Shown piece by piece: positions 1-64,000 of a DNA stretch of 64,000 nt (within the stretch, counting starts at the first letter, position 1; each line of letters starts with the position of its first letter). Below the pieces are notes generated by a model. The model did not search any database. It was given only the letters and a program-made list of their open reading frames with translations, and was not told the origin of the DNA. This DNA is from Methylobacterium sp. NMS14P (lineage in GTDB: Bacteria > Pseudomonadota > Alphaproteobacteria > Rhizobiales > Beijerinckiaceae), in the NCBI RefSeq assembly GCF_028583545.1, contig NZ_CP087106.1, positions 1,671,001 through 1,735,000 of the forward strand, in the 5' to 3' direction. Both the position numbers and the translations under genes were made by a program.

Positions 1-1355
1 GGAAAATCATAAAAGTTCCGAGCGAATGTCAAAGTGTTTCCCATGCCGTAAAGCCTGTTAGCTTTATGCAATCTGCCAAAACCAATAATATTAGTCTTCC
101 ATCCACCCTTTGACGGCTTGTATTCTGTCCCACAAACTGTGTAAGGAAATCGAGTGGTGGGGGCACCAGTCTGCGATGTGAGAGGGCTAGCCCTAAAAAT
201 CGTCTTTTTTTCGAGATCCGAACGATCCGAGAGGTTTTCCTTAGAGGTTAGCGTCTTTACCTCATTACTTTCATTACGATAAAAGCGATAATTCGAGTCG
301 TCCGACGGATCTCTCAGGAAGTACATTTGACGATACTTAACACATGATCGATCTTTGCAATACCAAATTACATAATCAGCAACCGATGCCAATACATCTG
401 TCCCGATTGAAGGACTACCGGCACCGGTAGTCTTCAGGACGAAAATCAAAGAACAGAAATTTGCTGCTCCAAAGACCTCATCCATGACCGCGCGAACACG
501 GTGAACATTCTCATCACCAATTTGCACAAAGATCGACCCGCTCTCATGCAGCAGCTCTCGAGCCACAGTGAGCCGGTCGCGCAGATAGGTGAGATACGAG
601 TGGATGCCCTCCTTCCAGGTATCGCGGAACGCCTTCACCTGCTCGGGCTCGCGGGAGATGTCAGTCTGCTTGCCGTCCTTGACGTCGCGCGACTGCGTCG
701 AGACCTGCCAGTTCGAGTTGAACTTGATGCCGTAGGGGGGGTCGAAGTAGATGCACTGCACCTGCCCCTTCACCTTCTCGCGCTGCGCGAGCGAGGCCAT
801 CACCTGGAGCGAGTCGCCCAGGATCATCCGGTTCGACCAATGCTGGTCGTGAGTGTAGAACTCGGTGCGCGCCTTTGAGTCGAGACCGTTAAAATCAGCA
901 AACAGGTCGGGAACGTCGTCTTCGCGCGCGCGCGCGTCGGTGCGGCGCAAGTCGTCGATAATCGCCTTGGGGTGGATCTTCTCCTGGATGTATAGGGGCG
1001 GCGCCTGAACGATGAGGTCGGACCAGTCCTGCTGGTCTTTGCCGCGCCAAACGAGCTGCGCGTCGCCGATCGCTGTCTCGCCGGTCGCGACTAGTGCGCG
1101 CACCTGCTCCTCGGTGAGCTTGATACGGGCGCCGTTCCAGACGATCTGCGGATCGAGGTCCGGGTCGCGCGGTCGCGTCTCGCCTTTTGGAAGCGGCCGG
1201 GCGCGAGGATATGACTCGGGCCTAAAACCTGTGATTGCCTCCTCGGCCTCAGCGAAGCTCTGCAACTCGGCGGTGGGGATGTTCTTCCGCGCAGCCTCGT
1301 CATGCGTGAGGGTCTCGACCGACTTGGTCGCGTTGCGGGCGGGTCCACGAGCCAT
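1..1355 (-). CDS. Type III-like DNA methyltransferase (Mod), C-terminus beyond window
   Basis: This is probably the modification subunit of the restriction system encoded with the two genes to its right. The frame is open from the ATG at 1355 to the left edge, giving 451 visible residues. DPPYG (motif IV of beta-class N6-adenine or N4-cytosine methyltransferases) is at residues 205-209, after an upstream segment ending QCIYF. The conserved segment GSIFVQIGDENVHRVR follows at about 475-545 bp. The SAM-binding FxGxG motif would lie beyond the edge, as expected for the beta order (IV, recognition domain, I). The start overlaps the stop of the preceding gene as TGATG, so translation is probably coupled. 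Bases 1-500, where the target recognition domain should lie, are clearly more AT-rich than the rest. The methyltransferase call is firm; the type III assignment rests on the neighbours. Confidence 0.9.
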   Translation of the reverse strand, partial: MARGPARNATKSVETLTHDEAARKNIPTAELQSFAEAEEAITGFRPESYPRARPLPKGETRPRDPDLDPQIVWNGARIKLTEEQVRALVATGETAIGDAQLVWRGKDQQDWSDLIVQAPPLYIQEKIHPKAIIDDLRRTDARAREDDVPDLFADFNGLDSKARTEFYTHDQHWSNRMILGDSLQVMASLAQREKVKGQVQCIYFDPPYGIKFNSNWQVSTQSRDVKDGKQTDISREPEQVKAFRDTWKEGIHSYLTYLRDRLTVARELLHESGSIFVQIGDENVHRVRAVMDEVFGAANFCSLIFVLKTTGAGSPSIGTDVLASVADYVIWYCKDRSCVKYRQMYFLRDPSDDSNYRFYRNESNEVKTLTSKENLSDRSDLEKKTIFRASPLTSQTGAPTTRFPYTVCGTEYKPSKGGWKTNIIGFGRLHKANRLYGMGNTLTFARNFYDF

Positions 1356-3223
1356 CAGCGGACCTCACTCAGAAGTGCAGCGTCGTCCGCTAGCGCGGCG
1401 TTCTCAGAAAACGCCTCAGCCTCATCGTCCGGGTCAAGCGGGGGTTGCGGGTCCAGTCCGGACGCAACGGCGTCTGTCGGAGGCGGCACGTCCCGTAAGG
1501 CCGGTCGCTTGGTCGCGTCGTCGATCAGGTCGAGGAGGCCGTCGAGGCGCGCGGCGAAGAACCCATGAAAGTCGTCGGCGCGCAACCGCGCCGGGTCGAT
1601 GGCATGGCTGCGCAAGTAGGTGTCGAGGTTCGCTGGATCAACTGGCGGCTTCGCCGCCTCCAGGCGGTGGAGATACTTGCTCGGCGCGACGCCGCCGAGC
1701 ATCCGGTTCGTCTTGGCAGACAGGGGTGTCTTGTTAACGATCGAGTCGAACGCACTCGCAGGCAGCTTCTGCTCCTGACACCAATCACGCGGAAAGATGT
1801 GGTGGATGTCGACGCTCTCGTCGAAGAACACCGCATGGTCATAGTCCTGACCCGACCGGAAATCCGTGGCCCCACTCTTCATCAGCAGGGCGTTGACGCC
1901 CTTGTAGGCCGCGGAGCCACGGGAGCGCAGCTCGCGGATGCGGCTGGCGCGCACGCTCGTATCCTTGAGCGTCGAGGGCTCCGGCCCGCCGTCGATCCAG
2001 GCCAACACCTCCACGACATCCTTGGCGAAGCGGGACTCGGCGGCCGAGCCGTAGAGTTCACCGAAGACGCCGCACCAGTACCAGGTGCGCACGCACTGTT
2101 TGGGCTGCTGGTGCTCCCAGCGGTCACCCAGCGAGGCGAGGATCGCAGCGAGCGGCACGATCTGGCTCTGGTAGGGCAGGTCGAACGAACGGTAGATCCG
2201 CTGCGTATGAAGGAACTTCGCGGCGCGCTCGAAGCCGAGTTGCAATCGATCGGCGTGGGTCTGGTAGGCCTCAACAGGCAGCGCCAGCAGGGCGTTGCGG
2301 GTGGCGCTCACCGGCGGCCGTCGATCATCGCTGCCGGCAGCGGCGTCCCGCTGGGCCTTCGAGTGCAGGAGCGCAATACCCTGCAAGAAATCCGTCGGAG
2401 CGATCTTCTCAAGCGCACGGAATTTCTTAAGTGCAGCGGCGCGCTTCGCCCAGTCCTCCCGCAGCTTGAAGCCCTTGCCGGCGAACATGGCTGTTATCAG
2501 CTCGAAAGCGTCGAGCGCTTTGCCGCCAGTATTCACCTTCTCGAAGACCAGACATACGGCTTCGTTTGTCGTTGATTTATCCAATGATATGACGGGAACT
2601 TGATACTTTCTAAATGAATCCACAATCTTTTCGCGAAATGCCTTCAAAATCAGCCGCTTGGACTTATTATCGTCCCAATAGTCCCAAAAGCCCTCTTGCC
2701 AACTTTCGTGGTCAAAGATTTTGTTCAAAGGGAAGCGAAGATGCTCATATTCTTTATCAGACGTCGAGAGATCAAGGACAACATCTTTGCCGAAATTGGT
2801 CCGTAAAATGCGGTCTTTGGGAAAAGCTTCGATCGCATCCTCGCGGTCGACGGATGGATCGAGGGCTTTATCAATGTTGAAATAGTAGAAGACATCGATC
2901 TTCTCGATCGGGTTCTGCCGGACGAGCGCCTGATACAGCGACGTCATACGCTGCTGGCCGTCGAGGAGCAGTTCACTCTCCGTCGCTACTTCGGCCTGAA
3001 CCGGCGCACCTTGGATTGCGCGCGGCGTGAACGTCTTCCCGGACGACTTCAACGTCATCAGGGCTCCCACCGGAAATGCTTGAGAAAGGGACGCGATTAG
3101 ACTCCGGATGCGATACTCATCCCAAACCCAATTGCGCTGAAAGTCCGGGAGCTTGATGTCGCCCTGTTCACAACGCTGCAGGAGAGTGTGGAGCGAGACA
3201 GGGTTGGTGGTGAACGTGGTCAT
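1355..3223 (-). CDS. DUF262-DUF1524 fused nuclease (GmrSD-like)
   Basis: A 622-aa protein. The N-terminal DUF262 (GmrS-like) domain carries DGQQR at residues 88-92, the NTPase motif of this family. The C-terminal DUF1524 (GmrD-like) region carries a His-Me/HNH-type signature: DIHHIFPRDW from residue 472, then NKT and NRMLGG. Known relatives (GmrSD, BrxU, SspE) cut modified DNA or sense modification, using NTP hydrolysis. The ATG at 3223 was chosen because it overlaps the res stop as TGATG and begins the conserved N-terminus (MTTFTTNPVSL); the frame stays open further upstream only through antisense of res. The gene lies between res and mod, so it is part of the same transcript. Its activity, and whether it needs Mod or Res, is inferred. 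The middle (about 2580-2900) is AT-richer than the flanks. Confidence 0.88.
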   Translation of the reverse strand: MTTFTTNPVSLHTLLQRCEQGDIKLPDFQRNWVWDEYRIRSLIASLSQAFPVGALMTLKSSGKTFTPRAIQGAPVQAEVATESELLLDGQQRMTSLYQALVRQNPIEKIDVFYYFNIDKALDPSVDREDAIEAFPKDRILRTNFGKDVVLDLSTSDKEYEHLRFPLNKIFDHESWQEGFWDYWDDNKSKRLILKAFREKIVDSFRKYQVPVISLDKSTTNEAVCLVFEKVNTGGKALDAFELITAMFAGKGFKLREDWAKRAAALKKFRALEKIAPTDFLQGIALLHSKAQRDAAAGSDDRRPPVSATRNALLALPVEAYQTHADRLQLGFERAAKFLHTQRIYRSFDLPYQSQIVPLAAILASLGDRWEHQQPKQCVRTWYWCGVFGELYGSAAESRFAKDVVEVLAWIDGGPEPSTLKDTSVRASRIRELRSRGSAAYKGVNALLMKSGATDFRSGQDYDHAVFFDESVDIHHIFPRDWCQEQKLPASAFDSIVNKTPLSAKTNRMLGGVAPSKYLHRLEAAKPPVDPANLDTYLRSHAIDPARLRADDFHGFFAARLDGLLDLIDDATKRPALRDVPPPTDAVASGLDPQPPLDPDDEAEAFSENAALADDAALLSEVR

Positions 3224-6200
3224 CACGCAGCCTTGGAGGGGTTGATCAATGTGTCGACGAGTTCGCCAAAAGCCGTCTCGATGGCGAACACATCGCGGAA
3301 TTCGTGGAAAGCGAAGCGGCCGTGCGCGCCCAGCGCGTTGACCCCCGGCACCCAGGACACAGCCATTGTCTCGGCTTTGAGCTGTGCGTCGGTACCGCGA
3401 TAGCCCTTGGTCTCCAGCACTAGAGTGAGCGGGTCGGGCCGACCGTCGTCCAGGCGCACGAGAAAATCCGGTCGGTAGCGGCGCGGGACAGCCCCGTCGC
3501 GATAAGGCACCTCGAAGCCAAGCCCCTGGTTCTTCACGTAGGCGAGCACCCGCGGGTGCGCCTCCAGCACCCGAGCGAGCTCGCCCTCCCACTCGGAGTC
3601 GAGCACGACGTGGCTGACGTGACACTTACTGGGGTCGGTCTCCCAGACCGGCTTTGAGGTGGTGAAGTTCACGAACCGGGTCGAGCCCACCGGGTTATAA
3701 GGGTCGGGCACGGCCTTGATGCGCTTAGCATCTGGGATCGAGCGCTGACAGGCGAGATAGATGAACTCCACCGCCTGCTCGGCGAGTTGCGGGTAGAGCA
3801 CGGCGGCCCGCGGGACACCCTTAGCAACGAGGTAGTCCCCGTCGAGCCAGAGCCGCACGACGCGCTGGGCCTGCCCGAACAGGTGGACAGGCAGGTGATC
3901 ATCCGGATCTCGCAAGCGCGTCTCTAGCAGGCGCTTGGCGAGCTTGAACGACAGCTCACTCGGGCGCATCGTCTTGAAGGCTTCCTCAGCGTCCAGCGTC
4001 TCCTGCTCACCGACGATGCCGGCCATAAGCACCTTGGCCGGGCCAACGTTCTCTGGTGTCAGGACGAGGCGGCTGTCGTCAGTGAAGGTCGCGGTCAGCC
4101 GCTCATTCGGCAGGTCGAAGCGGTAGCCCTCGATGCGGGGGAAGCCGATCTCCAAGTCTGCGCGCTCACGCAGGGCCTGGACGCGGGTAAGCTTGCGAGG
4201 CGCGGCTGGCACCGAGACCACGGGCTCGGCCGTAAACGAGAACGGGATGCCGAGGATGTCGGCATACTCGACATTGAACAGCCCCTGGTCGTTGAGCTCA
4301 TAGGACTGACGGCGCAGGCCGCGCCCGACCACCTGCTCGCATAGGAGCTGCGTGCCGAAGGCGCGCACGCCGAGGATGTGAGTGACGGTGTTGGCGTCCC
4401 AGCCCTCAGTCAGCATTGAGACCGAGACGACGCAACGCACACGTTCGCCGAGCCGCCCCTTGCGGCCGACCGTATTCATCACCTCACGCAGCAAGTCTGC
4501 GTCTGTGGTCTCGGCCGCCGTGACCGCGTCGACGCCGCGCTCGATCCGCTCGCGGCGGAACTGCTCAATCTCCGACCCCATCATGTCGCGGAAGGCGGGG
4601 TCGAGGGCCTCGCCCGACTCGAGCTGCTCGCTGTCGATGAGCAGCGTGTTAGGTTTGGCGAGGCGTTGACGGTTGTCATCGTAGTTGCGGAATAGGCGCA
4701 GGTGCCCGACGTGCCGCGTCTCGGCCTCACCGTCTGCGTTGGCGCGCTCGAAGCCGGCGATCCACTCGTAGACGAGCTTGGAAGTCGCCGTGTTGTTGCA
4801 CACAACGATGAACACGGGCGGCACATCTATGCCGGCCCGCTCCCAGGCCTCGCTGGTCTTCTCGTAATGCGCGTAAAGGGCGTGGAGCGCCGTTTGGAGC
4901 TGGCTCGGGAAGACGTGAGAGAGCGGGTCGAGGGTGCCGGCCTTGCCTGCGCCCTTCTTCGGCATCGCCTTGCCGATGTGCTCCCACAGCTCACGGTAGA
5001 GCGGCACCTCGCCGCTTGCGGCGTTGTCGGCGATCGGCACGCGGGGCAGCTTGACGATGCCGCACTCGATAGCATCGATGAGCGAGAAGTCGCTCACCGT
5101 CCACGGAAACAGGGTGCCCTCCAGGTAGCCCGAGCCACGCAGAAAGAACGGCGTGGCCGACAGGTCGTAGACCGCGCGCAAGCCGACCTTGCGCTTCAGC
5201 GCCTCGATCCCAGAGATCCAGAGCCGGGCGGCCTCAGCGTTGCGCTTGGCCTCCTCGCGATCCTCGGCCGCGACCGCGTCCTCGGCGGCCCCGGGCTTCT
5301 CGCGGTAACAGTGGTGCGCCTCGTCGTTGATCACTACGAGGTTCTTGATCGGCAATAGCTCACGGCAGACCCGCTGGAGCATCGCGCCCTCGGACTCGAT
5401 CGTGTCGATCGGCGCGTGCCGTCCCTGGAGCAGTGAGCGCCCGACCTTCGACACCTCCAGCGTCTCGCGGCGCTTGAACGCGTGGTAGTTCGTCAGCACG
5501 ATCTTGGCCTGCCCCATGTCCTGGAGCATGTCGGCCGGTACCAGTTCGCGCTTGTCGTAGTAGGCGTCGGGGTCGCCGGGCATCAGCACACGCAGGCGGT
5601 CGCGGATCGTGATCCCCGGCGTGACCAGCAGGAAGCCTCGGGTGAAATGTTTCGCGTTCGGGCTTCGGACCGCGTTGATGGTCTGCCACGCGATCAGCAT
5701 GGCCATCACTGTCGTCTTGCCGGCCCCGGTCGCCATCTTAAGCGCGAGGCGTGGCAGGCCAGGGTTGGCGCCCTCGTTTGCACCCTCGATGTGGCGGATC
5801 AGGTGCGCGTATTGGCGCTGCCGCCCGGCGACCTCGGTAAGCCAGATTGCGGTCTCGACGGCCTCGACCTGACAGAAGAACGGCCGAGGCCCATGCCAGT
5901 CGTGGTCGCGGCGCCAATGCTGGAGCAGCCGCTGTGTCGCGGGCGTGACGCCCCAGTCCGCGGGATTGGACAGCGCGCGCCAGGAAGCGACGTGCGCGCG
6001 GATCTCGTTGATGATCGGCGTCGGGTTGTAGGCCTGCTCTGCGGATGACAGACCGGCGCCGTCGCCGAGCCCCAGATCCGCCTGCTTGCCTTTGCCGCGC
6101 TGCTTCTTCGCCTTCGGCACGGGCGTGATGAGCGCTGAGCGCCGACGGCCTTGGACCGGCTGCTGTTCGAGGGGCTGGCCGTCGGCATCCAGCGCGTGAT

Positions 6201-6261
6201 GTTGGGTGGGAACCTCGTAGGGCGAGTTGAGGATCGGCTGCTCGAAGAACGGCTTCGCCAC
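3223..6261 (-). CDS. Type III-like restriction subunit (Res), DEAH helicase with PD-(D/E)XK nuclease
   Basis: A 1012-aa helicase-nuclease. The Walker A motif MATGAGKTT is at residues 176-184 and the DEAH box (INDEAHHCY) at 313-316. A C-terminal nuclease motif RPDFLVRLDD...LETKGY has Asp932 and E-x-K at 950-952. The N-terminus (AKPFFEQPILNSPYE) matches, from memory, the group called BPTD_3080-family restriction endonucleases. The GTG at 6261 is preferred over the upstream ATG at 6390 because a strong GGGGGAGA ribosome site sits just before it and the conserved N-terminus begins there. It is the first gene of a res, DUF262, mod operon. In type III enzymes Res and Mod form one complex that translocates and cleaves between sites; that role is inferred by homology. 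Confidence 0.9.
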   Translation of the reverse strand: MAKPFFEQPILNSPYEVPTQHHALDADGQPLEQQPVQGRRRSALITPVPKAKKQRGKGKQADLGLGDGAGLSSAEQAYNPTPIINEIRAHVASWRALSNPADWGVTPATQRLLQHWRRDHDWHGPRPFFCQVEAVETAIWLTEVAGRQRQYAHLIRHIEGANEGANPGLPRLALKMATGAGKTTVMAMLIAWQTINAVRSPNAKHFTRGFLLVTPGITIRDRLRVLMPGDPDAYYDKRELVPADMLQDMGQAKIVLTNYHAFKRRETLEVSKVGRSLLQGRHAPIDTIESEGAMLQRVCRELLPIKNLVVINDEAHHCYREKPGAAEDAVAAEDREEAKRNAEAARLWISGIEALKRKVGLRAVYDLSATPFFLRGSGYLEGTLFPWTVSDFSLIDAIECGIVKLPRVPIADNAASGEVPLYRELWEHIGKAMPKKGAGKAGTLDPLSHVFPSQLQTALHALYAHYEKTSEAWERAGIDVPPVFIVVCNNTATSKLVYEWIAGFERANADGEAETRHVGHLRLFRNYDDNRQRLAKPNTLLIDSEQLESGEALDPAFRDMMGSEIEQFRRERIERGVDAVTAAETTDADLLREVMNTVGRKGRLGERVRCVVSVSMLTEGWDANTVTHILGVRAFGTQLLCEQVVGRGLRRQSYELNDQGLFNVEYADILGIPFSFTAEPVVSVPAAPRKLTRVQALRERADLEIGFPRIEGYRFDLPNERLTATFTDDSRLVLTPENVGPAKVLMAGIVGEQETLDAEEAFKTMRPSELSFKLAKRLLETRLRDPDDHLPVHLFGQAQRVVRLWLDGDYLVAKGVPRAAVLYPQLAEQAVEFIYLACQRSIPDAKRIKAVPDPYNPVGSTRFVNFTTSKPVWETDPSKCHVSHVVLDSEWEGELARVLEAHPRVLAYVKNQGLGFEVPYRDGAVPRRYRPDFLVRLDDGRPDPLTLVLETKGYRGTDAQLKAETMAVSWVPGVNALGAHGRFAFHEFRDVFAIETAFGELVDTLINPSKAA

Positions 6262-6551
6262 GCTGTCTCCCCCGAGGACGGTTCTGTTCGTCTTCCCGCT
6301 GGTTAGATAACGAGGATAATGAGCCGCTGCGAGCAGCCTTAGCACCAAGCGGTCGGGAAGTTGCACACTGTGCCCTGCACGCAACTTCAAGCTGGCTCAG
6401 GCTTCAACCAGCCAGGCGCTATGGCCTGTCTCCGGAAATTTAGCTCGCGATCCGTTTCTGATCTTCCTTGTCGGCCCGGACCGAGCCCCAGCGGTGGCTG
6501 CAAGCACTCGATATGATCTGGCGTCGTCCAGAGATGGTGATCACGGCCATC

Positions 6552-6566
6552 CGGACATTTTGTCCG
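6552..6566. promoter_or_regulatory. Palindrome, possible operator
   Basis: CGGACA-TTT-TGTCCG is a perfect 6-bp inverted repeat around three T residues, in an AT-rich patch about 290 bp upstream of the res start. It has the size of a dimeric repressor site. No regulator can be assigned to it. Confidence 0.25.
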
Positions 6567-6857
6567 AAATTTTCCTTCAATCAGATTTTTATTGGCGGGT
6601 GAGTCAGCTTCCAGCGCTTGAGATATGCGGTGTACCGGGGGCCTACACCTGAGGCCGGGTCTGCAGTGACGGTGCTTGTTACAGCGAAGCTCGATGGAAC
6701 CGTAGGGGATGAGGTGCAAGGCCTGCTCACCCTGGCTGGCGCCGCGGCGCACTAGCTCGCCGAATACCTCGATCTGACCCTTGTGGTCATCAAGCCCGCC
6801 AACTTCAGGATGATGCAATAACCTGCGCCTGAACGGTGTTGATCGCGAAGCGAGGTC

Positions 6858-6895
6858 GTATCATTGTGAGCAACGAGCGATGCAAACAGTGATAC
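6858..6895. repeat. Inverted repeat just upstream of the serine recombinase
   Basis: GTATCATTG at 6858-6866 pairs with CAGTGATAC at 6887-6895 (one mismatch in nine), and the right arm ends nine bases before the recombinase start. It could be an operator or a recombinase-binding (res-like) site. The size roughly fits a resolvase site I, but no further subsites were identified. Confidence 0.45.
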
Positions 6896-6904
6896 GGCGC
6901 TTCG

Positions 6905-7588
6905 ATGGCCAACGGACGGTTCATCTCCTATCTGCGCGTGAGCACGGATCGGCAGGGTAGGTCCGGTCTCGGCCTGGAGGCGCAGCGTTCAGCCGTCACG
7001 GACTATCTGAACGGCGGCGCCTGGACTTTGGTCGCCGAGGTGGTCGAAGTCGAGAGCGGCGCGAACAGCGAGCGTCCGGAACTGGCCGGCGCACTAGCTC
7101 TGTGCCGCGCACACCGCGCTACGCTCGTGGTCGCCAAGCTCGATCGGCTGGCCCGTGACGCTCACTTCCTCCTGGGCCTCAGCAAGGCGGGCGTGGACTT
7201 CGTCGCCTGTGACATGCCCTCGGCGAACCGGATGACCGTCGGCATCATGGCGGTGGTCGCCGAGGAAGAGCGTCGGATGATCTCGGCCCGAACGAAGGCG
7301 GCGCTGGCCGCCGCGAAGGCACGGGGGCAGGTGCTGGGGGGCTTCCGTGGCCGGACCGGCACCGCGGAGGATGCGGCCAAGGCGCGGGCCGCCCGCGGGC
7401 GAAACGCCGACGCACAGGCTGAAGCGCTGGCGCCCATCCTCGCGCGCATCGATCCGAACGGCACTGCGTCGCTGCGCACCGTGGCGGCGGCGCTGGCCGC
7501 CGAGAACGTCCCGACGCCGAGCGGACGCGGCACCTGGACACCGACCGCCGTGGCGCGCCTGCGGGCGCGTCTCGCGCCCACCTCCTGA
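6905..7588 (+). CDS. Serine recombinase (resolvase/invertase family)
   Basis: A 227-aa protein. It begins with the resolvase N-terminal signature FISYLRVSTDRQG, giving the catalytic serine at residue 13, followed by AKLDRLARD and a typical EEERRMISARTKAALAAAK linker helix. The C-terminus (TASLRTVAAALAAENVPTPSGRGTWTP) is the short recombinase tail that binds DNA. It is of resolvase size rather than large-serine-integrase size. No Shine-Dalgarno sequence is visible before the ATG, so the mRNA may be leaderless or start close to the inverted repeat. It is the only recombinase visible in the island, so it may resolve or invert the element, or be an independent cargo gene. An integrase could lie left of the window. 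Confidence 0.92.
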   Translation: MANGRFISYLRVSTDRQGRSGLGLEAQRSAVTDYLNGGAWTLVAEVVEVESGANSERPELAGALALCRAHRATLVVAKLDRLARDAHFLLGLSKAGVDFVACDMPSANRMTVGIMAVVAEEERRMISARTKAALAAAKARGQVLGGFRGRTGTAEDAAKARAARGRNADAQAEALAPILARIDPNGTASLRTVAAALAAENVPTPSGRGTWTPTAVARLRARLAPTS

Positions 7589-7763
7589 CCGGGGCGCCCA
7601 CATCCCGCCTGCAATCATCGCGCAGAGGATGAGCGTGAATGCGTTTTTCGGGCCGTGACGAGGCGAGGGGCCTTTGCGCGGAGATATCGAGCGGCTGATG
7701 GTGCAGCAGGCCCCACGCCCTTTCTGGTGCAGCCCGCCCTTTCATCTGCGAGCCACCCGACGA

Positions 7764-8135
7764 TCAATCGAAGAAGCCGCCCGTCGTAATCGGCTCCGGG
7801 GCGTCGAGGGCGAGCAGTTCTTCCGAGACATCGATCGCTTCCGTCTCGATCGTCGGCGCGTCTAGCTCGGCGAGATAGGCGACGGCCCGCGCACGGGCTT
7901 CGGCAAGCTCGGCACGCGTCATCTCGGAAAGCGGCTTGTCGAGCCCGATGGCGTCAACGCCGCCGAGGTGCGTCATCTCCGCGAGCGTGCGCGCGGCTGC
8001 GACCCGGGCGTTCTTGGGCGCGGTGCGGTCACCGGAAATCTCGATCAGGGTACGGGCTGCAACCTCTGCGCCTTCGGTGCGCACCCGGTGTATCGCGGCG
8101 GCGCGCATCGCGCGGGCCTTCTCAGCGTCATCCAT
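7764..8135 (-). CDS. Unknown small protein with shared GGFFD tail
   Basis: A 123-aa unknown, helical and charged (MDDAEKARAMRAAAIHRVR...). The ribosome site AGGAGG overlaps the TAG stop of the upstream gene (TAGGAGG), so the two genes form a tightly packed pair with 12 bases between stop and start. The C-terminal third, RAELAEARARAVAYLAELD, then an acidic linker ending TTGGFFD, matches the C-terminus of the neighbouring gene product. The N-terminal half, with regularly spaced Ala/Arg, could be a small phage-type DNA-binding or terminase-small-like protein, but nothing specific supports that. Confidence 0.7.
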   Translation of the reverse strand: MDDAEKARAMRAAAIHRVRTEGAEVAARTLIEISGDRTAPKNARVAAARTLAEMTHLGGVDAIGLDKPLSEMTRAELAEARARAVAYLAELDAPTIETEAIDVSEELLALDAPEPITTGGFFD

Positions 8136-8147
8136 CGTCTCGTCCTC

Positions 8148-8762
8148 CTAGTCGAAGAAGCCGCCGGCCGGCGGCTCACCGTCCGCGCTCGCCGCGATCT
8201 CCGCGTCGAGGTGTGCGAGATGAGCGACGGCCCTCGCGCGCAGCGCCGCCAGTTCGACCTGGTCCGGCGTCGGCGCCGGGCCGGGCTCATGCAGGATCTC
8301 TTCAAGCCAGCGGCGCGCATCGAGATTGCGGCGCCTGCGTGCCCGTTCGGTCGCGCTGCCCGGCTTGATCGCCTGCCGCCGCTCCTCAAGCTGCGCGTGC
8401 TCCTCCGGAAGCATCGCCGCGATCTCTGCGCGGCGCTTCCTCCGCGCCCAGGCTTTGAGGGCGTCGCTGCGCGGCTTGCCGGTCGGGAGGCCATTCGGAA
8501 AGCCGGGCGTGTGCCATCCGGCCGGCCCATCGCCCCTTGGGGTTGCGCCCCCATGGAACCGACATCTTGTCCGGCCTTTGGCGGGCGTCTGCCGACACGG
8601 CTCTCCAGTCGATTTGGCGTGCGCGCCACAGCTCGGATGAAGGTGGCGCTCGGCGTGGAAGCGCTGGAGGGCCTTGGCGCCGATGGCTGGGAAGTCCGGA
8701 GCGTAGTGGCCGCCTCCTCGGCGGCTTCCTACCCGCGGAGGTCGGGCTGAGCGCCTGGGCAT
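8148..8762 (-). CDS. HGG-motif protein of mobile elements
   Basis: A 204-aa protein. A cysteine-containing N-terminal module, CGAHAKSTGEPCRQ, is followed by RCRFHGGATPRGDGPAG; this C-x-A...C...RC-x-x-HGG pattern is typical of the small HGGxxTG proteins found in phages and integrative elements. The middle is arginine-rich and helical, and the C-terminus ends PPAGGFFD. The ATG at 8762 (or the adjacent GTG at 8765) is chosen because AGGAGGAACGCC lies directly upstream; the frame stays open further to 8942 through the inverted-repeat region but without a ribosome site. Its function is unknown; the Cys/His pattern may bind zinc. Confidence 0.75.
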   Translation of the reverse strand: MPRRSARPPRVGSRRGGGHYAPDFPAIGAKALQRFHAERHLHPSCGAHAKSTGEPCRQTPAKGRTRCRFHGGATPRGDGPAGWHTPGFPNGLPTGKPRSDALKAWARRKRRAEIAAMLPEEHAQLEERRQAIKPGSATERARRRRNLDARRWLEEILHEPGPAPTPDQVELAALRARAVAHLAHLDAEIAASADGEPPAGGFFD

Positions 8763-8829
8763 CACGGCGTTCCTCCTAGAGGTAGCGCGCCGAAGCTTCC
8801 ACATCCCCCTCTTTCTGCCCTGCAACGAG

Positions 8830-9016
8830 GCGCCGACAATGCCGCTCGCGTACGCGCGTAGTGATTTTGACCCATCGAGAAAAAAGAGACTGGGGAGTGT
8901 GGTAGGTAAGGAGAGCCAAGAAGAATTCTGCATCTCACGCACGCGAGCGGCATTGTCGGCGCTCTTCGGGGTTCATGCATCGCGCAGACCCCTCTTTGCC
9001 GACAATGCCGCTGCGA
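8830..9016. repeat. Long inverted repeat plus third direct copy (possible origin)
   Basis: A 22-bp sequence at 8830-8851 containing GCCGACAATGCCGCT recurs perfectly inverted at 8941-8962, separated by an 89-bp purine-rich spacer. Its core occurs a third time in direct orientation at about 8999-9013, inside the 3' end of the DUF3987 gene. The region lies between the primase-like gene and the HGG-protein gene. Repeats of this kind beside a replication protein gene resemble an origin. A strong hairpin acting as a terminator or attenuator is the alternative. Confidence 0.6.
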
Positions 9017-11714
9017 GCCGCTGCTGTGCCTGCGCACGCTGCACCTTTTCGCGCGCAGCATGTGCCGCGAACCGTTCGTGTATGTGCGGGTTGACCGTCC
9101 AACGCGACGGGCCTTCCGCTCCTCGATCAGCGACCGAAACCCATCCGGCGTTCTCCAGGGCTCCCATCGCCGCCAGGGTGCGGCGGCGCTCGCCTTGCAA
9201 TGCCCGGCGGCCCTTCTCAATGTCGCGTGGCGTCACGGACAACTTGTCCGGATGCGTCAGAAGAAACCCAGCGATCTCGCGCGCCTCGACGGTGTGCTCG
9301 GCCGGTTCGTAGAACTCGCCGTAGAACCGGAGTGCGTGCCGCACGAGGAACTGAGCGAACCGGGACGCTCGACGCGCGGTCTCAGCCGTCACCGGCACGC
9401 CCGGCCCAGCCGGCACCGTTTCGAGGATCGCCCACGTATCGAGCGCGTGAAACGTGAGGGCGATCCGATACAAGAAGCCTTCCCACTTCGATACGTGGCC
9501 TTCCCACGCGGCCGACGCCCCCGGGATGGCGCTCAAGGCACGGATCCGGCGCCAAGTCGCCGTGAGGATCGCGCGGGCCTCGGGCGACAGGTAAACCGTT
9601 CCACCGCCCGTGTTCCGGATGTCGTACATGCCGCGCACGGCGCGCTCGTACTGGGCCACCGCGTCCGGGTCGGCCGGCACGTCGAGCGGTTCGCGCTCGG
9701 CGCCGTCATCCATGATCGGAATGAGCCGTTGAAGGAAGCCGTCGCTGCCGAGATCGCGCGTCAGCGTGCGTATCTTCTCCGGCTGCGTCGAGGCGATCAG
9801 GCCCATCAGGGCGCTTTCCGCCCGGACCGTCCCGCCGACCCGCTCAAAGCTCACGGGGCCGCCGTCGAGCATCGTGAGGATCGTGCCTCGATCGCCTTCG
9901 CTACCTCGCTTGTAGGCACCCATGCTGCCGAGGAAGGCGGACAGTTCGTCCGGATGCCGGATGATGCCGGTCGGGTTGTCGGCGTGGATGCGGACCTGTT
10001 TCTCCACCGTCGCATTGTCGACGCCTATCTGGTGCTCGGGCGGCTGCGGCGGTGCGCCGGCTTTGGGAGTGCCCTTCGGCGTACAGTGCAGCGCCCGCCA
10101 CGCCGCCCGCTGCGCGCCCGACGCTTGGTGCAGTTCACTGTCCAGAGTTCGGATGGGTGCGAGGGCCGCGGCGATGGTCGGCGACTTCTTCCTGCCCGGC
10201 CGGGCGACGATGACGATTGCGAGCGATGCCGGCGGCTGAAATCCCGCGCTGTGTTCCCTCACCCGCAGGGTGAGCGCGTTGCCGATCGTGCCGGCAAGGG
10301 CAGCTATCGCTGCCACAGCGGCAAAGCTCTCGGGCACGCCCATCTGTACGGCTACCGTGCGCGCGAATGGGGCGACCACATCCGGCAGGCTCCCCTCAGG
10401 AGGTGTGGAGAGATCGGATGGATCGTCGTCGCCGAATATGTCGAGCGGATCGCCGTCGCGGAACGTCTCGCCTGTCGTAGCAGGCGCTTCGCCGCCGCCG
10501 CACGTCTCAGCTGTATTAGCAAGCGCTTCGTCGGCTGCGCCGGCAACCGGCGTGAACATCGCTGCGGGCCCTGCCTTGGCGACCTTGGCGAAAGCCTTCT
10601 CGACAGTCCCGGCGAGATAGGCCTCCGCCCGGCCGGAACCGCGGCGCTCGTCCTCGTCCTCGAACTTGTCGGGCGAGTATGCGGCCACGATCGCAGCGAC
10701 TTCCGCCCGGTCCGACATGCCTCCCTCGACACTGGCGCACGCGATAGCGAAGTCGCGGTCCGATCGTCCGCCTTGCTCGGCGCGCTCGGCGTTCAGCAGC
10801 TTGTCGAGCACGGGGTGCGCTGCGCGGGCGGCTGTAAGGCGCACCACCAGATCGGCCGGCAGTTCGCCAGGCTCACCGCAGGCCTCCCATGCAAGGGACA
10901 TGTCGAACGCGGGCGCTGAGACCGGGTAGGCCTGCTCAGGCTCATCCGGTGGCGCCAGGGCCACGAGACTGTCGAGGGTGTGGAAGCGCCAGGGCTTGAA
11001 CACCGTCCCGACCGCAGCGGCCGGTTTGCGCCCGCGCTTCTGCTTCCTCGCGTTCGGCAGGTTCACCGTCCCAGGCAGCCGGAACAGATGCGCGGCGTCG
11101 TTCGTGGCATCGCCGCCATACAGGCGTGCGAGCGCACGGGACTGCGCCTCGACCGCCGCGATGTTTTCGGCCGTCGCCGGCAACGGCTTTGGGAAGAGGA
11201 ACACGACCTGCAAGCCCGCGCCACTATCGATGATGGCACTCGGACCGTGTGGATCCTCGATCATGCCTTTGGCCACACCCCTCAGACGTTCGCGCTCGCG
11301 CGCGAGACCGCCGGGTTGGGCCTCGATCTCCGGTCGCGGATCGATGTCGACGATCACACCCCGCAATGCGGACAAATCCTCGCGCCGGACCCGTCCCACC
11401 TTCCCTTGCTGCAGATTCTGCGGGACCGGCTCGTTCAGGGCGAAGTGCAGGTTGTGGGTGCCCTGTCGCTCCTCAATCCAAGCGGACATGACATCCAACT
11501 CGGCCGGTAACGTGAAGGTCCGCCCGTGACAGGCTCCTGTTGCGGGATGGATCGCCGCGAGGGGAATGCGGCCGGAGTTGATCAGATCAATGACGAAGGT
11601 AGTGAAATTCTTGGTATCCCAATGCGGCAACGCGATTGATGCCAGCGCAGCCACGTTGCCTTCGCTGATTGGTTGCGGTTCGGGCTGGCCGGGACCATAA
11701 TTGCTTGCGTCCAT
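8973..11714 (-). CDS. Primase-like/DUF3987 replication protein
   Basis: A 913-aa protein typical of integrative elements. The N-terminal third carries RGVIVDIDPRPE (an acidic D-x-D) and later SAIIDSGAGLQVVFLF, resembling the metal-binding and nucleotide-binding motifs of RepB-like archaeo-eukaryotic primases. The middle and C-terminus match DUF3987: a degenerate P-loop VARPGRKKSPT and IRHPDELSAFLGSMG. Such proteins are thought to combine primase and helicase roles in the replication of satellites and ICEs, comparable with P4 alpha. The ATG at 11714 follows a weak GGAAAAG. The unusual P-loop is noted from the translation. The domain assignment is by motif recall; the replication role is inferred. 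Confidence 0.8.
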   Translation of the reverse strand: MDASNYGPGQPEPQPISEGNVAALASIALPHWDTKNFTTFVIDLINSGRIPLAAIHPATGACHGRTFTLPAELDVMSAWIEERQGTHNLHFALNEPVPQNLQQGKVGRVRREDLSALRGVIVDIDPRPEIEAQPGGLARERERLRGVAKGMIEDPHGPSAIIDSGAGLQVVFLFPKPLPATAENIAAVEAQSRALARLYGGDATNDAAHLFRLPGTVNLPNARKQKRGRKPAAAVGTVFKPWRFHTLDSLVALAPPDEPEQAYPVSAPAFDMSLAWEACGEPGELPADLVVRLTAARAAHPVLDKLLNAERAEQGGRSDRDFAIACASVEGGMSDRAEVAAIVAAYSPDKFEDEDERRGSGRAEAYLAGTVEKAFAKVAKAGPAAMFTPVAGAADEALANTAETCGGGEAPATTGETFRDGDPLDIFGDDDPSDLSTPPEGSLPDVVAPFARTVAVQMGVPESFAAVAAIAALAGTIGNALTLRVREHSAGFQPPASLAIVIVARPGRKKSPTIAAALAPIRTLDSELHQASGAQRAAWRALHCTPKGTPKAGAPPQPPEHQIGVDNATVEKQVRIHADNPTGIIRHPDELSAFLGSMGAYKRGSEGDRGTILTMLDGGPVSFERVGGTVRAESALMGLIASTQPEKIRTLTRDLGSDGFLQRLIPIMDDGAEREPLDVPADPDAVAQYERAVRGMYDIRNTGGGTVYLSPEARAILTATWRRIRALSAIPGASAAWEGHVSKWEGFLYRIALTFHALDTWAILETVPAGPGVPVTAETARRASRFAQFLVRHALRFYGEFYEPAEHTVEAREIAGFLLTHPDKLSVTPRDIEKGRRALQGERRRTLAAMGALENAGWVSVADRGAEGPSRWTVNPHIHERFAAHAAREKVQRAQAQQRLAAALSAKRGLRDA

Positions 11715-11813
11715 GATGCTTTTCCGGCGAGGGCAGTGCTTGTTGGCGCTCGCGTGCTGGAATGTGAGACGAGGCGGCGGCTACCCGGTGGTGCGGGGGC
11801 CGCCGTTTCACGT

Positions 11814-12218
11814 TCAGCGAGCTATTGCGTCCGCGCCGCGCCAAACCGTGCGAGAGACGATAGGCGCGAGGAAGCTCAAGGCTGACGCACCAAGTTTTGT
11901 CTCGACATATTGGACTGCACGAATAACGCCCAGAAGGTCATTCGTTCGAAACGACGGCGGGACGCACACATAGTAGGCGCAATACCAACCTTCGATGTCG
12001 TTCCGGACCCAGAGTATGGTGTCGGCACCGTGTCCAACTCCGCGAACATCGACATCGCTGCTTAGCAATGGTCGAAGCTGTATGGCTCGCGGATTGTCAG
12101 GGTCGAAGAATTCGGCGTTTCCAGCCGCAAAATTTGTCGCTGCGTACTGGTGCACTGCCGTTTGCCCGTCCGGCAGCAGACCGATCGAATGCACGAGAAA
12201 CTCGGGACGATGGCTCAT
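11814..12218 (-). CDS. Hypothetical protein (134 aa)
   Basis: I do not recognise this 134-aa product. It begins MSHRPEFLVHSIGLLPDGQT, contains a WYCAYYVCVPPSF aromatic/cysteine stretch and ends with a hydrophobic segment near SFLAPIVSRTVW. The start at 12218 overlaps the stop of the upstream helix-turn-helix gene (TGATG), so the two are translationally coupled; a GTG directly before it (12221) is an alternative. Gene order (HTH, this gene, primase) suggests it belongs to the replication or control module of the element. GC is lower than in the flanking core genes. Confidence 0.65.
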   Translation of the reverse strand: MSHRPEFLVHSIGLLPDGQTAVHQYAATNFAAGNAEFFDPDNPRAIQLRPLLSSDVDVRGVGHGADTILWVRNDIEGWYCAYYVCVPPSFRTNDLLGVIRAVQYVETKLGASALSFLAPIVSRTVWRGADAIAR

Positions 12219-12418
12219 CACGCTGCCCCCACACGGGCGGCGAGGAAGGCGTCGGCATCGATACGGCGGACGACTGTGCGACTGCCGATCTTGAGGGGCT
12301 TCAGATCGCCCCGCGTGAACAGGCGGTAGACGCCCGTGCGCGAGATGCGGAAGTAGTCGGCAAGCTCCTCGACGGAGAGCGTTGCGGCAGAGGGGACAGG
12401 TTGGCTTCTGTGGGACAT
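12218..12418 (-). CDS. AlpA/excisionase-like helix-turn-helix protein
   Basis: A 66-aa winged helix-turn-helix protein. The segment LSVEELADYFRISRTGVYRL is the MerR-like/excisionase HTH, followed by KPLKIGSRTVVRRIDADAFL, the usual wing of AlpA and excisionase proteins. In P4-like elements AlpA controls integrase or excision genes. The ATG at 12418 was chosen because it begins the typical short form; the frame extends upstream to a GTG at 12466. It is coupled to the next gene by a TGATG overlap. A regulatory or directionality role is inferred from the family. Confidence 0.88.
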   Translation of the reverse strand: MSHRSQPVPSAATLSVEELADYFRISRTGVYRLFTRGDLKPLKIGSRTVVRRIDADAFLAARVGAA

Positions 12419-12497
12419 CGGCGGTCTCAGCGGTATGTGATGCGCTGAGACGGTACGTGCTGGCACCCCGGATTAAACGGCTCGAATGTAGGCGTCT

Positions 12498-13055
12498 TTA
12501 TCCGGCACTCGGATCCCGACCGTCAGCCTCGATCGCGTCGGGTCGGCCGTCCGCCTCCACACCTTCCTCATCGGCGATCTCGTCGAAGAAGAGGTGCGGC
12601 CACTTCGATTGAAAGTCGCGGTATGCGTCGGCGACGGCACCGGGCGTCATGTCCGGCCTGCTTCCGCCTTTCCCGTGCGCCGTCCCCTGCAGAGCGGCCC
12701 CGACATCATGCTTCTTCCGCAGTTGAGGATCGGCGAGATACGGAGGTGCCTCCTTGAAGGCCTGCGCTTCCGTTCGTCCCGCCTCCATCAGATCTCGGAC
12801 GACCGCGTTGATGAGGAGCAGCCGCGGAGTGTCCTTCGGGCGACCGGGACCGAATAGCGCCTCGTGAGTGAGCCCCATCTTAGCCAGAAGCACTCGAGCC
12901 GCAGGAGTGTTCTGCGCCAGGGCGTGTCGCAGTCCCACGAACGTTTCGCCGTGGCGTTCGGCCTCAGCGGCGAGAAAGTTGAGCGCATCCCTACCTGCCT
13001 CGACCTTTCGGCCGGAGGGCCAACGAGCGGTAAGCTCAGGCTTTCGACGGCTCAT
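12498..13055 (-). CDS. Hypothetical protein at the island edge (185 aa)
   Basis: An unrecognised 185-aa protein starting MSRRKPELTARWPSGRKVEA. It is mostly helical, with a glycine-rich middle (LQGTAHGKGGSRP) and an acidic C-terminus. The frame remains open upstream through the tRNA gene and antisense of cobP, which cannot be coding, so the ATG at 13055 is the sensible start, although the ribosome site is weak. It is the last gene before the tRNA-Glu and so the outermost island gene on this side, a place where integrases often sit; it shows no tyrosine recombinase motif. Confidence 0.6.
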   Translation of the reverse strand: MSRRKPELTARWPSGRKVEAGRDALNFLAAEAERHGETFVGLRHALAQNTPAARVLLAKMGLTHEALFGPGRPKDTPRLLLINAVVRDLMEAGRTEAQAFKEAPPYLADPQLRKKHDVGAALQGTAHGKGGSRPDMTPGAVADAYRDFQSKWPHLFFDEIADEEGVEADGRPDAIEADGRDPSAG

Positions 13056-13134
13056 CGCGCCGATCTGCAAGCAACGATTTCGACAACGAAACGCGCCCGG
13101 ACCGTACTCATCGCAGCTAAGTGCTTGAAAACCC

Positions 13135-13210
13135 TGGCGCGCCCTACGGGAATCGAACCCGTGTTTTCGCCGTGAAAGGGCGACGTCCTGGACCGCTAGA
13201 CGAAGGGCGC
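13135..13210 (-). tRNA. tRNA-Glu (anticodon TTC)
   Basis: A 76-nt cloverleaf on the minus strand. The acceptor stem GCGCCCT pairs with AGGGCGC, the anticodon loop is CTTTCAC (anticodon TTC), the T arm is GGTTCGATTCC, and G plus an encoded CCA is at 13135-13138. Its 3' end faces the island, the usual geometry of tRNA-targeted integration. Confidence 0.96.
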
Positions 13211-13286
13211 TCTGGCTGGGCCGGGGTTCTATAGTCGGACCGGAGACGCCCGGCAACCGTCCAGGCGCGGCACAGGTGCCACAGGC

Positions 13287-13328
13287 CCCGAGTTCGCAGG
13301 CCCGAGTTCGCAGGCCCGAGTTCGCAGG
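13287..13328. repeat. Three 14-bp tandem repeats upstream of cobP
   Basis: Three exact head-to-tail copies of CCCGAGTTCGCAGG lie 43-84 bp upstream of the cobP start. They may affect the 5' leader or simply be a replication-slippage product. I looked for a cobalamin riboswitch here and did not see one. Confidence 0.85.
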
Positions 13329-13370
13329 CCCTGTGTTTGACCGCGCGCCGGGTTGGGGCGATGGAGAGCC

Positions 13371-13928
13371 ATGCCCCAGCCCACCCCTCGCATGACCCTC
13401 GTCCTCGGCGGGGCGCGGTCCGGCAAGAGCGCCTACGCGGAGGGGCTGATCGAAGCCTGCCCCGGCCCGTGGCTCTATCTCGCCACCGCCCAGGCCTTCG
13501 ACGACGAGATGGTCGACCGCATCGCCCAGCACCGCGCGCGGCGCGGCGGCGCTTGGCGCACCCGCGACGTGCCGCTCGCCCTGCCGGAGGCGGTCGCCGA
13601 GGCCGAGGGACCGGTCCTGGTCGACTGCCTCACGCTCTGGCTCACCAACCTGATCCTGGCGGAGGCCGACGTGGCGCAGGCCGCGGCGCGGCTCCTCGCC
13701 GCCTGCGCCGACGTCCCGGGCCCGCTCGTGCTGGTCGGCAACGAGGTCGGGCTCGGGATCGTCCCCGACAACGCCCTCGCCCGGCGCTTCCGCGACGCCG
13801 CCGGCCGCCTCCACCAGCAACTCGCCGCGCGGGCCGACCGGGTCGTGCTCACCGTGGCCGGCCTGCCGCTGCTCGTGAAGCCGCAGGCCCTTCAGACACC
13901 AGTCCACCCGACAGGAGCCTCCGCATGA
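13371..13928 (+). CDS. cobP: Adenosylcobinamide kinase/guanylyltransferase
   Basis: CobP/CobU phosphorylates adenosylcobinamide and transfers GMP to it, in the nucleotide-loop assembly part of cobalamin synthesis. The 185-aa product has the P-loop GGARSGKS at residues 13-20, the family segment [13 protein letters not shown] and a conserved [21 protein letters not shown] region. The ATG at 13371 has GGAG six bases upstream. The stop overlaps the cobO start by four bases (ATGA). It is the first gene of cobP-cobO-cobQ, immediately after the tRNA-Glu. Confidence 0.95.
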
Positions 13929-14527
13929 GCGACGACGCCGCGCGCCACCGGGAGAAGATGGAGAAGCGCAAGGCCGTCCAGGACGCCGAGGTGGCCGCCA
14001 AGACCCTCGAGAAGGGCCTCCTCCTCGTCCATACCGGCCCCGGCAAGGGCAAGAGCACGGCGGCCCTGGGGCTGATGCTCCGGGCGCTCGGCCGCGGCTG
14101 GCGGGTCGGCATGGTGCAGTTCATCAAGGGCGGCTGGGACACGGGCGAGCGCCACGCCGTGGCGGCCTTCGGCGACCGGGTCGTGTGGCACACCCTCGGG
14201 GAGGGGTTCACCTGGGAGACCCAGGACAAGGCGCGGGACATCGCCGCCTGCCGCCACGCCTGGGAGGTCGCCGCGGGGCTGATAGCCGATCCCACGATCC
14301 GCCTGCTCGTCCTCGACGAGCTCAACATCGCGCTGCGCTACGACTATCTCGACCTCGACGCGGTGCTAGCCGCCCTGCGCGCGCGCCGGCCGGACCTGCA
14401 CGTCGTGGTCACCGGCCGCAACGCCAAGCCGGCCCTGATCGAGGCCGCCGACCTCGTCACCGAGATGGGCAGCGTCAAGCACCACTTCGCCGCCGGCGTG
14501 AAGGCGCAGGAAGGGATCGAGTTCTGA
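13925..14527 (+). CDS. cobO: Cob(I)yrinic acid a,c-diamide adenosyltransferase
   Basis: CobO/BtuR attaches the 5'-deoxyadenosyl group to the corrin cobalt. The 200-aa protein has the P-loop [14 protein letters not shown], the family segment [12 protein letters not shown], the [13 protein letters not shown]alker B-like motif and the C-terminal end [20 protein letters not shown]. Length and motifs are normal. The start overlaps the cobP stop, so translation is coupled. Confidence 0.97.
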
Positions 14528-14550
14528 GCCCGCCGCGGACCAAGGCCCTG

Positions 14551-15993
14551 ATGATCCAGGGCACCGGCTCCGACGTCGGCAAGTCCCTGATCGTGGCGGG
14601 GCTGGCGCGCGCCTTCACCGAGCGGGGCTTGGCGGTGCGGCCGTTCAAGCCGCAGAACATGTCGAACAACGCCGCCGTCACCGCCGACGGCGGCGAGATC
14701 GGCCGGGCGCAGGCGCTCCAGGCCCGGGCCGCCCGGGTGGCGCCCTCCGTGCACATGAACCCGGTCCTGCTGAAGCCGCAGAGCGAGGTCGGCTCCCAGG
14801 TGGTGGTTCAGGGCCGGATGGTCGCCACCGTGAAGGCGCGCGACTACCAGGCCTGGAAGCCCCGGCTGATGGCCGCCGTCCTCGACAGCTTTTCCCACCT
14901 CGCGGAAGAGGCCGACTTGGTTCTGGTCGAAGGCGCGGGCTCGGCGTCGGAAATAAACCTGCGCGTGGGCGACATCGCCAATATGGGCTTCGCCCGGGCC
15001 ACCGACACGCCGGTGGTGCTGGTCGGCGACATCGACCGGGGCGGGGTGATCGCGAGCCTCGTCGGCACGAAGGCGGTGATCGACCCGGACGACGCCGCGA
15101 TGGTCGCCGGCTTCCTCGTCAACCGGTTCCGCGGGGACCCGAGCCTGTTCGCCGACGGGATGCGGCTGATCGCCGAGCGCACCGGCTGGGCGGCGCTCGG
15201 CCTCGTGCCGCACTTCCCCGACGCCGCGCGCCTGCCGGCCGAGGACGCGCTGGGCCTCGCCGGCTCGGACTCGCGCAAGCCCGGCTCCGTCACGGTGGCG
15301 GTGCCGGTGCTGCCGCGCATCGCCAATTTCGACGATCTCGACCCGCTGCGAGCGGAGCCGAACGTGTCGGTGGTGCTGGTCCGGCCCGGAACGCCGATCC
15401 CCGCCGAGGCCGCCCTCGTGCTGCTGCCGGGCTCGAAGACCACGATCGACGACCTGGAGGCTTTCCGCCGGGAGGGCTGGGACGTCGACCTGCGCGCCCA
15501 TGTCCGCCGGGGCGGCCGGGTGCTCGGCCTGTGCGGCGGCTACCAGATGCTGGGCAACAGCCTCGCCGACCCGCACGGGATCGAGGGGGCGCCCCGGACG
15601 GTGCCGGGCCTCGGGCTCCTCGCCGTCGACACCGTGATGACGCCGGAGAAGCGCCTCGCCGCCGTCACCGGCACGAGCCTGCCCGACGGCGTGCCGTTCG
15701 CCGGTTACGAGATGCATATCGGCGCGACGGAGGGCCCCGACGCGGACCGGCCGCTGCTGCGCCTCGCCGACGGGCGCCCGGACGGGGCGGTCTCGGCGGA
15801 CGGTCGGGTGGCCGGGACCTACGTGCACGGCCTGTTCGCCGACGACGCCCAGCGGGCGGCGTGGCTCGCGCGCCTGGGCACCGCCTCGGCGGGCGCCGGC
15901 TACGAGGCCGGGGTCGAGGCGGCGCTGGACGGCCTCGCGCGACACATCGCGGCCCATGTCGACTGCGACCGCCTCCTGGCGCTTGCCCGGTAG
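14551..15993 (+). CDS. cobQ: Cobyric acid synthase
   Basis: Glutamine-dependent amidation of adenosylcobyrinic a,c-diamide at four side chains. The protein begins [20 protein letters not shown] (dethiobiotin-synthetase-like ATPase domain) and ends with a class I glutamine amidotransferase domain containing [12 protein letters not shown] (catalytic Cys) and GTYVHGLF (His). About 480 aa, normal for CobQ. The ATG at 14551 gives a very short N-terminus and lacks a ribosome site; a CTG at 14524, preceded by AGGAAGG inside the cobO end, would give the longer start usual in relatives. The start is therefore uncertain but the gene is not. Confidence 0.95.
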
Positions 15994-16071
15994 GCGGGGC
16001 GCGGGCCAGGGAATACTCTGTGTTATGCCGGCCCCGCCACGAAGGGCCGCACGCCCCCGGAGGAACGCCCC

Positions 16072-17418
16072 ATGCCGCCCACGCCGTCCCCCGCCGGGGA
16101 GGATCTCGCCGCGAGCACCGTCCGGACCGTGACCCTGCGGCTGATGCCGCTCCTCGGCCTGCTCTACCTGATCGCCTATATCGACCGGCAGAACGTCTCC
16201 TACGCCAAGCTGGAGATGGTCGGCAGCCTCGGCCTCTCCGAGACCGCCTACGGGCTCGGTGCCTCGCTGTTCTTCCTCGGCTACTTCCTGTTCGAGGTGC
16301 CGGCCAACGTCTTCTTGGAGCGGGTCGGCGCGCGGATCTGGTTCGCCCGGATCATGATCACCTGGGGGATCGTCACCGTCCTGCTGGGCTTCACCCAGGG
16401 CACGGCGATGTTCTACGTGCTGCGCTTCCTGCTCGGCGCCGCGGAGGCCGGCTTCTTCCCCGGCGTACTGTTCGCCCTGACCCTGTGGTTCCCGCAAGCG
16501 CACCGGGCGCGGATGATCGGCTGGTTCATGATCGCCAGCGCCATCGCCAACGCGGTCGGCGCAGCGATCGGCGGCGCGCTGCTGGGCCTCGACGGGCTCC
16601 TCGGCCTCCAGGGCTGGCAGTGGGTGTTCCTGGCCACCGGCGCGCCGGCGATCCTCATGGCCGCGGTGGTGCTGTTCGTCCTGCCGGACGGCCCCGAGAC
16701 CGCGCCCTGGCTGTCGCAGGCCCAGCGCGACTGGCTCGCCCGCACGCTCCGGGCCGAGCGCGAGGACGGCGGCCACGTCGACCACGGCAACCCGTTCGCG
16801 GCGCTCCTCGACCGGCGGGTGCTGATGCTCGCCGGGGTCTACGTCTCCCTGCCGCTCGCCGCCTACGGCCTGGGCTACTGGCTCCCGACCGTGGTCAAGG
16901 GCTTCGGCGTCTCGAACCTGACCAACGGCTTCCTCAACATCATCCCGTGGCTGGTCACGGCCTTCGCCCTGTGGTGGGTGCCGCGCCACGCCGCCCGCAC
17001 GGGCGCGCAGGGCAACGCCCTGACCTGGCACGTGGTCGGGCCGGCGCTGGTCGGGGCGGCGGGCCTCGCGCTCTCCGTCGTCCTGCCGGGCAACGCCGTG
17101 AAGTTCGCCTGCCTGTGCGTGGCCGCGGCCGGGACCTTCGCGGCCCAGCCGGTCTTCTGGTCGATGCCCGGGACGTTCCTGCGCGGCGCCTCGGCGGCCG
17201 CCGGGATCGCGGCGATCAACTCGGTGGGCAATCTCGGCGGCTTCGTCGCCCAGAACGCCGTGCCGTTCATCCGCGACCAGACCCAGAGCGACCTCGTGCC
17301 GATGCTGTTCCTGGCCGCCTGCCTCGCCGTGGGGGCCGGCCTCATGTTCGTGGTGCTCTCCGCCCTGCGCCGCGACGCGGCGCGGCGGGCGGTGCCGACG
17401 GCCGCGAGACCGGCCTGA
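16072..17418 (+). CDS. MFS transporter, anion:cation symporter type
   Basis: A 448-aa, roughly 12-helix transporter. The start region LLYLIAYIDRQNVSYAKLEM and FLGYFLFEVPANVFLERVGAR are the signatures of the ACS (phthalate/tartrate/glucarate permease) family, which imports organic anions with protons. A cytoplasmic loop follows VLPDGPETAPWLS. It is in line with the cobalamin operon 78 bp downstream of cobQ but with no obvious link to it. The substrate is unknown; the 2-hydroxyacid dehydrogenase on the opposite strand nearby hints at an organic acid. Confidence 0.9.
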   Translation: MPPTPSPAGEDLAASTVRTVTLRLMPLLGLLYLIAYIDRQNVSYAKLEMVGSLGLSETAYGLGASLFFLGYFLFEVPANVFLERVGARIWFARIMITWGIVTVLLGFTQGTAMFYVLRFLLGAAEAGFFPGVLFALTLWFPQAHRARMIGWFMIASAIANAVGAAIGGALLGLDGLLGLQGWQWVFLATGAPAILMAAVVLFVLPDGPETAPWLSQAQRDWLARTLRAEREDGGHVDHGNPFAALLDRRVLMLAGVYVSLPLAAYGLGYWLPTVVKGFGVSNLTNGFLNIIPWLVTAFALWWVPRHAARTGAQGNALTWHVVGPALVGAAGLALSVVLPGNAVKFACLCVAAAGTFAAQPVFWSMPGTFLRGASAAAGIAAINSVGNLGGFVAQNAVPFIRDQTQSDLVPMLFLAACLAVGAGLMFVVLSALRRDAARRAVPTAARPA

Positions 17419-17519
17419 ACACGGTCCGGATTCGTGCGTTATCCTTCCTCAGGCCGGCGCGACCGGCAGGATGATGCAGACCCGCAAGCCCGCGGGCCAT
17501 CGTCGAGGAGGGCACCGCG

Positions 17520-17696
17520 ATGAGTCAGGGATTTCCGCTCATGATCCTCGCCTTCGGGACGCTCGGCGGCATCTGGTTCCTGGCCGCCGCGGCCCGGAAG
17601 CAGGTCGCCGACGCCAAGGGCAGCCCCGAGCGTTCCAGCGTGATTCACAACCACGGCGGCGAGCCGCGCCCGAACATGCAGGGCACCGAGCACTAG
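17520..17696 (+). CDS. 58-aa single-pass membrane peptide
   Basis: A short gene with a strong ribosome site (GAGGAGG, eight bases before the ATG). The product has an N-terminal membrane helix (PLMILAFGTLGGIWFLAAAA) and a hydrophilic tail ending HGGEPRPNMQGTEH. Start context and composition look genuine. It lies about 100 bp after the MFS gene and could share its transcript. Function unknown; it might be a transporter accessory peptide, but only position supports that. Confidence 0.7.
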   Translation: MSQGFPLMILAFGTLGGIWFLAAAARKQVADAKGSPERSSVIHNHGGEPRPNMQGTEH

Positions 17697-17737
17697 GGTA
17701 GCCGAGCACCGGGGCGGCCGCTCCCGCCGCGCGTCCG

Positions 17738-18652
17738 TCAGCCGGCGGCGATCCGGCGGCAATGCGCGAGGGCGGCGCCGATCAGGTTGTCGCTGGCCTC
17801 GGGCGTGCGGAACGCCGAGTGCGCCGACAGGGTGACGCTGGGCAGCCGCGCCAGCGGGTGATCCGCCGGCAGCGGCTCGACCGCGAACACGTCGAGCCCG
17901 GCCCGCGCCACGTGGCCGGTGCGCAGGGCCGCGACCAGGGCGGCTTCGTCGAGCACCGCCCCGCGGGCGGTGTTGATCAGCATCGCGCCGGGCTTCATCG
18001 CGGCGATCCGCGCGGCCGACAGGAAGCCGCGCGTCGCGTCGGTCAGGAGCAGGTGGAGCGAGACCACGTCGCTCTCGGCGAGCAGGCGGTCGAGCGGGAC
18101 GAAGTCGACGCCGGGATGGGTCTTCGGGGTCCGGTTCCAGGCGAGCACCCGCATGCCCACGCCCCGGCAGAGGCGCGCCATCTCGGCCGCGATCCCGCCG
18201 AACCCGACGAGGCCGACGGTCTTGCCGGTGAGCTGGATCCCCTCGGTGCGCAGCCAGGATCCGGCGCGCATCGCCCGGTCCATCTCGGGCAGGCCGCGGG
18301 CGGCGGCCCACATCAGCGCGAAGGCGCACTCGGCGACCGCCGTGTCGCCGTAGCCCTTGATGGTGTGGACGGTGACGCCGAGCGCGTCCTGGAGCGCCTC
18401 GGGGTCCATGTAGCTGCGGGCGCCGGTGCCGAGGAACACGACGTGCTTCAGGCCCGCGCAGGCCCGGGCCACGTCGAGGGGGAGGGCGGTGTGGTCGATC
18501 ACCGCGATCTCCGCCCCGGCCAGGATCGCGGGCAGATCCTGCGGCGCGATGCCGGGATCGGCGTGGATCGCGAAGGGCGGGTCGTCCGGCCGCAGCAGCC
18601 GCCGGGCCACCGCCGCCAGGGTCTCGCTGGCATCCACGAACACAGCGCGCAT
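17738..18652 (-). CDS. D-isomer-specific 2-hydroxyacid dehydrogenase
   Basis: A 304-aa NAD(P)-dependent oxidoreductase. The Rossmann motif is VGLVGFGGIAAEMARL; the catalytic Arg is in LINTARGAVLDEAAL, the Glu in AGLDVFAVEPLP and the His in VTLSAHSAFRT. These match the D-lactate/glycerate/phosphoglycerate dehydrogenase superfamily. The ATG at 18652 is chosen because GGGAGA precedes it by seven bases; two further in-frame starts lie upstream. The substrate is not predictable. A REP-like repeat separates it from the cbiB end. Confidence 0.92.
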   Translation of the reverse strand: MRAVFVDASETLAAVARRLLRPDDPPFAIHADPGIAPQDLPAILAGAEIAVIDHTALPLDVARACAGLKHVVFLGTGARSYMDPEALQDALGVTVHTIKGYGDTAVAECAFALMWAAARGLPEMDRAMRAGSWLRTEGIQLTGKTVGLVGFGGIAAEMARLCRGVGMRVLAWNRTPKTHPGVDFVPLDRLLAESDVVSLHLLLTDATRGFLSAARIAAMKPGAMLINTARGAVLDEAALVAALRTGHVARAGLDVFAVEPLPADHPLARLPSVTLSAHSAFRTPEASDNLIGAALAHCRRIAAG

Positions 18653-18733
18653 CGGCGTCTCCCTCATCCGGCCCCGTCCGGCCACGATGCGTCCGGTGCG
18701 CGGGCCGTGCCAAGGCCCGATCGGGAATGGCCG

Positions 18734-18826
18734 CCGTCTTTGCGAGCGGAGCGAAGCAATCCAGTCGGCGCCACGATCTCAGAGGTCGCGCGGCCCTGGC
18801 GCGCTTCGCTCCGCTCGCGAAGACCG
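18734..18826. repeat. REP-like palindromic repeat, copy 1
   Basis: About 93 bp with inverted arms: TGCGAGCGGAGCGAAGC on the left and GCTTCGCTCCGCTCGCGA on the right. It lies between the cbiB 3' end and the upstream region of the dehydrogenase. Three further copies are in this window (25911, 46215, 61069). Confidence 0.9.
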
Positions 18827-18827
18827 G

Positions 18828-19823
18828 TCAGCCCGCCAGGGTCAGGCAGAGCGCGAGGAGCGCCAGCACGAGCCCGCCCTGGAGCCAGCAGGCCGTCCGG
18901 TAGAGGGTGAGGGCCCGGGCGATGTCGTCGGCCGCGGCCGCGTCCCGCCCGTCGCCCATATGGGCGTCCGGGACGAGGGTGCCGTCGTAGACCCGCGGCC
19001 CCGCGAGCCGCAGGCCCAGCGCCCCCGCCATGGCGGATTCGGGCCAGCCGGCATTGGGCGAGCGGTGATGGCGCGCATCGCGCATCATCGCCCGGAACGC
19101 CCCCCGGGCGTCGGCGCCGCGCAGGGCCGCCGCCCCGGCGATCAGCAGGCCCGCGAGCCGGGAGGCCGGCAGGTTGACGCCGTCGTCGAGCCGGGCCGCC
19201 GCCCAGCCGAAGGCCTCGTAGCGCGGGCTGCGGTGGCCGATCATGCTGTCGGCGGTGTTGATCGCCTTGTAGAGGGCGCCGCCCGGCAGGCCGAGGCAGC
19301 CGATCCAGAAGGCCGGCGCCACGATCCCGTCGGAGAAATTCTCCGCCAGGCTCTCGATCGCGGCCCGGCAGACCGCCGCCTCGTCGAGGCGCTCGGGGTC
19401 GCGCCCGACGATCATCGCCACGGCCCGGCGCCCGGACTCGAGGCCGCCCGCGCGCAGGGCCGTCTCCACGGCGGCGACGTGCTGGTGCAGGCTGCGCTGC
19501 GCCGGCAGGCTCGCGCTGAGCAGGCCGAGGAGGAGCAGAGCGGGGAGGGGGCCCGCGAGCCCCGCCAGCGCCGCGACGGCGAGGGCCGGCAGGCCCACCG
19601 CGGCGAGCAGCAGCGCCAGCGCGAGGCAGCCGGCGCCCCGCCGCCGGCGCGCCGAGCCGCGGTTGAGGCCGCGCTCCAGGGCGGCGATCAGCCGGCCGAT
19701 CCAGGTGACAGGGTGACCGGCCGCCCTGTAGAGCCCGTCGGGATAGCCGACCGCCGCCTCGATCCCGAGGGCGACGGCGAGGACGGCGAGCGTGTCGGCG
19801 AACGTACCGGGCAGATGGACCAT
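18828..19823 (-). CDS. cbiB: Adenosylcobinamide-phosphate synthase, membrane protein
   Basis: CbiB (CobD in the aerobic nomenclature) joins the aminopropanol arm to adenosylcobyric acid. The 331-aa product has several membrane helices and family motifs GYPDGLYRAAGHPVTWIG near the N-terminus, RAAIESLAENFSDGIVAP, and NTADSMIGHRSPRYE. The start at 19823 (MVHLPGTFAD) lacks a clear ribosome site. It is divergent from cobC and the two coding regions overlap at their 5' ends, leaving no spacer for a promoter. Confidence 0.94.
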   Translation of the reverse strand: MVHLPGTFADTLAVLAVALGIEAAVGYPDGLYRAAGHPVTWIGRLIAALERGLNRGSARRRRGAGCLALALLLAAVGLPALAVAALAGLAGPLPALLLLGLLSASLPAQRSLHQHVAAVETALRAGGLESGRRAVAMIVGRDPERLDEAAVCRAAIESLAENFSDGIVAPAFWIGCLGLPGGALYKAINTADSMIGHRSPRYEAFGWAAARLDDGVNLPASRLAGLLIAGAAALRGADARGAFRAMMRDARHHRSPNAGWPESAMAGALGLRLAGPRVYDGTLVPDAHMGDGRDAAAADDIARALTLYRTACWLQGGLVLALLALCLTLAG

Positions 19824-20849
19824 TCGGTGTGGAGCGTTCCCGCGCGTGAGGCCGCCCCGATCGCGCATGGCGGCGATCTCGGCGGACTCCGACAAGCCTT
19901 TCCCGACGCGCCGGAGCCCTGGCTCGACCTCTCGACGGGGATCAACCCGGTCCCCTATCGCGTGCCCGCCCTGGAGGCCAGCGCCTGGGCGCGCCTGCCC
20001 GAGGCCGCCGAGGTCCGCGCGCTCCGGGAGGCGGCCGCCGCGGCCTACGGCGCGCCGGACGCCGACCACGTCGTGCCCGCGCCCGGCACCCAGATCCTGA
20101 TCGAGACCCTGCCCCGGCTCCTGGCCCCGACCCGGGTCGCCGTGGTCGGGCCGACCTACGCCGAGCACGCCGCCGCCTGGGCGCGGGCCGGGCACGCGGT
20201 GGCGGAGGCTGCGAGCGTCGACGACCTCGGCGCGGCCCGGGTGGCGGTGATCGTCGATCCCAACAACCCGGACGGGCGCACCCATCCCCTGGCCGAGCGC
20301 CGGGCGCTCGCCGCGGCGCTCGGGCGGCGCGGCGGCCTGCTCGTCGCCGACGAGGCCTTCGCCGACCTCGAGCCGGTGGAGAGCCTGTGCCCGCACGTCT
20401 CCGCACCGGGCTCGGCGCCGGGCCCCGTGGTGCTGCGCTCCTTCGGCAAGACCTACGGTCTCGCCGGCCTGCGCCTCGGCTTCGCGATCGCCGATCCCGG
20501 CACGGCGGCCCGGATCGCCGCGGCGCTGGGACCCTGGGCGGTGTCGGGCCCGGCCCTGGCGATCGGGCGCGCGGCCCTGTCGGACGCGGGCTGGCGCGCG
20601 CAGGCCGCCCGGGACCGCGCGGCGGACGCGGCCCGCCTCGACCGGATGATCGCCCGCGGCGGCGGCCGGATCGTCGGCGGCACGTGCCTGTTCCGGACCG
20701 CCGACTTCCCCGACGGGCCGGACCTCTACCGGCGGCTGGCGGCGTCCGGGATCGCGGTGCGGCGCTTCGCCGGGCGTCCGGAGCGCCTGCGCTTCGGGCT
20801 GCCACCCGACAAGGCGGGCTGGTGCCGGCTGTCGCGGGTGCTCAGGTAG
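19815..20849 (+). CDS. cobC: L-threonine-O-3-phosphate decarboxylase-like aminotransferase
   Basis: CobC, a PLP-dependent class I/II aminotransferase-fold protein, makes or supplies the aminopropanol-phosphate moiety for cobinamide. About 344 aa. The N-terminus reads IAHGGDLGGLRQAFPDAPEP then LDLSTGINPVPY, diagnostic for CobC; VDPNNPDGR and LRSFGKTYGLAGLRLGFA (PLP lysine in SFGKTYG) follow. The ATG at 19815 is used, with GTG 19827 as an alternative; either way the gene starts at or inside the start of divergent cbiB. Its 3' end overlaps the convergent MFS gene by eight bases. Confidence 0.94.
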   Translation: MDHSVWSVPAREAAPIAHGGDLGGLRQAFPDAPEPWLDLSTGINPVPYRVPALEASAWARLPEAAEVRALREAAAAAYGAPDADHVVPAPGTQILIETLPRLLAPTRVAVVGPTYAEHAAAWARAGHAVAEAASVDDLGAARVAVIVDPNNPDGRTHPLAERRALAAALGRRGGLLVADEAFADLEPVESLCPHVSAPGSAPGPVVLRSFGKTYGLAGLRLGFAIADPGTAARIAAALGPWAVSGPALAIGRAALSDAGWRAQAARDRAADAARLDRMIARGGGRIVGGTCLFRTADFPDGPDLYRRLAASGIAVRRFAGRPERLRFGLPPDKAGWCRLSRVLR

Positions 20850-22029
20850 AGCGCCCGCCGAGCGGGTGCGGGTGCGGGTGCGGGTCGCGGGCCGCCACGA
20901 TCACGGCCAGCGCCGAGAAGGCGAGGCCGACCGCGCAGACGCCCGGCCAGCCCACGAGCAGGAAGGCCTGCGAGCCGGCGTAGGCGCCGAGCGCCCCGAA
21001 CACGAACAGGGTCGTGAACAGCACGGTGTTGATGCGGCCCCGCGCCCCCGGGACCAGGGCGTAGGCGCGGGTCTGGTTGGCGATGAGCGCGCCGTTCATG
21101 CCGATGTCGATGAGCAGCACGCCGAGCGCCACCGCGACCAGCGACCACGTGCCCCCGCCCCACAGGACCACGAACGACAGCGCGACCAGCAGGCTGCCGC
21201 CGAGGACGACGGGCTTCGCCCCCCGCCGGTCGGTGAAGCGGCCCGAGATCGGCGCCACGAAGGCCCCGCAGACGCCGATCACGCCGAACAGACCGGCCCC
21301 GGCGGCGGTGAGGCCGAAGGGCGGCCCCTCGACCAGCAGGGCCAGGGTCGCCCAGAAGGCGTTGAAGCCCGCGAACAGCAGCGCCTGCGACAGGCTCGCC
21401 GTGCGCAGGACCGGCTGGGTGCGGGCGAGGTGGAGGATCGACAGCATCAGGGCGCGGTAGCGCAGCGGGTGCGTCTGCGCCGTGTGGGGCAGGGTGGCCC
21501 GCGCGATGCCCGCCATGGCCAGCGCCACCACGGACGCGACCAGGAAGACCGGCCGCCAGCCGAGATGCGCCCCCAGGAAGCCGCTCGCCGTGCGGGCGAG
21601 CAGGATGCCGGTGAGGAGCCCGGTCATGACCTGGCCGACGATCCGCCCGCGGCTCGCGTCCGGGGCGAGTTCGGCCGCGAACGGGACCGCCTGCTGGGCC
21701 GCGCAGGACAGCACGCCGACCACCAGATGGGCCAGCGCGAGGCAGGCGAGGTTCGGGGCGAGGCCCACGGCGAGCAGCGCCACGGCGAGGCCGAGGCACT
21801 GCCCCACGATCAGGGCGCGGCGCGGCAGCGCGTCGCCGAGCGGCACGAGCCCGACGATGCCGAGCCCGTAGCCGACCAGGGCCGTGGTCGGCACCCACAG
21901 GGCGGCGCGGTCGCCGAACTCGGCCACGATCAGGCCGAGCAGCGGCTGGTTGTAGTAGATGTTGGCCACGGCCCCGCCGGCGATCAGCGTCAGGCCGAGC
22001 CGGGCCTTCGCGTCGAGGGGTGCGGTCAC
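20842..22029 (-). CDS. MFS transporter, drug/metabolite efflux type
   Basis: A 395-aa, 12-helix permease. VANIYYNQPLLGLIVAEF near the N-terminus and FTDRRGAKPVVLGG are typical of the YnfM/YgaY-like DHA1 group. The GTG at 22029 starts the conserved N-terminus but has no clear Shine-Dalgarno; in-frame ATGs further upstream would add an arginine/proline-rich stretch that looks non-coding. The C-terminus is a His-Pro repeat (DPHPHPHPLGG) encoded by short GC repeats. Convergent with, and overlapping, cobC. Substrate unknown. Confidence 0.88.
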   Translation of the reverse strand: MTAPLDAKARLGLTLIAGGAVANIYYNQPLLGLIVAEFGDRAALWVPTTALVGYGLGIVGLVPLGDALPRRALIVGQCLGLAVALLAVGLAPNLACLALAHLVVGVLSCAAQQAVPFAAELAPDASRGRIVGQVMTGLLTGILLARTASGFLGAHLGWRPVFLVASVVALAMAGIARATLPHTAQTHPLRYRALMLSILHLARTQPVLRTASLSQALLFAGFNAFWATLALLVEGPPFGLTAAGAGLFGVIGVCGAFVAPISGRFTDRRGAKPVVLGGSLLVALSFVVLWGGGTWSLVAVALGVLLIDIGMNGALIANQTRAYALVPGARGRINTVLFTTLFVFGALGAYAGSQAFLLVGWPGVCAVGLAFSALAVIVAARDPHPHPHPLGGRST

Positions 22030-22363
22030 GGCAGGGTGGGGGGCAGGCAGGCGCGCCGCCGCGGAAGGGCCATGGTCGGGTCCGTGTGGGGGAGGAGATC
22101 GGAGCCGCGAGCGATACGGGCGGAGCGCGCCGCCGGGCAAGCTGCGGCGATGCATCCCTGCCGGCACACCCCGGGGCCCTTCACCGGAGCCGGCGGCGCA
22201 CCATATGCGAGGGATGGCGCCGGCGCCGTCCGCACGCGAGCGGGCACCGCAGGTCCATGTCCCGGGCGTCGAGCCGTTCTCAGGTTCCGGACCGGACTAC
22301 GAGCGAGAGGGCGGTTTCGTTCCGTACGAACGGCGCCGGGGCCGCCGCAGCAGGGAGTACGGG
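22030..22363. other. 334-bp gap, no gene seen
   Basis: Spacer between the divergent MFS gene and a small plus-strand gene. An in-frame upstream extension of the small gene exists but is arginine/proline-rich and has no ribosome site, so I treat the stretch as non-coding promoter DNA. Confidence 0.5.
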
Positions 22364-22555
22364 ATGCCGAACTACCGCGTCGACTTCGCCAAGGAGATCC
22401 TCGGGGTGCCGTTCACGATCGGCTCTGTCGCGATCGCGCGGGCCCGCGATCCCGAGCGCGCGCGCCGCGCCGCGGAGCTGCGCTTCGCCCGCCAGCACGG
22501 CGTCGGCGACTGGCGCGAGCGGGCGGACCTCGCCACCGTGGCCGAGCGGCTCTGA
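22364..22555 (+). CDS. Conserved-looking 63-aa protein
   Basis: A 63-aa hydrophilic protein, MPNYRVDFAKEILGVPFTIG..., with AIARARDPERARRAAELRFAR forming a charged helix. AGGGAG lies seven bases before the ATG at 22364, and codon usage resembles the neighbours, so the gene is likely real. No domain is recognised. It precedes the malonyl-CoA genes but is separated by 250 bp, so a functional link is not supported. Confidence 0.65.
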   Translation: MPNYRVDFAKEILGVPFTIGSVAIARARDPERARRAAELRFARQHGVGDWRERADLATVAERL

Positions 22556-22806
22556 CGACCGCCCGCCCGGCGTCGTCGCCCGACCCCACCCGTCACACGA
22601 TGTTCGTGCCGCTCCCGCACTCTGGGAGCCCCGTGTCCGCGACCGGTCAAGCTCTGGTCGCGGCGGCCGCGGCGCCGTAGAGTGGCGGGCGGATCGGGAC
22701 GCCCGGCGGCGTCCGGATCCGGTTCCGCCCGCGCCCGACCGACGAGCCGGCGTCGCGGGGCCGGACACGTCTCGAATCCGGGTCGACGGGGGTCAGTGCG
22801 AAGGTC

Positions 22807-24216
22807 ATGGCGGCGATCTCCTTCTTCGGCGACCTGCTTCAGACCATCAGCGAGCGCGGCCGCGACCTGATCGGGATCGGCCGCGGCGACCTGGGGTCCC
22901 GGGCGAGCGCCGGCGACCTCGTCAAGCTGTGCGAGGACCTGATCTCCCGGCGCGGCGAGGCCTCCGGGGTGGCGCTGGCCCGCCTGATCCTCGACCGCTA
23001 CGCGAGCTTCGGCCAGGCGGAGCGCCACGCCTTCCTGCGCGCCATCGCGCTCGACTTCGACGCGGACCACGCCGCCGTCGACGAGGCGATCGCCGCCTAC
23101 CGCGCCGCCCCCTCCCGCGCCCGCCTCGGCAGCCTGCACGAGGCCGCCGAGCCGCGCAGCCAGGAGCTGATCCGCCGCCTCAACCTGGCCCGCGGCGGCA
23201 CGCTCAGCCTCGTGCGGATGCGCGAGGACCTGTTCGACCTGCGCCGGGCGCTGCGCGCCGGCGACGAGGCCGACCCGGCCCTGATGGACGCCGTCGACAG
23301 CCTCGACTGCGACTTCGAGCACCTGTTCGCGTCGTGGTTCAACCGCGGCTTCCTGGTGCTGCGCCACATCGACTGGACGACGCCGGCGCACATCCTGGAG
23401 AAGATCATCCGCTACGAGGCGGTCCACGCCATCTCCGGCTGGGACGACCTGCGCGCCCGCATCGAGCCGCCGGACCGGCGCTGCTTCGCGTTCTTCCACC
23501 CGGCGCTCGCCGACGAGCCGCTGATCTTCGTCGAGGTGGCGCTGACCGACCAGATCGCCCCGGCGATCGCCCCGATCCTGTCGCAGGAGCGCAAGCCGCT
23601 GCAGCCGCACGCCGCCACCACGGCGGTGTTCTACTCGATCTCGAACTGCCAGAAGGGCCTCGCCGGCGTCACCTTCGGCAACTTCCTGATCAAGCAGGTG
23701 GTCGAGGACCTGACCCGCGAGGTCCCGACGCTCAAGACCTTCGTGACCCTCTCGCCGGTGCCGGGCTTCGCCGCGTGGCTGGCGCGGGAGCGCCGGGCCG
23801 ACAGCCCGCAGGGCCTGCTGCCCGAGGATGTCGAGACCCTGCGGGCGCTGGACGACCCGGCCTGGCCGGCCGACAAGGCCCGGGCCGAGACGGTGCGCCG
23901 GGCGCTGATCCCGGCGGCGGCCGCCTACTTCCTGCGCGCCAAGAACGAGCGCGGGCGCCCCCTCGACCCGGTCGCCCGGTTCCATCTCGGCAACGGCGCG
24001 CGCCTCGACCGGATCAACTTCCTGGGCGACACCTCCAAGAAGGGGCTGGCCCAGTCCCACGGCCTGATGGTCAACTACCTGTACGACCTCGCCGCCATCG
24101 AGCGGAACCACGAGACCTACGCCAATCTCGGCACCGTGGTGGCGGCCCCGGCGGTGACCCGGGAGCTGCGCGCCAAGCTGCCGCCGCCCCGGGCCGTGGT
24201 GCTCGCCGAGGCGTAG
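22807..24216 (+). CDS. mcd: Malonyl-CoA decarboxylase
   Basis: Converts malonyl-CoA to acetyl-CoA and CO2. The 469-aa length and the segments ISNCQKGLAGVTFGNFLIKQ, LSPVPGFAAWL, RFHLGNGARLDRINFLGD and LMVNYLYDLAAIERNHE are characteristic; the serine and histidine around these segments form the active site in the family. Together with the adjacent synthetase it forms the mat-type route malonate to malonyl-CoA to acetyl-CoA. No malonate transporter is adjacent, so the role may be salvage or control of the malonyl-CoA pool. Confidence 0.94.
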   Translation: MAAISFFGDLLQTISERGRDLIGIGRGDLGSRASAGDLVKLCEDLISRRGEASGVALARLILDRYASFGQAERHAFLRAIALDFDADHAAVDEAIAAYRAAPSRARLGSLHEAAEPRSQELIRRLNLARGGTLSLVRMREDLFDLRRALRAGDEADPALMDAVDSLDCDFEHLFASWFNRGFLVLRHIDWTTPAHILEKIIRYEAVHAISGWDDLRARIEPPDRRCFAFFHPALADEPLIFVEVALTDQIAPAIAPILSQERKPLQPHAATTAVFYSISNCQKGLAGVTFGNFLIKQVVEDLTREVPTLKTFVTLSPVPGFAAWLARERRADSPQGLLPEDVETLRALDDPAWPADKARAETVRRALIPAAAAYFLRAKNERGRPLDPVARFHLGNGARLDRINFLGDTSKKGLAQSHGLMVNYLYDLAAIERNHETYANLGTVVAAPAVTRELRAKLPPPRAVVLAEA

Positions 24217-24332
24217 GGGACGGCGCGCGGGACCGCGCGGACGGCACGCCGCCGGAAAGGGCTCGCCGGAAGGGCCCTCGGCCGGCTATGGGTGCGTGAG
24301 ACACAAAGGCCCGCGACAGCTCAAGCCTCACG

Positions 24333-25850
24333 ATGACGAACCACCTCTTCTCCCTGGTGCGGGACGGCGCCGCCGATCCCGCCAAGACCGCGATCGAGAC
24401 GCCGGACGGGCGCCGCTACGCGTATGCGGACCTGATCGCCCGCTCCGGCGCCTACGCGGCGGCCCTGCGGGCGGCGGGCGTCGCCCCCGGCGACCGGGTG
24501 GCCGTGCAGGTCGAGAAGAGCCCCGAGGTGATCTTCCTGTATCTCGGCGCGGTCCGGGCCGGCGCCGTGTTCCTGCCGCTCAACACCGCCTACACCCCGG
24601 CGGAGATCGGCTACTTCCTGGGCGACGCCGAGCCGACCGTGTTCGTCTGCGACCCGGGCCGGCGCGACGCGCTGGCCGAGGCCGCCGCCGGCGTCCGGCA
24701 GGTCTGGACCCTCGACGGGGCGGGCGGCGGCAGCGCCGCCGAGGCCGCGGACCGGGCCGCCGCGGCGGGCGCCGCCTTCGCGGACGCGCCCCGGGGCCCG
24801 GAGGATCTCGCGGCGATCCTCTACACGTCGGGCACGACCGGGCGCTCGAAGGGCGCCATGCTGACCCACGACAACCTCGCGTCGAACGCCCGGACGCTGG
24901 TCGAGTACTGGCGCTTCACCGCCGACGACGTGCTGATCCACGCCCTGCCGGTGTTCCACACCCACGGCCTGTTCGTGGCGACCAACACGGTGTTGGCGAG
25001 CGGCGGCTCCATGCTGTTCCTGCCCCGGCTCGACCCGAAGCTGATCCTGAGCCTGATGCCGCGGGCGACCGCCTTGATGGGCGTGCCGACCTTCTACACC
25101 CGGCTCCTCAAGGAGCCGGGCCTGACGCCGGAGGCCGCCCGGGGCATGCGCCTGTTCGTGTCGGGCTCGGCGCCGCTGCTGGCCGAGACCCACCGCGAAT
25201 GGCAGGCCCGCACCGGCCACGCCATCCTCGAGCGCTACGGCATGACCGAGACCAACATGAGCACCTCGAACCCCTACGCGGGGGACCGGGTCGCCGGCAC
25301 GGTCGGCTTCCCCCTGCCGGGCGTGTCCCTGCGGGTGGTCGAGCCCGAGACCGGCGCGGCCCTCGGGCCCGACGCGGTCGGCATGATCGAGGTGAAGGGC
25401 CCGAACGTGTTCCAGGGCTACTGGCGCATGCCCGAGAAGACCGCGGCCGAGTTCCGGGCCGACGGGTTCTTCATCACGGGCGACCTCGGCAAGGTCGACG
25501 GCCGGGGCTACGTCAACATCGTCGGGCGCGGCAAGGACCTGATCATCTCGGGCGGCTTCAACGTCTACCCGAAGGAGGTCGAGACCGAGATCGACGCCCT
25601 GCCGGGCGTGGTCGAATCCGCCGTGATCGGCCTGGCGCACCCGGATTTCGGCGAGGCCGTCACAGCCGTGGTGGTGGGCGGCGCCGGCTGCCCCGACGAG
25701 GCCGGCGTGCAGGCCGCCCTGGAGGGCCGCCTCGCCCGGTTCAAGTGCCCCAAGCGCGTCCTGTTCGTGGACGAGCTGCCGCGCAACACCATGGGCAAGG
25801 TCCAGAAGAACCTGCTGCGCGAGGCGCATGCCGGGCTGTATCGGGACTGA
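24333..25850 (+). CDS. matB: Malonyl-CoA synthetase (malonate-CoA ligase)
   Basis: A 505-aa acyl-adenylate-forming enzyme. Motifs: LYTSGTTGRSKGAMLTHDN (P-loop-like A3), RYGMTETNMSTSNPY, GDLGKVDGRGYVNIVGRGKD, and the C-terminal catalytic lysine in NTMGKVQKNLLRE. RYGMTETNM and LNTAYTPAEIGYFLGDAEP are as seen in MatB rather than general fatty acyl ligases, and the position 116 bp after mcd supports this. Product malonyl-CoA. Confidence 0.92.
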   Translation: MTNHLFSLVRDGAADPAKTAIETPDGRRYAYADLIARSGAYAAALRAAGVAPGDRVAVQVEKSPEVIFLYLGAVRAGAVFLPLNTAYTPAEIGYFLGDAEPTVFVCDPGRRDALAEAAAGVRQVWTLDGAGGGSAAEAADRAAAAGAAFADAPRGPEDLAAILYTSGTTGRSKGAMLTHDNLASNARTLVEYWRFTADDVLIHALPVFHTHGLFVATNTVLASGGSMLFLPRLDPKLILSLMPRATALMGVPTFYTRLLKEPGLTPEAARGMRLFVSGSAPLLAETHREWQARTGHAILERYGMTETNMSTSNPYAGDRVAGTVGFPLPGVSLRVVEPETGAALGPDAVGMIEVKGPNVFQGYWRMPEKTAAEFRADGFFITGDLGKVDGRGYVNIVGRGKDLIISGGFNVYPKEVETEIDALPGVVESAVIGLAHPDFGEAVTAVVVGGAGCPDEAGVQAALEGRLARFKCPKRVLFVDELPRNTMGKVQKNLLREAHAGLYRD

Positions 25851-25910
25851 TCCAGGCGCGCGGTCGGCCCAACGGCAAGAAGGGAACTGGACCGAGGATC
25901 GAAGCCGCGC

Positions 25911-26003
25911 CGTCCTTGCGCGCGAGGCGAAGCGACTCAGTGCGGCGCCACGATTCCGGACGTGGCGCCGCACTGGGTCACTGCGCTCCGCTCGTGATGA
26001 CGG
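25911..26003. repeat. REP-like palindromic repeat, copy 2
   Basis: Same family as the repeat at 18734: starts CGTCCTTGCGCGCGAGGCG, ends CTCGTGATGACGG, with a strong internal hairpin GTGCGGCGCCACG/CGTGGCGCCGCAC. It separates the converging matB and DUF883 genes and may act as a bidirectional terminator. Confidence 0.88.
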
Positions 26004-26036
26004 TGTGGGAGCGACGCGCCCGAGCCGGAACCTAAA

Positions 26037-26840
26037 TCAGAGGTTGTGCTGCGTCCGCTCGCCCTCGGGCGGCGTGTGACCCTCCGGATCGACCACCTTG
26101 CGGGCGGCGGCGTTGAGGTTGTCCGGATCGAGGGCGGTCTGGACGAACTCGCGGCCGATATTGGTCACCTCGCGGGCGTAGCGCAGGCCCTGGTCGCGGA
26201 CCTCGTCGGCCCAGGGGCCGATGCTCCGGTCCTCCTGGCGGGTGCGCGGCAGCAGCGCGCCGAGGAGCAGGCCTGCCGCCACGCCGACCACGCCGACGAG
26301 CAGCGGGTTGTCGTCCACGAAGCGCTCGACGGCGGTGCGGCCGCGGTTGATCCCCTCGATCCCCTGGTTGGTCAGGTCGTCCAGGGCCCGCATGTTGCGG
26401 CGATGGAGGGCGCCGGCCCGCTCCCGGGCATCGTCGTAGGCCGCGGAGGCGCGGTCGCGCGCCTCGTCGGCCGCCCCGCCGAGGCGGTCGTTGATGTCGT
26501 CGGCGAGGCCCGAGACGGTGCGGCGCGCCTGTCCGGCGAACTCGGTGGCCCGGTCGCCCGCCGCCCGGATGCCGTCCTTCGCGGTCGCCGCTGCATCGCG
26601 CGCGGCATCGTGCGCGGCCGCGTCGTGCGAGCCCGTCGCGGCGCCGGGCCGGAGCGGGTCGTGCAGGCCGCGCGGGTCCGGCCGGAGCGTGAAGTCGCCC
26701 GCGGCGGTGCCGGGCGCGCCCGGGTCGCCGAGGCCGGCCGGGTCCGGCCGCAGGCTCTTGTCGCCTCCGCCGTGCGGCATGCCCGCCTCGGCGGCGAGCT
26801 GCTCGGGGGTGCTGGAGGGGGTACCCGGCTTGTCGGTCAT
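26037..26840 (-). CDS. ElaB/YqjD/DUF883-like membrane-anchored protein
   Basis: A 267-aa protein. The N-terminal half is a disordered Asp/Pro/Gly-rich region with two similar units (SLRPDPAGLGDP and TLRPDPRGLHDP), followed by a long amphipathic helix (DAARDAAATAKDGIRAAGDR...) and a C-terminal membrane anchor near VDDNPLLVGVVGVAAGLLLGALLP, as in DUF883 proteins, some of which bind ribosomes at the membrane in stationary phase. GAGGACAG precedes the ATG. The gene follows the DUF3618 gene by 120 bp on the same strand, so it likely belongs to the same stress operon. Confidence 0.85.
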   Translation of the reverse strand: MTDKPGTPSSTPEQLAAEAGMPHGGGDKSLRPDPAGLGDPGAPGTAAGDFTLRPDPRGLHDPLRPGAATGSHDAAAHDAARDAAATAKDGIRAAGDRATEFAGQARRTVSGLADDINDRLGGAADEARDRASAAYDDARERAGALHRRNMRALDDLTNQGIEGINRGRTAVERFVDDNPLLVGVVGVAAGLLLGALLPRTRQEDRSIGPWADEVRDQGLRYAREVTNIGREFVQTALDPDNLNAAARKVVDPEGHTPPEGERTQHNL

Positions 26841-26960
26841 GGCGCTGTCCTCAAATGTCGGTCTCGGCGGCCCGCCTTCGGCGCCGGTGCGCCCGGTCGT
26901 CCGGCCGGGCGCGCGAGGTGTCTCATCCCGGATCCGGCCGGATCCGGACGGGTCCGGTCC

Positions 26961-27341
26961 TCAGATCTCGGTCGTGTCCAGCGGATCGCGGGCCGGGCGG
27001 ACCGTCGGGAGATCGGGGTCGTAGCCGCGGGCCGCGCCGGTGTTCAGGGTGGGCACGCGCGCGGCCGAGACCTCGGTGCGGCGGCGCTGGGCGTCGCGGG
27101 CCATCCGGTTGAACAGCAGGCCGACGCCCGCCGCGATCAGCAGCACCGGCACCGGGTTGCGGCGCACCGCCTCCAGGGCCGAATCGTAGGTGGTGTTCAG
27201 GGCCGGAACCCGCCGGGCATTGCCCAGCATCTCGTCCACGAGATTCGGCACCGAGAGCCGGCCCTGGATGCGGTCGATCGTGTCGTCGAGCCGGGCGCGG
27301 CTCTCCTCGATCTCCTTCTCGAGGTCGTTCATCGTACTCAT
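26961..27341 (-). CDS. DUF3618 domain membrane protein
   Basis: A 126-aa protein. The N-terminal signature LEKEIEESRARLDDTIDRIQ defines DUF3618, followed by a membrane segment in NPVPVLLIAAGVGLLFNRMA. The ATG at 27341 overlaps the stop of the upstream holin-like gene by four bases (ATGA). DUF3618 proteins are common in alphaproteobacterial stress-induced loci with phage-holin-like and DUF883 partners, exactly the neighbours seen here. Molecular function unknown. Confidence 0.9.
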   Translation of the reverse strand: MSTMNDLEKEIEESRARLDDTIDRIQGRLSVPNLVDEMLGNARRVPALNTTYDSALEAVRRNPVPVLLIAAGVGLLFNRMARDAQRRRTEVSAARVPTLNTGAARGYDPDLPTVRPARDPLDTTEI

Positions 27342-27775
27342 CCGGACACGCGCTCCGAGAGGGCCTGGGCATCCTGGCGGACCTGGCGCGTGGTGCGCTT
27401 CGGGGCCAGGGTCGAGAGGGAGAGGACGCTGCGCGCCCACAGGGCCATCCCGAGGGCGAGGAGCAGCAGCACGCCGCCGACGATCAGCGCCGAGAGCCAC
27501 TCAGAGCCCACGATGGTGGCAAGCCACTTCACGAAGGCGCCGATCAGGACCAGCAGGGCGACCACGGCGAACACCGCCGAGCCGACCATGCAGGCGAGGC
27601 CGACGATGAGCTGGCGGACGTTGCCGGCCATCTCGGCCCGGAACAGCGCGATCTCCTTGCGGGCGAGCTCGTTGGTCTCGCGCAGGGCGTCGCCGATCAG
27701 GCTCTGGATGCTGGAGGGACCGGTGGATGGGCCCGTGGATGGGCCCGCCTGGCGCGGGTCGGAGCCGTGGGTCAT
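27338..27775 (-). CDS. Phage-holin-superfamily III/YqjE-like membrane protein
   Basis: A 145-aa protein with a Ser/Gly/Pro-rich N-terminus (PSTGPSTGPSS), the family segment GDALRETNELARKEIALFRAEM, and two membrane helices (LACMVGSAVFAVVALLVLI and ALIVGGVLLLLALGMALWA). It matches the putative actinobacterial holin-X/YqjE group, which are cell-envelope stress proteins rather than lytic holins. It lies four bases after the stop of the gene before it and overlaps the next start by four bases, so these genes form an operon. Confidence 0.87.
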   Translation of the reverse strand: MTHGSDPRQAGPSTGPSTGPSSIQSLIGDALRETNELARKEIALFRAEMAGNVRQLIVGLACMVGSAVFAVVALLVLIGAFVKWLATIVGSEWLSALIVGGVLLLLALGMALWARSVLSLSTLAPKRTTRQVRQDAQALSERVSG

Positions 27776-27779
27776 GGCG

Positions 27780-28325
27780 TCAGGCCCGGAAGCTGTCGCG
27801 GGCGTCGCCGTCCGGCGCCTCCGGCGGCAGGCTGGACGACTTGATGAAGCGGGCGGCGATCAGGCCGGCCACGAAGGTGCCCACCGCCACCGCCACCGGC
27901 GCGCGCCTGGCGAAGGACTCGGCCTCGCTGTAGAACTCGCCTAGGCTGCGGCGCTCGATCGAGGAGCCGAGCTGCTCCAGCCCGTCGGCGGCGCTGTCGA
28001 AGAAGGCGCGGACGTTCGGCTTGTCGCCGAGGTCGCGGCCGGAATTGCGGATCGTCTGGGCGAGGTCGTGGACCGACTGCGCGGCGTCGGTCTTGCGCTG
28101 CTCGACGTAGCTCTGCGCCTGCAGCCGGGCCGCGTCGAGCAGGCCGCGCCCGCGCTCGGCCGCCACGTCGGCGAGCCCCTCGACGTCGCCCTGCAGGGCG
28201 CGCCACTGCGCGCGCTCCTCCGCAGCAGTGTGCGGCGCGTCGTGCGGCGCGTCGTGCGACCCCTCGCGGTGCGGATCCGCGATCGGGTCCGCGGGGGTGC
28301 CTTGCGGTAACTCGTTGCCGGCCAT
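27780..28325 (-). CDS. Membrane-anchored envelope-stress-type protein
   Basis: A 181-aa protein, first gene of the four-gene minus-strand module. The hydrophilic N-terminus (HDAPHDAPHTAAEERAQW) is followed by long amphipathic helices and a C-terminal membrane segment in FARRAPVAVAVGTFVAGLIA. GAGGAG lies ten bases upstream of the ATG at 28325; the open frame continues upstream but without coding character. A GGAAC-N16-GGTT promoter-like element about 70 bp upstream suggests control by an EcfG-type general-stress sigma factor. Confidence 0.8.
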   Translation of the reverse strand: MAGNELPQGTPADPIADPHREGSHDAPHDAPHTAAEERAQWRALQGDVEGLADVAAERGRGLLDAARLQAQSYVEQRKTDAAQSVHDLAQTIRNSGRDLGDKPNVRAFFDSAADGLEQLGSSIERRSLGEFYSEAESFARRAPVAVAVGTFVAGLIAARFIKSSSLPPEAPDGDARDSFRA

Positions 28326-28764
28326 CTCGAAAACACTCCTCGCGGCGCGGGGACGGGGCCGCTCGCGGCGACCGCGGGCCCCGCGATGGCTGAGTAACCG
28401 ACTCGGCTGTCGCGGGTTCCGGTTCCCGTGCGCCGTTCCGGCGCGCACGCCGGGTCCGGCGCGACGCGCGGCACCGCTCAGTCCCCGTTCAGGCAAGGTC
28501 TGCCAGAACCGCCACGCTTGCACAACGCTCGCACAACGCTCGCACAACGCGCGCACGGGACGCCCGATCGGGACGGAGCGGCCGCCCTGTCCCGGAACGG
28601 TAGGGCCTCGACTTGACCCGCGCCCGGCTTCACGCTTGGGTTGCCGAACGACCAACAAAGGATCGCGCAGGGACTCCGCGCGTTCTGACATAGTAGTGAT
28701 GTCCCGATGCAGGCGCGGCGAGATCCTCGACCCGACCCGCGCCCCTGATCCGGAGTCGACCCGC
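28326..28764. other. 439-bp divergent promoter region
   Basis: This region lies between the envelope-stress operon (minus) and otsA (plus). It contains the EcfG-like element at 28396-28420 and a short tandem repeat at about 28514-28555 (unit GCACAACGCTC, three copies, diverging). An upstream in-frame ATG for otsA exists at 28699. No separate gene is seen. Confidence 0.6.
28396..28420 (-). promoter_or_regulatory. EcfG-like (general stress sigma) promoter
   Basis: On the minus strand the sequence reads GGAAC, 16 bases, GGTT. This is one base from the GGAAC-N16/17-CGTT consensus of PhyR-EcfG promoters in alphaproteobacteria. It lies about 70 bp upstream of the first gene of the envelope-stress operon, a class of genes often under this sigma factor. 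Confidence 0.45.
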
Positions 28765-30186
28765 GTGGCACGCCTTGTGATCGTATCGAACCGCGTCGCC
28801 GTCCCGGAAGAGGGCGGCAAGGCGGTGGCGGCGGGCGGCCTCGCCGTCGCGGTCAAGGAGGCCTTCACGGCCTACGAGGGTCTGTGGTTCGGCTGGAGCG
28901 GCACCATCACGGACGAGCCCTCCGAGGAGCCGACCCTGATCGACCGGGGCCGGGTCCAGTACGCCGTCGTCGACCTCTCGCCGCAGGACCACCTGGAATA
29001 CTACGCGGGCTTCGCGAATCGCGCCCTGTGGCCGATCATGCACTACCGGCTCGGGCTCGGCGCCTTCTCGCGCTCGGACTATGCCGGCTACAGCCGCGTG
29101 AACCGGACCTTCGCCCGGGCGCTCGCCAAGCTGGTCGAGCCCGACGACATCATCTGGGTCCACGATTACCACCTGCTGCCGCTCGCGGCCGAGCTGCGCG
29201 GCCTCGGGCTCGACAACCCGATCGGCTACTTCCACCACATCCCCTGGCCCGCCGCCGACGTGTTCAACTCGCTGCCGGCGAGCGGCGAGCTCCTGCGCGC
29301 CATCGTCGATTACGACCTGATCGGCCTGCAGACCGAGGCGGACGTCCAGAACCTGCAGCGCAACCTCGTCGACACCCAGCGGGCGATCCCGCTCGGCGGC
29401 GGCTCGCTGATGGTCGACGGCCGCCGGACCCGGATCCGCGCCTTCCCGATCGGCATCGACGTCGCGGGCTTCAAGGAGGCCGCCGAGAAGGCCAACGCCA
29501 ACAAGGTCGTGCGCGAGACCATCGCCGGCCTGCGCACCCGCAAGCTGCTGATCGGCGTCGACCGGCTCGACTATTCCAAGGGCGTGCCCGAACGGATGGA
29601 GGCGGTGGAGAGCTTCTTCGCCTCCAATCCCGACCAGCGCGGCAACGTCACCTACATCCAGATCACGCCGAAATCCCGCAGCGAGGTGCCGGAATACGAG
29701 CAGCTCGCCCGCGAGGTGAACGAGAAGGTCGGCGAGATCAACGGCTCGCTCGGCGACCCGGCCTGGACGCCGATCCAGTACATCACCAAGGCCTATCCGC
29801 GTCCCGTGCTCGCCGGCCTCTACCGGGCCGCCCGGGTCGGCCTCGTGACGCCGATGCGCGACGGCATGAACCTCGTCGCCAAGGAGTACGTCGTCGCCCA
29901 GTCCGAGGACGATCCGGGCGTGCTGGTCCTGTCGAAATTCGCCGGCGCCGCCCGGCAGCTGCCCGAGGCGCTGTTGATCAACCCCTACGACCGGTTCGAG
30001 GTCGCCGAGGCGATCCGGGCCGCCCTCTACATGCCCAAGGCCGAGCGGCTGGCGCGCTGGAAGCCGATGGTCGAGCGCATGACCCGCGAGGACGTCGACT
30101 GGTGGGCGCGCAACTTCCTGGCTGAGCTCGAGAATTTCCGCACGATCGAGCGCGAGCCGCCCACCGCCGCCGCGGCCGCCGAATAG
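28765..30186 (+). CDS. otsA: Trehalose-6-phosphate synthase
   Basis: Transfers glucose from UDP-glucose to glucose-6-phosphate (GT20). The 473-aa product begins [63 protein letters not shown] and [16 protein letters not shown] are the GT20 hallmarks. The GTG at 28765 starts exactly at the conserved N-terminus; an upstream ATG at 28699 would add 22 residues. No otsB is adjacent; glgX follows. Trehalose is a stress protectant, fitting the neighbouring stress genes. Confidence 0.96.
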
Positions 30187-30240
30187 CCGGCGCCACCCGC
30201 TGCTTCCGCCCGCCGCCCTCCGTGTGACCGGACGCCCCGC

Positions 30241-32361
<2,121 letters not shown>

Positions 32362-32407
32362 GGGCGAGGCGCCCCCGGGGGCGGCCGGAATCGGCCGGGA
32401 GGCGCCG

Positions 32408-33352
<945 letters not shown>

Positions 33353-33571
33353 GGGCGGCCGCTCGCTCGCGGCCGGACCTCCCGCCGCTCTTGTTCAGAC
33401 CGGTTCCCGAGGAGCCGGAACGATCCGATGACGGGCGAGGCTCTTAGCAGCGGGCAGGAAGTGTCACAATGCCTTCACGGCCGCCCCGCGCGCACCGCGC
33501 ACTCACCGCGCGCTCACCGCGGATGCGCGCGGCGGACCCGGAGCCGGGCCGGGGCCGCGCGCTCGGTCCCC

Positions 33572-33808
33572 TCAGGGGGCCGGCGGCTCCAGCAGCCGGT
33601 GCAGGTGCACCACGAAGTAGCGCGTCTGCGCGCTGTCGACGGTGGCCTGGGCCTTGGCCCGCCACGCGGCCTGGGCGGAGGCGTAGTCCGGGAAGATGCC
33701 GACGATGTCGAGGTTCTTGATGTCCCGGAACCGGACCCCGTCGAGATCCTGCAATTCACCGCCGAAGACCAAGTGCAGCTTCTGGTCGCTGTCGATTGCC
33801 GTCGTCAT
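33572..33808 (-). CDS. DUF4170-like small protein
   Basis: A 78-aa soluble protein: LHLVFGGELQDLDGVRF, then IVGIFPDYASAQAAWRAKAQ and RYFVVHLHRLL, the pattern of the DUF4170 family, which occurs in alphaproteobacteria and has no known function. GGAGGA lies seven bases before the ATG. Separated from prs by about 220 bp. Confidence 0.85.
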   Translation of the reverse strand: MTTAIDSDQKLHLVFGGELQDLDGVRFRDIKNLDIVGIFPDYASAQAAWRAKAQATVDSAQTRYFVVHLHRLLEPPAP

Positions 33809-33946
33809 GGCCCGTCCTCCGTTCCTTCGCGGCGCTCGCAAATGGCGGGCCCGCGGTCAAGCCTGAACATCCGCAGGCGAGCCCTGAGCCCGCCGCAGGC
33901 CTGCGGCGGAGGCGCAACCCCGGACGCGCCGTGCTACGAGCGGCCC

Positions 33947-34351
33947 ATGACACGCCGCCCTCTCTCCGACGCCGTCCTCGTCGCGCTGGCCCTCGGCCTC
34001 GGCGCGACGCAGGTTCAGGCGCAGCAGGCGCCCCGCGCGCCCCGCGCGGCCGGCCCCGACAGGAGCGCCCCGGACCGGCGGGCCGGGCCGCCGGTGATCG
34101 GCTGCCCGTCGCTGGCCAATTACCGCATGCTGATGCGCGACGGGGCGGCGGCCGCCGCGGCGCACCTGGCCGATCCCAAGGCGGACCATCTCGGCTGCGC
34201 GGCGCTGGCGCGCACGGAGGTCACCGGCATCGTCGACAAGGTGACGCTGGGCGGCCAGAGCTACGACTGCGCCGGCGTGCGCGGCACCACGGCCTGCCAC
34301 TGGATCGCGCCCGGGACGATCCCCGAGGCTCCCGCGCCCGCCAAGCGCTGA
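33947..34351 (+). CDS. Small exported protein of unknown function
   Basis: A 134-aa protein with a signal peptide (MTRRPLSDAVLVALALGLGA ... VQAQQA, cleavage after VQA), then a Pro/Arg-rich linker and a C-terminal domain with three cysteines (IGCPSLANYRML, HLGCAALA, and YDCAGVRGTTACHW has two more) that may form disulfides in the periplasm. No family is recognised. The start codon overlaps no other gene; the ribosome site is weak. Confidence 0.7.
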   Translation: MTRRPLSDAVLVALALGLGATQVQAQQAPRAPRAAGPDRSAPDRRAGPPVIGCPSLANYRMLMRDGAAAAAAHLADPKADHLGCAALARTEVTGIVDKVTLGGQSYDCAGVRGTTACHWIAPGTIPEAPAPAKR

Positions 34352-34420
34352 CGGACGGGGCCCCGGCGCGGCTCCCGGCCAGGCTCCGGTCGGACTCTCG
34401 GTCAGCCTCCCGGCCCGCGC

Positions 34421-34657
34421 TCAGCGCAGGTGGCCGCTGGCGCGCAGATCCCGCTCGACGGCGTCGTGAACGGCCTGGAGGGGATTGTCGTTGATGGCGG
34501 CGGGCGGGTGCAGCGGCGCCATCGGGGCGGGCCGCGTGTCGAGGCTCGGCAGGATCGTGGCCTCGGCGCCCGGCCGACGCGCGGGCCGGCGCGCCGCCAG
34601 CGCCCGCAGCGCCTCGCGGGCGCCCGGCGGGAGGAACGTGACGAGTCTGTCCAGCAT
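34421..34657 (-). CDS. Hypothetical 78-aa protein
   Basis: A small basic protein, MLDRLVTFLPPGAREALRAL... with AAINDNPLQAVHDAVERDLR near the C-terminus. GAGG precedes the ATG by six bases. The motif INDNPLQAVHDAVERDLRAS looks like the end of small alphaproteobacterial proteins of unknown role, but I cannot name a family. Longer in-frame extensions upstream lack a ribosome site. Confidence 0.5.
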   Translation of the reverse strand: MLDRLVTFLPPGAREALRALAARRPARRPGAEATILPSLDTRPAPMAPLHPPAAINDNPLQAVHDAVERDLRASGHLR

Positions 34658-34864
34658 GGCCGGCCTCAGCGCGCACGGCCGGCCGAGGCCGGCGGGGACG
34701 GGACGGTGGTGGACCAGTTCTTCACGCGGGCACCCAAGCGGGATCGATCGCGGGAAACGAGCCGGCACCCCCACAGTTCCGATGCAGCAGTATTGCGAAT
34801 TTTATCGCACGTGTCGCCCAGATATCGGCGAACACTGATTTATCGGTTGCGACTATCTGAAGAA

Positions 34865-34957
34865 TGGCGGAAGCGGATGGGAATCGAACCCACCGTACGC
34901 TGTTGGCGTACCGCTGGTTTTGAAGACCAGGAGGGCCACCAGACCCCGTTCGCCTCC
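34865..34957 (-). tRNA. selC: tRNA-Sec (selenocysteine, anticodon TCA)
   Basis: A 93-nt gene with encoded GCCA at its 3' end. Acceptor stem: GGAGGCG pairs with CGCTTCC. The anticodon arm CTGGT-CTTCAAA-ACCAG gives TCA, reading UGA. The long variable arm GTACGC/GCGTAC and the T arm GGGTTCGATTCCC follow. The long acceptor/variable arm and anticodon identify tRNA-Sec rather than tRNA-Ser. It implies selenoprotein synthesis (formate dehydrogenase is the usual case); selA, selB and selD are not in this window. Confidence 0.95.
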
Positions 34958-35088
34958 ACGGCCGGGGGTACGGGCGGGGCGGGGCGGGGTCAAGGCCGGC
35001 CGCCTGCGGCGGATCGCGCCGCCGGTCCGCCGCCCGGGCGCCCGGATTCGTATTAATTCCGCCACACTGTTGTGGCCCTGCACCAGTC

Positions 35089-37524
35089 ATGCCGTTCCTG
35101 AGACGCTCACGGACAGAGGAAGGCCCCGCGCCGGTCCCCGAGAGGGGTACCGACGGGACGGGCCGGGACGCGGGCCAGACGGCCGCGGATCAGCAGGACG
35201 CGGGCACGCCCGCGGGCCCCGAGGCGGCCCAGCCGTCCGGCACGCCCCTGGCGGAGTCCCTGCGGCCGGGCCCGCGCGGTCCCGGCTGGATCGGCGCCGC
35301 CATGGTGGTCACCGCCCTGGTCTCGGCGCTCGCGACCTTCCTGATCCTGGCCGGCGTGATCCGGGTGACGCCGACGCCGGCCTACGGCGTGACGCTGCTC
35401 GCCATCAACGCCGCCCTGGTGCTCGGCCTCGCCGTCATCATCGCCTGGGAGGCGCGGGTCTTCCTGCACGCCCGCAAGGCCAACGCCGCGGTGGCGCGCC
35501 TGCACACCCGCATCGTCGGCCTGTTCTCGCTGATCGCGATCCTGCCGACGATCCTGCTCGCCGTGGTGGCGTCCGTGACCATCGACCGGGGCCTGTCGCT
35601 CGGCTTCACCGACCGGGTCCGCGACGTGGTGCTGAAATCCGTGGAGGTGGCCGACGCCTACCAGGAGAACCAGTGCCAGAGCCTCGCCCGCGAGATCCGC
35701 ATCCTCGCCGACGACCTCACCCGGGCCCGGCCGAACTTCGACGTGAACCGGGACTGGTTCCAGACCTTCCTGACCACCCGGGCGACCAATCTCGGCCTGC
35801 CGGTCGCCCAGATCATGCGCGGCCCCACCGAGGTGGTGGCCCGGGCCAAGATCGACGTCCTGAAGACCAACCGCCTGCCCTCGGCGGCGGCCTTCGAGGA
35901 CGCGGCCAACTCGGCCGACCCGATCTGCCTCCTGCCCACCGAGGGCCGGGTCTTCGCCGCGCTGCTGCGCATGCCGGCCTACGACGACGCCGTGCTGATG
36001 GTGCAGCGGGAGGTGAGCCAGCTCGCCATCGAGTTCCCCGGCGTCTCCCGGGCGGCGGCGGCCGAGTACCTCACCTACGATTCGCTGCGGCGCTCGATCC
36101 AGATCACCTTCGCGTCGGTGTTCCTGCTGATCGCGCTGATCGCGCTGCTCTCGGCCGTGTGGTTCGGGATGAACTTCGCCAACCGGTTCGTGGCGCCGAT
36201 CCGCCGGCTGATCAACGCCGCCGACCAGGTGGCGTCGGGCAATTTCTACGCCCAGGTGCCGACCAAGAAGACCAGCGGCGACCTCGCCCATCTCGGCGAG
36301 AGCTTCAACAAGATGACCCAGGAGCTGCGCCGCCAGCACGCGGGCCTGATCGCCGCGAGCGACCTGATCGACACCCGCCGCCGCTTCACCGAGGCCGTGC
36401 TGTCGGGGGTCTCGCCCGGGGTGATCGGCCTCGACGCGGCGGGCTTCGTCACCATCGCCAACCCGGCCGCCGAGCGGATGCTCGACCTGGAGAGCGACGC
36501 CCTGGTGGGCCAGCCGCTCGGCCGCGCCGTGCCGGAACTCGCCCCCGTGCTCGCCGAGAGCGAGGCGCGCCCGCGCAGCCTGCAGCAGCAGCAGGTCCAG
36601 CTCACCCGGTCCCGGGGCGAGCGCACCATCACGGTGCGGGTCACGAGCGAGCAGGCGCAGGGGGCCTCCCGCGGCTCGGTGGTGACGCTCGACGACATCA
36701 CCGACCTCGTCCAGGCGCAGCGCAGCTCGGCCTGGGGCGACGTGGCGCGCCGCATCGCCCACGAGATCAAGAACCCGCTGACCCCGATCCAGCTCTCCGC
36801 CGAGCGGATCCGGCGCAAGTACGGGAAGGTCATCACCGCCGACAAGGAGGTGTTCGACCAGTGCACCGCCACGATCGTCCGGCAGGTGGACGAGATCAAG
36901 CGCATGGTCGACGAGTTCTCGGCCTTCGCGCGGATGCCGAAGCCCGCCATCGCGCCGAACGACCTCACCGAGATCGCCAAGCAGAACCTGTTCATGATGC
37001 GCGTGGCGCACCCGGACATCGACTTCGCGTTCTCGGCCCAGGGCGGCGCGGGGAGTTCGGAGAAGATCGTGGCGGCCTTCGACATCCGGCTGCTCAGCCA
37101 GGTGATCACCAACATCCTCAAGAACGCCGTCGAGGCGGTGGCCGAGGTGCCGGAGGCCGAGCTCGGCAAGGGCAAGATCGCCCTGAGCCTCGCCGTCGAG
37201 GACGGGTTCGCGGTGATCGCCGTCACCGACAACGGCAAGGGATTTCCGGCCGAGGGGCGCCAGCGCCTGCTCGAGCCCTACATGACCACCCGCGAGGGTG
37301 GGACCGGACTGGGGCTTGCTATCGTCAGCAAGGTGCTTGAGGAGCACGGCGGCGGGATCGAGCTGAACGACAATCCCGCCGGCCGCGGCGGCCAGGTCCG
37401 GATGCGGGTCCCGCGCGAGCACGGGCCCGAGCCGGCGGCGGCGGCCCTCGAGACCAGCCCCGTCACGACAGAGGAGAAGGGCGCCGCGCCGACGGCCCCC
37501 CGGATCGCGGAGATGCACGCATGA
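35089..37524 (+). CDS. ntrY: Nitrogen-regulation sensor histidine kinase NtrY
   Basis: An 811-aa membrane kinase. After a disordered N-terminus it has three membrane helices (about residues 65-165), a periplasmic domain, a fourth helix (ASVFLLIALIALLSAVWFG), HAMP, PAS (SPGVIGLDAAGFVTIANPAA), HisKA with the phospho-His in RRIAHEIKNPLTPIQL, and an HATPase domain (NILKNAVEAV, DNGKGFP, GGTGLGLAI). It phosphorylates NtrX, encoded immediately downstream with a four-base overlap. The NtrYX pair controls nitrogen metabolism, envelope and respiratory genes in alphaproteobacteria. Confidence 0.96.
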   Translation: MPFLRRSRTEEGPAPVPERGTDGTGRDAGQTAADQQDAGTPAGPEAAQPSGTPLAESLRPGPRGPGWIGAAMVVTALVSALATFLILAGVIRVTPTPAYGVTLLAINAALVLGLAVIIAWEARVFLHARKANAAVARLHTRIVGLFSLIAILPTILLAVVASVTIDRGLSLGFTDRVRDVVLKSVEVADAYQENQCQSLAREIRILADDLTRARPNFDVNRDWFQTFLTTRATNLGLPVAQIMRGPTEVVARAKIDVLKTNRLPSAAAFEDAANSADPICLLPTEGRVFAALLRMPAYDDAVLMVQREVSQLAIEFPGVSRAAAAEYLTYDSLRRSIQITFASVFLLIALIALLSAVWFGMNFANRFVAPIRRLINAADQVASGNFYAQVPTKKTSGDLAHLGESFNKMTQELRRQHAGLIAASDLIDTRRRFTEAVLSGVSPGVIGLDAAGFVTIANPAAERMLDLESDALVGQPLGRAVPELAPVLAESEARPRSLQQQQVQLTRSRGERTITVRVTSEQAQGASRGSVVTLDDITDLVQAQRSSAWGDVARRIAHEIKNPLTPIQLSAERIRRKYGKVITADKEVFDQCTATIVRQVDEIKRMVDEFSAFARMPKPAIAPNDLTEIAKQNLFMMRVAHPDIDFAFSAQGGAGSSEKIVAAFDIRLLSQVITNILKNAVEAVAEVPEAELGKGKIALSLAVEDGFAVIAVTDNGKGFPAEGRQRLLEPYMTTREGGTGLGLAIVSKVLEEHGGGIELNDNPAGRGGQVRMRVPREHGPEPAAAALETSPVTTEEKGAAPTAPRIAEMHA

Positions 37525-38885
37525 GCGCCGATATCCTGATCGTCGACGACGAGGCCGACATCCGCGACCTCGTCGCCGGGATCCTGGACGACGAGGGCCA
37601 CCGCTGCCGCACGGCCGGCGGCTCGGACGAGGCGCTCGCCGCCATCGAGGCGCGCCGGCCGCACCTCGTCTTCCTCGACATCTGGCTGCAGGGCTCCCGG
37701 CTCGACGGCCTGCAGGTGCTCGACCTGATCAAGGCCGCCAACCCGGACCTGCCGGTGGTGATGATCTCGGGCCACGGCAACATCGAGACCGCGGTCTCGG
37801 CCATCAAGGCGGGCGCCTACGACTTCATCGAGAAGCCGTTCAAGGCCGACCGGCTGATCCTGGTGGCCGAGCGGGCGCTGGAGGCCTCCCGGCTCCGGCG
37901 CGAGGTCCGCGACCTGACGGCGCGCTCCGGCGCCACAAACCGCATCGTCGGCACCTCGCTCGCCATCAACCAGCTGCGCCAGACCCTCGACCGGGTGGCG
38001 CCGACCAACGCCCGGGTGATGATCACCGGGGCGCTGGGCTCCGGCAAGGAGCTCGCGGCGCGCAGCCTGCACAAGGCCTCGGCCCGGGCGAACGGCCCGT
38101 TCGTGCTGCTCAACGCGGCGGCGATCCTGCCCGAGACCATGGAGGCGGAGCTGTTCGGGGTCGAGGGCGAGAGCGGCCGCCGGGTCGGCGCCCTGGAGGA
38201 GGCCCACGGCGGCACCCTCTACCTCGACGAGGTCGCCGACATGCCGCGCGAGACCCAGAACCGGATCCTGCGCGTCCTCGTCGACCAGAACTTCCAGCGG
38301 GTCGGCGGCACGACGCGGGTCCACGTCGACGTGCGCATCATCTCGTCCTCGTCCCGGGACCTTCAGGAGGAGATCGCCGCCGGCCGCTTCCGCGAGGACC
38401 TGTTCCACCGCCTCTCGGTGGTGCCGATCCGGGTGCCGGCCCTGTCGGAGCGCCGGGAGGACGTGCCCGAGCTGATCCAGTTCTTCATGGACAACATCTC
38501 GTCCCAGACTGGCCTGCCCAAGCGCCGGATCGCCGAGGACGCGATGGCGGTGCTGCAGTCGCACAACTGGCCGGGGAACGTCCGCCAGCTCAAGAACAAC
38601 GTCGAGCGGCTGATGATCCTCACGCAGGCCGACCCGGAGCAGGAGGTCACCTCCGAGATGCTGCCCTCCGAGATCGGCGCCCTGGTGCCGACGACGCCGG
38701 GCGGCGCGGGCGGCGAGAAGCTGATGAGCCTCGCGCTGCGCGAGGCCCGCGAGATCTTCGAGCGCGAGTACCTCGTGGCGCAGATCGCCCGGTTCTCGGG
38801 CAACATCTCGCGCACCGCCGAGTTCATCGGCATGGAGCGCTCGGCCTTGCACCGCAAGTTGAAGTCCCTCGGCATCGGCCCGTGA
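37521..38885 (+). CDS. ntrX: Nitrogen-assimilation response regulator NtrX
   Basis: A 454-aa NtrC-family regulator. The receiver domain holds the phospho-Asp in LVFLDIWLQGS; an AAA+ domain has P-loop-like ITGALGSGKELAARS and LYLDEVADMPRETQNRILRV; a Fis-type HTH at the C-terminus reads NISRTAEFIGMERSALHRKL. The GAFTGA loop that contacts sigma-54 is absent: the equivalent stretch reads GVEGESGRRVGALEEAHGG, as in other NtrX, so it probably does not activate sigma-54 directly. Coupled to ntrY. Confidence 0.96.
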   Translation: MSADILIVDDEADIRDLVAGILDDEGHRCRTAGGSDEALAAIEARRPHLVFLDIWLQGSRLDGLQVLDLIKAANPDLPVVMISGHGNIETAVSAIKAGAYDFIEKPFKADRLILVAERALEASRLRREVRDLTARSGATNRIVGTSLAINQLRQTLDRVAPTNARVMITGALGSGKELAARSLHKASARANGPFVLLNAAAILPETMEAELFGVEGESGRRVGALEEAHGGTLYLDEVADMPRETQNRILRVLVDQNFQRVGGTTRVHVDVRIISSSSRDLQEEIAAGRFREDLFHRLSVVPIRVPALSERREDVPELIQFFMDNISSQTGLPKRRIAEDAMAVLQSHNWPGNVRQLKNNVERLMILTQADPEQEVTSEMLPSEIGALVPTTPGGAGGEKLMSLALREAREIFEREYLVAQIARFSGNISRTAEFIGMERSALHRKLKSLGIGP

Positions 38886-38918
38886 GGCCGCGGCGCCGGG
38901 GGGCGCGTTGAGGGCGGG

Positions 38919-38939
38919 GCCGATCCGTCACGGATCGGC
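38919..38939. terminator. Perfect 10-bp hairpin after ntrX
   Basis: GCCGATCCGT-C-ACGGATCGGC is a perfect palindrome 34 bp after the ntrX stop. There is no T-tract, so it is either a Rho-assisted terminator hairpin or an operator in front of hfq. Confidence 0.4.
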
Positions 38940-39082
38940 TGGAACGGGGGTTGCTTGCGCCCACGCTTTCACGTCGTCATGGTGTTTGTATACACGACGC
39001 TGGACCGGATGATCGGACGATCCGGCCCGCGGCATACCCATCCCGGGCCGAGTGAAGCCGGGACAACAAGAAGGCCAAGAAG

Positions 39083-39334
39083 ATGGCGGGCGAACGCGCA
39101 CAGAACCTTCAGGACACCTTTCTCAACCATGTCCGCAAGAACAAGATTCCGCTGACCATCTTCCTCGTCAACGGCGTCAAGCTCCAGGGCGTGGTGACGT
39201 GGTTCGACAATTTCTGCGTGCTGCTGCGCCGGGACGGGCACTCGCAGCTGGTCTACAAGCACGCGATCTCCACGATCATGCCGGGCCATCCCGTGCAGCT
39301 GTTCGAGCCGGACGAGACCGCCGAGAAGGCGTGA
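39083..39334 (+). CDS. hfq: RNA chaperone Hfq
   Basis: An 83-aa Sm-like hexamer subunit: [20 protein letters not shown] (Sm1), [13 protein letters not shown], and [10 protein letters not shown] (Sm2, poly-U binding). It mediates sRNA-mRNA pairing. It lies between ntrX and hflX, the conserved alphaproteobacterial order. The upstream region (38940-39082) should hold its promoter. Confidence 0.98.
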
Positions 39335-39643
39335 TCGTCTCGACGGGCGAGGGGGTCGCCGCGTCGGGGATGACCGCCGCCCGTGCATAGCCGCGCGTCG
39401 GCGCCCGGCGCCGCCGTTCCGGGGCGCCGCGGTCGAGCCCGGACCCCGCGAGCGCGCCGGGAGCCGGCAGGGCGCCGGGTCCGGATCCCGGGCCCCGCTG
39501 CGCGGCCCGGGTATGACCGGGCGACAGCGGATATCCGCCGCGTTTCCGGCTCCGAGCCTTGGCCCGGCCCGCCCGCATCCCCATTCTGTCGAATCCGACC
39601 TCTCGAACGAAGCCGCCGGCCTCCCGGCGGTGCCAAAGGCTGC
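39335..39643. other. 309-bp gap, no gene seen
   Basis: Spacer between hfq and hflX. Frames are open only as GC-rich shadows; no ribosome site, RNA or repeat is evident. Confidence 0.5.
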
Positions 39644-41056
39644 ATGAGCGAGACGCTGACGTCCGGCGAAGCCCGCCTCCAGGCGCAGGCCGCCCCCGAG
39701 GGCGAGATCGCCGCGGCGACCCACACCCTGGTGATCGGCCCCTACCTCGCGCGCGGCGCGCCGGGGGCCGGCCCCGGACCGGCCGCGCCGTCGCGCTCCG
39801 TGGAGGCCCGCCTCGACGAGGCGACCGGCCTCGCCGCCGCGATCGAGCTCGACGTCGTCGAGAGCCTCGCCGTCAGCCTGCCGCGGATCCGGCCCTCCAC
39901 CTACCTCGGCAAGGGCCGGGTCGAGGAGATCGCCGGCCTGATCCGCGCCCGCGAGATCGGCCTCGTGGTGATGGACTGCGCCCTGTCGCCGGTGCAGCAG
40001 CGCAACCTCGAGAAGGCCTGGGGCGCCAAGGTCATCGACCGCACCGGCCTGATCCTCGAGATCTTCGGGCGCCGCGCCTCGACCCGGGAGGGCACGCTGC
40101 AGGTCGAGCACGCCCACCTCGCCTACCAGAAGTCCCGGCTCGTCCGCTCGTGGACCCACCTCGAGCGCCAGCGCGGCGGCTTCGGCTTCCTGGGTGGCCC
40201 CGGCGAGACCCAGATCGAGGCCGACCGGCGCATGATCCAGGAGCGCATGACCCGGATCGAGCGCGACCTCGACGCGGTGGTGCGCACCCGGGGCCTGCAC
40301 CGGCAGAGCCGGGCGCGGGTGCCGTACCCGATCGTGGCGCTCGTCGGCTACACGAACGCCGGCAAGTCGAGCCTGTTCAACACCCTGACCCGGGCCGAGG
40401 TCACCGCCAAGGACATGCTGTTCGCTACCCTCGACCCCACCGCCCGGGCGACCAAGCTGCCCCACGGCGAGACCGTGATCCTGTCCGACACGGTGGGCTT
40501 CATCTCCGACCTGCCGACGCCCCTGATCGCCGCCTTCCGGGCGACGCTCGAGGACGCCATCGAGGCCGACGTGCTGCTCCACGTGCGCGACGTCTCCCAC
40601 GTCGATTCCGAGGCCCAGGCCGAGGATGTCGGCGAGGTCCTGCGCGAGCTCGGCATCGAGACCAGCGCCGACCGGATCATCGAGGTCTGGAACAAGGCCG
40701 ACCTCCTCGACGACGACGAGCGCACCCGCCTCCTGAACCTCAGCGGCCAGGCCAGGGCCCGCAACGACCGCGACAGCGCCGCGCCGGTCCTGGTCTCGGC
40801 GCTGACCGGGGAGGGGCTCGCCGCGCTCACCAGCCGGATCGAGGCGCGGATCGGGCGCAACCGCGCGAGCTTCGCGGTGGCGCTGCCGCCGGAGGACGGG
40901 GCGGCGCTGAACTGGCTCTACGAGAACGCCGAGATCCTCGACCGCCGCTCCGAGGCCGACGGCACCCTGCACCTCGCGATCCGGATCGCCCCCGAGAAGG
41001 AGCCGCGCTTCCTCAACCGCTTCGCGGCGGCCCGGCGCCTCGGCCGGGGCGGTTGA
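39644..41056 (+). CDS. hflX: GTPase HflX
   Basis: A 470-aa ribosome-associated GTPase that splits stalled ribosomes under heat or stress. The N-terminal HflX domain has [13 protein letters not shown] and [17 protein letters not shown]; the [18 protein letters not shown] loop is a hallmark. G1: [12 protein letters not shown]3: DTVGFI; G4: NKAD. The stop overlaps the following cyclase start (TGATG), so the two are translationally coupled. Confidence 0.97.
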
Positions 41057-42369
41057 TGGCCTCGGGCAGCGCCGGCAACCCGACGCTCTCCGCGCTGCAG
41101 CCCGCGCGGGCTCCGGCCGAGCGCCGGGCGGATCCCGGATCGGACGACGAGGCGGTGCTGCGGGCCATGCAGGCCGGCGGCGGCCTGCGCCTGCTCGGCC
41201 TGCGGGTGGTGATCGTGCTGGTGCTGCTGATGGCGGCCCAGGCCTATGACGGCTCGCTGCACGCCCTGAGCCACTGGTTCATCCTCGCCCTGTACGGCCT
41301 CGGCACGATCTGGTTCGGGCTGCGGGAGCGTGGCGGCGGCCCCGCGGCCAGCGCCTACAGCTGGGCCGGCACCGGGCTCAATGCCGGGCTCGCCGTCTAC
41401 GTGATCATCGAGCACATGCTGGCCGGCGGCGGGGCCGGGCTCGGCGCCGACGCGGTGAGCCGCCTGCCCGCCTTCCTGCTCCTGCTCCAGACCGGCCTGA
41501 GCATGCGGGTGGCGCAGACCCTGCTGTTCTGCGGGCTCGTCACCGTCTGCTGGAGCGCGGCCTTCCTGGTCGGCCTGGTCCATCCGGACCTGTTCCCGAA
41601 CGCCGACACCTTCCCGACCGCGCAGGTCACCGGGCTCGCCACCTTCATGGCGGCGGGCCTCCTGGTGGTCGACGGTATGATCCGCCTGCGCGCCGCGGTG
41701 GCGCGGGCCCTGCGCATGGAGCACGAGCGCTCCCAGCTCGCCCGCTTCGTGCCCGACACGGTCGCCCTCGACCTCGCCGCCGAGGACGGCGATTCCGGCC
41801 TCGGCATCCACCGGCGCCACGCCTGCCTGATGATCCTCGACATCCGCGGCTTCTCGCGGCTCTCCCGGGAGCACCCGCCCGAGGCCATGGTGACGGCCCT
41901 GCTGGCGGTCCGGGCGGCCGCCCAGGCGGCGGTGGCGGAGCAGGGCGGCCTCGTCGACAAGTACATCGGCGACGCGGTGCTGGTGCAGTTCGTCGTCGGA
42001 CACCCCGACGCCCAGGCGCGCGCGGCGCTCGCCTGCGCCCTGTCGATCCACGACCGGATCGCCGCGCTCAACGCGGCCCGCGCCCGGGAGGGGCTGTTCG
42101 CCCTGCGGGTGGTCGTCGCCCTGCACGCGGGCGACCTCCTGGTCGGGGTCTTCGACGACGGGGTGCGGGCCGAGTACACGGTGCTGGGCCCGGCGATGAA
42201 CGCCCTGGCGCGGATCGAGACCCGGGCCAAGGCGGCCGAGATCGAACTCGCCGCCTCCGGGCATTTCCTGGACCTGCTCGACGGGACGCTCCCGTCCGGC
42301 ATCCGGGCGGCGCCGGTGCCGGATGCCGACCTGCCGGAGCACCTGACCCTGTTCTCGATCGCGGCGTAG
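41056..42369 (+). CDS. Membrane class III adenylate/guanylate cyclase
   Basis: A 437-aa protein. About six N-terminal membrane helices (from [18 protein letters not shown] to [17 protein letters not shown]) precede a cyclase homology domain: [15 protein letters not shown] (metal Asp), [13 protein letters not shown] (second Asp), and [21 protein letters not shown]. Both metal-binding Asp residues are present, so activity is plausible; the choice of ATP or GTP cannot be read. The ATG overlaps the hflX stop, hinting at co-regulation of the GTPase and a cyclic nucleotide signal. Confidence 0.88.
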
Positions 42370-42994
42370 CGGAGCGCCCGGTCCGGCCGTCACCGCCCGG
42401 ACCGGAGGTGCCTCTCCGGGGGCGTCGCGCGGCCCGGGATCGGGCCGCGGCGCGCGATGTCGACCCGGCGCGGACCGGGGCCGCGCTCCGCCGCAGGATG
42501 CCGCACCGCCGGCCCCATCGCGTCGGAACCGGGCCGCGGATGACCCGTTCGGTCGGCGCGGCACAGGGTTGCGGAGAGACGAGATTCTCCCACGAACAAG
42601 CTCATCCGCGGCGCGCGCGCTCGGCCTCGTCGTCGGCGCCGCCAGCCCGACGCTCGCGGCTCCCGGCGACGGCCGCGACCGGAACGCCGCCGCCCGGGGC
42701 GACGGCAATTTCGGCCGCGTGCACCGCTACGCCCGGATGGAGGCGCGGGCGCTGGTGCACCGCGCCCACCGGATGCGCGCCCTCGTCGTCACCATCGCCG
42801 CCACCGCTGATCGGTCCGGCGCCGGATTCGGATGTTTTCAGGCCGCGGATAGCTGATCGGATCTCCGAGAGCTTCCGGTTTGACCCGTTTTCGGGAATCA
42901 ACAGCGCCTGACGGTGGCGTGCGAGGCGGCTTCTGCTACGCCCGCCACCGGATTGCGGGCCCACCGTGCGTGGGCGTGGTGCCACGAGGACGCG
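42370..42994. other. 625-bp gap with one doubtful ORF
   Basis: Between the cyclase and the PhnD-like gene. A plus-strand frame at 42569-42856 would encode a 95-aa protein with a possible signal peptide (AARALGLVVGAASPTLAA), but no homology is recognised and the frame lacks a clear ribosome site. It may be a decayed exported-protein gene. The last 150 bp should carry the promoter of the ABC transporter operon. Confidence 0.4.
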
Positions 42995-43933
42995 ATGCAG
43001 GGATCGACGCTGGGATCGAAGCCGGGATCGAAGCCGGGACCGGGCTGGCTGGGGCGGCTCGCCCTGGGCGCCCTGGCGGCCCTGGCCGCCGCCGGGCCGG
43101 CGCGGGCGCAGGAGAAGCCGGCCCCGAAGGCGCTCCCGCCCCTCGTGTTCACCGGCATCCCCGACCAGGACGAGAGCCGCCTGGTCGAGCGCTTCGGCAA
43201 GGTCGCCGCCTATCTGGAGGCCAGGCTCGGCGTGCCGGTGCGCTACATCCCGGTGAAGAGCTACCCGGCGGCGGTCACCGCCTTCACCAACGGGCAGGTG
43301 CAGCTCGCGTGGTTCGGCGGCTTCACCGGCGTCCAGGCGCGCAAGGCCGTCCCGGGCTCCCAGGCGATCGCGCAGGGCGCCGAGGACGCGGCGTTCAAGA
43401 CCTATCTCATCGCCAACGCCGCCACCGGCCTGAAGCCCGAGAAGGATTTCCCGAAGGACGTCGCGGGCAAGACCTTCACGTTCGGCGCCCGCGCCTCGAC
43501 CTCCGGGCGGCTGATGCCCGAGTATTTCATCCGGCAGGCCTTCCCGGGGAAGACCCCCGAGCAGGTCTTCGCCCGGGTCGGCTTCTCGGGCGACCACACC
43601 CGCACGATCCAGCTGGTCCAGTCCGGCGCCTTCGCGGTCGGCGCCGTCGACTACTCGGTCTGGGACCTCGACTCGAAGGCCGGCAAGGTCGACCCGAAGG
43701 CCGTCGCGGTGATCTGGGAGAGCCCGACCTTCCCCGACTACCAGTGGACCGTGCGGGGCGACGTGGAGCAGACCTACGGCGCCGGCTTCACCGACAGGCT
43801 GCGGGCCGCGCTGACCGGCATCGCCGACCCGGCGATCCTGGAGCCGTTCGGGCGCTCGAAGTTCATCCCCGTGACCAACGCGGCCTACGAGCCCCTCGTC
43901 GAGGTCGGACGCTCCACCGGCCTCCTGGACTGA
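42995..43933 (+). CDS. PhnD-family ABC substrate-binding protein, possible selenate/selenite
   Basis: A 312-aa periplasmic binding protein. The N-terminal signal peptide (LALGALAALAAAGPARAQ) is followed by PPLVFTGIPDQDESRLVERF, a GVPVRYIPVKSYPAAVTAF core and FTFGARASTSGRLMPEYFI, as in PhnD-like phosphonate/phosphite binders. The variant FTGIPDQDE is, from memory, that of the clade called putative selenate ABC transporter binding protein (TIGR04553). GAGG precedes the ATG at 42995. Together with the tRNA-Sec 8 kb upstream a selenium role is attractive, but phosphonate or phosphite is possible. Confidence 0.82.
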   Translation: MQGSTLGSKPGSKPGPGWLGRLALGALAALAAAGPARAQEKPAPKALPPLVFTGIPDQDESRLVERFGKVAAYLEARLGVPVRYIPVKSYPAAVTAFTNGQVQLAWFGGFTGVQARKAVPGSQAIAQGAEDAAFKTYLIANAATGLKPEKDFPKDVAGKTFTFGARASTSGRLMPEYFIRQAFPGKTPEQVFARVGFSGDHTRTIQLVQSGAFAVGAVDYSVWDLDSKAGKVDPKAVAVIWESPTFPDYQWTVRGDVEQTYGAGFTDRLRAALTGIADPAILEPFGRSKFIPVTNAAYEPLVEVGRSTGLLD

Positions 43934-43938
43934 CGCCC

Positions 43939-44643
43939 GTGTCGCGCGGCGCGGCAGCCGGCACGGATTCCGGCGCGGATTCCGGCGCGGCCATCGTCCT
44001 GGCGAACGCCTCCGCGGCCTATGACGGGCGCCCGGTTCTGTCGGGCCTCGACCTGACCGTGCGGGCGGGCGAGCGGGTCGCGCTCATGGGGCGCTCGGGG
44101 GCCGGCAAGTCGACCCTGATCGGCCTGATCCACGGGCAGGCCCCCGGGCGGGTGGCGCTGGTGCCCCAGGCGGCCGCCCTGGTGCGGCCGCTCTCGGTGT
44201 TCCACAACGTCTACATGGGCCGCCTCGACCGGCGCTCGACCCTGCACAACCTGCGCACGCTGGTCCGGCCGGCGCGGGCCGACGTCGCCGCCGTGGAGGC
44301 GATCCTCGACCGGGTCGGGCTCGCAGACCGGCTCTGGGCCCGGGCCGGGGAGCTCTCCGGCGGCCAGCAGCAGCGCGTCTCGGTGGCCCGCGCCCTGTAC
44401 AACGGCCGGCCGATCCTGGTGGGGGACGAGCCGGTCTCGGCTCTGGACCGCCAGCAGGGCGGCCGGATCCTGGCCGAGCTGGCCCGCGGGCACGAGACCC
44501 TGATCCTGGCGCTCCACGACGTGACCCTGGCGCTCGCCCACACCGACCGGATCGTGGTGCTGGAGGCCGGCCGGATCGTCCTCGACGCGCCCTCGTCCGG
44601 CCTCGACCCGGCGCGGCTCAGCCCGTTCTACGAGGCCGCCTGA
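43939..44643 (+). CDS. ABC transporter ATPase (PhnC-like)
   Basis: A 234-aa ATPase. Walker A GRSGAGKSTLIG, Q-loop LVPQAAALVRPLSVFHN, ABC signature LSGGQQQRVSVARAL, Walker B PILVGDEPVSALDR, and the H-loop in LALHDVTLAL. It sits five bases after the binding protein and overlaps the permease start (TGATG). The GTG at 43939 is the only reasonable start; a Gly/Ser/Ala-rich N-terminal extension (AAAGTDSGADSGAA) is atypical for PhnC. Confidence 0.92.
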   Translation: MSRGAAAGTDSGADSGAAIVLANASAAYDGRPVLSGLDLTVRAGERVALMGRSGAGKSTLIGLIHGQAPGRVALVPQAAALVRPLSVFHNVYMGRLDRRSTLHNLRTLVRPARADVAAVEAILDRVGLADRLWARAGELSGGQQQRVSVARALYNGRPILVGDEPVSALDRQQGGRILAELARGHETLILALHDVTLALAHTDRIVVLEAGRIVLDAPSSGLDPARLSPFYEAA

Positions 44644-46202
44644 TGCGCGCCGGCGCGCTCAAGGCCGCCCTCCTGCCGCGGCCGGGCTACGCGGCGGCGA
44701 GCCGCTGGTTCTTGGCCGCGGCGCTCGCCGGCCTGCTGGTGGCGGACCTGCAGGTCACGACGCTCCACCCCTTCGCCGACCTCGCCCGGCTCCTCGACGG
44801 CCTGGTCCGGCCGGATTTCCTCGCCGTCGAGGGCTGGAGCGTCGTCACCACGGTGGCCTTCGCGATGCTCGGCGTCGGGCTCGGGGCCGGGACGGGGCTG
44901 CTGCTCGCCATCCCGTTCGCCCGCTCGCGCGCCGTCCGGCTCGCCTGCGCGGGCCTGCGCGCCGTCCACGAGCTGTTCTGGGCGCTGCTGCTGATGCAGG
45001 TCTTCGGCCTGTCGGCGACCACCGGCGTGCTCGCCATCGCGCTGCCCTACGCGGGCATCTGCGCCAAGGTCTACGCCGAGCTGATCGAGGAGGCCGACCT
45101 CGCGGCGCTCCGGGTCCTGCCCGCGGGCACCGGCGCGGTCTCGGCGTTCCTGTACGCGCGCCTGCCCGAGGTGGCCGGGCGGATGCGCGACTACACCCTC
45201 TACCGCCTGGAATGCGGCCTGCGCTCCAGCCTCGTGCTCGGCTTCATCGGCCTGCCGACCATGGGCTTCGCCTTCGAATCCGCCTTCCGCCAGGGCCGCT
45301 ACGCCGAGGCCGGGGCGCTGCTCCTGATCTTCTACGCGCTGATCGGCACGCGGCGGCTCTGGGTGCGCGCCCGGACCCTGCCCGTCCTCCTCGTCGGCGC
45401 CGCGCTGGCGCTGCCGCCGACCGTCGGCAGCGCGGCGATCGGCCCGAGCCTCGCCCGCTTCCTCGGCCACGACGTCGTGCCGGCCCCGCTCCGGGGCGCG
45501 CCGCTCGCCGAGCCCGAGACCTGGGCGCGGCTCTGGTCGTGGCTGCGCCCGATCCTGACCGAGCAGGTCCTGCCCGGCACCGCCCAGACCCTGGTCCTGG
45601 CGCAGATCGCCCTGGCCGCCACCGCGCTCGGGGCCCTCGTCCTGTTCCCGCTGACCGCGCGGCGCTTCGCCGGCCCGGTCGGGCGGCCCCTGGGGCGGGC
45701 GCTACTCGTGGTGGTGCGCTCCACGCCGGAATACATGCTGGCCTATGTGGGCCTGCAGCTGCTCGGCCCCTCGATGCTGCCGGCGATCCTGGCGCTGGCG
45801 CTGCACAATGCCGGCATCGTCGCCTACCTGATGGGCCGGCACGCCGACGCGATCCCCTACCGGGCCGACGCGCCGCGGGGCCTCGACCTCTACGCCTACG
45901 AGACCGTGCCGCGACTCTACGGGCAGTTCCTGGCCTACCTGCTCTACCGCTGGGAGCTGATCCTGCGGGAGAGCGCGATCTTCGGGATCCTGGGGGTCGC
46001 GACGCTCGGCTTCTACGTGGACGCCGCGATCTCGGAACTGCGCCTCGACGTGGCCGTCGTGCTGATCGCCGCCACCGCGCTGGTGACGGTGGCGGTCGAC
46101 GCCTTCTCGCGGGCCCTGCGCCGGTCCCTGCGGATCGACGCCCTGCCGACCCGGCTGTCGGGCCCGCAGCCGATCACCGGGGCGGAGGCTGCGGACGGCT
46201 GA
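44643..46202 (+). CDS. Fused double ABC permease (PhnE-like)
   Basis: A 519-aa protein with two PhnE-type permease halves in one chain, roughly residues 1-255 and 280-500; each has the ABC permease EAA-like loop (first AALRVLPAGTGAVSAFLYAR, second GLDLYAYETVPRLYGQFLAY) and about six helices. PhnE is usually a single half that dimerises, so this is a fusion of both, as seen in some PhnE-type systems. It completes the binding protein, ATPase and permease operon. Confidence 0.9.
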   Translation: MRAGALKAALLPRPGYAAASRWFLAAALAGLLVADLQVTTLHPFADLARLLDGLVRPDFLAVEGWSVVTTVAFAMLGVGLGAGTGLLLAIPFARSRAVRLACAGLRAVHELFWALLLMQVFGLSATTGVLAIALPYAGICAKVYAELIEEADLAALRVLPAGTGAVSAFLYARLPEVAGRMRDYTLYRLECGLRSSLVLGFIGLPTMGFAFESAFRQGRYAEAGALLLIFYALIGTRRLWVRARTLPVLLVGAALALPPTVGSAAIGPSLARFLGHDVVPAPLRGAPLAEPETWARLWSWLRPILTEQVLPGTAQTLVLAQIALAATALGALVLFPLTARRFAGPVGRPLGRALLVVVRSTPEYMLAYVGLQLLGPSMLPAILALALHNAGIVAYLMGRHADAIPYRADAPRGLDLYAYETVPRLYGQFLAYLLYRWELILRESAIFGILGVATLGFYVDAAISELRLDVAVVLIAATALVTVAVDAFSRALRRSLRIDALPTRLSGPQPITGAEAADG

Positions 46203-46214
46203 TCCGGGCGCCGC

Positions 46215-46305
46215 CGTCCTCGCGGGCGCAGCGAAGCAATCCAGCAGCGCCACGCCCGCCGATGTCGCGCTGCCCTGGATCGCCTCGCTACGCTCGCGAT
46301 GACGG
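46215..46305. repeat. REP-like palindromic repeat, copy 3
   Basis: Starts CGTCCTCGCGGGCGCAGCG followed by AAGCAATCCAG, ends CTCGCTACGCTCGCGATGAC; same family as the copies at 18734, 25911 and 61069. It sits between the converging permease and TonB-receptor genes. Confidence 0.9.
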
Positions 46306-46355
46306 GGCTGGTCACCATGCTGCGGGCGGTCGCCAACGGGACCGCCCGAGCCGCC

Positions 46356-48602
46356 TCACCACCTGTAGCTGACCTTCGCCAGCACCCGCCGGGCGTCGCC
46401 GTAGAAGCACGACACGTTCGACTGGCAGGAGGCGACGTAGCGCCGGTCGGCGAGGTTCGAGGCGTTCACCTGGAAGCGCCAGTTCTCGTAATCGTAGTGC
46501 ACCTGCGCGTCGAACAGCACGTAGTCGGGTACCCGCAGGGTGTTGCCGACGTCCGCGAACGAGCTGCCGACGTAGCGCACGCCGCCGCCGAAGCCGAAGC
46601 CGCGCCACGGCCCGAGCGGGATGGTGTAGTCGGCGAACAGCGAGGCCAGGGTCTGGGGGATGTTGACCGGCGTCTTGCCGACCCGCACCGGGTCGGCATC
46701 CCGCTCGGTGGTGAAGTCGAACTTGGTGAAGGACGCCACGAGGTTGAGGCCGTCGGCGACGTTGGCGACGAGCTGCGCCTCGAAGCCGGTGGAGCGCACC
46801 GCGCCGACCTGCGTCTGGAAGATCGTGTTCACCGGGTTGGGGGTGAGCACGTTGTTGCGGTGGATGTCGAAGCCCGCCAGCGTCAGGAAGTAGCCCTGGC
46901 CGGGCGGCTCGAACTTGACGCCGCCCTCGACCTGATCGCCGGTATCGGGCCTGAAGGTGCGGTTGTTGATGTCCACGCCGATCTGGGGCTGGAACGAGGT
47001 CGCGTACATGATGTAGGGCGCGAGGCCGAAGTCGAAGTTGTAGATCGCCGCCGCCCGGTAGGTGAAGGCGCTGTCGTTGCGGCCGTTGGTGTTGGCGGGC
47101 GTCAGGCGGTCGTAGACGGTGTTCTGGACGAAGTCCTGGCGGCCGCCGAGGATCAGGGTCAGCTCCGGCGTGAGCTTGATCTGGTCCTGGAAGTAGAGGC
47201 CGACCTGCTGGAACGAGTTGGCGTTGATCAGGTAGGGCGAGGCCGAGACCGCCTGTGGGCCGTAAGAGGGCGCGAGGATGTTGAGGTCGGGGCCGGGGAA
47301 GCCCGAGGCCTGGTTGTCGTGGATCTGGAAGTTCCGGTACTCGACGCCCATCAGGAAGTCGTGGCGGAAGAAGCCGTCGGAGAACTTGGCCTCGGCCTGC
47401 GTGTCGACGTCGAGCTGCGCGATCTTGGCGGAATCGCGGAACAGGTAGCGGCCGAGCCGGGTCTGGAGCGGGTCGGTGTAGCCGAGCTGGCCGATATAGG
47501 AATTCTGGTAGCTCTGCGTGTAGGCGTAGCGGGCGTTCTGGCGCACCGCCCAGGTGTCGTCGAAGACGTGCTCGAACTCGTAGCCGATGAAGGCCTGGTC
47601 GCGCTGGAAGGTGTTGAAGCCGGCGTCGCCCACGTTGAGCGAGCGCGGGATGCGCAGGCCGAGCACGGTCGGCCGGGCCGTGCCGTAGTAGGGCAGGAAG
47701 TTCGCCGTCACCGCCGTGTTGTCGTGCTGGAAGCTCGACAGGACCGTGAACTTGGTCGACCCGTCCGGCTTGTAGGTGAAGGCCGGGGCGATGTAGTAGC
47801 TGTCGTCCGGCGCGCCCTGGACCTGCGTGCCGCCGTTGCGGGCGTAGCCGGTCAGGCGGGTGAACCAGTGCCCCTCGGCGTCGGCCGGGCCGCCGACGTC
47901 GAAGGCGGCGTAGCGCTGGTCGAAGGAGCCGCCGCCGACCTCGATGAGCCCGAACGGGGTCTCGGTCGGGCGCTTGCTGATCTGGTTGATCAGGCCGCCG
48001 GGATTGCCGGCGCCGAACAGCACCGCGGAGGGACCGCGCAGCACCTCGATGCGCTCCAGCCCGAACGTGTTCACCCGGCTGTAGGCGAAGCCGTAGTTCA
48101 GGAGCTGCAGGCCGTTGAGGTAGAGGCCGTAATCGCTGACCACGAAGCCGCGGAGCTGGAAGAAGTCGAGGCGCGTGTCGGCGCCGAAGGTGCCCGCGTA
48201 GGTGCCGGCGACGTACTGGGTCGCCTGGGTGAGGGTCTGGGCGTTCTGGGTGTCGAGCTGCTGCCGGCCCACGACGGTGATCGATTGCGGGGTCTCGATC
48301 AGCGGGGTGTTGGTCTTGGTCGCGGTCGCCGAGCGCCGGGCCACGTAGCCGTCGATCGGGCCGGTCGGGCTCTCCGCCCCCCGCACGGGCGCGCCGGCGC
48401 GGACCGCGGAGGCCGGGCCGCCCTGGCCGGTGACGCTCAGCTCCTCGAGTTGCACGCTGCCGCCGGCCGGCGGGTTGGCGCCGCCGCGGCGCGGCGCCGC
48501 GTCCTGGGCGAGGCTCGGCGCCGCCTGCGCCATCACGGCGAGCGAGGCGCCCGCGAGCAGGGCGCGCAGGGGCAGGCGGGGGAGGGGGTGGGCGGCTCTC
48601 AT
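46356..48602 (-). CDS. TonB-dependent siderophore receptor
   Basis: A 748-aa outer-membrane receptor. Signal peptide (LLAGASLAVMAQAAPSLAQ), then a plug domain with TPQSITVVGRQQLDTQNAQT and FQLRGFVVSDYGLYLNGLQL, and a beta-barrel ending in SNLADRRYVASCQS ... VLAKVSYRW (terminal aromatic). The ferric-siderophore (FhuE/FpvA-like) plug motif RGPSAVLFGAGNPGGLINQ is clear. Upstream is an Irr-box-like element, implying iron control. The siderophore is not predictable. Confidence 0.95.
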   Translation of the reverse strand: MRAAHPLPRLPLRALLAGASLAVMAQAAPSLAQDAAPRRGGANPPAGGSVQLEELSVTGQGGPASAVRAGAPVRGAESPTGPIDGYVARRSATATKTNTPLIETPQSITVVGRQQLDTQNAQTLTQATQYVAGTYAGTFGADTRLDFFQLRGFVVSDYGLYLNGLQLLNYGFAYSRVNTFGLERIEVLRGPSAVLFGAGNPGGLINQISKRPTETPFGLIEVGGGSFDQRYAAFDVGGPADAEGHWFTRLTGYARNGGTQVQGAPDDSYYIAPAFTYKPDGSTKFTVLSSFQHDNTAVTANFLPYYGTARPTVLGLRIPRSLNVGDAGFNTFQRDQAFIGYEFEHVFDDTWAVRQNARYAYTQSYQNSYIGQLGYTDPLQTRLGRYLFRDSAKIAQLDVDTQAEAKFSDGFFRHDFLMGVEYRNFQIHDNQASGFPGPDLNILAPSYGPQAVSASPYLINANSFQQVGLYFQDQIKLTPELTLILGGRQDFVQNTVYDRLTPANTNGRNDSAFTYRAAAIYNFDFGLAPYIMYATSFQPQIGVDINNRTFRPDTGDQVEGGVKFEPPGQGYFLTLAGFDIHRNNVLTPNPVNTIFQTQVGAVRSTGFEAQLVANVADGLNLVASFTKFDFTTERDADPVRVGKTPVNIPQTLASLFADYTIPLGPWRGFGFGGGVRYVGSSFADVGNTLRVPDYVLFDAQVHYDYENWRFQVNASNLADRRYVASCQSNVSCFYGDARRVLAKVSYRW

Positions 48603-48678
48603 GGTCTCTTGCCGGATGCGACGCTGCGGGCAGCCGGCCGCGCGCGCCGGATTCGCCTCCGACGTCTCAGCCGCGCTG

Positions 48679-48695
48679 TTTAGAATTGTGATAAA
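48679..48695. promoter_or_regulatory. Irr box (ICE)-like element
   Basis: TTTAGAATTGTGATAAA matches the alphaproteobacterial iron control element TTTRGAAYNRTTCYAAA at 15 of 17 positions by my count. It lies 77 bp upstream of the TonB-receptor start, where Irr would be expected to bind. A second palindrome AAGTA-CTGTAA-TACTT directly follows at 48694-48709. Confidence 0.6.
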
Positions 48696-48831
48696 GTACT
48701 GTAATACTTGATCTTTCTATACACCGGACTACGGACAGCCGCGCGCGGCCGCAAGCGGCCTTCACGCGGAAGGCGACGGCTGTTGCCGTAGCGACACGTA
48801 TCGGTGGTGCGGCGGAAGCGGTCCCGCGGGG

Positions 48832-50160
48832 CTACTTCACGCGGCCCGCGAGCCAGCCGGCCAGGACGTCCGCGACGGCGTCGCTGTTCGTCTCCAGCAT
48901 CATCATGTGGCCGTTGCCGCGGAGGCCCTGGTCGGCCAGCCGGACCACGTCCGGCCTGGCGCCGGCCTGGGTCAGGAACGCGACCGTGCAGTCGTCGTAG
49001 GTGGCGTGGAAGGAGGCCTCCGCGGTCACCACCACGGCCGGCACCTTGGCGAGGTTCGGCAGGGTCCGGACGGGCTCGCCCTGCAGCCAGCAGCGGATCC
49101 GCCCGTCCGCCGCCTTGTCGGGCCGGGACTCGGATCCCTTGGCCTGCTGCGCCACCGTCAGGTCCTCGGGCGCCTTCACCGGAGGGTCGAAGGTCAGCGG
49201 CATGCGGGTCAGCCCGTAGGCGCGGGCGCGCCCGTCACCGGTCTTCTCCCAGAACTCCTTGCCGCCGCGGAACTGCACGTCGAAGAAGGGCGGGCCGTTC
49301 GGCTCGACGGCGACGTGCGCCTTCACGAGGTCCGGCCGCGCGTCCGAGGCCGCCCAGCCGAACAGGGCCGCCTGGCCGTGGGTGACCAGGATCGCCGGCC
49401 CGATCTTGTCGAGGAGCGCCACCAGCGCGGGGTCGACCCATTCCTCGGTCTGCTGGCTGTTGGCGAGGAACGGGACCTGGCTCGCGAAGAACTGGTCGAA
49501 GGCGGCGTTGCCCTGCACGCCGGGCCCCTCCGGCCAGCGGGTGTGGAGCTTGGCCTGCGGGTAGAGGTCGTAGACCTCCGGGGCCGTGTGGGTGCGCTCC
49601 AGGCTGCGGGTGCCGAGCCGGTCGTAGGGCCCGTAGACCTCCGGGTTGGTGCCCGAGCGCCCGCGCCCGACCTGATCGACCACGTAGACCTGGTAGCCCT
49701 TCTCGACGAAGCGCTGCACCCAGCCGGGGCGGCCGTCCGCGGTGGCGAGGTAGTTCACGCCGGTCTGGGCGAGGCCGTGCACCATCACCACCGGGTAGGG
49801 CTGCGTGATCCGGGCCGGGGTGCGCGACTGCACGAACATCTGGCCGACCATCACGGTCTTGTCGCCGAGCTTCTGGTAGCGGCCGCCGATGTAGAAGTAG
49901 CCGGCGCGGGTCACCGGCTCGGCCGGGCCCGGCGGGGCGGGGGCGGGGGCGGGCGCCGCCGGCTGGGACGGGGCATTCGAAGGGGGCGCGGGCTGGGCCG
50001 GGACGGCCCCCTGGGCCCGGGCGGGACCCGCGGCCAGCCCCGCGATCAGCCCGGCCCCCAGCCCGGCGGCCAGGATCAGCCCCTGACCGGCGCGGCGCGC
50101 CGCGCGGGTGCCGCTCGCGATGCCGTCCGCGATACCGCCCGCGATGCCGCTGCCGGCCAT
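48832..50160 (-). CDS. Exported alpha/beta-hydrolase-fold protein lacking nucleophile
   Basis: A 442-aa protein. Signal peptide (GLILAAGLGAGLIAGLAAGPARAQ), a Pro/Ala linker, then an alpha/beta fold: YPVVMVHGLAQTG (oxyanion His-Gly), and the strand-5 elbow ILVTHGQAALFGW where relatives have THSQGG. Codon 262 is GGC (Gly) in place of the expected Ser. A C-terminal His (RGNGHMMMLE) is retained. GGGAGAG precedes the ATG at 50160. It may be a non-catalytic binding protein or use other chemistry. Confidence 0.85.
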   Translation of the reverse strand: MAGSGIAGGIADGIASGTRAARRAGQGLILAAGLGAGLIAGLAAGPARAQGAVPAQPAPPSNAPSQPAAPAPAPAPPGPAEPVTRAGYFYIGGRYQKLGDKTVMVGQMFVQSRTPARITQPYPVVMVHGLAQTGVNYLATADGRPGWVQRFVEKGYQVYVVDQVGRGRSGTNPEVYGPYDRLGTRSLERTHTAPEVYDLYPQAKLHTRWPEGPGVQGNAAFDQFFASQVPFLANSQQTEEWVDPALVALLDKIGPAILVTHGQAALFGWAASDARPDLVKAHVAVEPNGPPFFDVQFRGGKEFWEKTGDGRARAYGLTRMPLTFDPPVKAPEDLTVAQQAKGSESRPDKAADGRIRCWLQGEPVRTLPNLAKVPAVVVTAEASFHATYDDCTVAFLTQAGARPDVVRLADQGLRGNGHMMMLETNSDAVADVLAGWLAGRVK

Positions 50161-50447
50161 GCCGTCTCTCCCGGATGCGCGCCGCTCCGCGCCGGCGCTT
50201 ATTGCGGGAAACGGAACGTTCGGCCAGCCGGGAAAGCTGCACGGTCCCGCGCGATCACGCCCCGGTCGGACGAAGCGTCGCGGTAACCTGAATCGCGGTC
50301 GAGCCCGGCCCTCCGCGCATGCCAGGCGCGACCGCGGCGGTGCTGGCGCGGCGCGGGCGGCGCGCCCACCTTGGGGAAGCACCGGCGCCACCAGCGGCGC
50401 CCCCCGCCCGGATCGCCCGCGGCGGGGCGAAGCCAAGGACTCCCGCC

Positions 50448-50633
50448 GTGGATCCCGAAACCGCCAAGACCCTGGTCTCCGCCGCCCTGGTCGCGTCCAT
50501 CACCCTGTTCAGCCTCGTGTCGCTCCAGGCGTTCGTCGCCCAGATCCTGGCCGACCTCCGCGACGCCGGATCCGCCCCGAAGGCCGTGCCGGTCCCGGTC
50601 CGCGCCGACCGCCGGGATCCGCCGCAGGCCTGA
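50448..50633 (+). CDS. 61-aa single-pass membrane peptide
   Basis: A short GTG-initiated gene: MDPETAKTLVSAALVASITLF then a helix continuing to SLVSLQAFVAQILADLRD and a basic Pro-rich tail. AAGGA lies about nine bases upstream. It sits between the exported hydrolase-like gene (divergent) and the acyl-CoA synthetase gene (convergent). Codon usage fits the genome. Function unknown. Confidence 0.6.
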   Translation: MDPETAKTLVSAALVASITLFSLVSLQAFVAQILADLRDAGSAPKAVPVPVRADRRDPPQA

Positions 50634-50648
50634 CCGGCCGGGCGCCGA

Positions 50649-52286
50649 TCAGGCCCCGTCCTGCCGGGCCCGCTCCCGCAGGATGAACTTCTGCACCTTG
50701 CCGGTGGAGGTCTTGGGCAATTCGCCGAAGATCACGTGGCGGGGGAGCTTGTAGGAGGCCAGCCGCCCGCGGCACCACTGGATCAGCTCGTCGGCCGTGG
50801 GGGTCGCGCCGGCCTTGAGCTCGACGAACGCGCACGGGGTCTCGCCCCATTTCTCGTCGGGCCTCGCCACCACCGCGGCCGCGGCCACCGCCGGGTGCTT
50901 GAACAGGGCGTCCTCGACCTCGATCGACGAGATGTTCTCGCCCCCCGAGATGATGATGTCCTTCGAGCGGTCCTTGAGCTGCACGTAGCCGTCCGGGTGC
51001 TTCACCCCGAGGTCGCCGGTGCGGAACCAGCCGCCCGCGAACGCGGCCTGCGTGGCGGCGGGATTCTTGAGGTAGCCGCGCATCACCACGTTGCCGCGCA
51101 TCATCACCTCGCCGATCGTCGCCCCGTCGGCGGGCACCGGCTCCAGCGTCTCCGGGTCGCGGACGTCGAGGGCCTCGAGCACCGGGTAGCGCACGCCCTG
51201 GCGGGCCTTCCTGGCCGCCCGCTGGTCGGCGGCGAGCGCGTCCCAGTCGGCGTGCCAGGCGTTGACCACCGCCGGCCCGTAGCTCTCGGTCAGGCCGTAC
51301 AGGTGGGTCACGTCGAACCCGGCCTCCGACATGCCGGCCAGCACCGCCTCCGGCGGCGGCGCGGCGGCGGTGAAGAAGGCGACGCGGCGGGGCAGGTCGC
51401 GGCGCTCGGCGTCGGGGGCGTTGATCAGCATCTGCATGACGATCGGCGCGCCGCAGAGATGCGTGACCCCGTGCTCGGCCATCAGCCGGTACATCGCCTC
51501 GGCCCGCACCTGCCGCAGGCAGACATGGGTCCCGGCCACGATCGACAGGGTCCAGGGGAAGCACCAGCCGTTGCAGTGGAACATCGGCAGGGTCCAGAGA
51601 TAGACCGGGTGCTGGCCGAGCCCGCCCGTGATGACGTTGCCGAGGGCCAGCAGCGCCGCCCCGCGATGGTGGTAGACCACGCCCTTCGGGTCGCCGGTGG
51701 TGCCCGACGTGTAGTTCAGGGTGATCGCGTCCCACTCGTCGTCGGGCAGACGCCAGTCGTGCTCCGGGTCGCCCCCGGCCAGGAAGGCCTCGTAGTCGGT
51801 CGCGCCCAGGCGGGCGCCCGGGCCGTCGTACTCGGGATCGTCGACGTCGATCACGAAAGGCTTGGGCTCCAGCCCCTCCAGGGCCGCGGCGGCCGTCCGG
51901 GAGAACTCGCGGTCGGTGATCAGCACCGTCGCCTCGCCGTGCTGCAGGCAGAAGCGGATCGCGTCGGCGTCGAGGCGGGTGTTGAGGGTGTTGAGCACCG
52001 CCCCGGTCATCGGCACGCCGTAGTGGCACTCGATCATCTCGGGGGTGTTGGCGAGCAGCGCCGCCACGGTGTCGCCGCGGCCGATCCCGCGCGCCGCCAG
52101 CGCCGAGGCGAGGCGGCGGGCGCGGGCGTAGACCTCCCGGTAGGAGCGCCGCAGGGGGCCGTGGACCACCGCCAGGTGGTCGGGAAACACCCGCGCGGCC
52201 CGGTCCAGGTAGAGCAGGGGCGTCAGCGGCTGGTGGTTGGCCGGGACGCGGTCGAGGTCGCGGTCGTAGATCGTGTCGCGGGCCAT
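50649..52286 (-). CDS. Acyl-CoA synthetase (medium-chain/DmdB-like)
   Basis: A 545-aa acyl-adenylate-forming ligase. Motifs: LNYTSGTTGDPKGVVYHH, LYGLTESYGPAVVNAWH, WFRTGDLGVKHPDGYVQLKD, RSKDIIISGGENIS, and the lysine in TSTGKVQKFILRE. The sequence resembles the medium-chain/3-methylmercaptopropionyl-CoA ligase (DmdB/AlkK) group. GGGAGGAC precedes the ATG. The acyl substrate is not predictable. No DMSP genes flank it. Confidence 0.9.
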   Translation of the reverse strand: MARDTIYDRDLDRVPANHQPLTPLLYLDRAARVFPDHLAVVHGPLRRSYREVYARARRLASALAARGIGRGDTVAALLANTPEMIECHYGVPMTGAVLNTLNTRLDADAIRFCLQHGEATVLITDREFSRTAAAALEGLEPKPFVIDVDDPEYDGPGARLGATDYEAFLAGGDPEHDWRLPDDEWDAITLNYTSGTTGDPKGVVYHHRGAALLALGNVITGGLGQHPVYLWTLPMFHCNGWCFPWTLSIVAGTHVCLRQVRAEAMYRLMAEHGVTHLCGAPIVMQMLINAPDAERRDLPRRVAFFTAAAPPPEAVLAGMSEAGFDVTHLYGLTESYGPAVVNAWHADWDALAADQRAARKARQGVRYPVLEALDVRDPETLEPVPADGATIGEVMMRGNVVMRGYLKNPAATQAAFAGGWFRTGDLGVKHPDGYVQLKDRSKDIIISGGENISSIEVEDALFKHPAVAAAAVVARPDEKWGETPCAFVELKAGATPTADELIQWCRGRLASYKLPRHVIFGELPKTSTGKVQKFILRERARQDGA

Positions 52287-52434
52287 CCCCGTCCTCCCGG
52301 CAAAGTATTGCCGGGACAGTAGCTTGCCGGAACGGGCGCGATCAATCGGTCCGGCGGGGCTTCCGCACCGGCGGCCCGGTGCGGGCTGCGTGGCGGGCTG
52401 CGTGGCGCGCCGAATCGCGCGCCGAGCCGCGCGC

Positions 52435-52995
52435 TCAGTGGCGCGGCTCGTCCTCGGGCTCGGGCAGGAAGCGGGCGAGCTCGAACCCGATCTCGATCAT
52501 CAGGTGCTCGATCCGGTCGGTGAGCGTCGGCCGGTGCAGGGCGCGGGCGAGGTCGCGCAGGGCGATGACGTGCTCGGCCATCCGGTTCACCACCCGCTCG
52601 CTCTGCACGAGGTTGGCGGCCTGCTCCTCGGTGCGGTCGATGGCGATGCCGCGCCCGCGGGTCGCCCCGCCGGTCGGGTCCCGCTCGATCCGGCCGCGCA
52701 TCAGCAGCGTGCGGATCCCGGTGCGCGTGTCCCTCGTGCGGAACTCCGCCTCGACGGGGCCGCCGGTCTCGGCCACCGCGTGGAGGTAGCTCTCGATCCG
52801 GACGCGGTCCTCGGGATGGGTGCGGTCGAGGAAGGCCTCCAGGGACACGCCGGCGGCCGCCGCCTCGGGGTCCAGGCCGAGCAGATCCGCGAGCGGGGCC
52901 GAGAGCGCCAGCTGCCCCGCCCAGTAATCGTGGGCCCAGGTGCCCACGACGCCGGAGGCCTCCAGAATGGATTGCGGGATCGGGGCTTCGGACAT
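52435..52995 (-). CDS. PAS-domain protein
   Basis: A 186-aa protein. The PAS fold is suggested by VVGTWAHDYWAGQLALSAPL then FLDRTHPEDRVRIESYLHAV and RGRIERDPTGGATRGRGIAIDRTEEQ; a helical C-terminus (ERVVNRMAEHVIALRDLARAL, then LMIEIGFELARF) may dimerise. No kinase, cyclase or other output domain follows, so it is a short sensor or adaptor. GAGGAA precedes the start at 52995. It is divergent from the ParA gene across a 372-bp region with a CtrA site. Confidence 0.85.
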   Translation of the reverse strand: MSEAPIPQSILEASGVVGTWAHDYWAGQLALSAPLADLLGLDPEAAAAGVSLEAFLDRTHPEDRVRIESYLHAVAETGGPVEAEFRTRDTRTGIRTLLMRGRIERDPTGGATRGRGIAIDRTEEQAANLVQSERVVNRMAEHVIALRDLARALHRPTLTDRIEHLMIEIGFELARFLPEPEDEPRH

Positions 52996-53367
52996 GCCAT
53001 TCCTCGATGGGGCGATCCTTGTCTTTAAACTTGAGGTTTTCACCCCCACCAAGCTCCTCGTCTCACCCGCGCTCACGCTACGGTATCCGGGCGTCGCTGG
53101 AAAGGCTGTTAACCCTCTATATGCCAAGAATCTTAACTTGAAGTTTAGACCGCTGTCCTGCGGCCGCACTGGGCGGGGATATCCGCGACGGACCGTGGTC
53201 TTAACGGCTCGTTAACCATGCCGGCCCCAAGCTGTGCCCGGACATCCTTGGGTCACAGGATCGCGGCACACCGCGAATCCCATACCTGAGGTTGGCACAG
53301 ACGGCGCGGCGACCGGCGGTTGCGGGCGCCCGGACGGATGGATGGGGCCTTCTGGAGGACGCCCGGG
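52996..53367. other. 372-bp AT-rich regulatory region between PAS and parA genes
   Basis: Unusually AT-rich for this window. It holds two similar palindromes, AAACTTGAGGTTT at 53027-53039 and AACTTGAAGTTT at 53135-53146, and a perfect CtrA site at 53201-53216. No coding frame seems real. It probably contains both divergent promoters. Confidence 0.65.
53201..53216. promoter_or_regulatory. CtrA binding site
   Basis: TTAACGGCTCGTTAAC is TTAA-N7-TTAAC, an exact match to the CtrA consensus. It is 152 bp upstream of the ParA-like start. CtrA is the cell-cycle master regulator of alphaproteobacteria. Confidence 0.6.
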
Positions 53368-54015
53368 ATGAAAGCGATCACCTTCGTCACGCAGAAGGGC
53401 GGCAGCGGCAAGAGCACGCTGTGCATCTCCCTGGCGGTGGCCGCCCGGGAGGCGGGCCACACGGTCTGCATCCTGGAGATGGACCGGCAGGCCACGATCT
53501 CCGACTGGCTGGACCACCGCACGGCCGACGGTCCCGAGGTGGCGCAGATCGACGCCACCCAGATCGACGCCGTGATGGAGCGCCTGCGCGACTCCGCCTA
53601 CGACTACGTGTTCATCGACACGCCCGGCGTCGATTCCACCGGCACCCTCTCGGCGATCCGCGCCGCGGACCTGTGCATCATCCCGTGCCGGCCGACCCCC
53701 GCGGACCTGCGGGCGTTCAAGCCGACCCTGGCCGCCGTCTACCGGCTCGAGAAGAAGTTCGCCTTCGTGCTGAACCAGACCCCGCCGCGCTCCTACCGGG
53801 TCCGCGACGCCGCGGACGGGCTCGCGGTGCTCGGCATCCTGCCCGACGTGAACATCGTCGCCCGCACCGACCACCAGGACGCGATCGGCCTCGGCCAGGG
53901 CGTCACCGAGTTCAACCCCAAGGGCCAGGCCGCCGGCGAGGTCCGCCGCCTCTGGTCCTGGATCGAGCGCCGCACGCAGTCCCTGAGGACGGGCCAGCAT
54001 GTCCAAGCCGCCTAA
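53368..54015 (+). CDS. ParA-family ATPase
   Basis: A 215-aa ParA/MinD-type ATPase with the deviant Walker A KGGSGKST at residues 10-17, LEMDRQATISDW (switch I) and FIDTPGVDST (Walker B). It lacks a DNA-binding N-terminal extension, like small ParA (type Ib) and orphan chromosomal ParAs. GGAGGA precedes the ATG. The downstream RHH gene overlaps it by 17 bp. Together they resemble a plasmid-type partition pair, but here on what appears to be a chromosome; it may position some cellular cargo. Confidence 0.92.
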   Translation: MKAITFVTQKGGSGKSTLCISLAVAAREAGHTVCILEMDRQATISDWLDHRTADGPEVAQIDATQIDAVMERLRDSAYDYVFIDTPGVDSTGTLSAIRAADLCIIPCRPTPADLRAFKPTLAAVYRLEKKFAFVLNQTPPRSYRVRDAADGLAVLGILPDVNIVARTDHQDAIGLGQGVTEFNPKGQAAGEVRRLWSWIERRTQSLRTGQHVQAA

Positions 54016-54322
54016 GCTCAGCCTCGCGGCGATCGTGGCGTCGGCGAGCCCGCCGGCCCGGCCCCTGGCGGCCCGGCCGCAGGGCGCCGAGATCGTGTCG
54101 CTCACCCTCGCGCCCCCGGCGCCGAAGCAGGCGGCCACGCTCAAGCAGCGCGCCCGCCAGATGTCGGTCTACCTGGAGCCGCCGGTCTACGACCAGCTGC
54201 GCGACCTCGCCTACGCCGAGCGGACCAAGATGCACGCGCTGATGCTGGAAGGCCTCGACCTGCTGTTCAAGCAGCGCGGCGCCCAGTCGATCGCGCAGCT
54301 CACCGACACGCAGTCCCGCTGA
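53999..54322 (+). CDS. Ribbon-helix-helix-type protein partnered with ParA
   Basis: A 107-aa protein. The C-terminal segment RQMSVYLEPPVYDQLRDLAY followed by AERTKMHALMLEGLDLLF fits a ribbon-helix-helix DNA-binding fold (strand, then two helices); the N-terminus is Pro/Ala-rich. In type Ib plasmid partition, RHH proteins are the ParB analogues; here the 17-bp overlap with parA indicates a coupled partner. DNA target unknown. Confidence 0.8.
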   Translation: MSKPPKLSLAAIVASASPPARPLAARPQGAEIVSLTLAPPAPKQAATLKQRARQMSVYLEPPVYDQLRDLAYAERTKMHALMLEGLDLLFKQRGAQSIAQLTDTQSR

Positions 54323-54824
54323 GGGCGGGCCGGGCCCGCGCCCGGGGCGGCGCGGCCGCTCCGGGCCGTGCCGCTGCCGCGCGTGCGGCGGCCGCGCCAC
54401 CGCGCCGGCGCCGGGCACTGACGACGGTTCCGCCTTCCCGGCGCGCCCCGGCGCCCCGGAAGGGCGGCGCGGCCCAACCCGCGCGCCGCCTCCGCACCGG
54501 CCCTGTCGTGAGGCGTCGCGATCCTGACCTCGCCCCGCTCCCACACGGAAACTCGGGGCGCCGCGCCCCGGGTCGGTCGGATGCGCGCGCCGCCACGATC
54601 TTGAAAACTCCGTTCTCGGACAGAGGCTTGCCCGCCGATCCGCGCGCATCGCTCGAGATCTGGGCGGCCGGATGGCCCGCTCCCTGAACCCGGCCGGGCC
54701 CCATCGTTCAGGCTTCCTTTACGCGACCGCTACAAATCTGGGTGGACTGGTCGCGGCCCTGTGCACGCGGCCGGCTCCGGTCCGGTCGGGCCCCGGTCAC
54801 GCGTAGAGTTTGGTGAACCCCACG
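54323..54824. other. 502-bp gap, no gene seen
   Basis: Between the RHH gene and the RlpA-like gene. Only GC-rich shadow frames are open. The last 100 bp are less GC-rich and probably hold the rlpA promoter. No RNA or repeat identified. Confidence 0.5.
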
Positions 54825-56150
54825 ATGGTGCGCACGACGCTTCCCCGGCCGGCGCGCCTCGCCCTGCGGCTCATGGCCGTCTCGGGCGTGGCCCTGGCCA
54901 CGGCCAACTGCGCGACCTCGCCCCAGCAGAAGCTCGTCGCCGGGAACGGGATCGACCCGAAATACGGGGTCAAGGCGAGCCCGCGCCTCTACAACGAGGG
55001 CGACGTGATCCCGAAGGGCGGCGGGCGGCGCTACACCGGCAAGCCCTACGTGGTGGCCGGCCAGACCTACGTGCCGAAGGAGAACCCGAACGGCTACGTG
55101 CGCGAGGGGCTGGCCTCCTGGTACGGCTCGGCCTTCCACGGCCGCATGACCGCCAACGGCGAGGTCTTCGACCGCCACTCGATCGCCGCCGCCCACCCGA
55201 CCCTGCCGCTGCCGAGCTACGCCCGGGTGACGAACCTCGACAACGGCTACTCGATGCTGGTGCGCGTCAACGACCGCGGCCCCTACCATGCCGGCCGGGT
55301 CATGGACGTGTCGGAGGAGGCGGCCGACGCGCTGGGCTTCCACCGCAGGGGCACCGCGCGGGTGCGCGTCGAGTATGTCGGCAAGGCCTCGGTGGCCGGC
55401 AGCGACGACCGCAAGCTCCTCGCGAGCCTGCGCACCGACGGCCGGCCGGCCGGCCGCTCGACCGTGATGGTGGCCGATCTCGGCCCGACGGAGGACACGG
55501 AGCGCTACACGCGCTCCGCCCCGGCGCTGGCCTTCAAGCCCGCCCAGGAGGCGGAGGAGGCCGAGAAGGCGCCCGCCGAGGCCCCGGCCACCCGGCCCGA
55601 GCGGACGGCGCCGGTGCGCGCGCCGATCGTGCTGGCCTCGGCCGCCGTGACGGTCCCGGCGGCCGTGCAGCCCACCGCCCCGCGGGTGCGCGAGTTCCGG
55701 CCCGCCCCCGTGCCGGCCGTCGCGGCCAGGGGCGGCGGCGCCGGGACCCTGAAGGTCGCGGGTCTCAACCCGGCCCTCGCCCCGGCCCTCACCCCGGCCG
55801 CGCCGCCGGCGCACGGTCATGCCGCCGGAAAGCCCGGCCCGAAGGCCGGCCCGGCGCCCGCCGAGGCCCGCGGCCGGGCGGCGCCGGCGCCCGCGCCCGT
55901 GAAGCTCGCCAGGGCGCCGTCCGGACCGTCGACTTCCCCGCACGCCGCGTCCCCGGCCGCGATGCCGGCCGCGGCCAAGCTCGCCATGGCCCGCCTCGCG
56001 GCGGCGCCCGCCAAGGCGGCCGGGACTGCCTCCGCCAACGCCAACGCCAACGCCAACGCCAAGACGTCCCCCAAGGCCCCCGCCGCCAAGGGGCCGGCCA
56101 ACAAGACCGCCGCGAAGGCGGGACACGCCCGCCTCGCCGGGATCTACTGA
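54825..56150 (+). CDS. rlpA: RlpA-like septal ring lipoprotein
   Basis: A 441-aa protein. The lipobox-like LATANCATSP gives a lipoprotein signal, and the double-psi beta-barrel RlpA domain reads GLASWYGSAFHGRMTANGEV then IAAAHPTLPLPSYARVTN and VRVNDRGPYHAGRVMDVS, with the catalytic acid/His residues of the lytic transglycosylase family present. Unusually the C-terminal half is a long Ala/Pro/Lys-rich disordered tail with an (AN) repeat near 56035-56060; no SPOR domain is seen, although SPOR is common in RlpA. The ATG at 54825 is used; GTG 54813 is possible. Confidence 0.9.
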   Translation: MVRTTLPRPARLALRLMAVSGVALATANCATSPQQKLVAGNGIDPKYGVKASPRLYNEGDVIPKGGGRRYTGKPYVVAGQTYVPKENPNGYVREGLASWYGSAFHGRMTANGEVFDRHSIAAAHPTLPLPSYARVTNLDNGYSMLVRVNDRGPYHAGRVMDVSEEAADALGFHRRGTARVRVEYVGKASVAGSDDRKLLASLRTDGRPAGRSTVMVADLGPTEDTERYTRSAPALAFKPAQEAEEAEKAPAEAPATRPERTAPVRAPIVLASAAVTVPAAVQPTAPRVREFRPAPVPAVAARGGGAGTLKVAGLNPALAPALTPAAPPAHGHAAGKPGPKAGPAPAEARGRAAPAPAPVKLARAPSGPSTSPHAASPAAMPAAAKLAMARLAAAPAKAAGTASANANANANAKTSPKAPAAKGPANKTAAKAGHARLAGIY

Positions 56151-56331
56151 CGGCGGCTCCGGGGTCCGGCGTGGACCCGCCCGGACCGCCCGACGGATCC
56201 GGCGGCCGACCCGGCGGCCGATGCGGCATTTCGCATTCGATCCGGCGCCGAAACCGTAATATGGTCACGCTTGTTATTGGGATACGGCCGGGATGCTTCC
56301 GGCCCGACGGCAGGCGCGGGACGGAACGGTG

Positions 56332-57576
56332 ATGCGCAGACCCCTTCTCACCCTTCTCGCGGCCGCCTGCGCGCTGGGCGCCGGCCTCGCCGCCGCCGCC
56401 GCGCAGGGCTTCCAGACCGCGGCCCCGCACGCGATCCTGATCGACGCCGATTCCGGCTCGGTCCTGTTCGAGAAGGCCGCCGACGAGCGGTTCTCGCCGG
56501 CCAGCATGGCCAAGCTGATGACCACCGACATCGTGTTCGAGGCGCTGAAATCCGGCCGCCTGTCGATGGACACGGAGTTCACCGTCACCGAGGACGCGTG
56601 GAAGCGCGGCGGGGCCGGGGGCGGCGGCTCGTCGATGTTCGCGCAGGTCAACAGCCGCATCAAGATGTCGGACCTGCTGCGCGGCCTGATCGTACAGTCG
56701 GGCAACGACGCGGCCATCACCATCGCGGAGAACATGGCCGGCTCCGAGGAGGCCTTCGCCGGGCTGATGAACCAGCGCGCCAAGGAGATCGGGCTGACGA
56801 ACTCGACCTTCCGCAACGCCACCGGCTACTCGGCGCCCGACCAGAAGGTCACGGCCCGGGACATGGCGAAGCTCGCGCTGCACATCATCGACACCTACCC
56901 GGACTACTACAAGATCTTCGCCGAGAAGGAGTTCACCTGGAACAAGATCCGCCAGCAGAACCGCAACCCGCTGCTCGCCCTCGACATCGGCGCGGACGGG
57001 CTCAAGACCGGCTACCTGGAGGAATCCGGCTACGCGCTCACCGGCTCGGCGGTGCAGAACGGCCAGCGGCTGGTGCTGGTGGTCTCGGGCCTCAAGACCG
57101 CCCGGGACCGCGCCTCCGAGGCGCGCAAGCTGATGGAGTGGGGGTTCCGCGCCTTCGAGCCCCGGCAGGTCTTCGCGCCGGGCGAGACCGTGGCCGAGGC
57201 CTCGGTGTTCGGCGGCCAGTCGGGCTCGGTGCCGCTGGTGGCGAAGAAGCCCGTGCGGGTGCTGCTGCCGCGGGGCTCCAGCGACCGGGTCAGCGCCCGG
57301 GCGATCTATACCGGGCCGCTCATCGCCCCGGTGGAGGAGGGCCAGCGGGTCGGGATCCTGCGCGTCCAGCGCGGCGACACCGTCGCCCTCGACCAGCCGC
57401 TCTTCGCCGGCGCCGCGGTGGAGCCCGGCACCCTGTCGCAGCGGGCGATGGACGCGGCGCTGGAATTCGGCACCGGCCTCGTCCGCAAGGCCTTCGACCG
57501 GGCCGGCAAGGGCGGGGACAAGGGAACCGACAAGGGGGCCGACAAGGGTGCTGCCGGGGCGGCCAACCCGTCGTGA
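56332..57576 (+). CDS. dacC: D-alanyl-D-alanine carboxypeptidase (PBP5/6 type)
   Basis: Trims the peptidoglycan stem pentapeptide. A 414-aa protein with signal peptide (LLTLLAAACALGAGLAAAAAQ), SxxK in FSPASMAKLMTT, SGN in VQSGNDAAITIAEN, KTG in ADGLKTGYLEE and a PBP5-associated C-terminal domain. The extreme C-terminus is a GDKG repeat (GGDKGTDKGADKG) replacing the usual amphipathic membrane helix. tmk starts 11 bp later, so they are co-transcribed. Confidence 0.95.
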   Translation: MRRPLLTLLAAACALGAGLAAAAAQGFQTAAPHAILIDADSGSVLFEKAADERFSPASMAKLMTTDIVFEALKSGRLSMDTEFTVTEDAWKRGGAGGGGSSMFAQVNSRIKMSDLLRGLIVQSGNDAAITIAENMAGSEEAFAGLMNQRAKEIGLTNSTFRNATGYSAPDQKVTARDMAKLALHIIDTYPDYYKIFAEKEFTWNKIRQQNRNPLLALDIGADGLKTGYLEESGYALTGSAVQNGQRLVLVVSGLKTARDRASEARKLMEWGFRAFEPRQVFAPGETVAEASVFGGQSGSVPLVAKKPVRVLLPRGSSDRVSARAIYTGPLIAPVEEGQRVGILRVQRGDTVALDQPLFAGAAVEPGTLSQRAMDAALEFGTGLVRKAFDRAGKGGDKGTDKGADKGAAGAANPS

Positions 57577-57586
57577 CGGCGCGCGC

Positions 57587-58309
57587 GTGACCGGGCCGTC
57601 GTCCGGGGATCCCGCCGCGGCGGGCGGCACCTTCATCACCGTCGAGGGCGGGGAGGGGGCCGGCAAGTCGACCCAGATCGCCCGCCTCGCCGCGACCCTG
57701 CGCGCGCGCTCGGGGCGGCCCGTCTGCGTGACGCGCGAGCCCGGCGGCTCGCCGCGGGCGGAGGAGATCCGCACGGCGCTGCTCGACGGCGTCGCCAAGC
57801 CCTACGGCCCCTTCGCGGAGGCCCTGCTGTTCAGCGCCGCCCGAATCGACCATCTCGACCGGCTGATCCGCCCGGCGCTCCGCCGGGGCGAGACCGTGCT
57901 CTGCGACCGGTTCATCGACTCGACCCGGGCCTACCAGGGCGCCGCCGGGGGGCTCGATCCCGGGCTCGTGGACGCCCTGGAGCGGGTCGTCGTCGGCCCG
58001 ACCCGGCCCGACCTCACCCTGATCCTCGACCTCGCCCCCGAATCCGGCCTCGCCCGCGCGGCCGGGCGCGGCGCCCGGACGGGGCAGGGGGCCGACCGGT
58101 TCGAGGCCGAGGCCCTCGACTTCCACGTCCGGCTGCGGGAGGCCTTCCTGGCGATCGCCCGAGCGGAACCGGAGCGCTGCGCGGTGATCGACGCGTCCCG
58201 CGACCCCGACGCGGTCGAGGCGGCGATCCGCGCCGCCGTCGCGTCCCGGCTGCCGGCGCTCCTGCCCGACCGGCCGGCGGGGGCGGGCCGGAGCGGCGAC
58301 GCCGCGTGA
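57587..58309 (+). CDS. tmk: Thymidylate kinase
   Basis: Phosphorylates dTMP to dTDP. The 240-aa product has P-loop EGGEGAGKSTQ, EPGGSPRAEEIR, and DRFIDSTRAYQG, all diagnostic. The GTG at 57587 is the start; the N- and C-termini have extra low-complexity residues compared with E. coli Tmk. holB follows after 153 bp, the conserved tmk-holB order. Confidence 0.96.
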   Translation: MTGPSSGDPAAAGGTFITVEGGEGAGKSTQIARLAATLRARSGRPVCVTREPGGSPRAEEIRTALLDGVAKPYGPFAEALLFSAARIDHLDRLIRPALRRGETVLCDRFIDSTRAYQGAAGGLDPGLVDALERVVVGPTRPDLTLILDLAPESGLARAAGRGARTGQGADRFEAEALDFHVRLREAFLAIARAEPERCAVIDASRDPDAVEAAIRAAVASRLPALLPDRPAGAGRSGDAA

Positions 58310-58462
58310 GCGGCGGCGTGGGCGGGACCAGTCCCGGCCCGACCGGTCCCATCCTGGCCGGCGGCCGTGTAAGCAGTCGCGCGGGCGCGCCGCCCAGATC
58401 GGAGCCCGCCGGCCCGCGCCGTGAGACCCACTTCATGAAGCCCGCCCCGTGAGACCCGCCCC

Positions 58463-59515
58463 GTGAAGCCCACCGACCGCGCCGCCGACGACGTCGAGCC
58501 CGGGGACCTCGCCGGGATCCCGCGCCCGCGCGAGACCCTCGGGCTCGTCGGCCACGCGGCCGCGGCCGACGCCTTCGCGGCCGCCATCGCGGCGGGGCGC
58601 CTGCACCACGCGTGGCTGATCGGCGGCGCCCCCGGCATCGGCAAGGCGACCCTGGCCTACCGGGTCGCCCGGCGCCTGCTCGCCTACCCCGCGGGCGGGG
58701 GCCCGGCGGGCCTCGCCGTGCCGGCGGGCGACGCCGTCCTCGGCAAGGTGGCGGGCCTGTCGCACCCGAACCTCGTAGTCCTGCGCCGTCACCGGATCGC
58801 CGGCGCCAAGACGCTGCCGACCAAGATCTCGGTCGACGCGGTGCGCCGCGCCCTCGACCTGTTCGCCTCGACGGCCGCGGATTCCGGCTGGCGCGTCTGC
58901 ATCCTCGACAGCGCCGAGGACCTGAACGCCAACGCCGCCAACGCCCTGCTCAAGGTCCTGGAGGAGCCGCCGCCCCGCGCGCTGTTCCTGATCCTGTCCC
59001 ACCAGCCCGGCCGGCTGCTCCCGACCATCCGCTCCCGCTGCCGGGCGCTGATGCTGCGCCCGCTCCCGGCCGAGGACGTCGCCCGGGTGGTGCGCGGCCT
59101 GCCCGAGCCCTTCCCGCAGCCGGACGAGACCGCCCTGGCCCGGGCGCTGGCCCAGTGCGAGGGCTCGGTCGCCCGCGCGCTCGCGATGCTCGATCCCGTG
59201 ACCGCCGGCCTCGTGGCCGAGATCGAGACCCTGCTGGCGCGGGCGCGCACGCCCGACTGGGGCCGGGTGCTCAAGCTCGCCGAGACCCTGGCGGGCCGCG
59301 ACGCCGAGGCGCGGTTCGAGGCCGCCCAGGACGCGGTGCTGCGCTTCGTCTCGGCCGAGCTCGACCGGCGCCGGGACGAGCCCCCCGCCCGCCTCGCCGC
59401 CCTGGTGGAGGTCGCCGACCGGTTCGGCCGCGCCGCCCGGGAGGCGGCGATCTACAACCTCGACCGGCGCCCGGTGGTGCTGTCGCTGTTCGGGGATCTC
59501 GCGGCGGTGGCTTAA
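58463..59515 (+). CDS. holB: DNA polymerase III delta' subunit
   Basis: Clamp-loader subunit. A 350-aa AAA+ protein: HHAWLIGGAPGIGKATLAYR (P-loop), HPNLVVLRR, ILDSAEDLNANAANALLKVL and PPRALFLILSHQPGRLLPTI followed by SRCR (arginine finger). The GTG at 58463 lies in a run of near-identical CCGTGAGACCCG units, so the start rests mainly on homology. Normally followed by metG in related genomes, but here an AraC gene intervenes. Confidence 0.95.
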   Translation: MKPTDRAADDVEPGDLAGIPRPRETLGLVGHAAAADAFAAAIAAGRLHHAWLIGGAPGIGKATLAYRVARRLLAYPAGGGPAGLAVPAGDAVLGKVAGLSHPNLVVLRRHRIAGAKTLPTKISVDAVRRALDLFASTAADSGWRVCILDSAEDLNANAANALLKVLEEPPPRALFLILSHQPGRLLPTIRSRCRALMLRPLPAEDVARVVRGLPEPFPQPDETALARALAQCEGSVARALAMLDPVTAGLVAEIETLLARARTPDWGRVLKLAETLAGRDAEARFEAAQDAVLRFVSAELDRRRDEPPARLAALVEVADRFGRAAREAAIYNLDRRPVVLSLFGDLAAVA

Positions 59516-59636
59516 GGCCCGGCGGGCGCTCCCGTCGGCCCGGGGCCGTGCGGGGAGCCCGGGCTCCGGACGCGCCGCGCAGCGGGACGGCGCCGGGGTC
59601 CCGGCCGAGCCCGACCGGCACCGGAGTCGCGGCGTC

Positions 59637-60611
59637 TCACAGATCCGGCTGGCTGCCGGACAGCCGCAGGGCGGCCGCCTCCCTGTAGGCGCGGGGCGAC
59701 AGGCCGTGGCGATCCTTGAAGCGCCGCGCGAAATGGGCCTGGTTCGCGAAGCCGCACTCATAGGCCACGAGGCCGATCGAACGGTGCAGGCTGATCGGAT
59801 CGGAGAGGCGCCTGGCCGCCGCCGCGAGGCGGCGCTCCCAGATCCAGTCGGAGATGTGCTGGCCGCGCTCGTGGAACAGCTCCTGGAGCCGGCGCAGGGA
59901 CACGCCCATCGCGGCGGCGAGCCGGGGCGGATCGAGGGTCTGGTCGCCGAGATTCGCCTCGACATGGGCCTTGGCGCGCTGGACCACGACGCTGCCGTGC
60001 AGGGAATGCGGCACCTCCCGGGCCATCCGATCCGCGAGCGCGGCCGCGATCAGATCCACGCCGATGGTCGCCATGCGCTCCGCCGCCTCGGGGGAGAGCT
60101 GCCGGTTCACCCGGAGCAGATCCCCGAAGAAGGTCGTCACCAGGCGGGTCGTGGCCGATCCGGCGGGCATCGTCAGGGCCGCGAACAGCCGGGCCGATCC
60201 GAGCATGCCCTCGAGGCGCTCCCGCGGCAGGGCCATGACCAGAGTCTGGCCATCCGTGCGCGCGTCCAGCACGCCCGGGTGATGGTCGATGACGGTGAGG
60301 TCTCCCGTCCCCTGCACCGCCTCGCGGCCATGCTGCTGGAAGGTGGACGAGCCGGCGAGACGGAAGTTCACGCGGATCAGCCCGTCAGGCCGGCGCCGGA
60401 CCGTATCGGCGGTGATCGTGGTCGTGAGGGCGCTCTGGGTGATCCGGCTGAATGTCAGCGGGCCGACGGCGCCGATCTCGATCTCGCCCGCGAACGGCCC
60501 GTCGGCGCGCCGGCGCTGCTCGATCGGCCCGATCCGTTCGGCGACGACCTCCTGCCAGAGCTTGAAGCGCGTCCGGGGATGTGTCCCGGCCGTCGAGAAG
60601 ACCCGGAGCAT
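59637..60611 (-). CDS. AraC-family transcriptional regulator
   Basis: A 324-aa regulator. The N-terminal sensory half is AraC-binding-like (FKLWQEVVAERIGPIEQ..., HGREAVQGTGDLTVIDHHPG); the C-terminal double HTH reads LAAAMGVSLRRLQELFHERG and SIGLVAYECGFANQAHFARR, with FKDRHGLSPRAYRE. The inducer and target are unknown. The ATG at 60611 overlaps the stop of a small doubtful frame (60611-60880). It interrupts an otherwise conserved block. Confidence 0.9.
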   Translation of the reverse strand: MLRVFSTAGTHPRTRFKLWQEVVAERIGPIEQRRRADGPFAGEIEIGAVGPLTFSRITQSALTTTITADTVRRRPDGLIRVNFRLAGSSTFQQHGREAVQGTGDLTVIDHHPGVLDARTDGQTLVMALPRERLEGMLGSARLFAALTMPAGSATTRLVTTFFGDLLRVNRQLSPEAAERMATIGVDLIAAALADRMAREVPHSLHGSVVVQRAKAHVEANLGDQTLDPPRLAAAMGVSLRRLQELFHERGQHISDWIWERRLAAAARRLSDPISLHRSIGLVAYECGFANQAHFARRFKDRHGLSPRAYREAAALRLSGSQPDL

Positions 60612-60880
60612 CAGGCCGCTCGGAGAGGCGCTGGCGCGCGCCCTCCGGAGGACCCGTCCGTTGCGCGGAGCCGGGTGCCCCGAAGCGTGACCTGAAGACA
60701 ACTCATCGACGACAGATAGATCACATCACCCCCATATTCGATCGACCAATTCAGCAATAACTGATTTCTTTTCTCGATGATTAGTAATATATCGAATGTT
60801 CGCCGATCGTCCGTCCGATCCCTATAGAGACTTTGTCGGCAAAGATCCGGCAATACCGATTCGAATCGCTCATATGTCAC
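60611..60880 (-). CDS. Doubtful 89-aa leader ORF
   Basis: A GTG-initiated frame (TYERFESVLPDLCRQSLYRD...) in an AT-rich stretch, with GAGGGA 11 bases upstream and its TGA overlapping the AraC start (TGATG). The coupling geometry is suggestive, but the sequence has no recognised domain and the C-terminal third has shadow-like composition. It may be a leader peptide or chance. Confidence 0.3.
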   Translation of the reverse strand: MTYERFESVLPDLCRQSLYRDRTDDRRTFDILLIIEKRNQLLLNWSIEYGGDVIYLSSMSCLQVTLRGTRLRATDGSSGGRAPAPLRAA

Positions 60881-61929
60881 GATTCTGCGTCCCTCAAGCT
60901 CTGAGAAAAACTTAGCGAACGGATCTGCGTCCGCTGGCGCTCGGCATTCCGGGCCGATGTGACGTCGATGGCGGCCGTGCGCGGTGCACCGATCCGGAGG
61001 CGCGACGGAACGCCGGCAGGGCTCGGCCCCTGTGACGGTGCCAGCGGCCGATGGTTCTTCGGCACCGACGTCCTTGCGAGCGGAGCGAAGCGAGCCAGGG
61101 TCGCGCCCCGCTCAATGACGTCGCGCCGCCCTCTCGTCGCTTCGCTGCGTTCGCGAGGGCGGAGAGGCGCGCGTCGACCGAGCCGCGCGGCTCAGTTTTC
61201 CTTGACAATGTTCCTATTTTGTGCTTCCTGACCGCACCTGTCCGCGGCGTCCCGGGAGCGATCCCGGGGCATCCTTCGGGGGCCCGCCCGGTGGCTGACC
61301 GGGCGGGTCCGGGGACGGGGCGGCGCCCGCGTCGGTGGCTCTCAGCCGCCATCGCCCCGGGCGGCGGACCGGTGCGGGGCGTGCCTCGGACGCGGGCGTG
61401 AGACCGGGCGGCACTGTGCCCGGCGGGGTGAGGAAATGCCCCCGCGCCGACCCGCGTCTGGGCCGAACCTGAGCGACCTGCGGACCCGCCCACTACGAGG
61501 CGGGGGACGGCTGGAAGGCCACGGCGCCGATGCGGGTTCCGGAGGTGCGGGCACGGCGTGCGCGCACCTCGCCCGAGACCGCTGACGGGGAGTCGCAGGA
61601 CCGGGACGCCGGAGACGCCGCGACGAGAAAGACGGCACCGGCCGGGGCAGGCGCCCGGCCGATGCCGCGGGGCGCCGCGGGGATCGGATCCCGCGCGTAC
61701 CTGGCCGACACCTGGGTTCCCGCGGCGTCCCGCGTCCCTCGTGCGGTTTCCCGGGCCATGCCCCCGGCGCCACGAGCGCGCGGGGACGATGACGCGTGTC
61801 CGGCACCGGTGGGGATTCGCCCCGCGTCCCCGGCCGGGCACCGCGCCCGCGGGCCGCGACGGTTGCGTCCCGGCGCGGGCCGCGCGACAACGCGGGCAGC
61901 TTCCCGCGCTCATCCGGAACACCACAGAC
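60881..61929. other. 1-kb intergenic region, contains a REP-like repeat
   Basis: Between the AraC gene and metG. Apart from the REP-like element at 61069-61160, only shadow frames are open (some are long because of the GC bias). AT-rich islands at 60700-60910 and 61195-61225 (CTTGACAATGTTCCTATTTT, a possible promoter-like stretch) stand out. No functional gene is supported here. Confidence 0.6.
61069..61160. repeat. REP-like palindromic repeat, copy 4
   Basis: Starts CGTCCTTGCGAGCGGAGCG then AAGCGAGCCAG, ends CTTCGCTGCGTTCGCGAGGG; same family as the copies at 18734, 25911 and 46215. Confidence 0.9.
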
Positions 61930-63507
61930 GTGACGTCCAACGCCCCGGCGAATCCCCGAAAGACCTTCGGTCTCTCGACCGCGATCTCCTACCCCAACGG
62001 CGCGCCCCATATCGGCCACGCCTACGAGGTGATCGCCGCCGACGCCGTCGCGCGCTTCCACCGGCTCGACGGCTACGACGTGCTGTTCTCCACCGGGACC
62101 GACGAGCACGGGCTGAAGATCCAGCAGGCCGCGACCCGGGCCGGCACCAGCCCACGCGCCTTCGTGGACGGCACCGCCGCCCGGTTCCAGGCCATGGCCG
62201 ACCGGATGGACTGCGCCTACGACCGCTTCATCCGCACCACCGAGCCCGACCATTACGCGGCCGCCCAGGAGATCTGGCGGCGGATGGAGGCCAACGGCGA
62301 CATCTACCTCGACAAGTATGCCGGCTGGTACTCGGTCCGCGACGAGGCCTACTACGACGAGTCCGAGACCCGGCTCCTCGAGGACGGCAGCCGCCGCAGC
62401 CTCGCCACCGACACGCCGGTCGAGTGGATGGAGGAGGAGAATTTCCTGTTCCGGCTCTCCGCCTACCAGGACAGGCTGCTGACGCTCTACGACGAGCAGC
62501 CCGGCTTCATCGGGCCGGAGACCCGGCGGAACGAGGTGGCGAGCTTCGTGCGTTCCGGCCTCAAGGACCTCTCGGTCAGCCGCACCAATTTCGACTGGGG
62601 CGTGCCGGTGCCCGGCCATCCGAACCACGTCATGTACGTGTGGGTCGACGCGCTCACCAATTATCTCACCGTCACCGGCTTCCCCGACGATTCGAGCCCG
62701 AGAAAAAGATTCTGGCCGATGGATCTGCACATCATCGGCAAGGACATCGTCCGGTTCCACGCGGTCTACTGGCCGGCCTTCCTGATGTCGGCCGGGCTGC
62801 CCCTGCCCAGGCGGGTCTTCGGCCACGGCTTCCTGCTCTCCAAGGGCGAGAAGATGTCGAAGTCGCTCGGCAACGTCCTCGACCCGTTCGAGCTCGCCGA
62901 CACCTACGGGGTCGACCCGGTGCGCTACTTCGTGCTGCGCGAGGTGCCGTTCGGCGGCGACGGCAGCTACAGCCACGAGGCGATCATCGGCCGGATCAAC
63001 GCCGACCTCGCCAACGACCTCGGCAACCTCGCCCAGCGCTCGCTCTCGATGGTCGCCAAGAACTGCGACGGCGCGGTGCCGGATCCCGGCGCCCTGGACG
63101 CGGCCGACACGGCCCTGCTGGCCCAGGCCGACGCCCTGCCGGCGCGGGCCCGGGACCTCATCGGCGAGCTCGCGCTCCACACCGTCCTGGCCGAGATCTG
63201 GGCCGTGGTCGCGGAGGCCAACCGCTACTTCGCCGCCCAGGAGCCGTGGAAGCTGCGCAAGTCCGACCCGGCGCGGATGAGCGCGGTGCTCTACACGACG
63301 CTGGAGAGCCTGCGCGTCTTCGGCATCCTGACCCAGCCCTTCGTGCCGGGGGCGGCGGCCAAGCTCCTCGACCTGCTGGCGGTGCCGGCCGACCGGCGCA
63401 TTCTCGCCGATGTGGGGGAGGGGGGCCGGCTCGTGCCCGGCACGGCGCTCCCCGCCCCCGCGCCGATCTTCCCGCGCTTCGAGCGCCCCGAGACGCCCTC
63501 CGCTTGA
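61930..63507 (+). CDS. metG: Methionyl-tRNA synthetase
   Basis: Class I aminoacyl-tRNA synthetase, 525 aa. The HIGH motif is in [19 protein letters not shown], the KMSKS motif in [15 protein letters not shown], with the anticodon domain at the C-terminus; it lacks the dimerising C-terminal tRNA-binding domain, as is usual for this bacterial type. The GTG at 61930 starts at the conserved N-terminus; upstream frames remain open as shadows. A 16-bp tandem repeat begins right after the stop. Confidence 0.97.
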
Positions 63508-63571
63508 AGACCCTTGCCGCCTGAGACCCTTGCCGCCTGAGACCCTTGCCGCCTGAGACCCTTGCCGCCCG
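63508..63571. repeat. Four 16-bp tandem repeats between metG and tatD
   Basis: Four head-to-tail copies of AGACCCTTGCCGCCTG (the last varies by one base), starting directly after the metG stop and ending 16 bp before the tatD start. Each boundary carries CTGAG, so stops occur in the frame. Confidence 0.9.
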
Positions 63572-63587
63572 ACGGCCCCGAGACCCG

Positions 63588-64000
63588 ATGCTCATCGACA
63601 GCCACTGCCATCTCGATTTCCCGGACTTCGCCGCCGACCTCCCGGGCGTGATCGCCCGCGCCAGGGCCGCCGGCGTCACGGGCATGCTCACGATCGCCAC
63701 CCGGGTCGCCAAGACCGGCACCTACCGGGCGATCGCCGAGGCCCATCCCGAGGTCTGGCACACGATCGGCACCCATCCCCACGGGGCCGCCGAGGAGCCG
63801 GACGTCGCCGCCGAGACGATCGCGGGCCTCGCCCAGGCCAGCCCGCGCTGCGTCGGGATCGGCGAGGCCGGCCTCGACTACCACTACACCGACGCCGCCC
63901 CCGAGGCCGTGCAGGAGCGGGTGCTGCGCGCCCACATCGCGGCGGCCCGGCTCTCCGGCCTGCCGCTCGTGATCCACGCCCGGGACGCCGACGACCACAT
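63588..64000 (+). CDS. tatD: TatD-family metal-dependent DNase/deacylase (partial)
   Basis: N-terminal 137 residues only; the gene runs off the right edge. MLIDSHCHLDFPDF carries the HxH metal ligands, CVGIGEAGLDYHYT the catalytic Glu, and LPLVIHARDADDH the next His. TatD proteins are 3'-5' exonucleases or D-aminoacyl-tRNA deacylases. metG-tatD is a conserved pair in alphaproteobacteria. Confidence 0.95.
   Translation, partial: MLIDSHCHLDFPDFAADLPGVIARARAAGVTGMLTIATRVAKTGTYRAIAEAHPEVWHTIGTHPHGAAEEPDVAAETIAGLAQASPRCVGIGEAGLDYHYTDAAPEAVQERVLRAHIAAARLSGLPLVIHARDADDH

Follow-up and report, generated by a model that had tools for sequence, protein, structure and literature searches.

A type III-like Res-Mod-helicase operon with two cargo slots that probably carries an autonomous, predicted type IV-like nuclease

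The window, a 64,000-nucleotide stretch of Methylobacterium sp. NMS14P DNA, begins inside an operon in which a gene for a GmrSD-like nuclease separates the genes for a restriction subunit (Res) and a modification subunit (Mod). Comparison with related loci suggests, with a probability of about 65%, that this operon consists of a type III-like core of Res, Mod, and helicase genes interrupted by two cargo slots, and that it carries an embedded, probably autonomous nuclease predicted to be type IV-like. The core occurs without the DUF262 or DUF429 genes that occupy its slots here, and the DUF262 gene occurs in many other places. Because the position of the DUF262 gene holds many different extra genes in other bacteria, the gene looks like an exchangeable addition.

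The core would consist of Res, an ATP-driven nuclease, Mod, a methyltransferase, and a UvrD-like helicase whose N-terminus is possibly RelE-like. Two places would serve for the exchange of extra genes, and here would hold a DUF262-HNH nuclease in slot 1 and a DUF429 gene in slot 2. From what is known of the family, Res/Mod would restrict unmethylated DNA. The DUF262 enzyme, presumably alone, would use its DGQQR nucleotide site and its HNH site to cut modified-base phage DNA that escapes Res; this attack on modified DNA is drawn from BrxU, GmrSD, and TgvAB as presented in PMC12707154, PMC4619093, and PMC11411939. The DUF262 gene would be carried since co-transcription with the restriction-modification (RM) core gives both layers of defense at once, and not for need of Mod.

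Organization of the operon

Three minus-strand genes, in the order res, DUF262 gene, and mod, form the part of the operon that lies in the window. The first gene, res (3223..6261), encodes a 1012-amino acid BPTD_3080-family (type III-like) restriction subunit. The DUF262 gene (1355..3223), whose ATG shares one base with the res stop codon, encodes a 622-amino acid protein with DUF262 and His-Me (HNH) nuclease domains and a BrxU/GmrSD fold. The mod gene (1..1355) encodes an amino-methyltransferase of beta order, and the window holds the first 451 of its 1031 amino acids; the remainder (contig 1669260-1671000) extends ~1.7 kb past the window start. One-base TGATG overlaps, read directly in the sequence at 3221..3225 (res/DUF262) and 1353..1357 (DUF262/mod), join the genes and are kept in the closest relative, L047. 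The operon, gene identities, and overlaps given in the initial annotation are confirmed.

We define slot 1 as the res-mod junction, and slot 2 as the interval between mod and the helicase gene. Slot 2 is occupied by the DUF429 gene (contig 1668456-1669256), which lies downstream of mod and outside the window. It starts 3 nt after the end of mod, and its product matches PADLOC family PDC-S44 with 98 bits. The UvrD-like helicase gene (contig start near 1668459, end 1666387), also outside the window, follows. At the helicase N-terminus (contig about 1668091-1668459) is a weak HigB/RelE-like toxin domain, a match under the Pfam cut-off both here (E 0.0092) and in L047 (E 0.0013). After the helicase gene come a gene of 354 amino acids without a match and one of 213 amino acids (contig 1665211-1666275 and 1664171-1664812). 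The 213-amino acid product weakly matches PDC-S54, a family that also matches slot 1 cargo of another locus (L148).

The Res and Mod subunits

A profile search assigns Res, over its full length, to NF046055 (1281 bits). Pfam finds ResIII over its cut-off (E 1.8e-9) and RE_endonuc under it (20.7 bits; cut-off 23.4). The motifs, located by pattern only, are a Walker A GAGKT at residue 180, DEAH at 314, and a PD-(D/E)XK-like PDF...ETKG at 932, such that an SF2 helicase with a C-terminal PD-(D/E)XK, the hallmark of type III Res proteins, is present. At E 0.01, the Res sequence matches no solved structure.

Mod matches solved type III Mod subunits, the Pfam family N6_N4_Mtase (E 6.8e-31), and the PADLOC model MTase_III (1149 bits). 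Its DPPY motif (205) precedes DPTCGSGT (499), a motif of FxGxG type, which is the order demanded of type III Mod proteins. A stretch of low identity across 47 loci lies between these motifs, at about 300-475, and by inference from beta-class methyltransferases, we take this block to function in target recognition.

Type III enzymes recognize paired asymmetric sites and, in an ATP-dependent manner, cut about 25-27 bp away from them. The operon resembles type III RM systems (EcoP15I, Mbo45V, and the Mod of PDB 6k0w) in the similarity of Mod and in the helicase and nuclease motifs of Res, but differs in having res before mod, a 1031-amino acid Mod, usually a third helicase gene, and cargo slots. 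Because the family does not conform to a two-gene mod-res unit (of 59 loci that contain both genes, 48 have res in front, and 36 of these 48 carry the helicase), we label it only as type III-like.

The embedded nuclease

The middle protein matches GmrSD_N (DUF262) with 100.6 bits, over the Pfam cut-off of 33.2, and residues 88-92 (DGQQR) are invariant across 40 aligned rows (the window and 39 relatives). The Pfam model for DUF1524 (PF07510) does not match this protein even at E 10, and matches one of three relatives scanned (L113; E 2.9e-4, below cut-off). Because Pfam alone finds no DUF1524, the C-terminal domain was assigned via its fold. The predicted structure matches BrxU (PDB 7p9k, 7p9m) across both domains, in an alignment that reaches residue 573, and the two proteins share DGQQR and the His-Me residues. 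However, they are only about 16-17% identical, and the superposition has an rmsd of 16-17, which indicates a different relative placement of the domains. The His-Me residues D472, H475, N497, and N506 are invariant in the window and 39 relatives, so that fold and residues together identify a DUF1524-type His-Me domain without the Pfam model. On the basis of the DUF262 match, the BrxU fold match, and the invariant nucleotide-site and His-Me residues, we predict that the protein is an apparently intact GmrSD-type enzyme. The hallmark activity of the GmrSD/BrxU family is NTP-dependent cleavage of DNA containing modified cytosine. The general idea of the initial annotation, in which a GmrSD-like enzyme stands next to a system restricting unmodified DNA, is supported at the level of predicted function.

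Structural relatives of the protein also include SspE and DndI. Systems of their type have phosphorothioation genes alongside. For the five operon proteins and three nearby proteins, no match to a Dnd/Ssp modification gene is found among the PADLOC matches listed (for Mod, the best 25 of 48; for the helicase, the best 25 of 33). The same is true of Hma helicase, methylase, and ATPase models among the matches listed for these eight proteins. The best PADLOC match of the middle protein is PDC-M55C (84.5 bits); it also matches HEC-05 (58.9 bits) and, weakly, HEC-06 (21.3 bits).

Among 50,697 phage records, four contain relatives of the DUF262 protein (E 1e-5), of which two are full-length with 37-42% identity, and none contains Res at E 1e-20. 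Window positions 1358-4200 have no DNA match in E. coli genomes.

A proposed core with two cargo slots

We looked for NF046055 in three overlapping sets of genomes, drawn from the class (289), the phylum (398), and the order (397). Res is present in 17 of the 289 class genomes sampled, counting that of the window. In addition to the window, 60 loci found through Res were examined; matches from genomes G390, G427, G343, G556, G408, G332, G821, G822, and G874 were left out as fragments, split, or at contig ends. Setting aside one locus without Mod (L153) and 11 loci with mod before res leaves 48 loci, some truncated by a contig end after the start of mod. Nine of the 11 reversed loci are distant, their Res and Mod having 31-46% identity, and lack a visible helicase; in the other two (L028 and L029), the helicase is present on the opposite strand.

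The helicase gene is found in 36 of the 48 loci. Among the 34 with more than 6.5 kb beyond mod, 29 have it and five do not. Of 15 genomes that carry the helicase, 10 also carry Res (expected 0.83; p 2e-11), and this co-occurrence far above expectation indicates that the helicase belongs to the core. Three of the five helicase copies in genomes without Res sit at contig starts.

The res-mod junction of the 48 loci holds this DUF262 gene in six (L033, L034, L147, L151, L152, and L162), another open reading frame (ORF) in 31 (250 nt or more), a short gap in two, and nothing in nine (<130 nt); slot ORFs were picked mechanically by length. In four of the nine (L026, L136, L150, and L158), both slots are empty, leaving a bare Res-Mod-helicase operon with gaps under 130 nt. 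The host operon is thus complete without the DUF262 gene. A 52-amino acid ORF in the 158-nt res-mod gap of L139 clusters with DUF262 proteins, and is perhaps a remnant of lost cargo.

The cargo is diverse. Pfam matches 10 of 20 slot 1 proteins scanned (NYN, PIN twice, HepT-like, Bro-N twice, PDDEXK_4, REase-ARP, FRG, and DUF6508) and seven of 10 slot 2 proteins (HNH, SNF2/Helicase_C, AAA twice, subtilase, SNase, and a different DUF262-DUF1524 protein). PADLOC candidate families (PDC/HEC) are matched by nine of 19 cargo proteins, the twentieth protein in that scan being a neighbor gene in L041 rather than cargo; other loci include HEC-06, HEC-07, and PDC matches. The different DUF262-DUF1524 protein, in slot 2 of L149 (9167-10843, minus strand), is HEC-06-like and has both Pfam domains.

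This DUF262 gene is present at six of 48 junctions, whereas random placement would put a gene there about 0.0003 times, by a rough estimate that assumes 3500 genes per genome. The gene thus occurs in the slot far above chance, and its association with the slot, as cargo, is real but optional. At the genome level, this DUF262 subfamily is found in five of 289 class genomes besides that of the window, and two of these have Res (expected 0.28; p 0.026). The initial annotation proposed to look for the triad above chance in other genomes, and there it is found; the same annotation named a majority of res-mod loci without DUF262 as the first of two joint conditions against its proposal, and 42 of 48 lack it.

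That annotation also took the tight coupling of the genes to argue for a single system, a view that does not survive comparison with other cargo. An ATG overlaps the res stop codon in 16 of 31 loci with other cargo versus six of 16 with DUF262 (nearest-ATG distances leave out GTG and TTG starts). Because such an overlap is no less frequent for unrelated cargo, the coupling, judged from these start sites, is a property of the slot and no argument for a joint enzyme.

We suggest only tentatively that Res(BPTD_3080)-Mod-RelE/UvrD-helicase is a three-subunit type III-like subtype with two dedicated exchange sites. Such a subtype might be a chassis for effectors, including a DUF262 enzyme that profits from co-translation with Res.

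Relatives and history of the DUF262 gene

Among the 80 nearest relatives of the DUF262 protein in the genomes searched, 10 lie in res-DUF262-mod triads, and for 70 the flanking DNA examined contains neither a Res nor a Mod of this family (at least 1.5 kb upstream for 63 and under 1.5 kb for seven; at least 5 kb on both sides for 36). The gene is thus common outside the host operon. Of the non-triad loci, 42 have at least 5 kb on each side, and in 25 of these no ORF with a methyltransferase motif lies within 8 kb; the motif matched 40 of 878 ORFs, and seven when reversed, and can miss genes, such as one that L065 has beyond 8 kb. Six plasmid relatives were inspected, and in four the annotation places other methylase and helicase genes next to DUF262; some other relatives adjoin methyltransferase- or helicase-like genes, as judged by motif.

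Some relatives have other recurrent neighbors. In two sphingomonad plasmids, a ~730-amino acid protein annotated as an HTH regulator is encoded 28 nt (L040, 3078-5258) and 19 nt (L041, 6780-8972) before the DUF262 gene, and is a possible partner; the L041 copy has no PADLOC match. In L065, L067, L068, and L080, the DUF262 match is preceded, at a distance of about 80 nt, by the end of a gene for a ~300-amino acid protein, and in L065 and L067, DUF262 is followed by a gene of 1725 amino acids and a helicase-like gene.

When present in a triad, the DUF262 gene is always the first after res and in the same orientation (16 of 16 triads other than that of the window). This fixed position shows that the association is not loose, and is a point against the cargo reading. 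A quick tree was made of 93 DUF262 proteins, 17 of them triad members including the window; it carried long-branch warnings, one on triad member L033. L075, which is the L152 locus with an identical DUF262, is one of the 10 triads counted in the 80 relatives, but the tree, the distance test, and the overlap counts were made without it. The res-mod context changes nine times on this tree, or at least seven times counting starred branches alone. Shuffled triad labels gave 15.9 changes, and none of 500 shuffles was as low as nine. The triad label is clustered and not single-origin.

Pairwise distances correlate between Res and DUF262 (rho 0.30, p 0.012; 17 loci), Mod and DUF262 (rho 0.46, p 0.004), and helicase and DUF262 (rho 0.57). 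The last value equals that for Res and Mod (rho 0.57), and Res and helicase give rho 0.66 (15 loci each for these two core pairs). Res distances therefore follow those of DUF262 less closely than those of Mod or the helicase, in line with the cargo reading, whereas the helicase-DUF262 value and the positive sign of all correlations speak against it. The res gene of L048 is in two frames, and the longer piece alone was used. The clustered label and the positive correlations suggest that some lineages keep the combination for a long time.

The closest relative, L047, is from Methylobacterium sp. J-088. Its Res is 96% identical and its DUF262 protein about 91% identical, whereas two Mod blocks (about 301-450 and 601-700) drop to 24-52% identity; its slot 2 gene is also a different one. 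The replaced blocks are the variable parts of Mod across the 47 loci. Because DUF262 was kept while a block in the place expected for target recognition was replaced, the DUF262 protein is probably not fitted to one Mod motif.

These data bear on the suggestion, also made in the initial annotation, that the DUF262 protein uses the Mod mark as its signal. In such an integrated system, the nuclease would sense the methyl mark of Mod and be licensed or directed by it, as SspE and DndI sense phosphorothioate. The invariable place directly after res, the overlapping genes, the structural likeness to SspE and DndI, and the correlation of Mod and DUF262 distances are what this explanation would predict. 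However, the 70 relatives without a nearby Res or Mod of this family, the 25 well-flanked relatives without any methyltransferase-motif ORF, and the replacement of Mod blocks in L047 all disfavor reading of the Mod mark. For these reasons, and given the slot-level coupling and the 42 loci without DUF262, we reject a single integrated system as the leading idea and consider it improbable.

The Res/Mod complex could instead hold the DUF262 enzyme inactive until a phage inhibitor disables the complex and releases the enzyme, which is the guard mechanism of PrrC held by EcoprrI. (PrrC in EcoprrI is named in PMC12707154.) The slot also takes toxin-like genes that are unrelated to DUF262 (PIN, HepT-like), and this, like the frequent overlap with res, fits effectors coupled to RM integrity. 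However, relatives without a visible Res or Mod would be unguarded, and the Res-DUF262 distance correlation is weak, making it unlikely that the enzyme is guarded in this way. Pure hitchhiking, with the res-mod junction as a recombination hotspot and DUF262 tied to the core by shared transcription alone, would account for diverse slot contents, empty slots, and repeated changes of context on the DUF262 tree, but is unlikely given that DUF262 is in the slot far above chance and that identifiable cargo is rich in nuclease, toxin-like, or defense-candidate genes, although Pfam matches only half of the scanned slot 1 cargo.

Comparison with known embedded enzymes

A GmrSD-like gene within an RM or related operon has parallels elsewhere. 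TgvAB lies in a Vibrio type I RM operon, and complementary restriction of modified phages is proposed for it in PMC11411939. Like the window's protein, it is a DUF262/DUF1524 enzyme encoded within an RM operon; however, its host is a type I hsd operon and two proteins are needed, whereas in the window a single fused protein is encoded between the res and mod genes of a type III-like system. HEC-05 and HEC-06 are GmrSD-like genes embedded in Hma systems, which are multi-gene defense operons, according to PMC11411939 and PMC12988326. The window's gene is likewise GmrSD-like and in such an operon, and its product matches the HEC-05 model and, weakly, the HEC-06 model, but the host differs, being Res(BPTD_3080)-Mod-UvrD, and the best PADLOC match is PDC-M55C. 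RloF is a DUF262 gene between hsdS and hsdR in Campylobacter type I loci (PMC4619093), and thus also lies between RM genes, but of a type I host. The same paper credits Machnicka et al. with the observation that ResIII domains are enriched near GmrSD genes. BrxU sits beside BREX (PMC12707154), and DarTG2 inside a type I operon is a toxin parallel (PMC12255303).

In our literature search, BPTD_3080 is named in no paper, and titles and abstracts yielded nothing on genes between res and mod. PDC-M55 is likewise named in no paper, and PDC-S44 once, in one environmental paper. Neither the core of BPTD_3080 Res, Mod, and helicase nor its pair of slots is described in what the search covered, although the Payne et al. 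2024 preprint may list the host. Type I and Hma loci are known to harbor embedded enzymes of the GmrSD-like kind, whereas this host family and its slots appear to be new.

These findings extend the idea of the embedded defense gene to a widespread type III-like family, and illustrate that overlapping genes need not imply a joint enzyme. New anti-phage genes may be sought among the slot contents, several of which match neither Pfam nor PADLOC. The usual presence of a UvrD-like partner raises the question of whether this type of RM system needs a third subunit.

Probable island setting

The operon is probably inside a ~23-kb integrated island, as suggested by a 71-bp perfect direct repeat at tRNA-Glu and a tyrosine integrase at one end. 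The right copy of the repeat (window 13114..13184) covers part of tRNA-Glu, and the left copy (contig 1661091-1661161) has the integrase gene beside it. Between the repeats are the tyrosine integrase gene, an HTH_17 gene, which we take to be AlpA-like, and a DUF3987 gene. Three congeners do not have the island at this tRNA. Their right flank is kept (87-95%), but the left side is different DNA, so that none of them provides an empty tRNA-Glu site.

A third, partial copy of the tRNA-Glu repeat (contig 1613194-1613254; 100% over 61 bases) perhaps marks a second island stacked to the left. Also left of the island is a gene for a Sll1717-family P-loop ATPase (contig 1657893-1659620).
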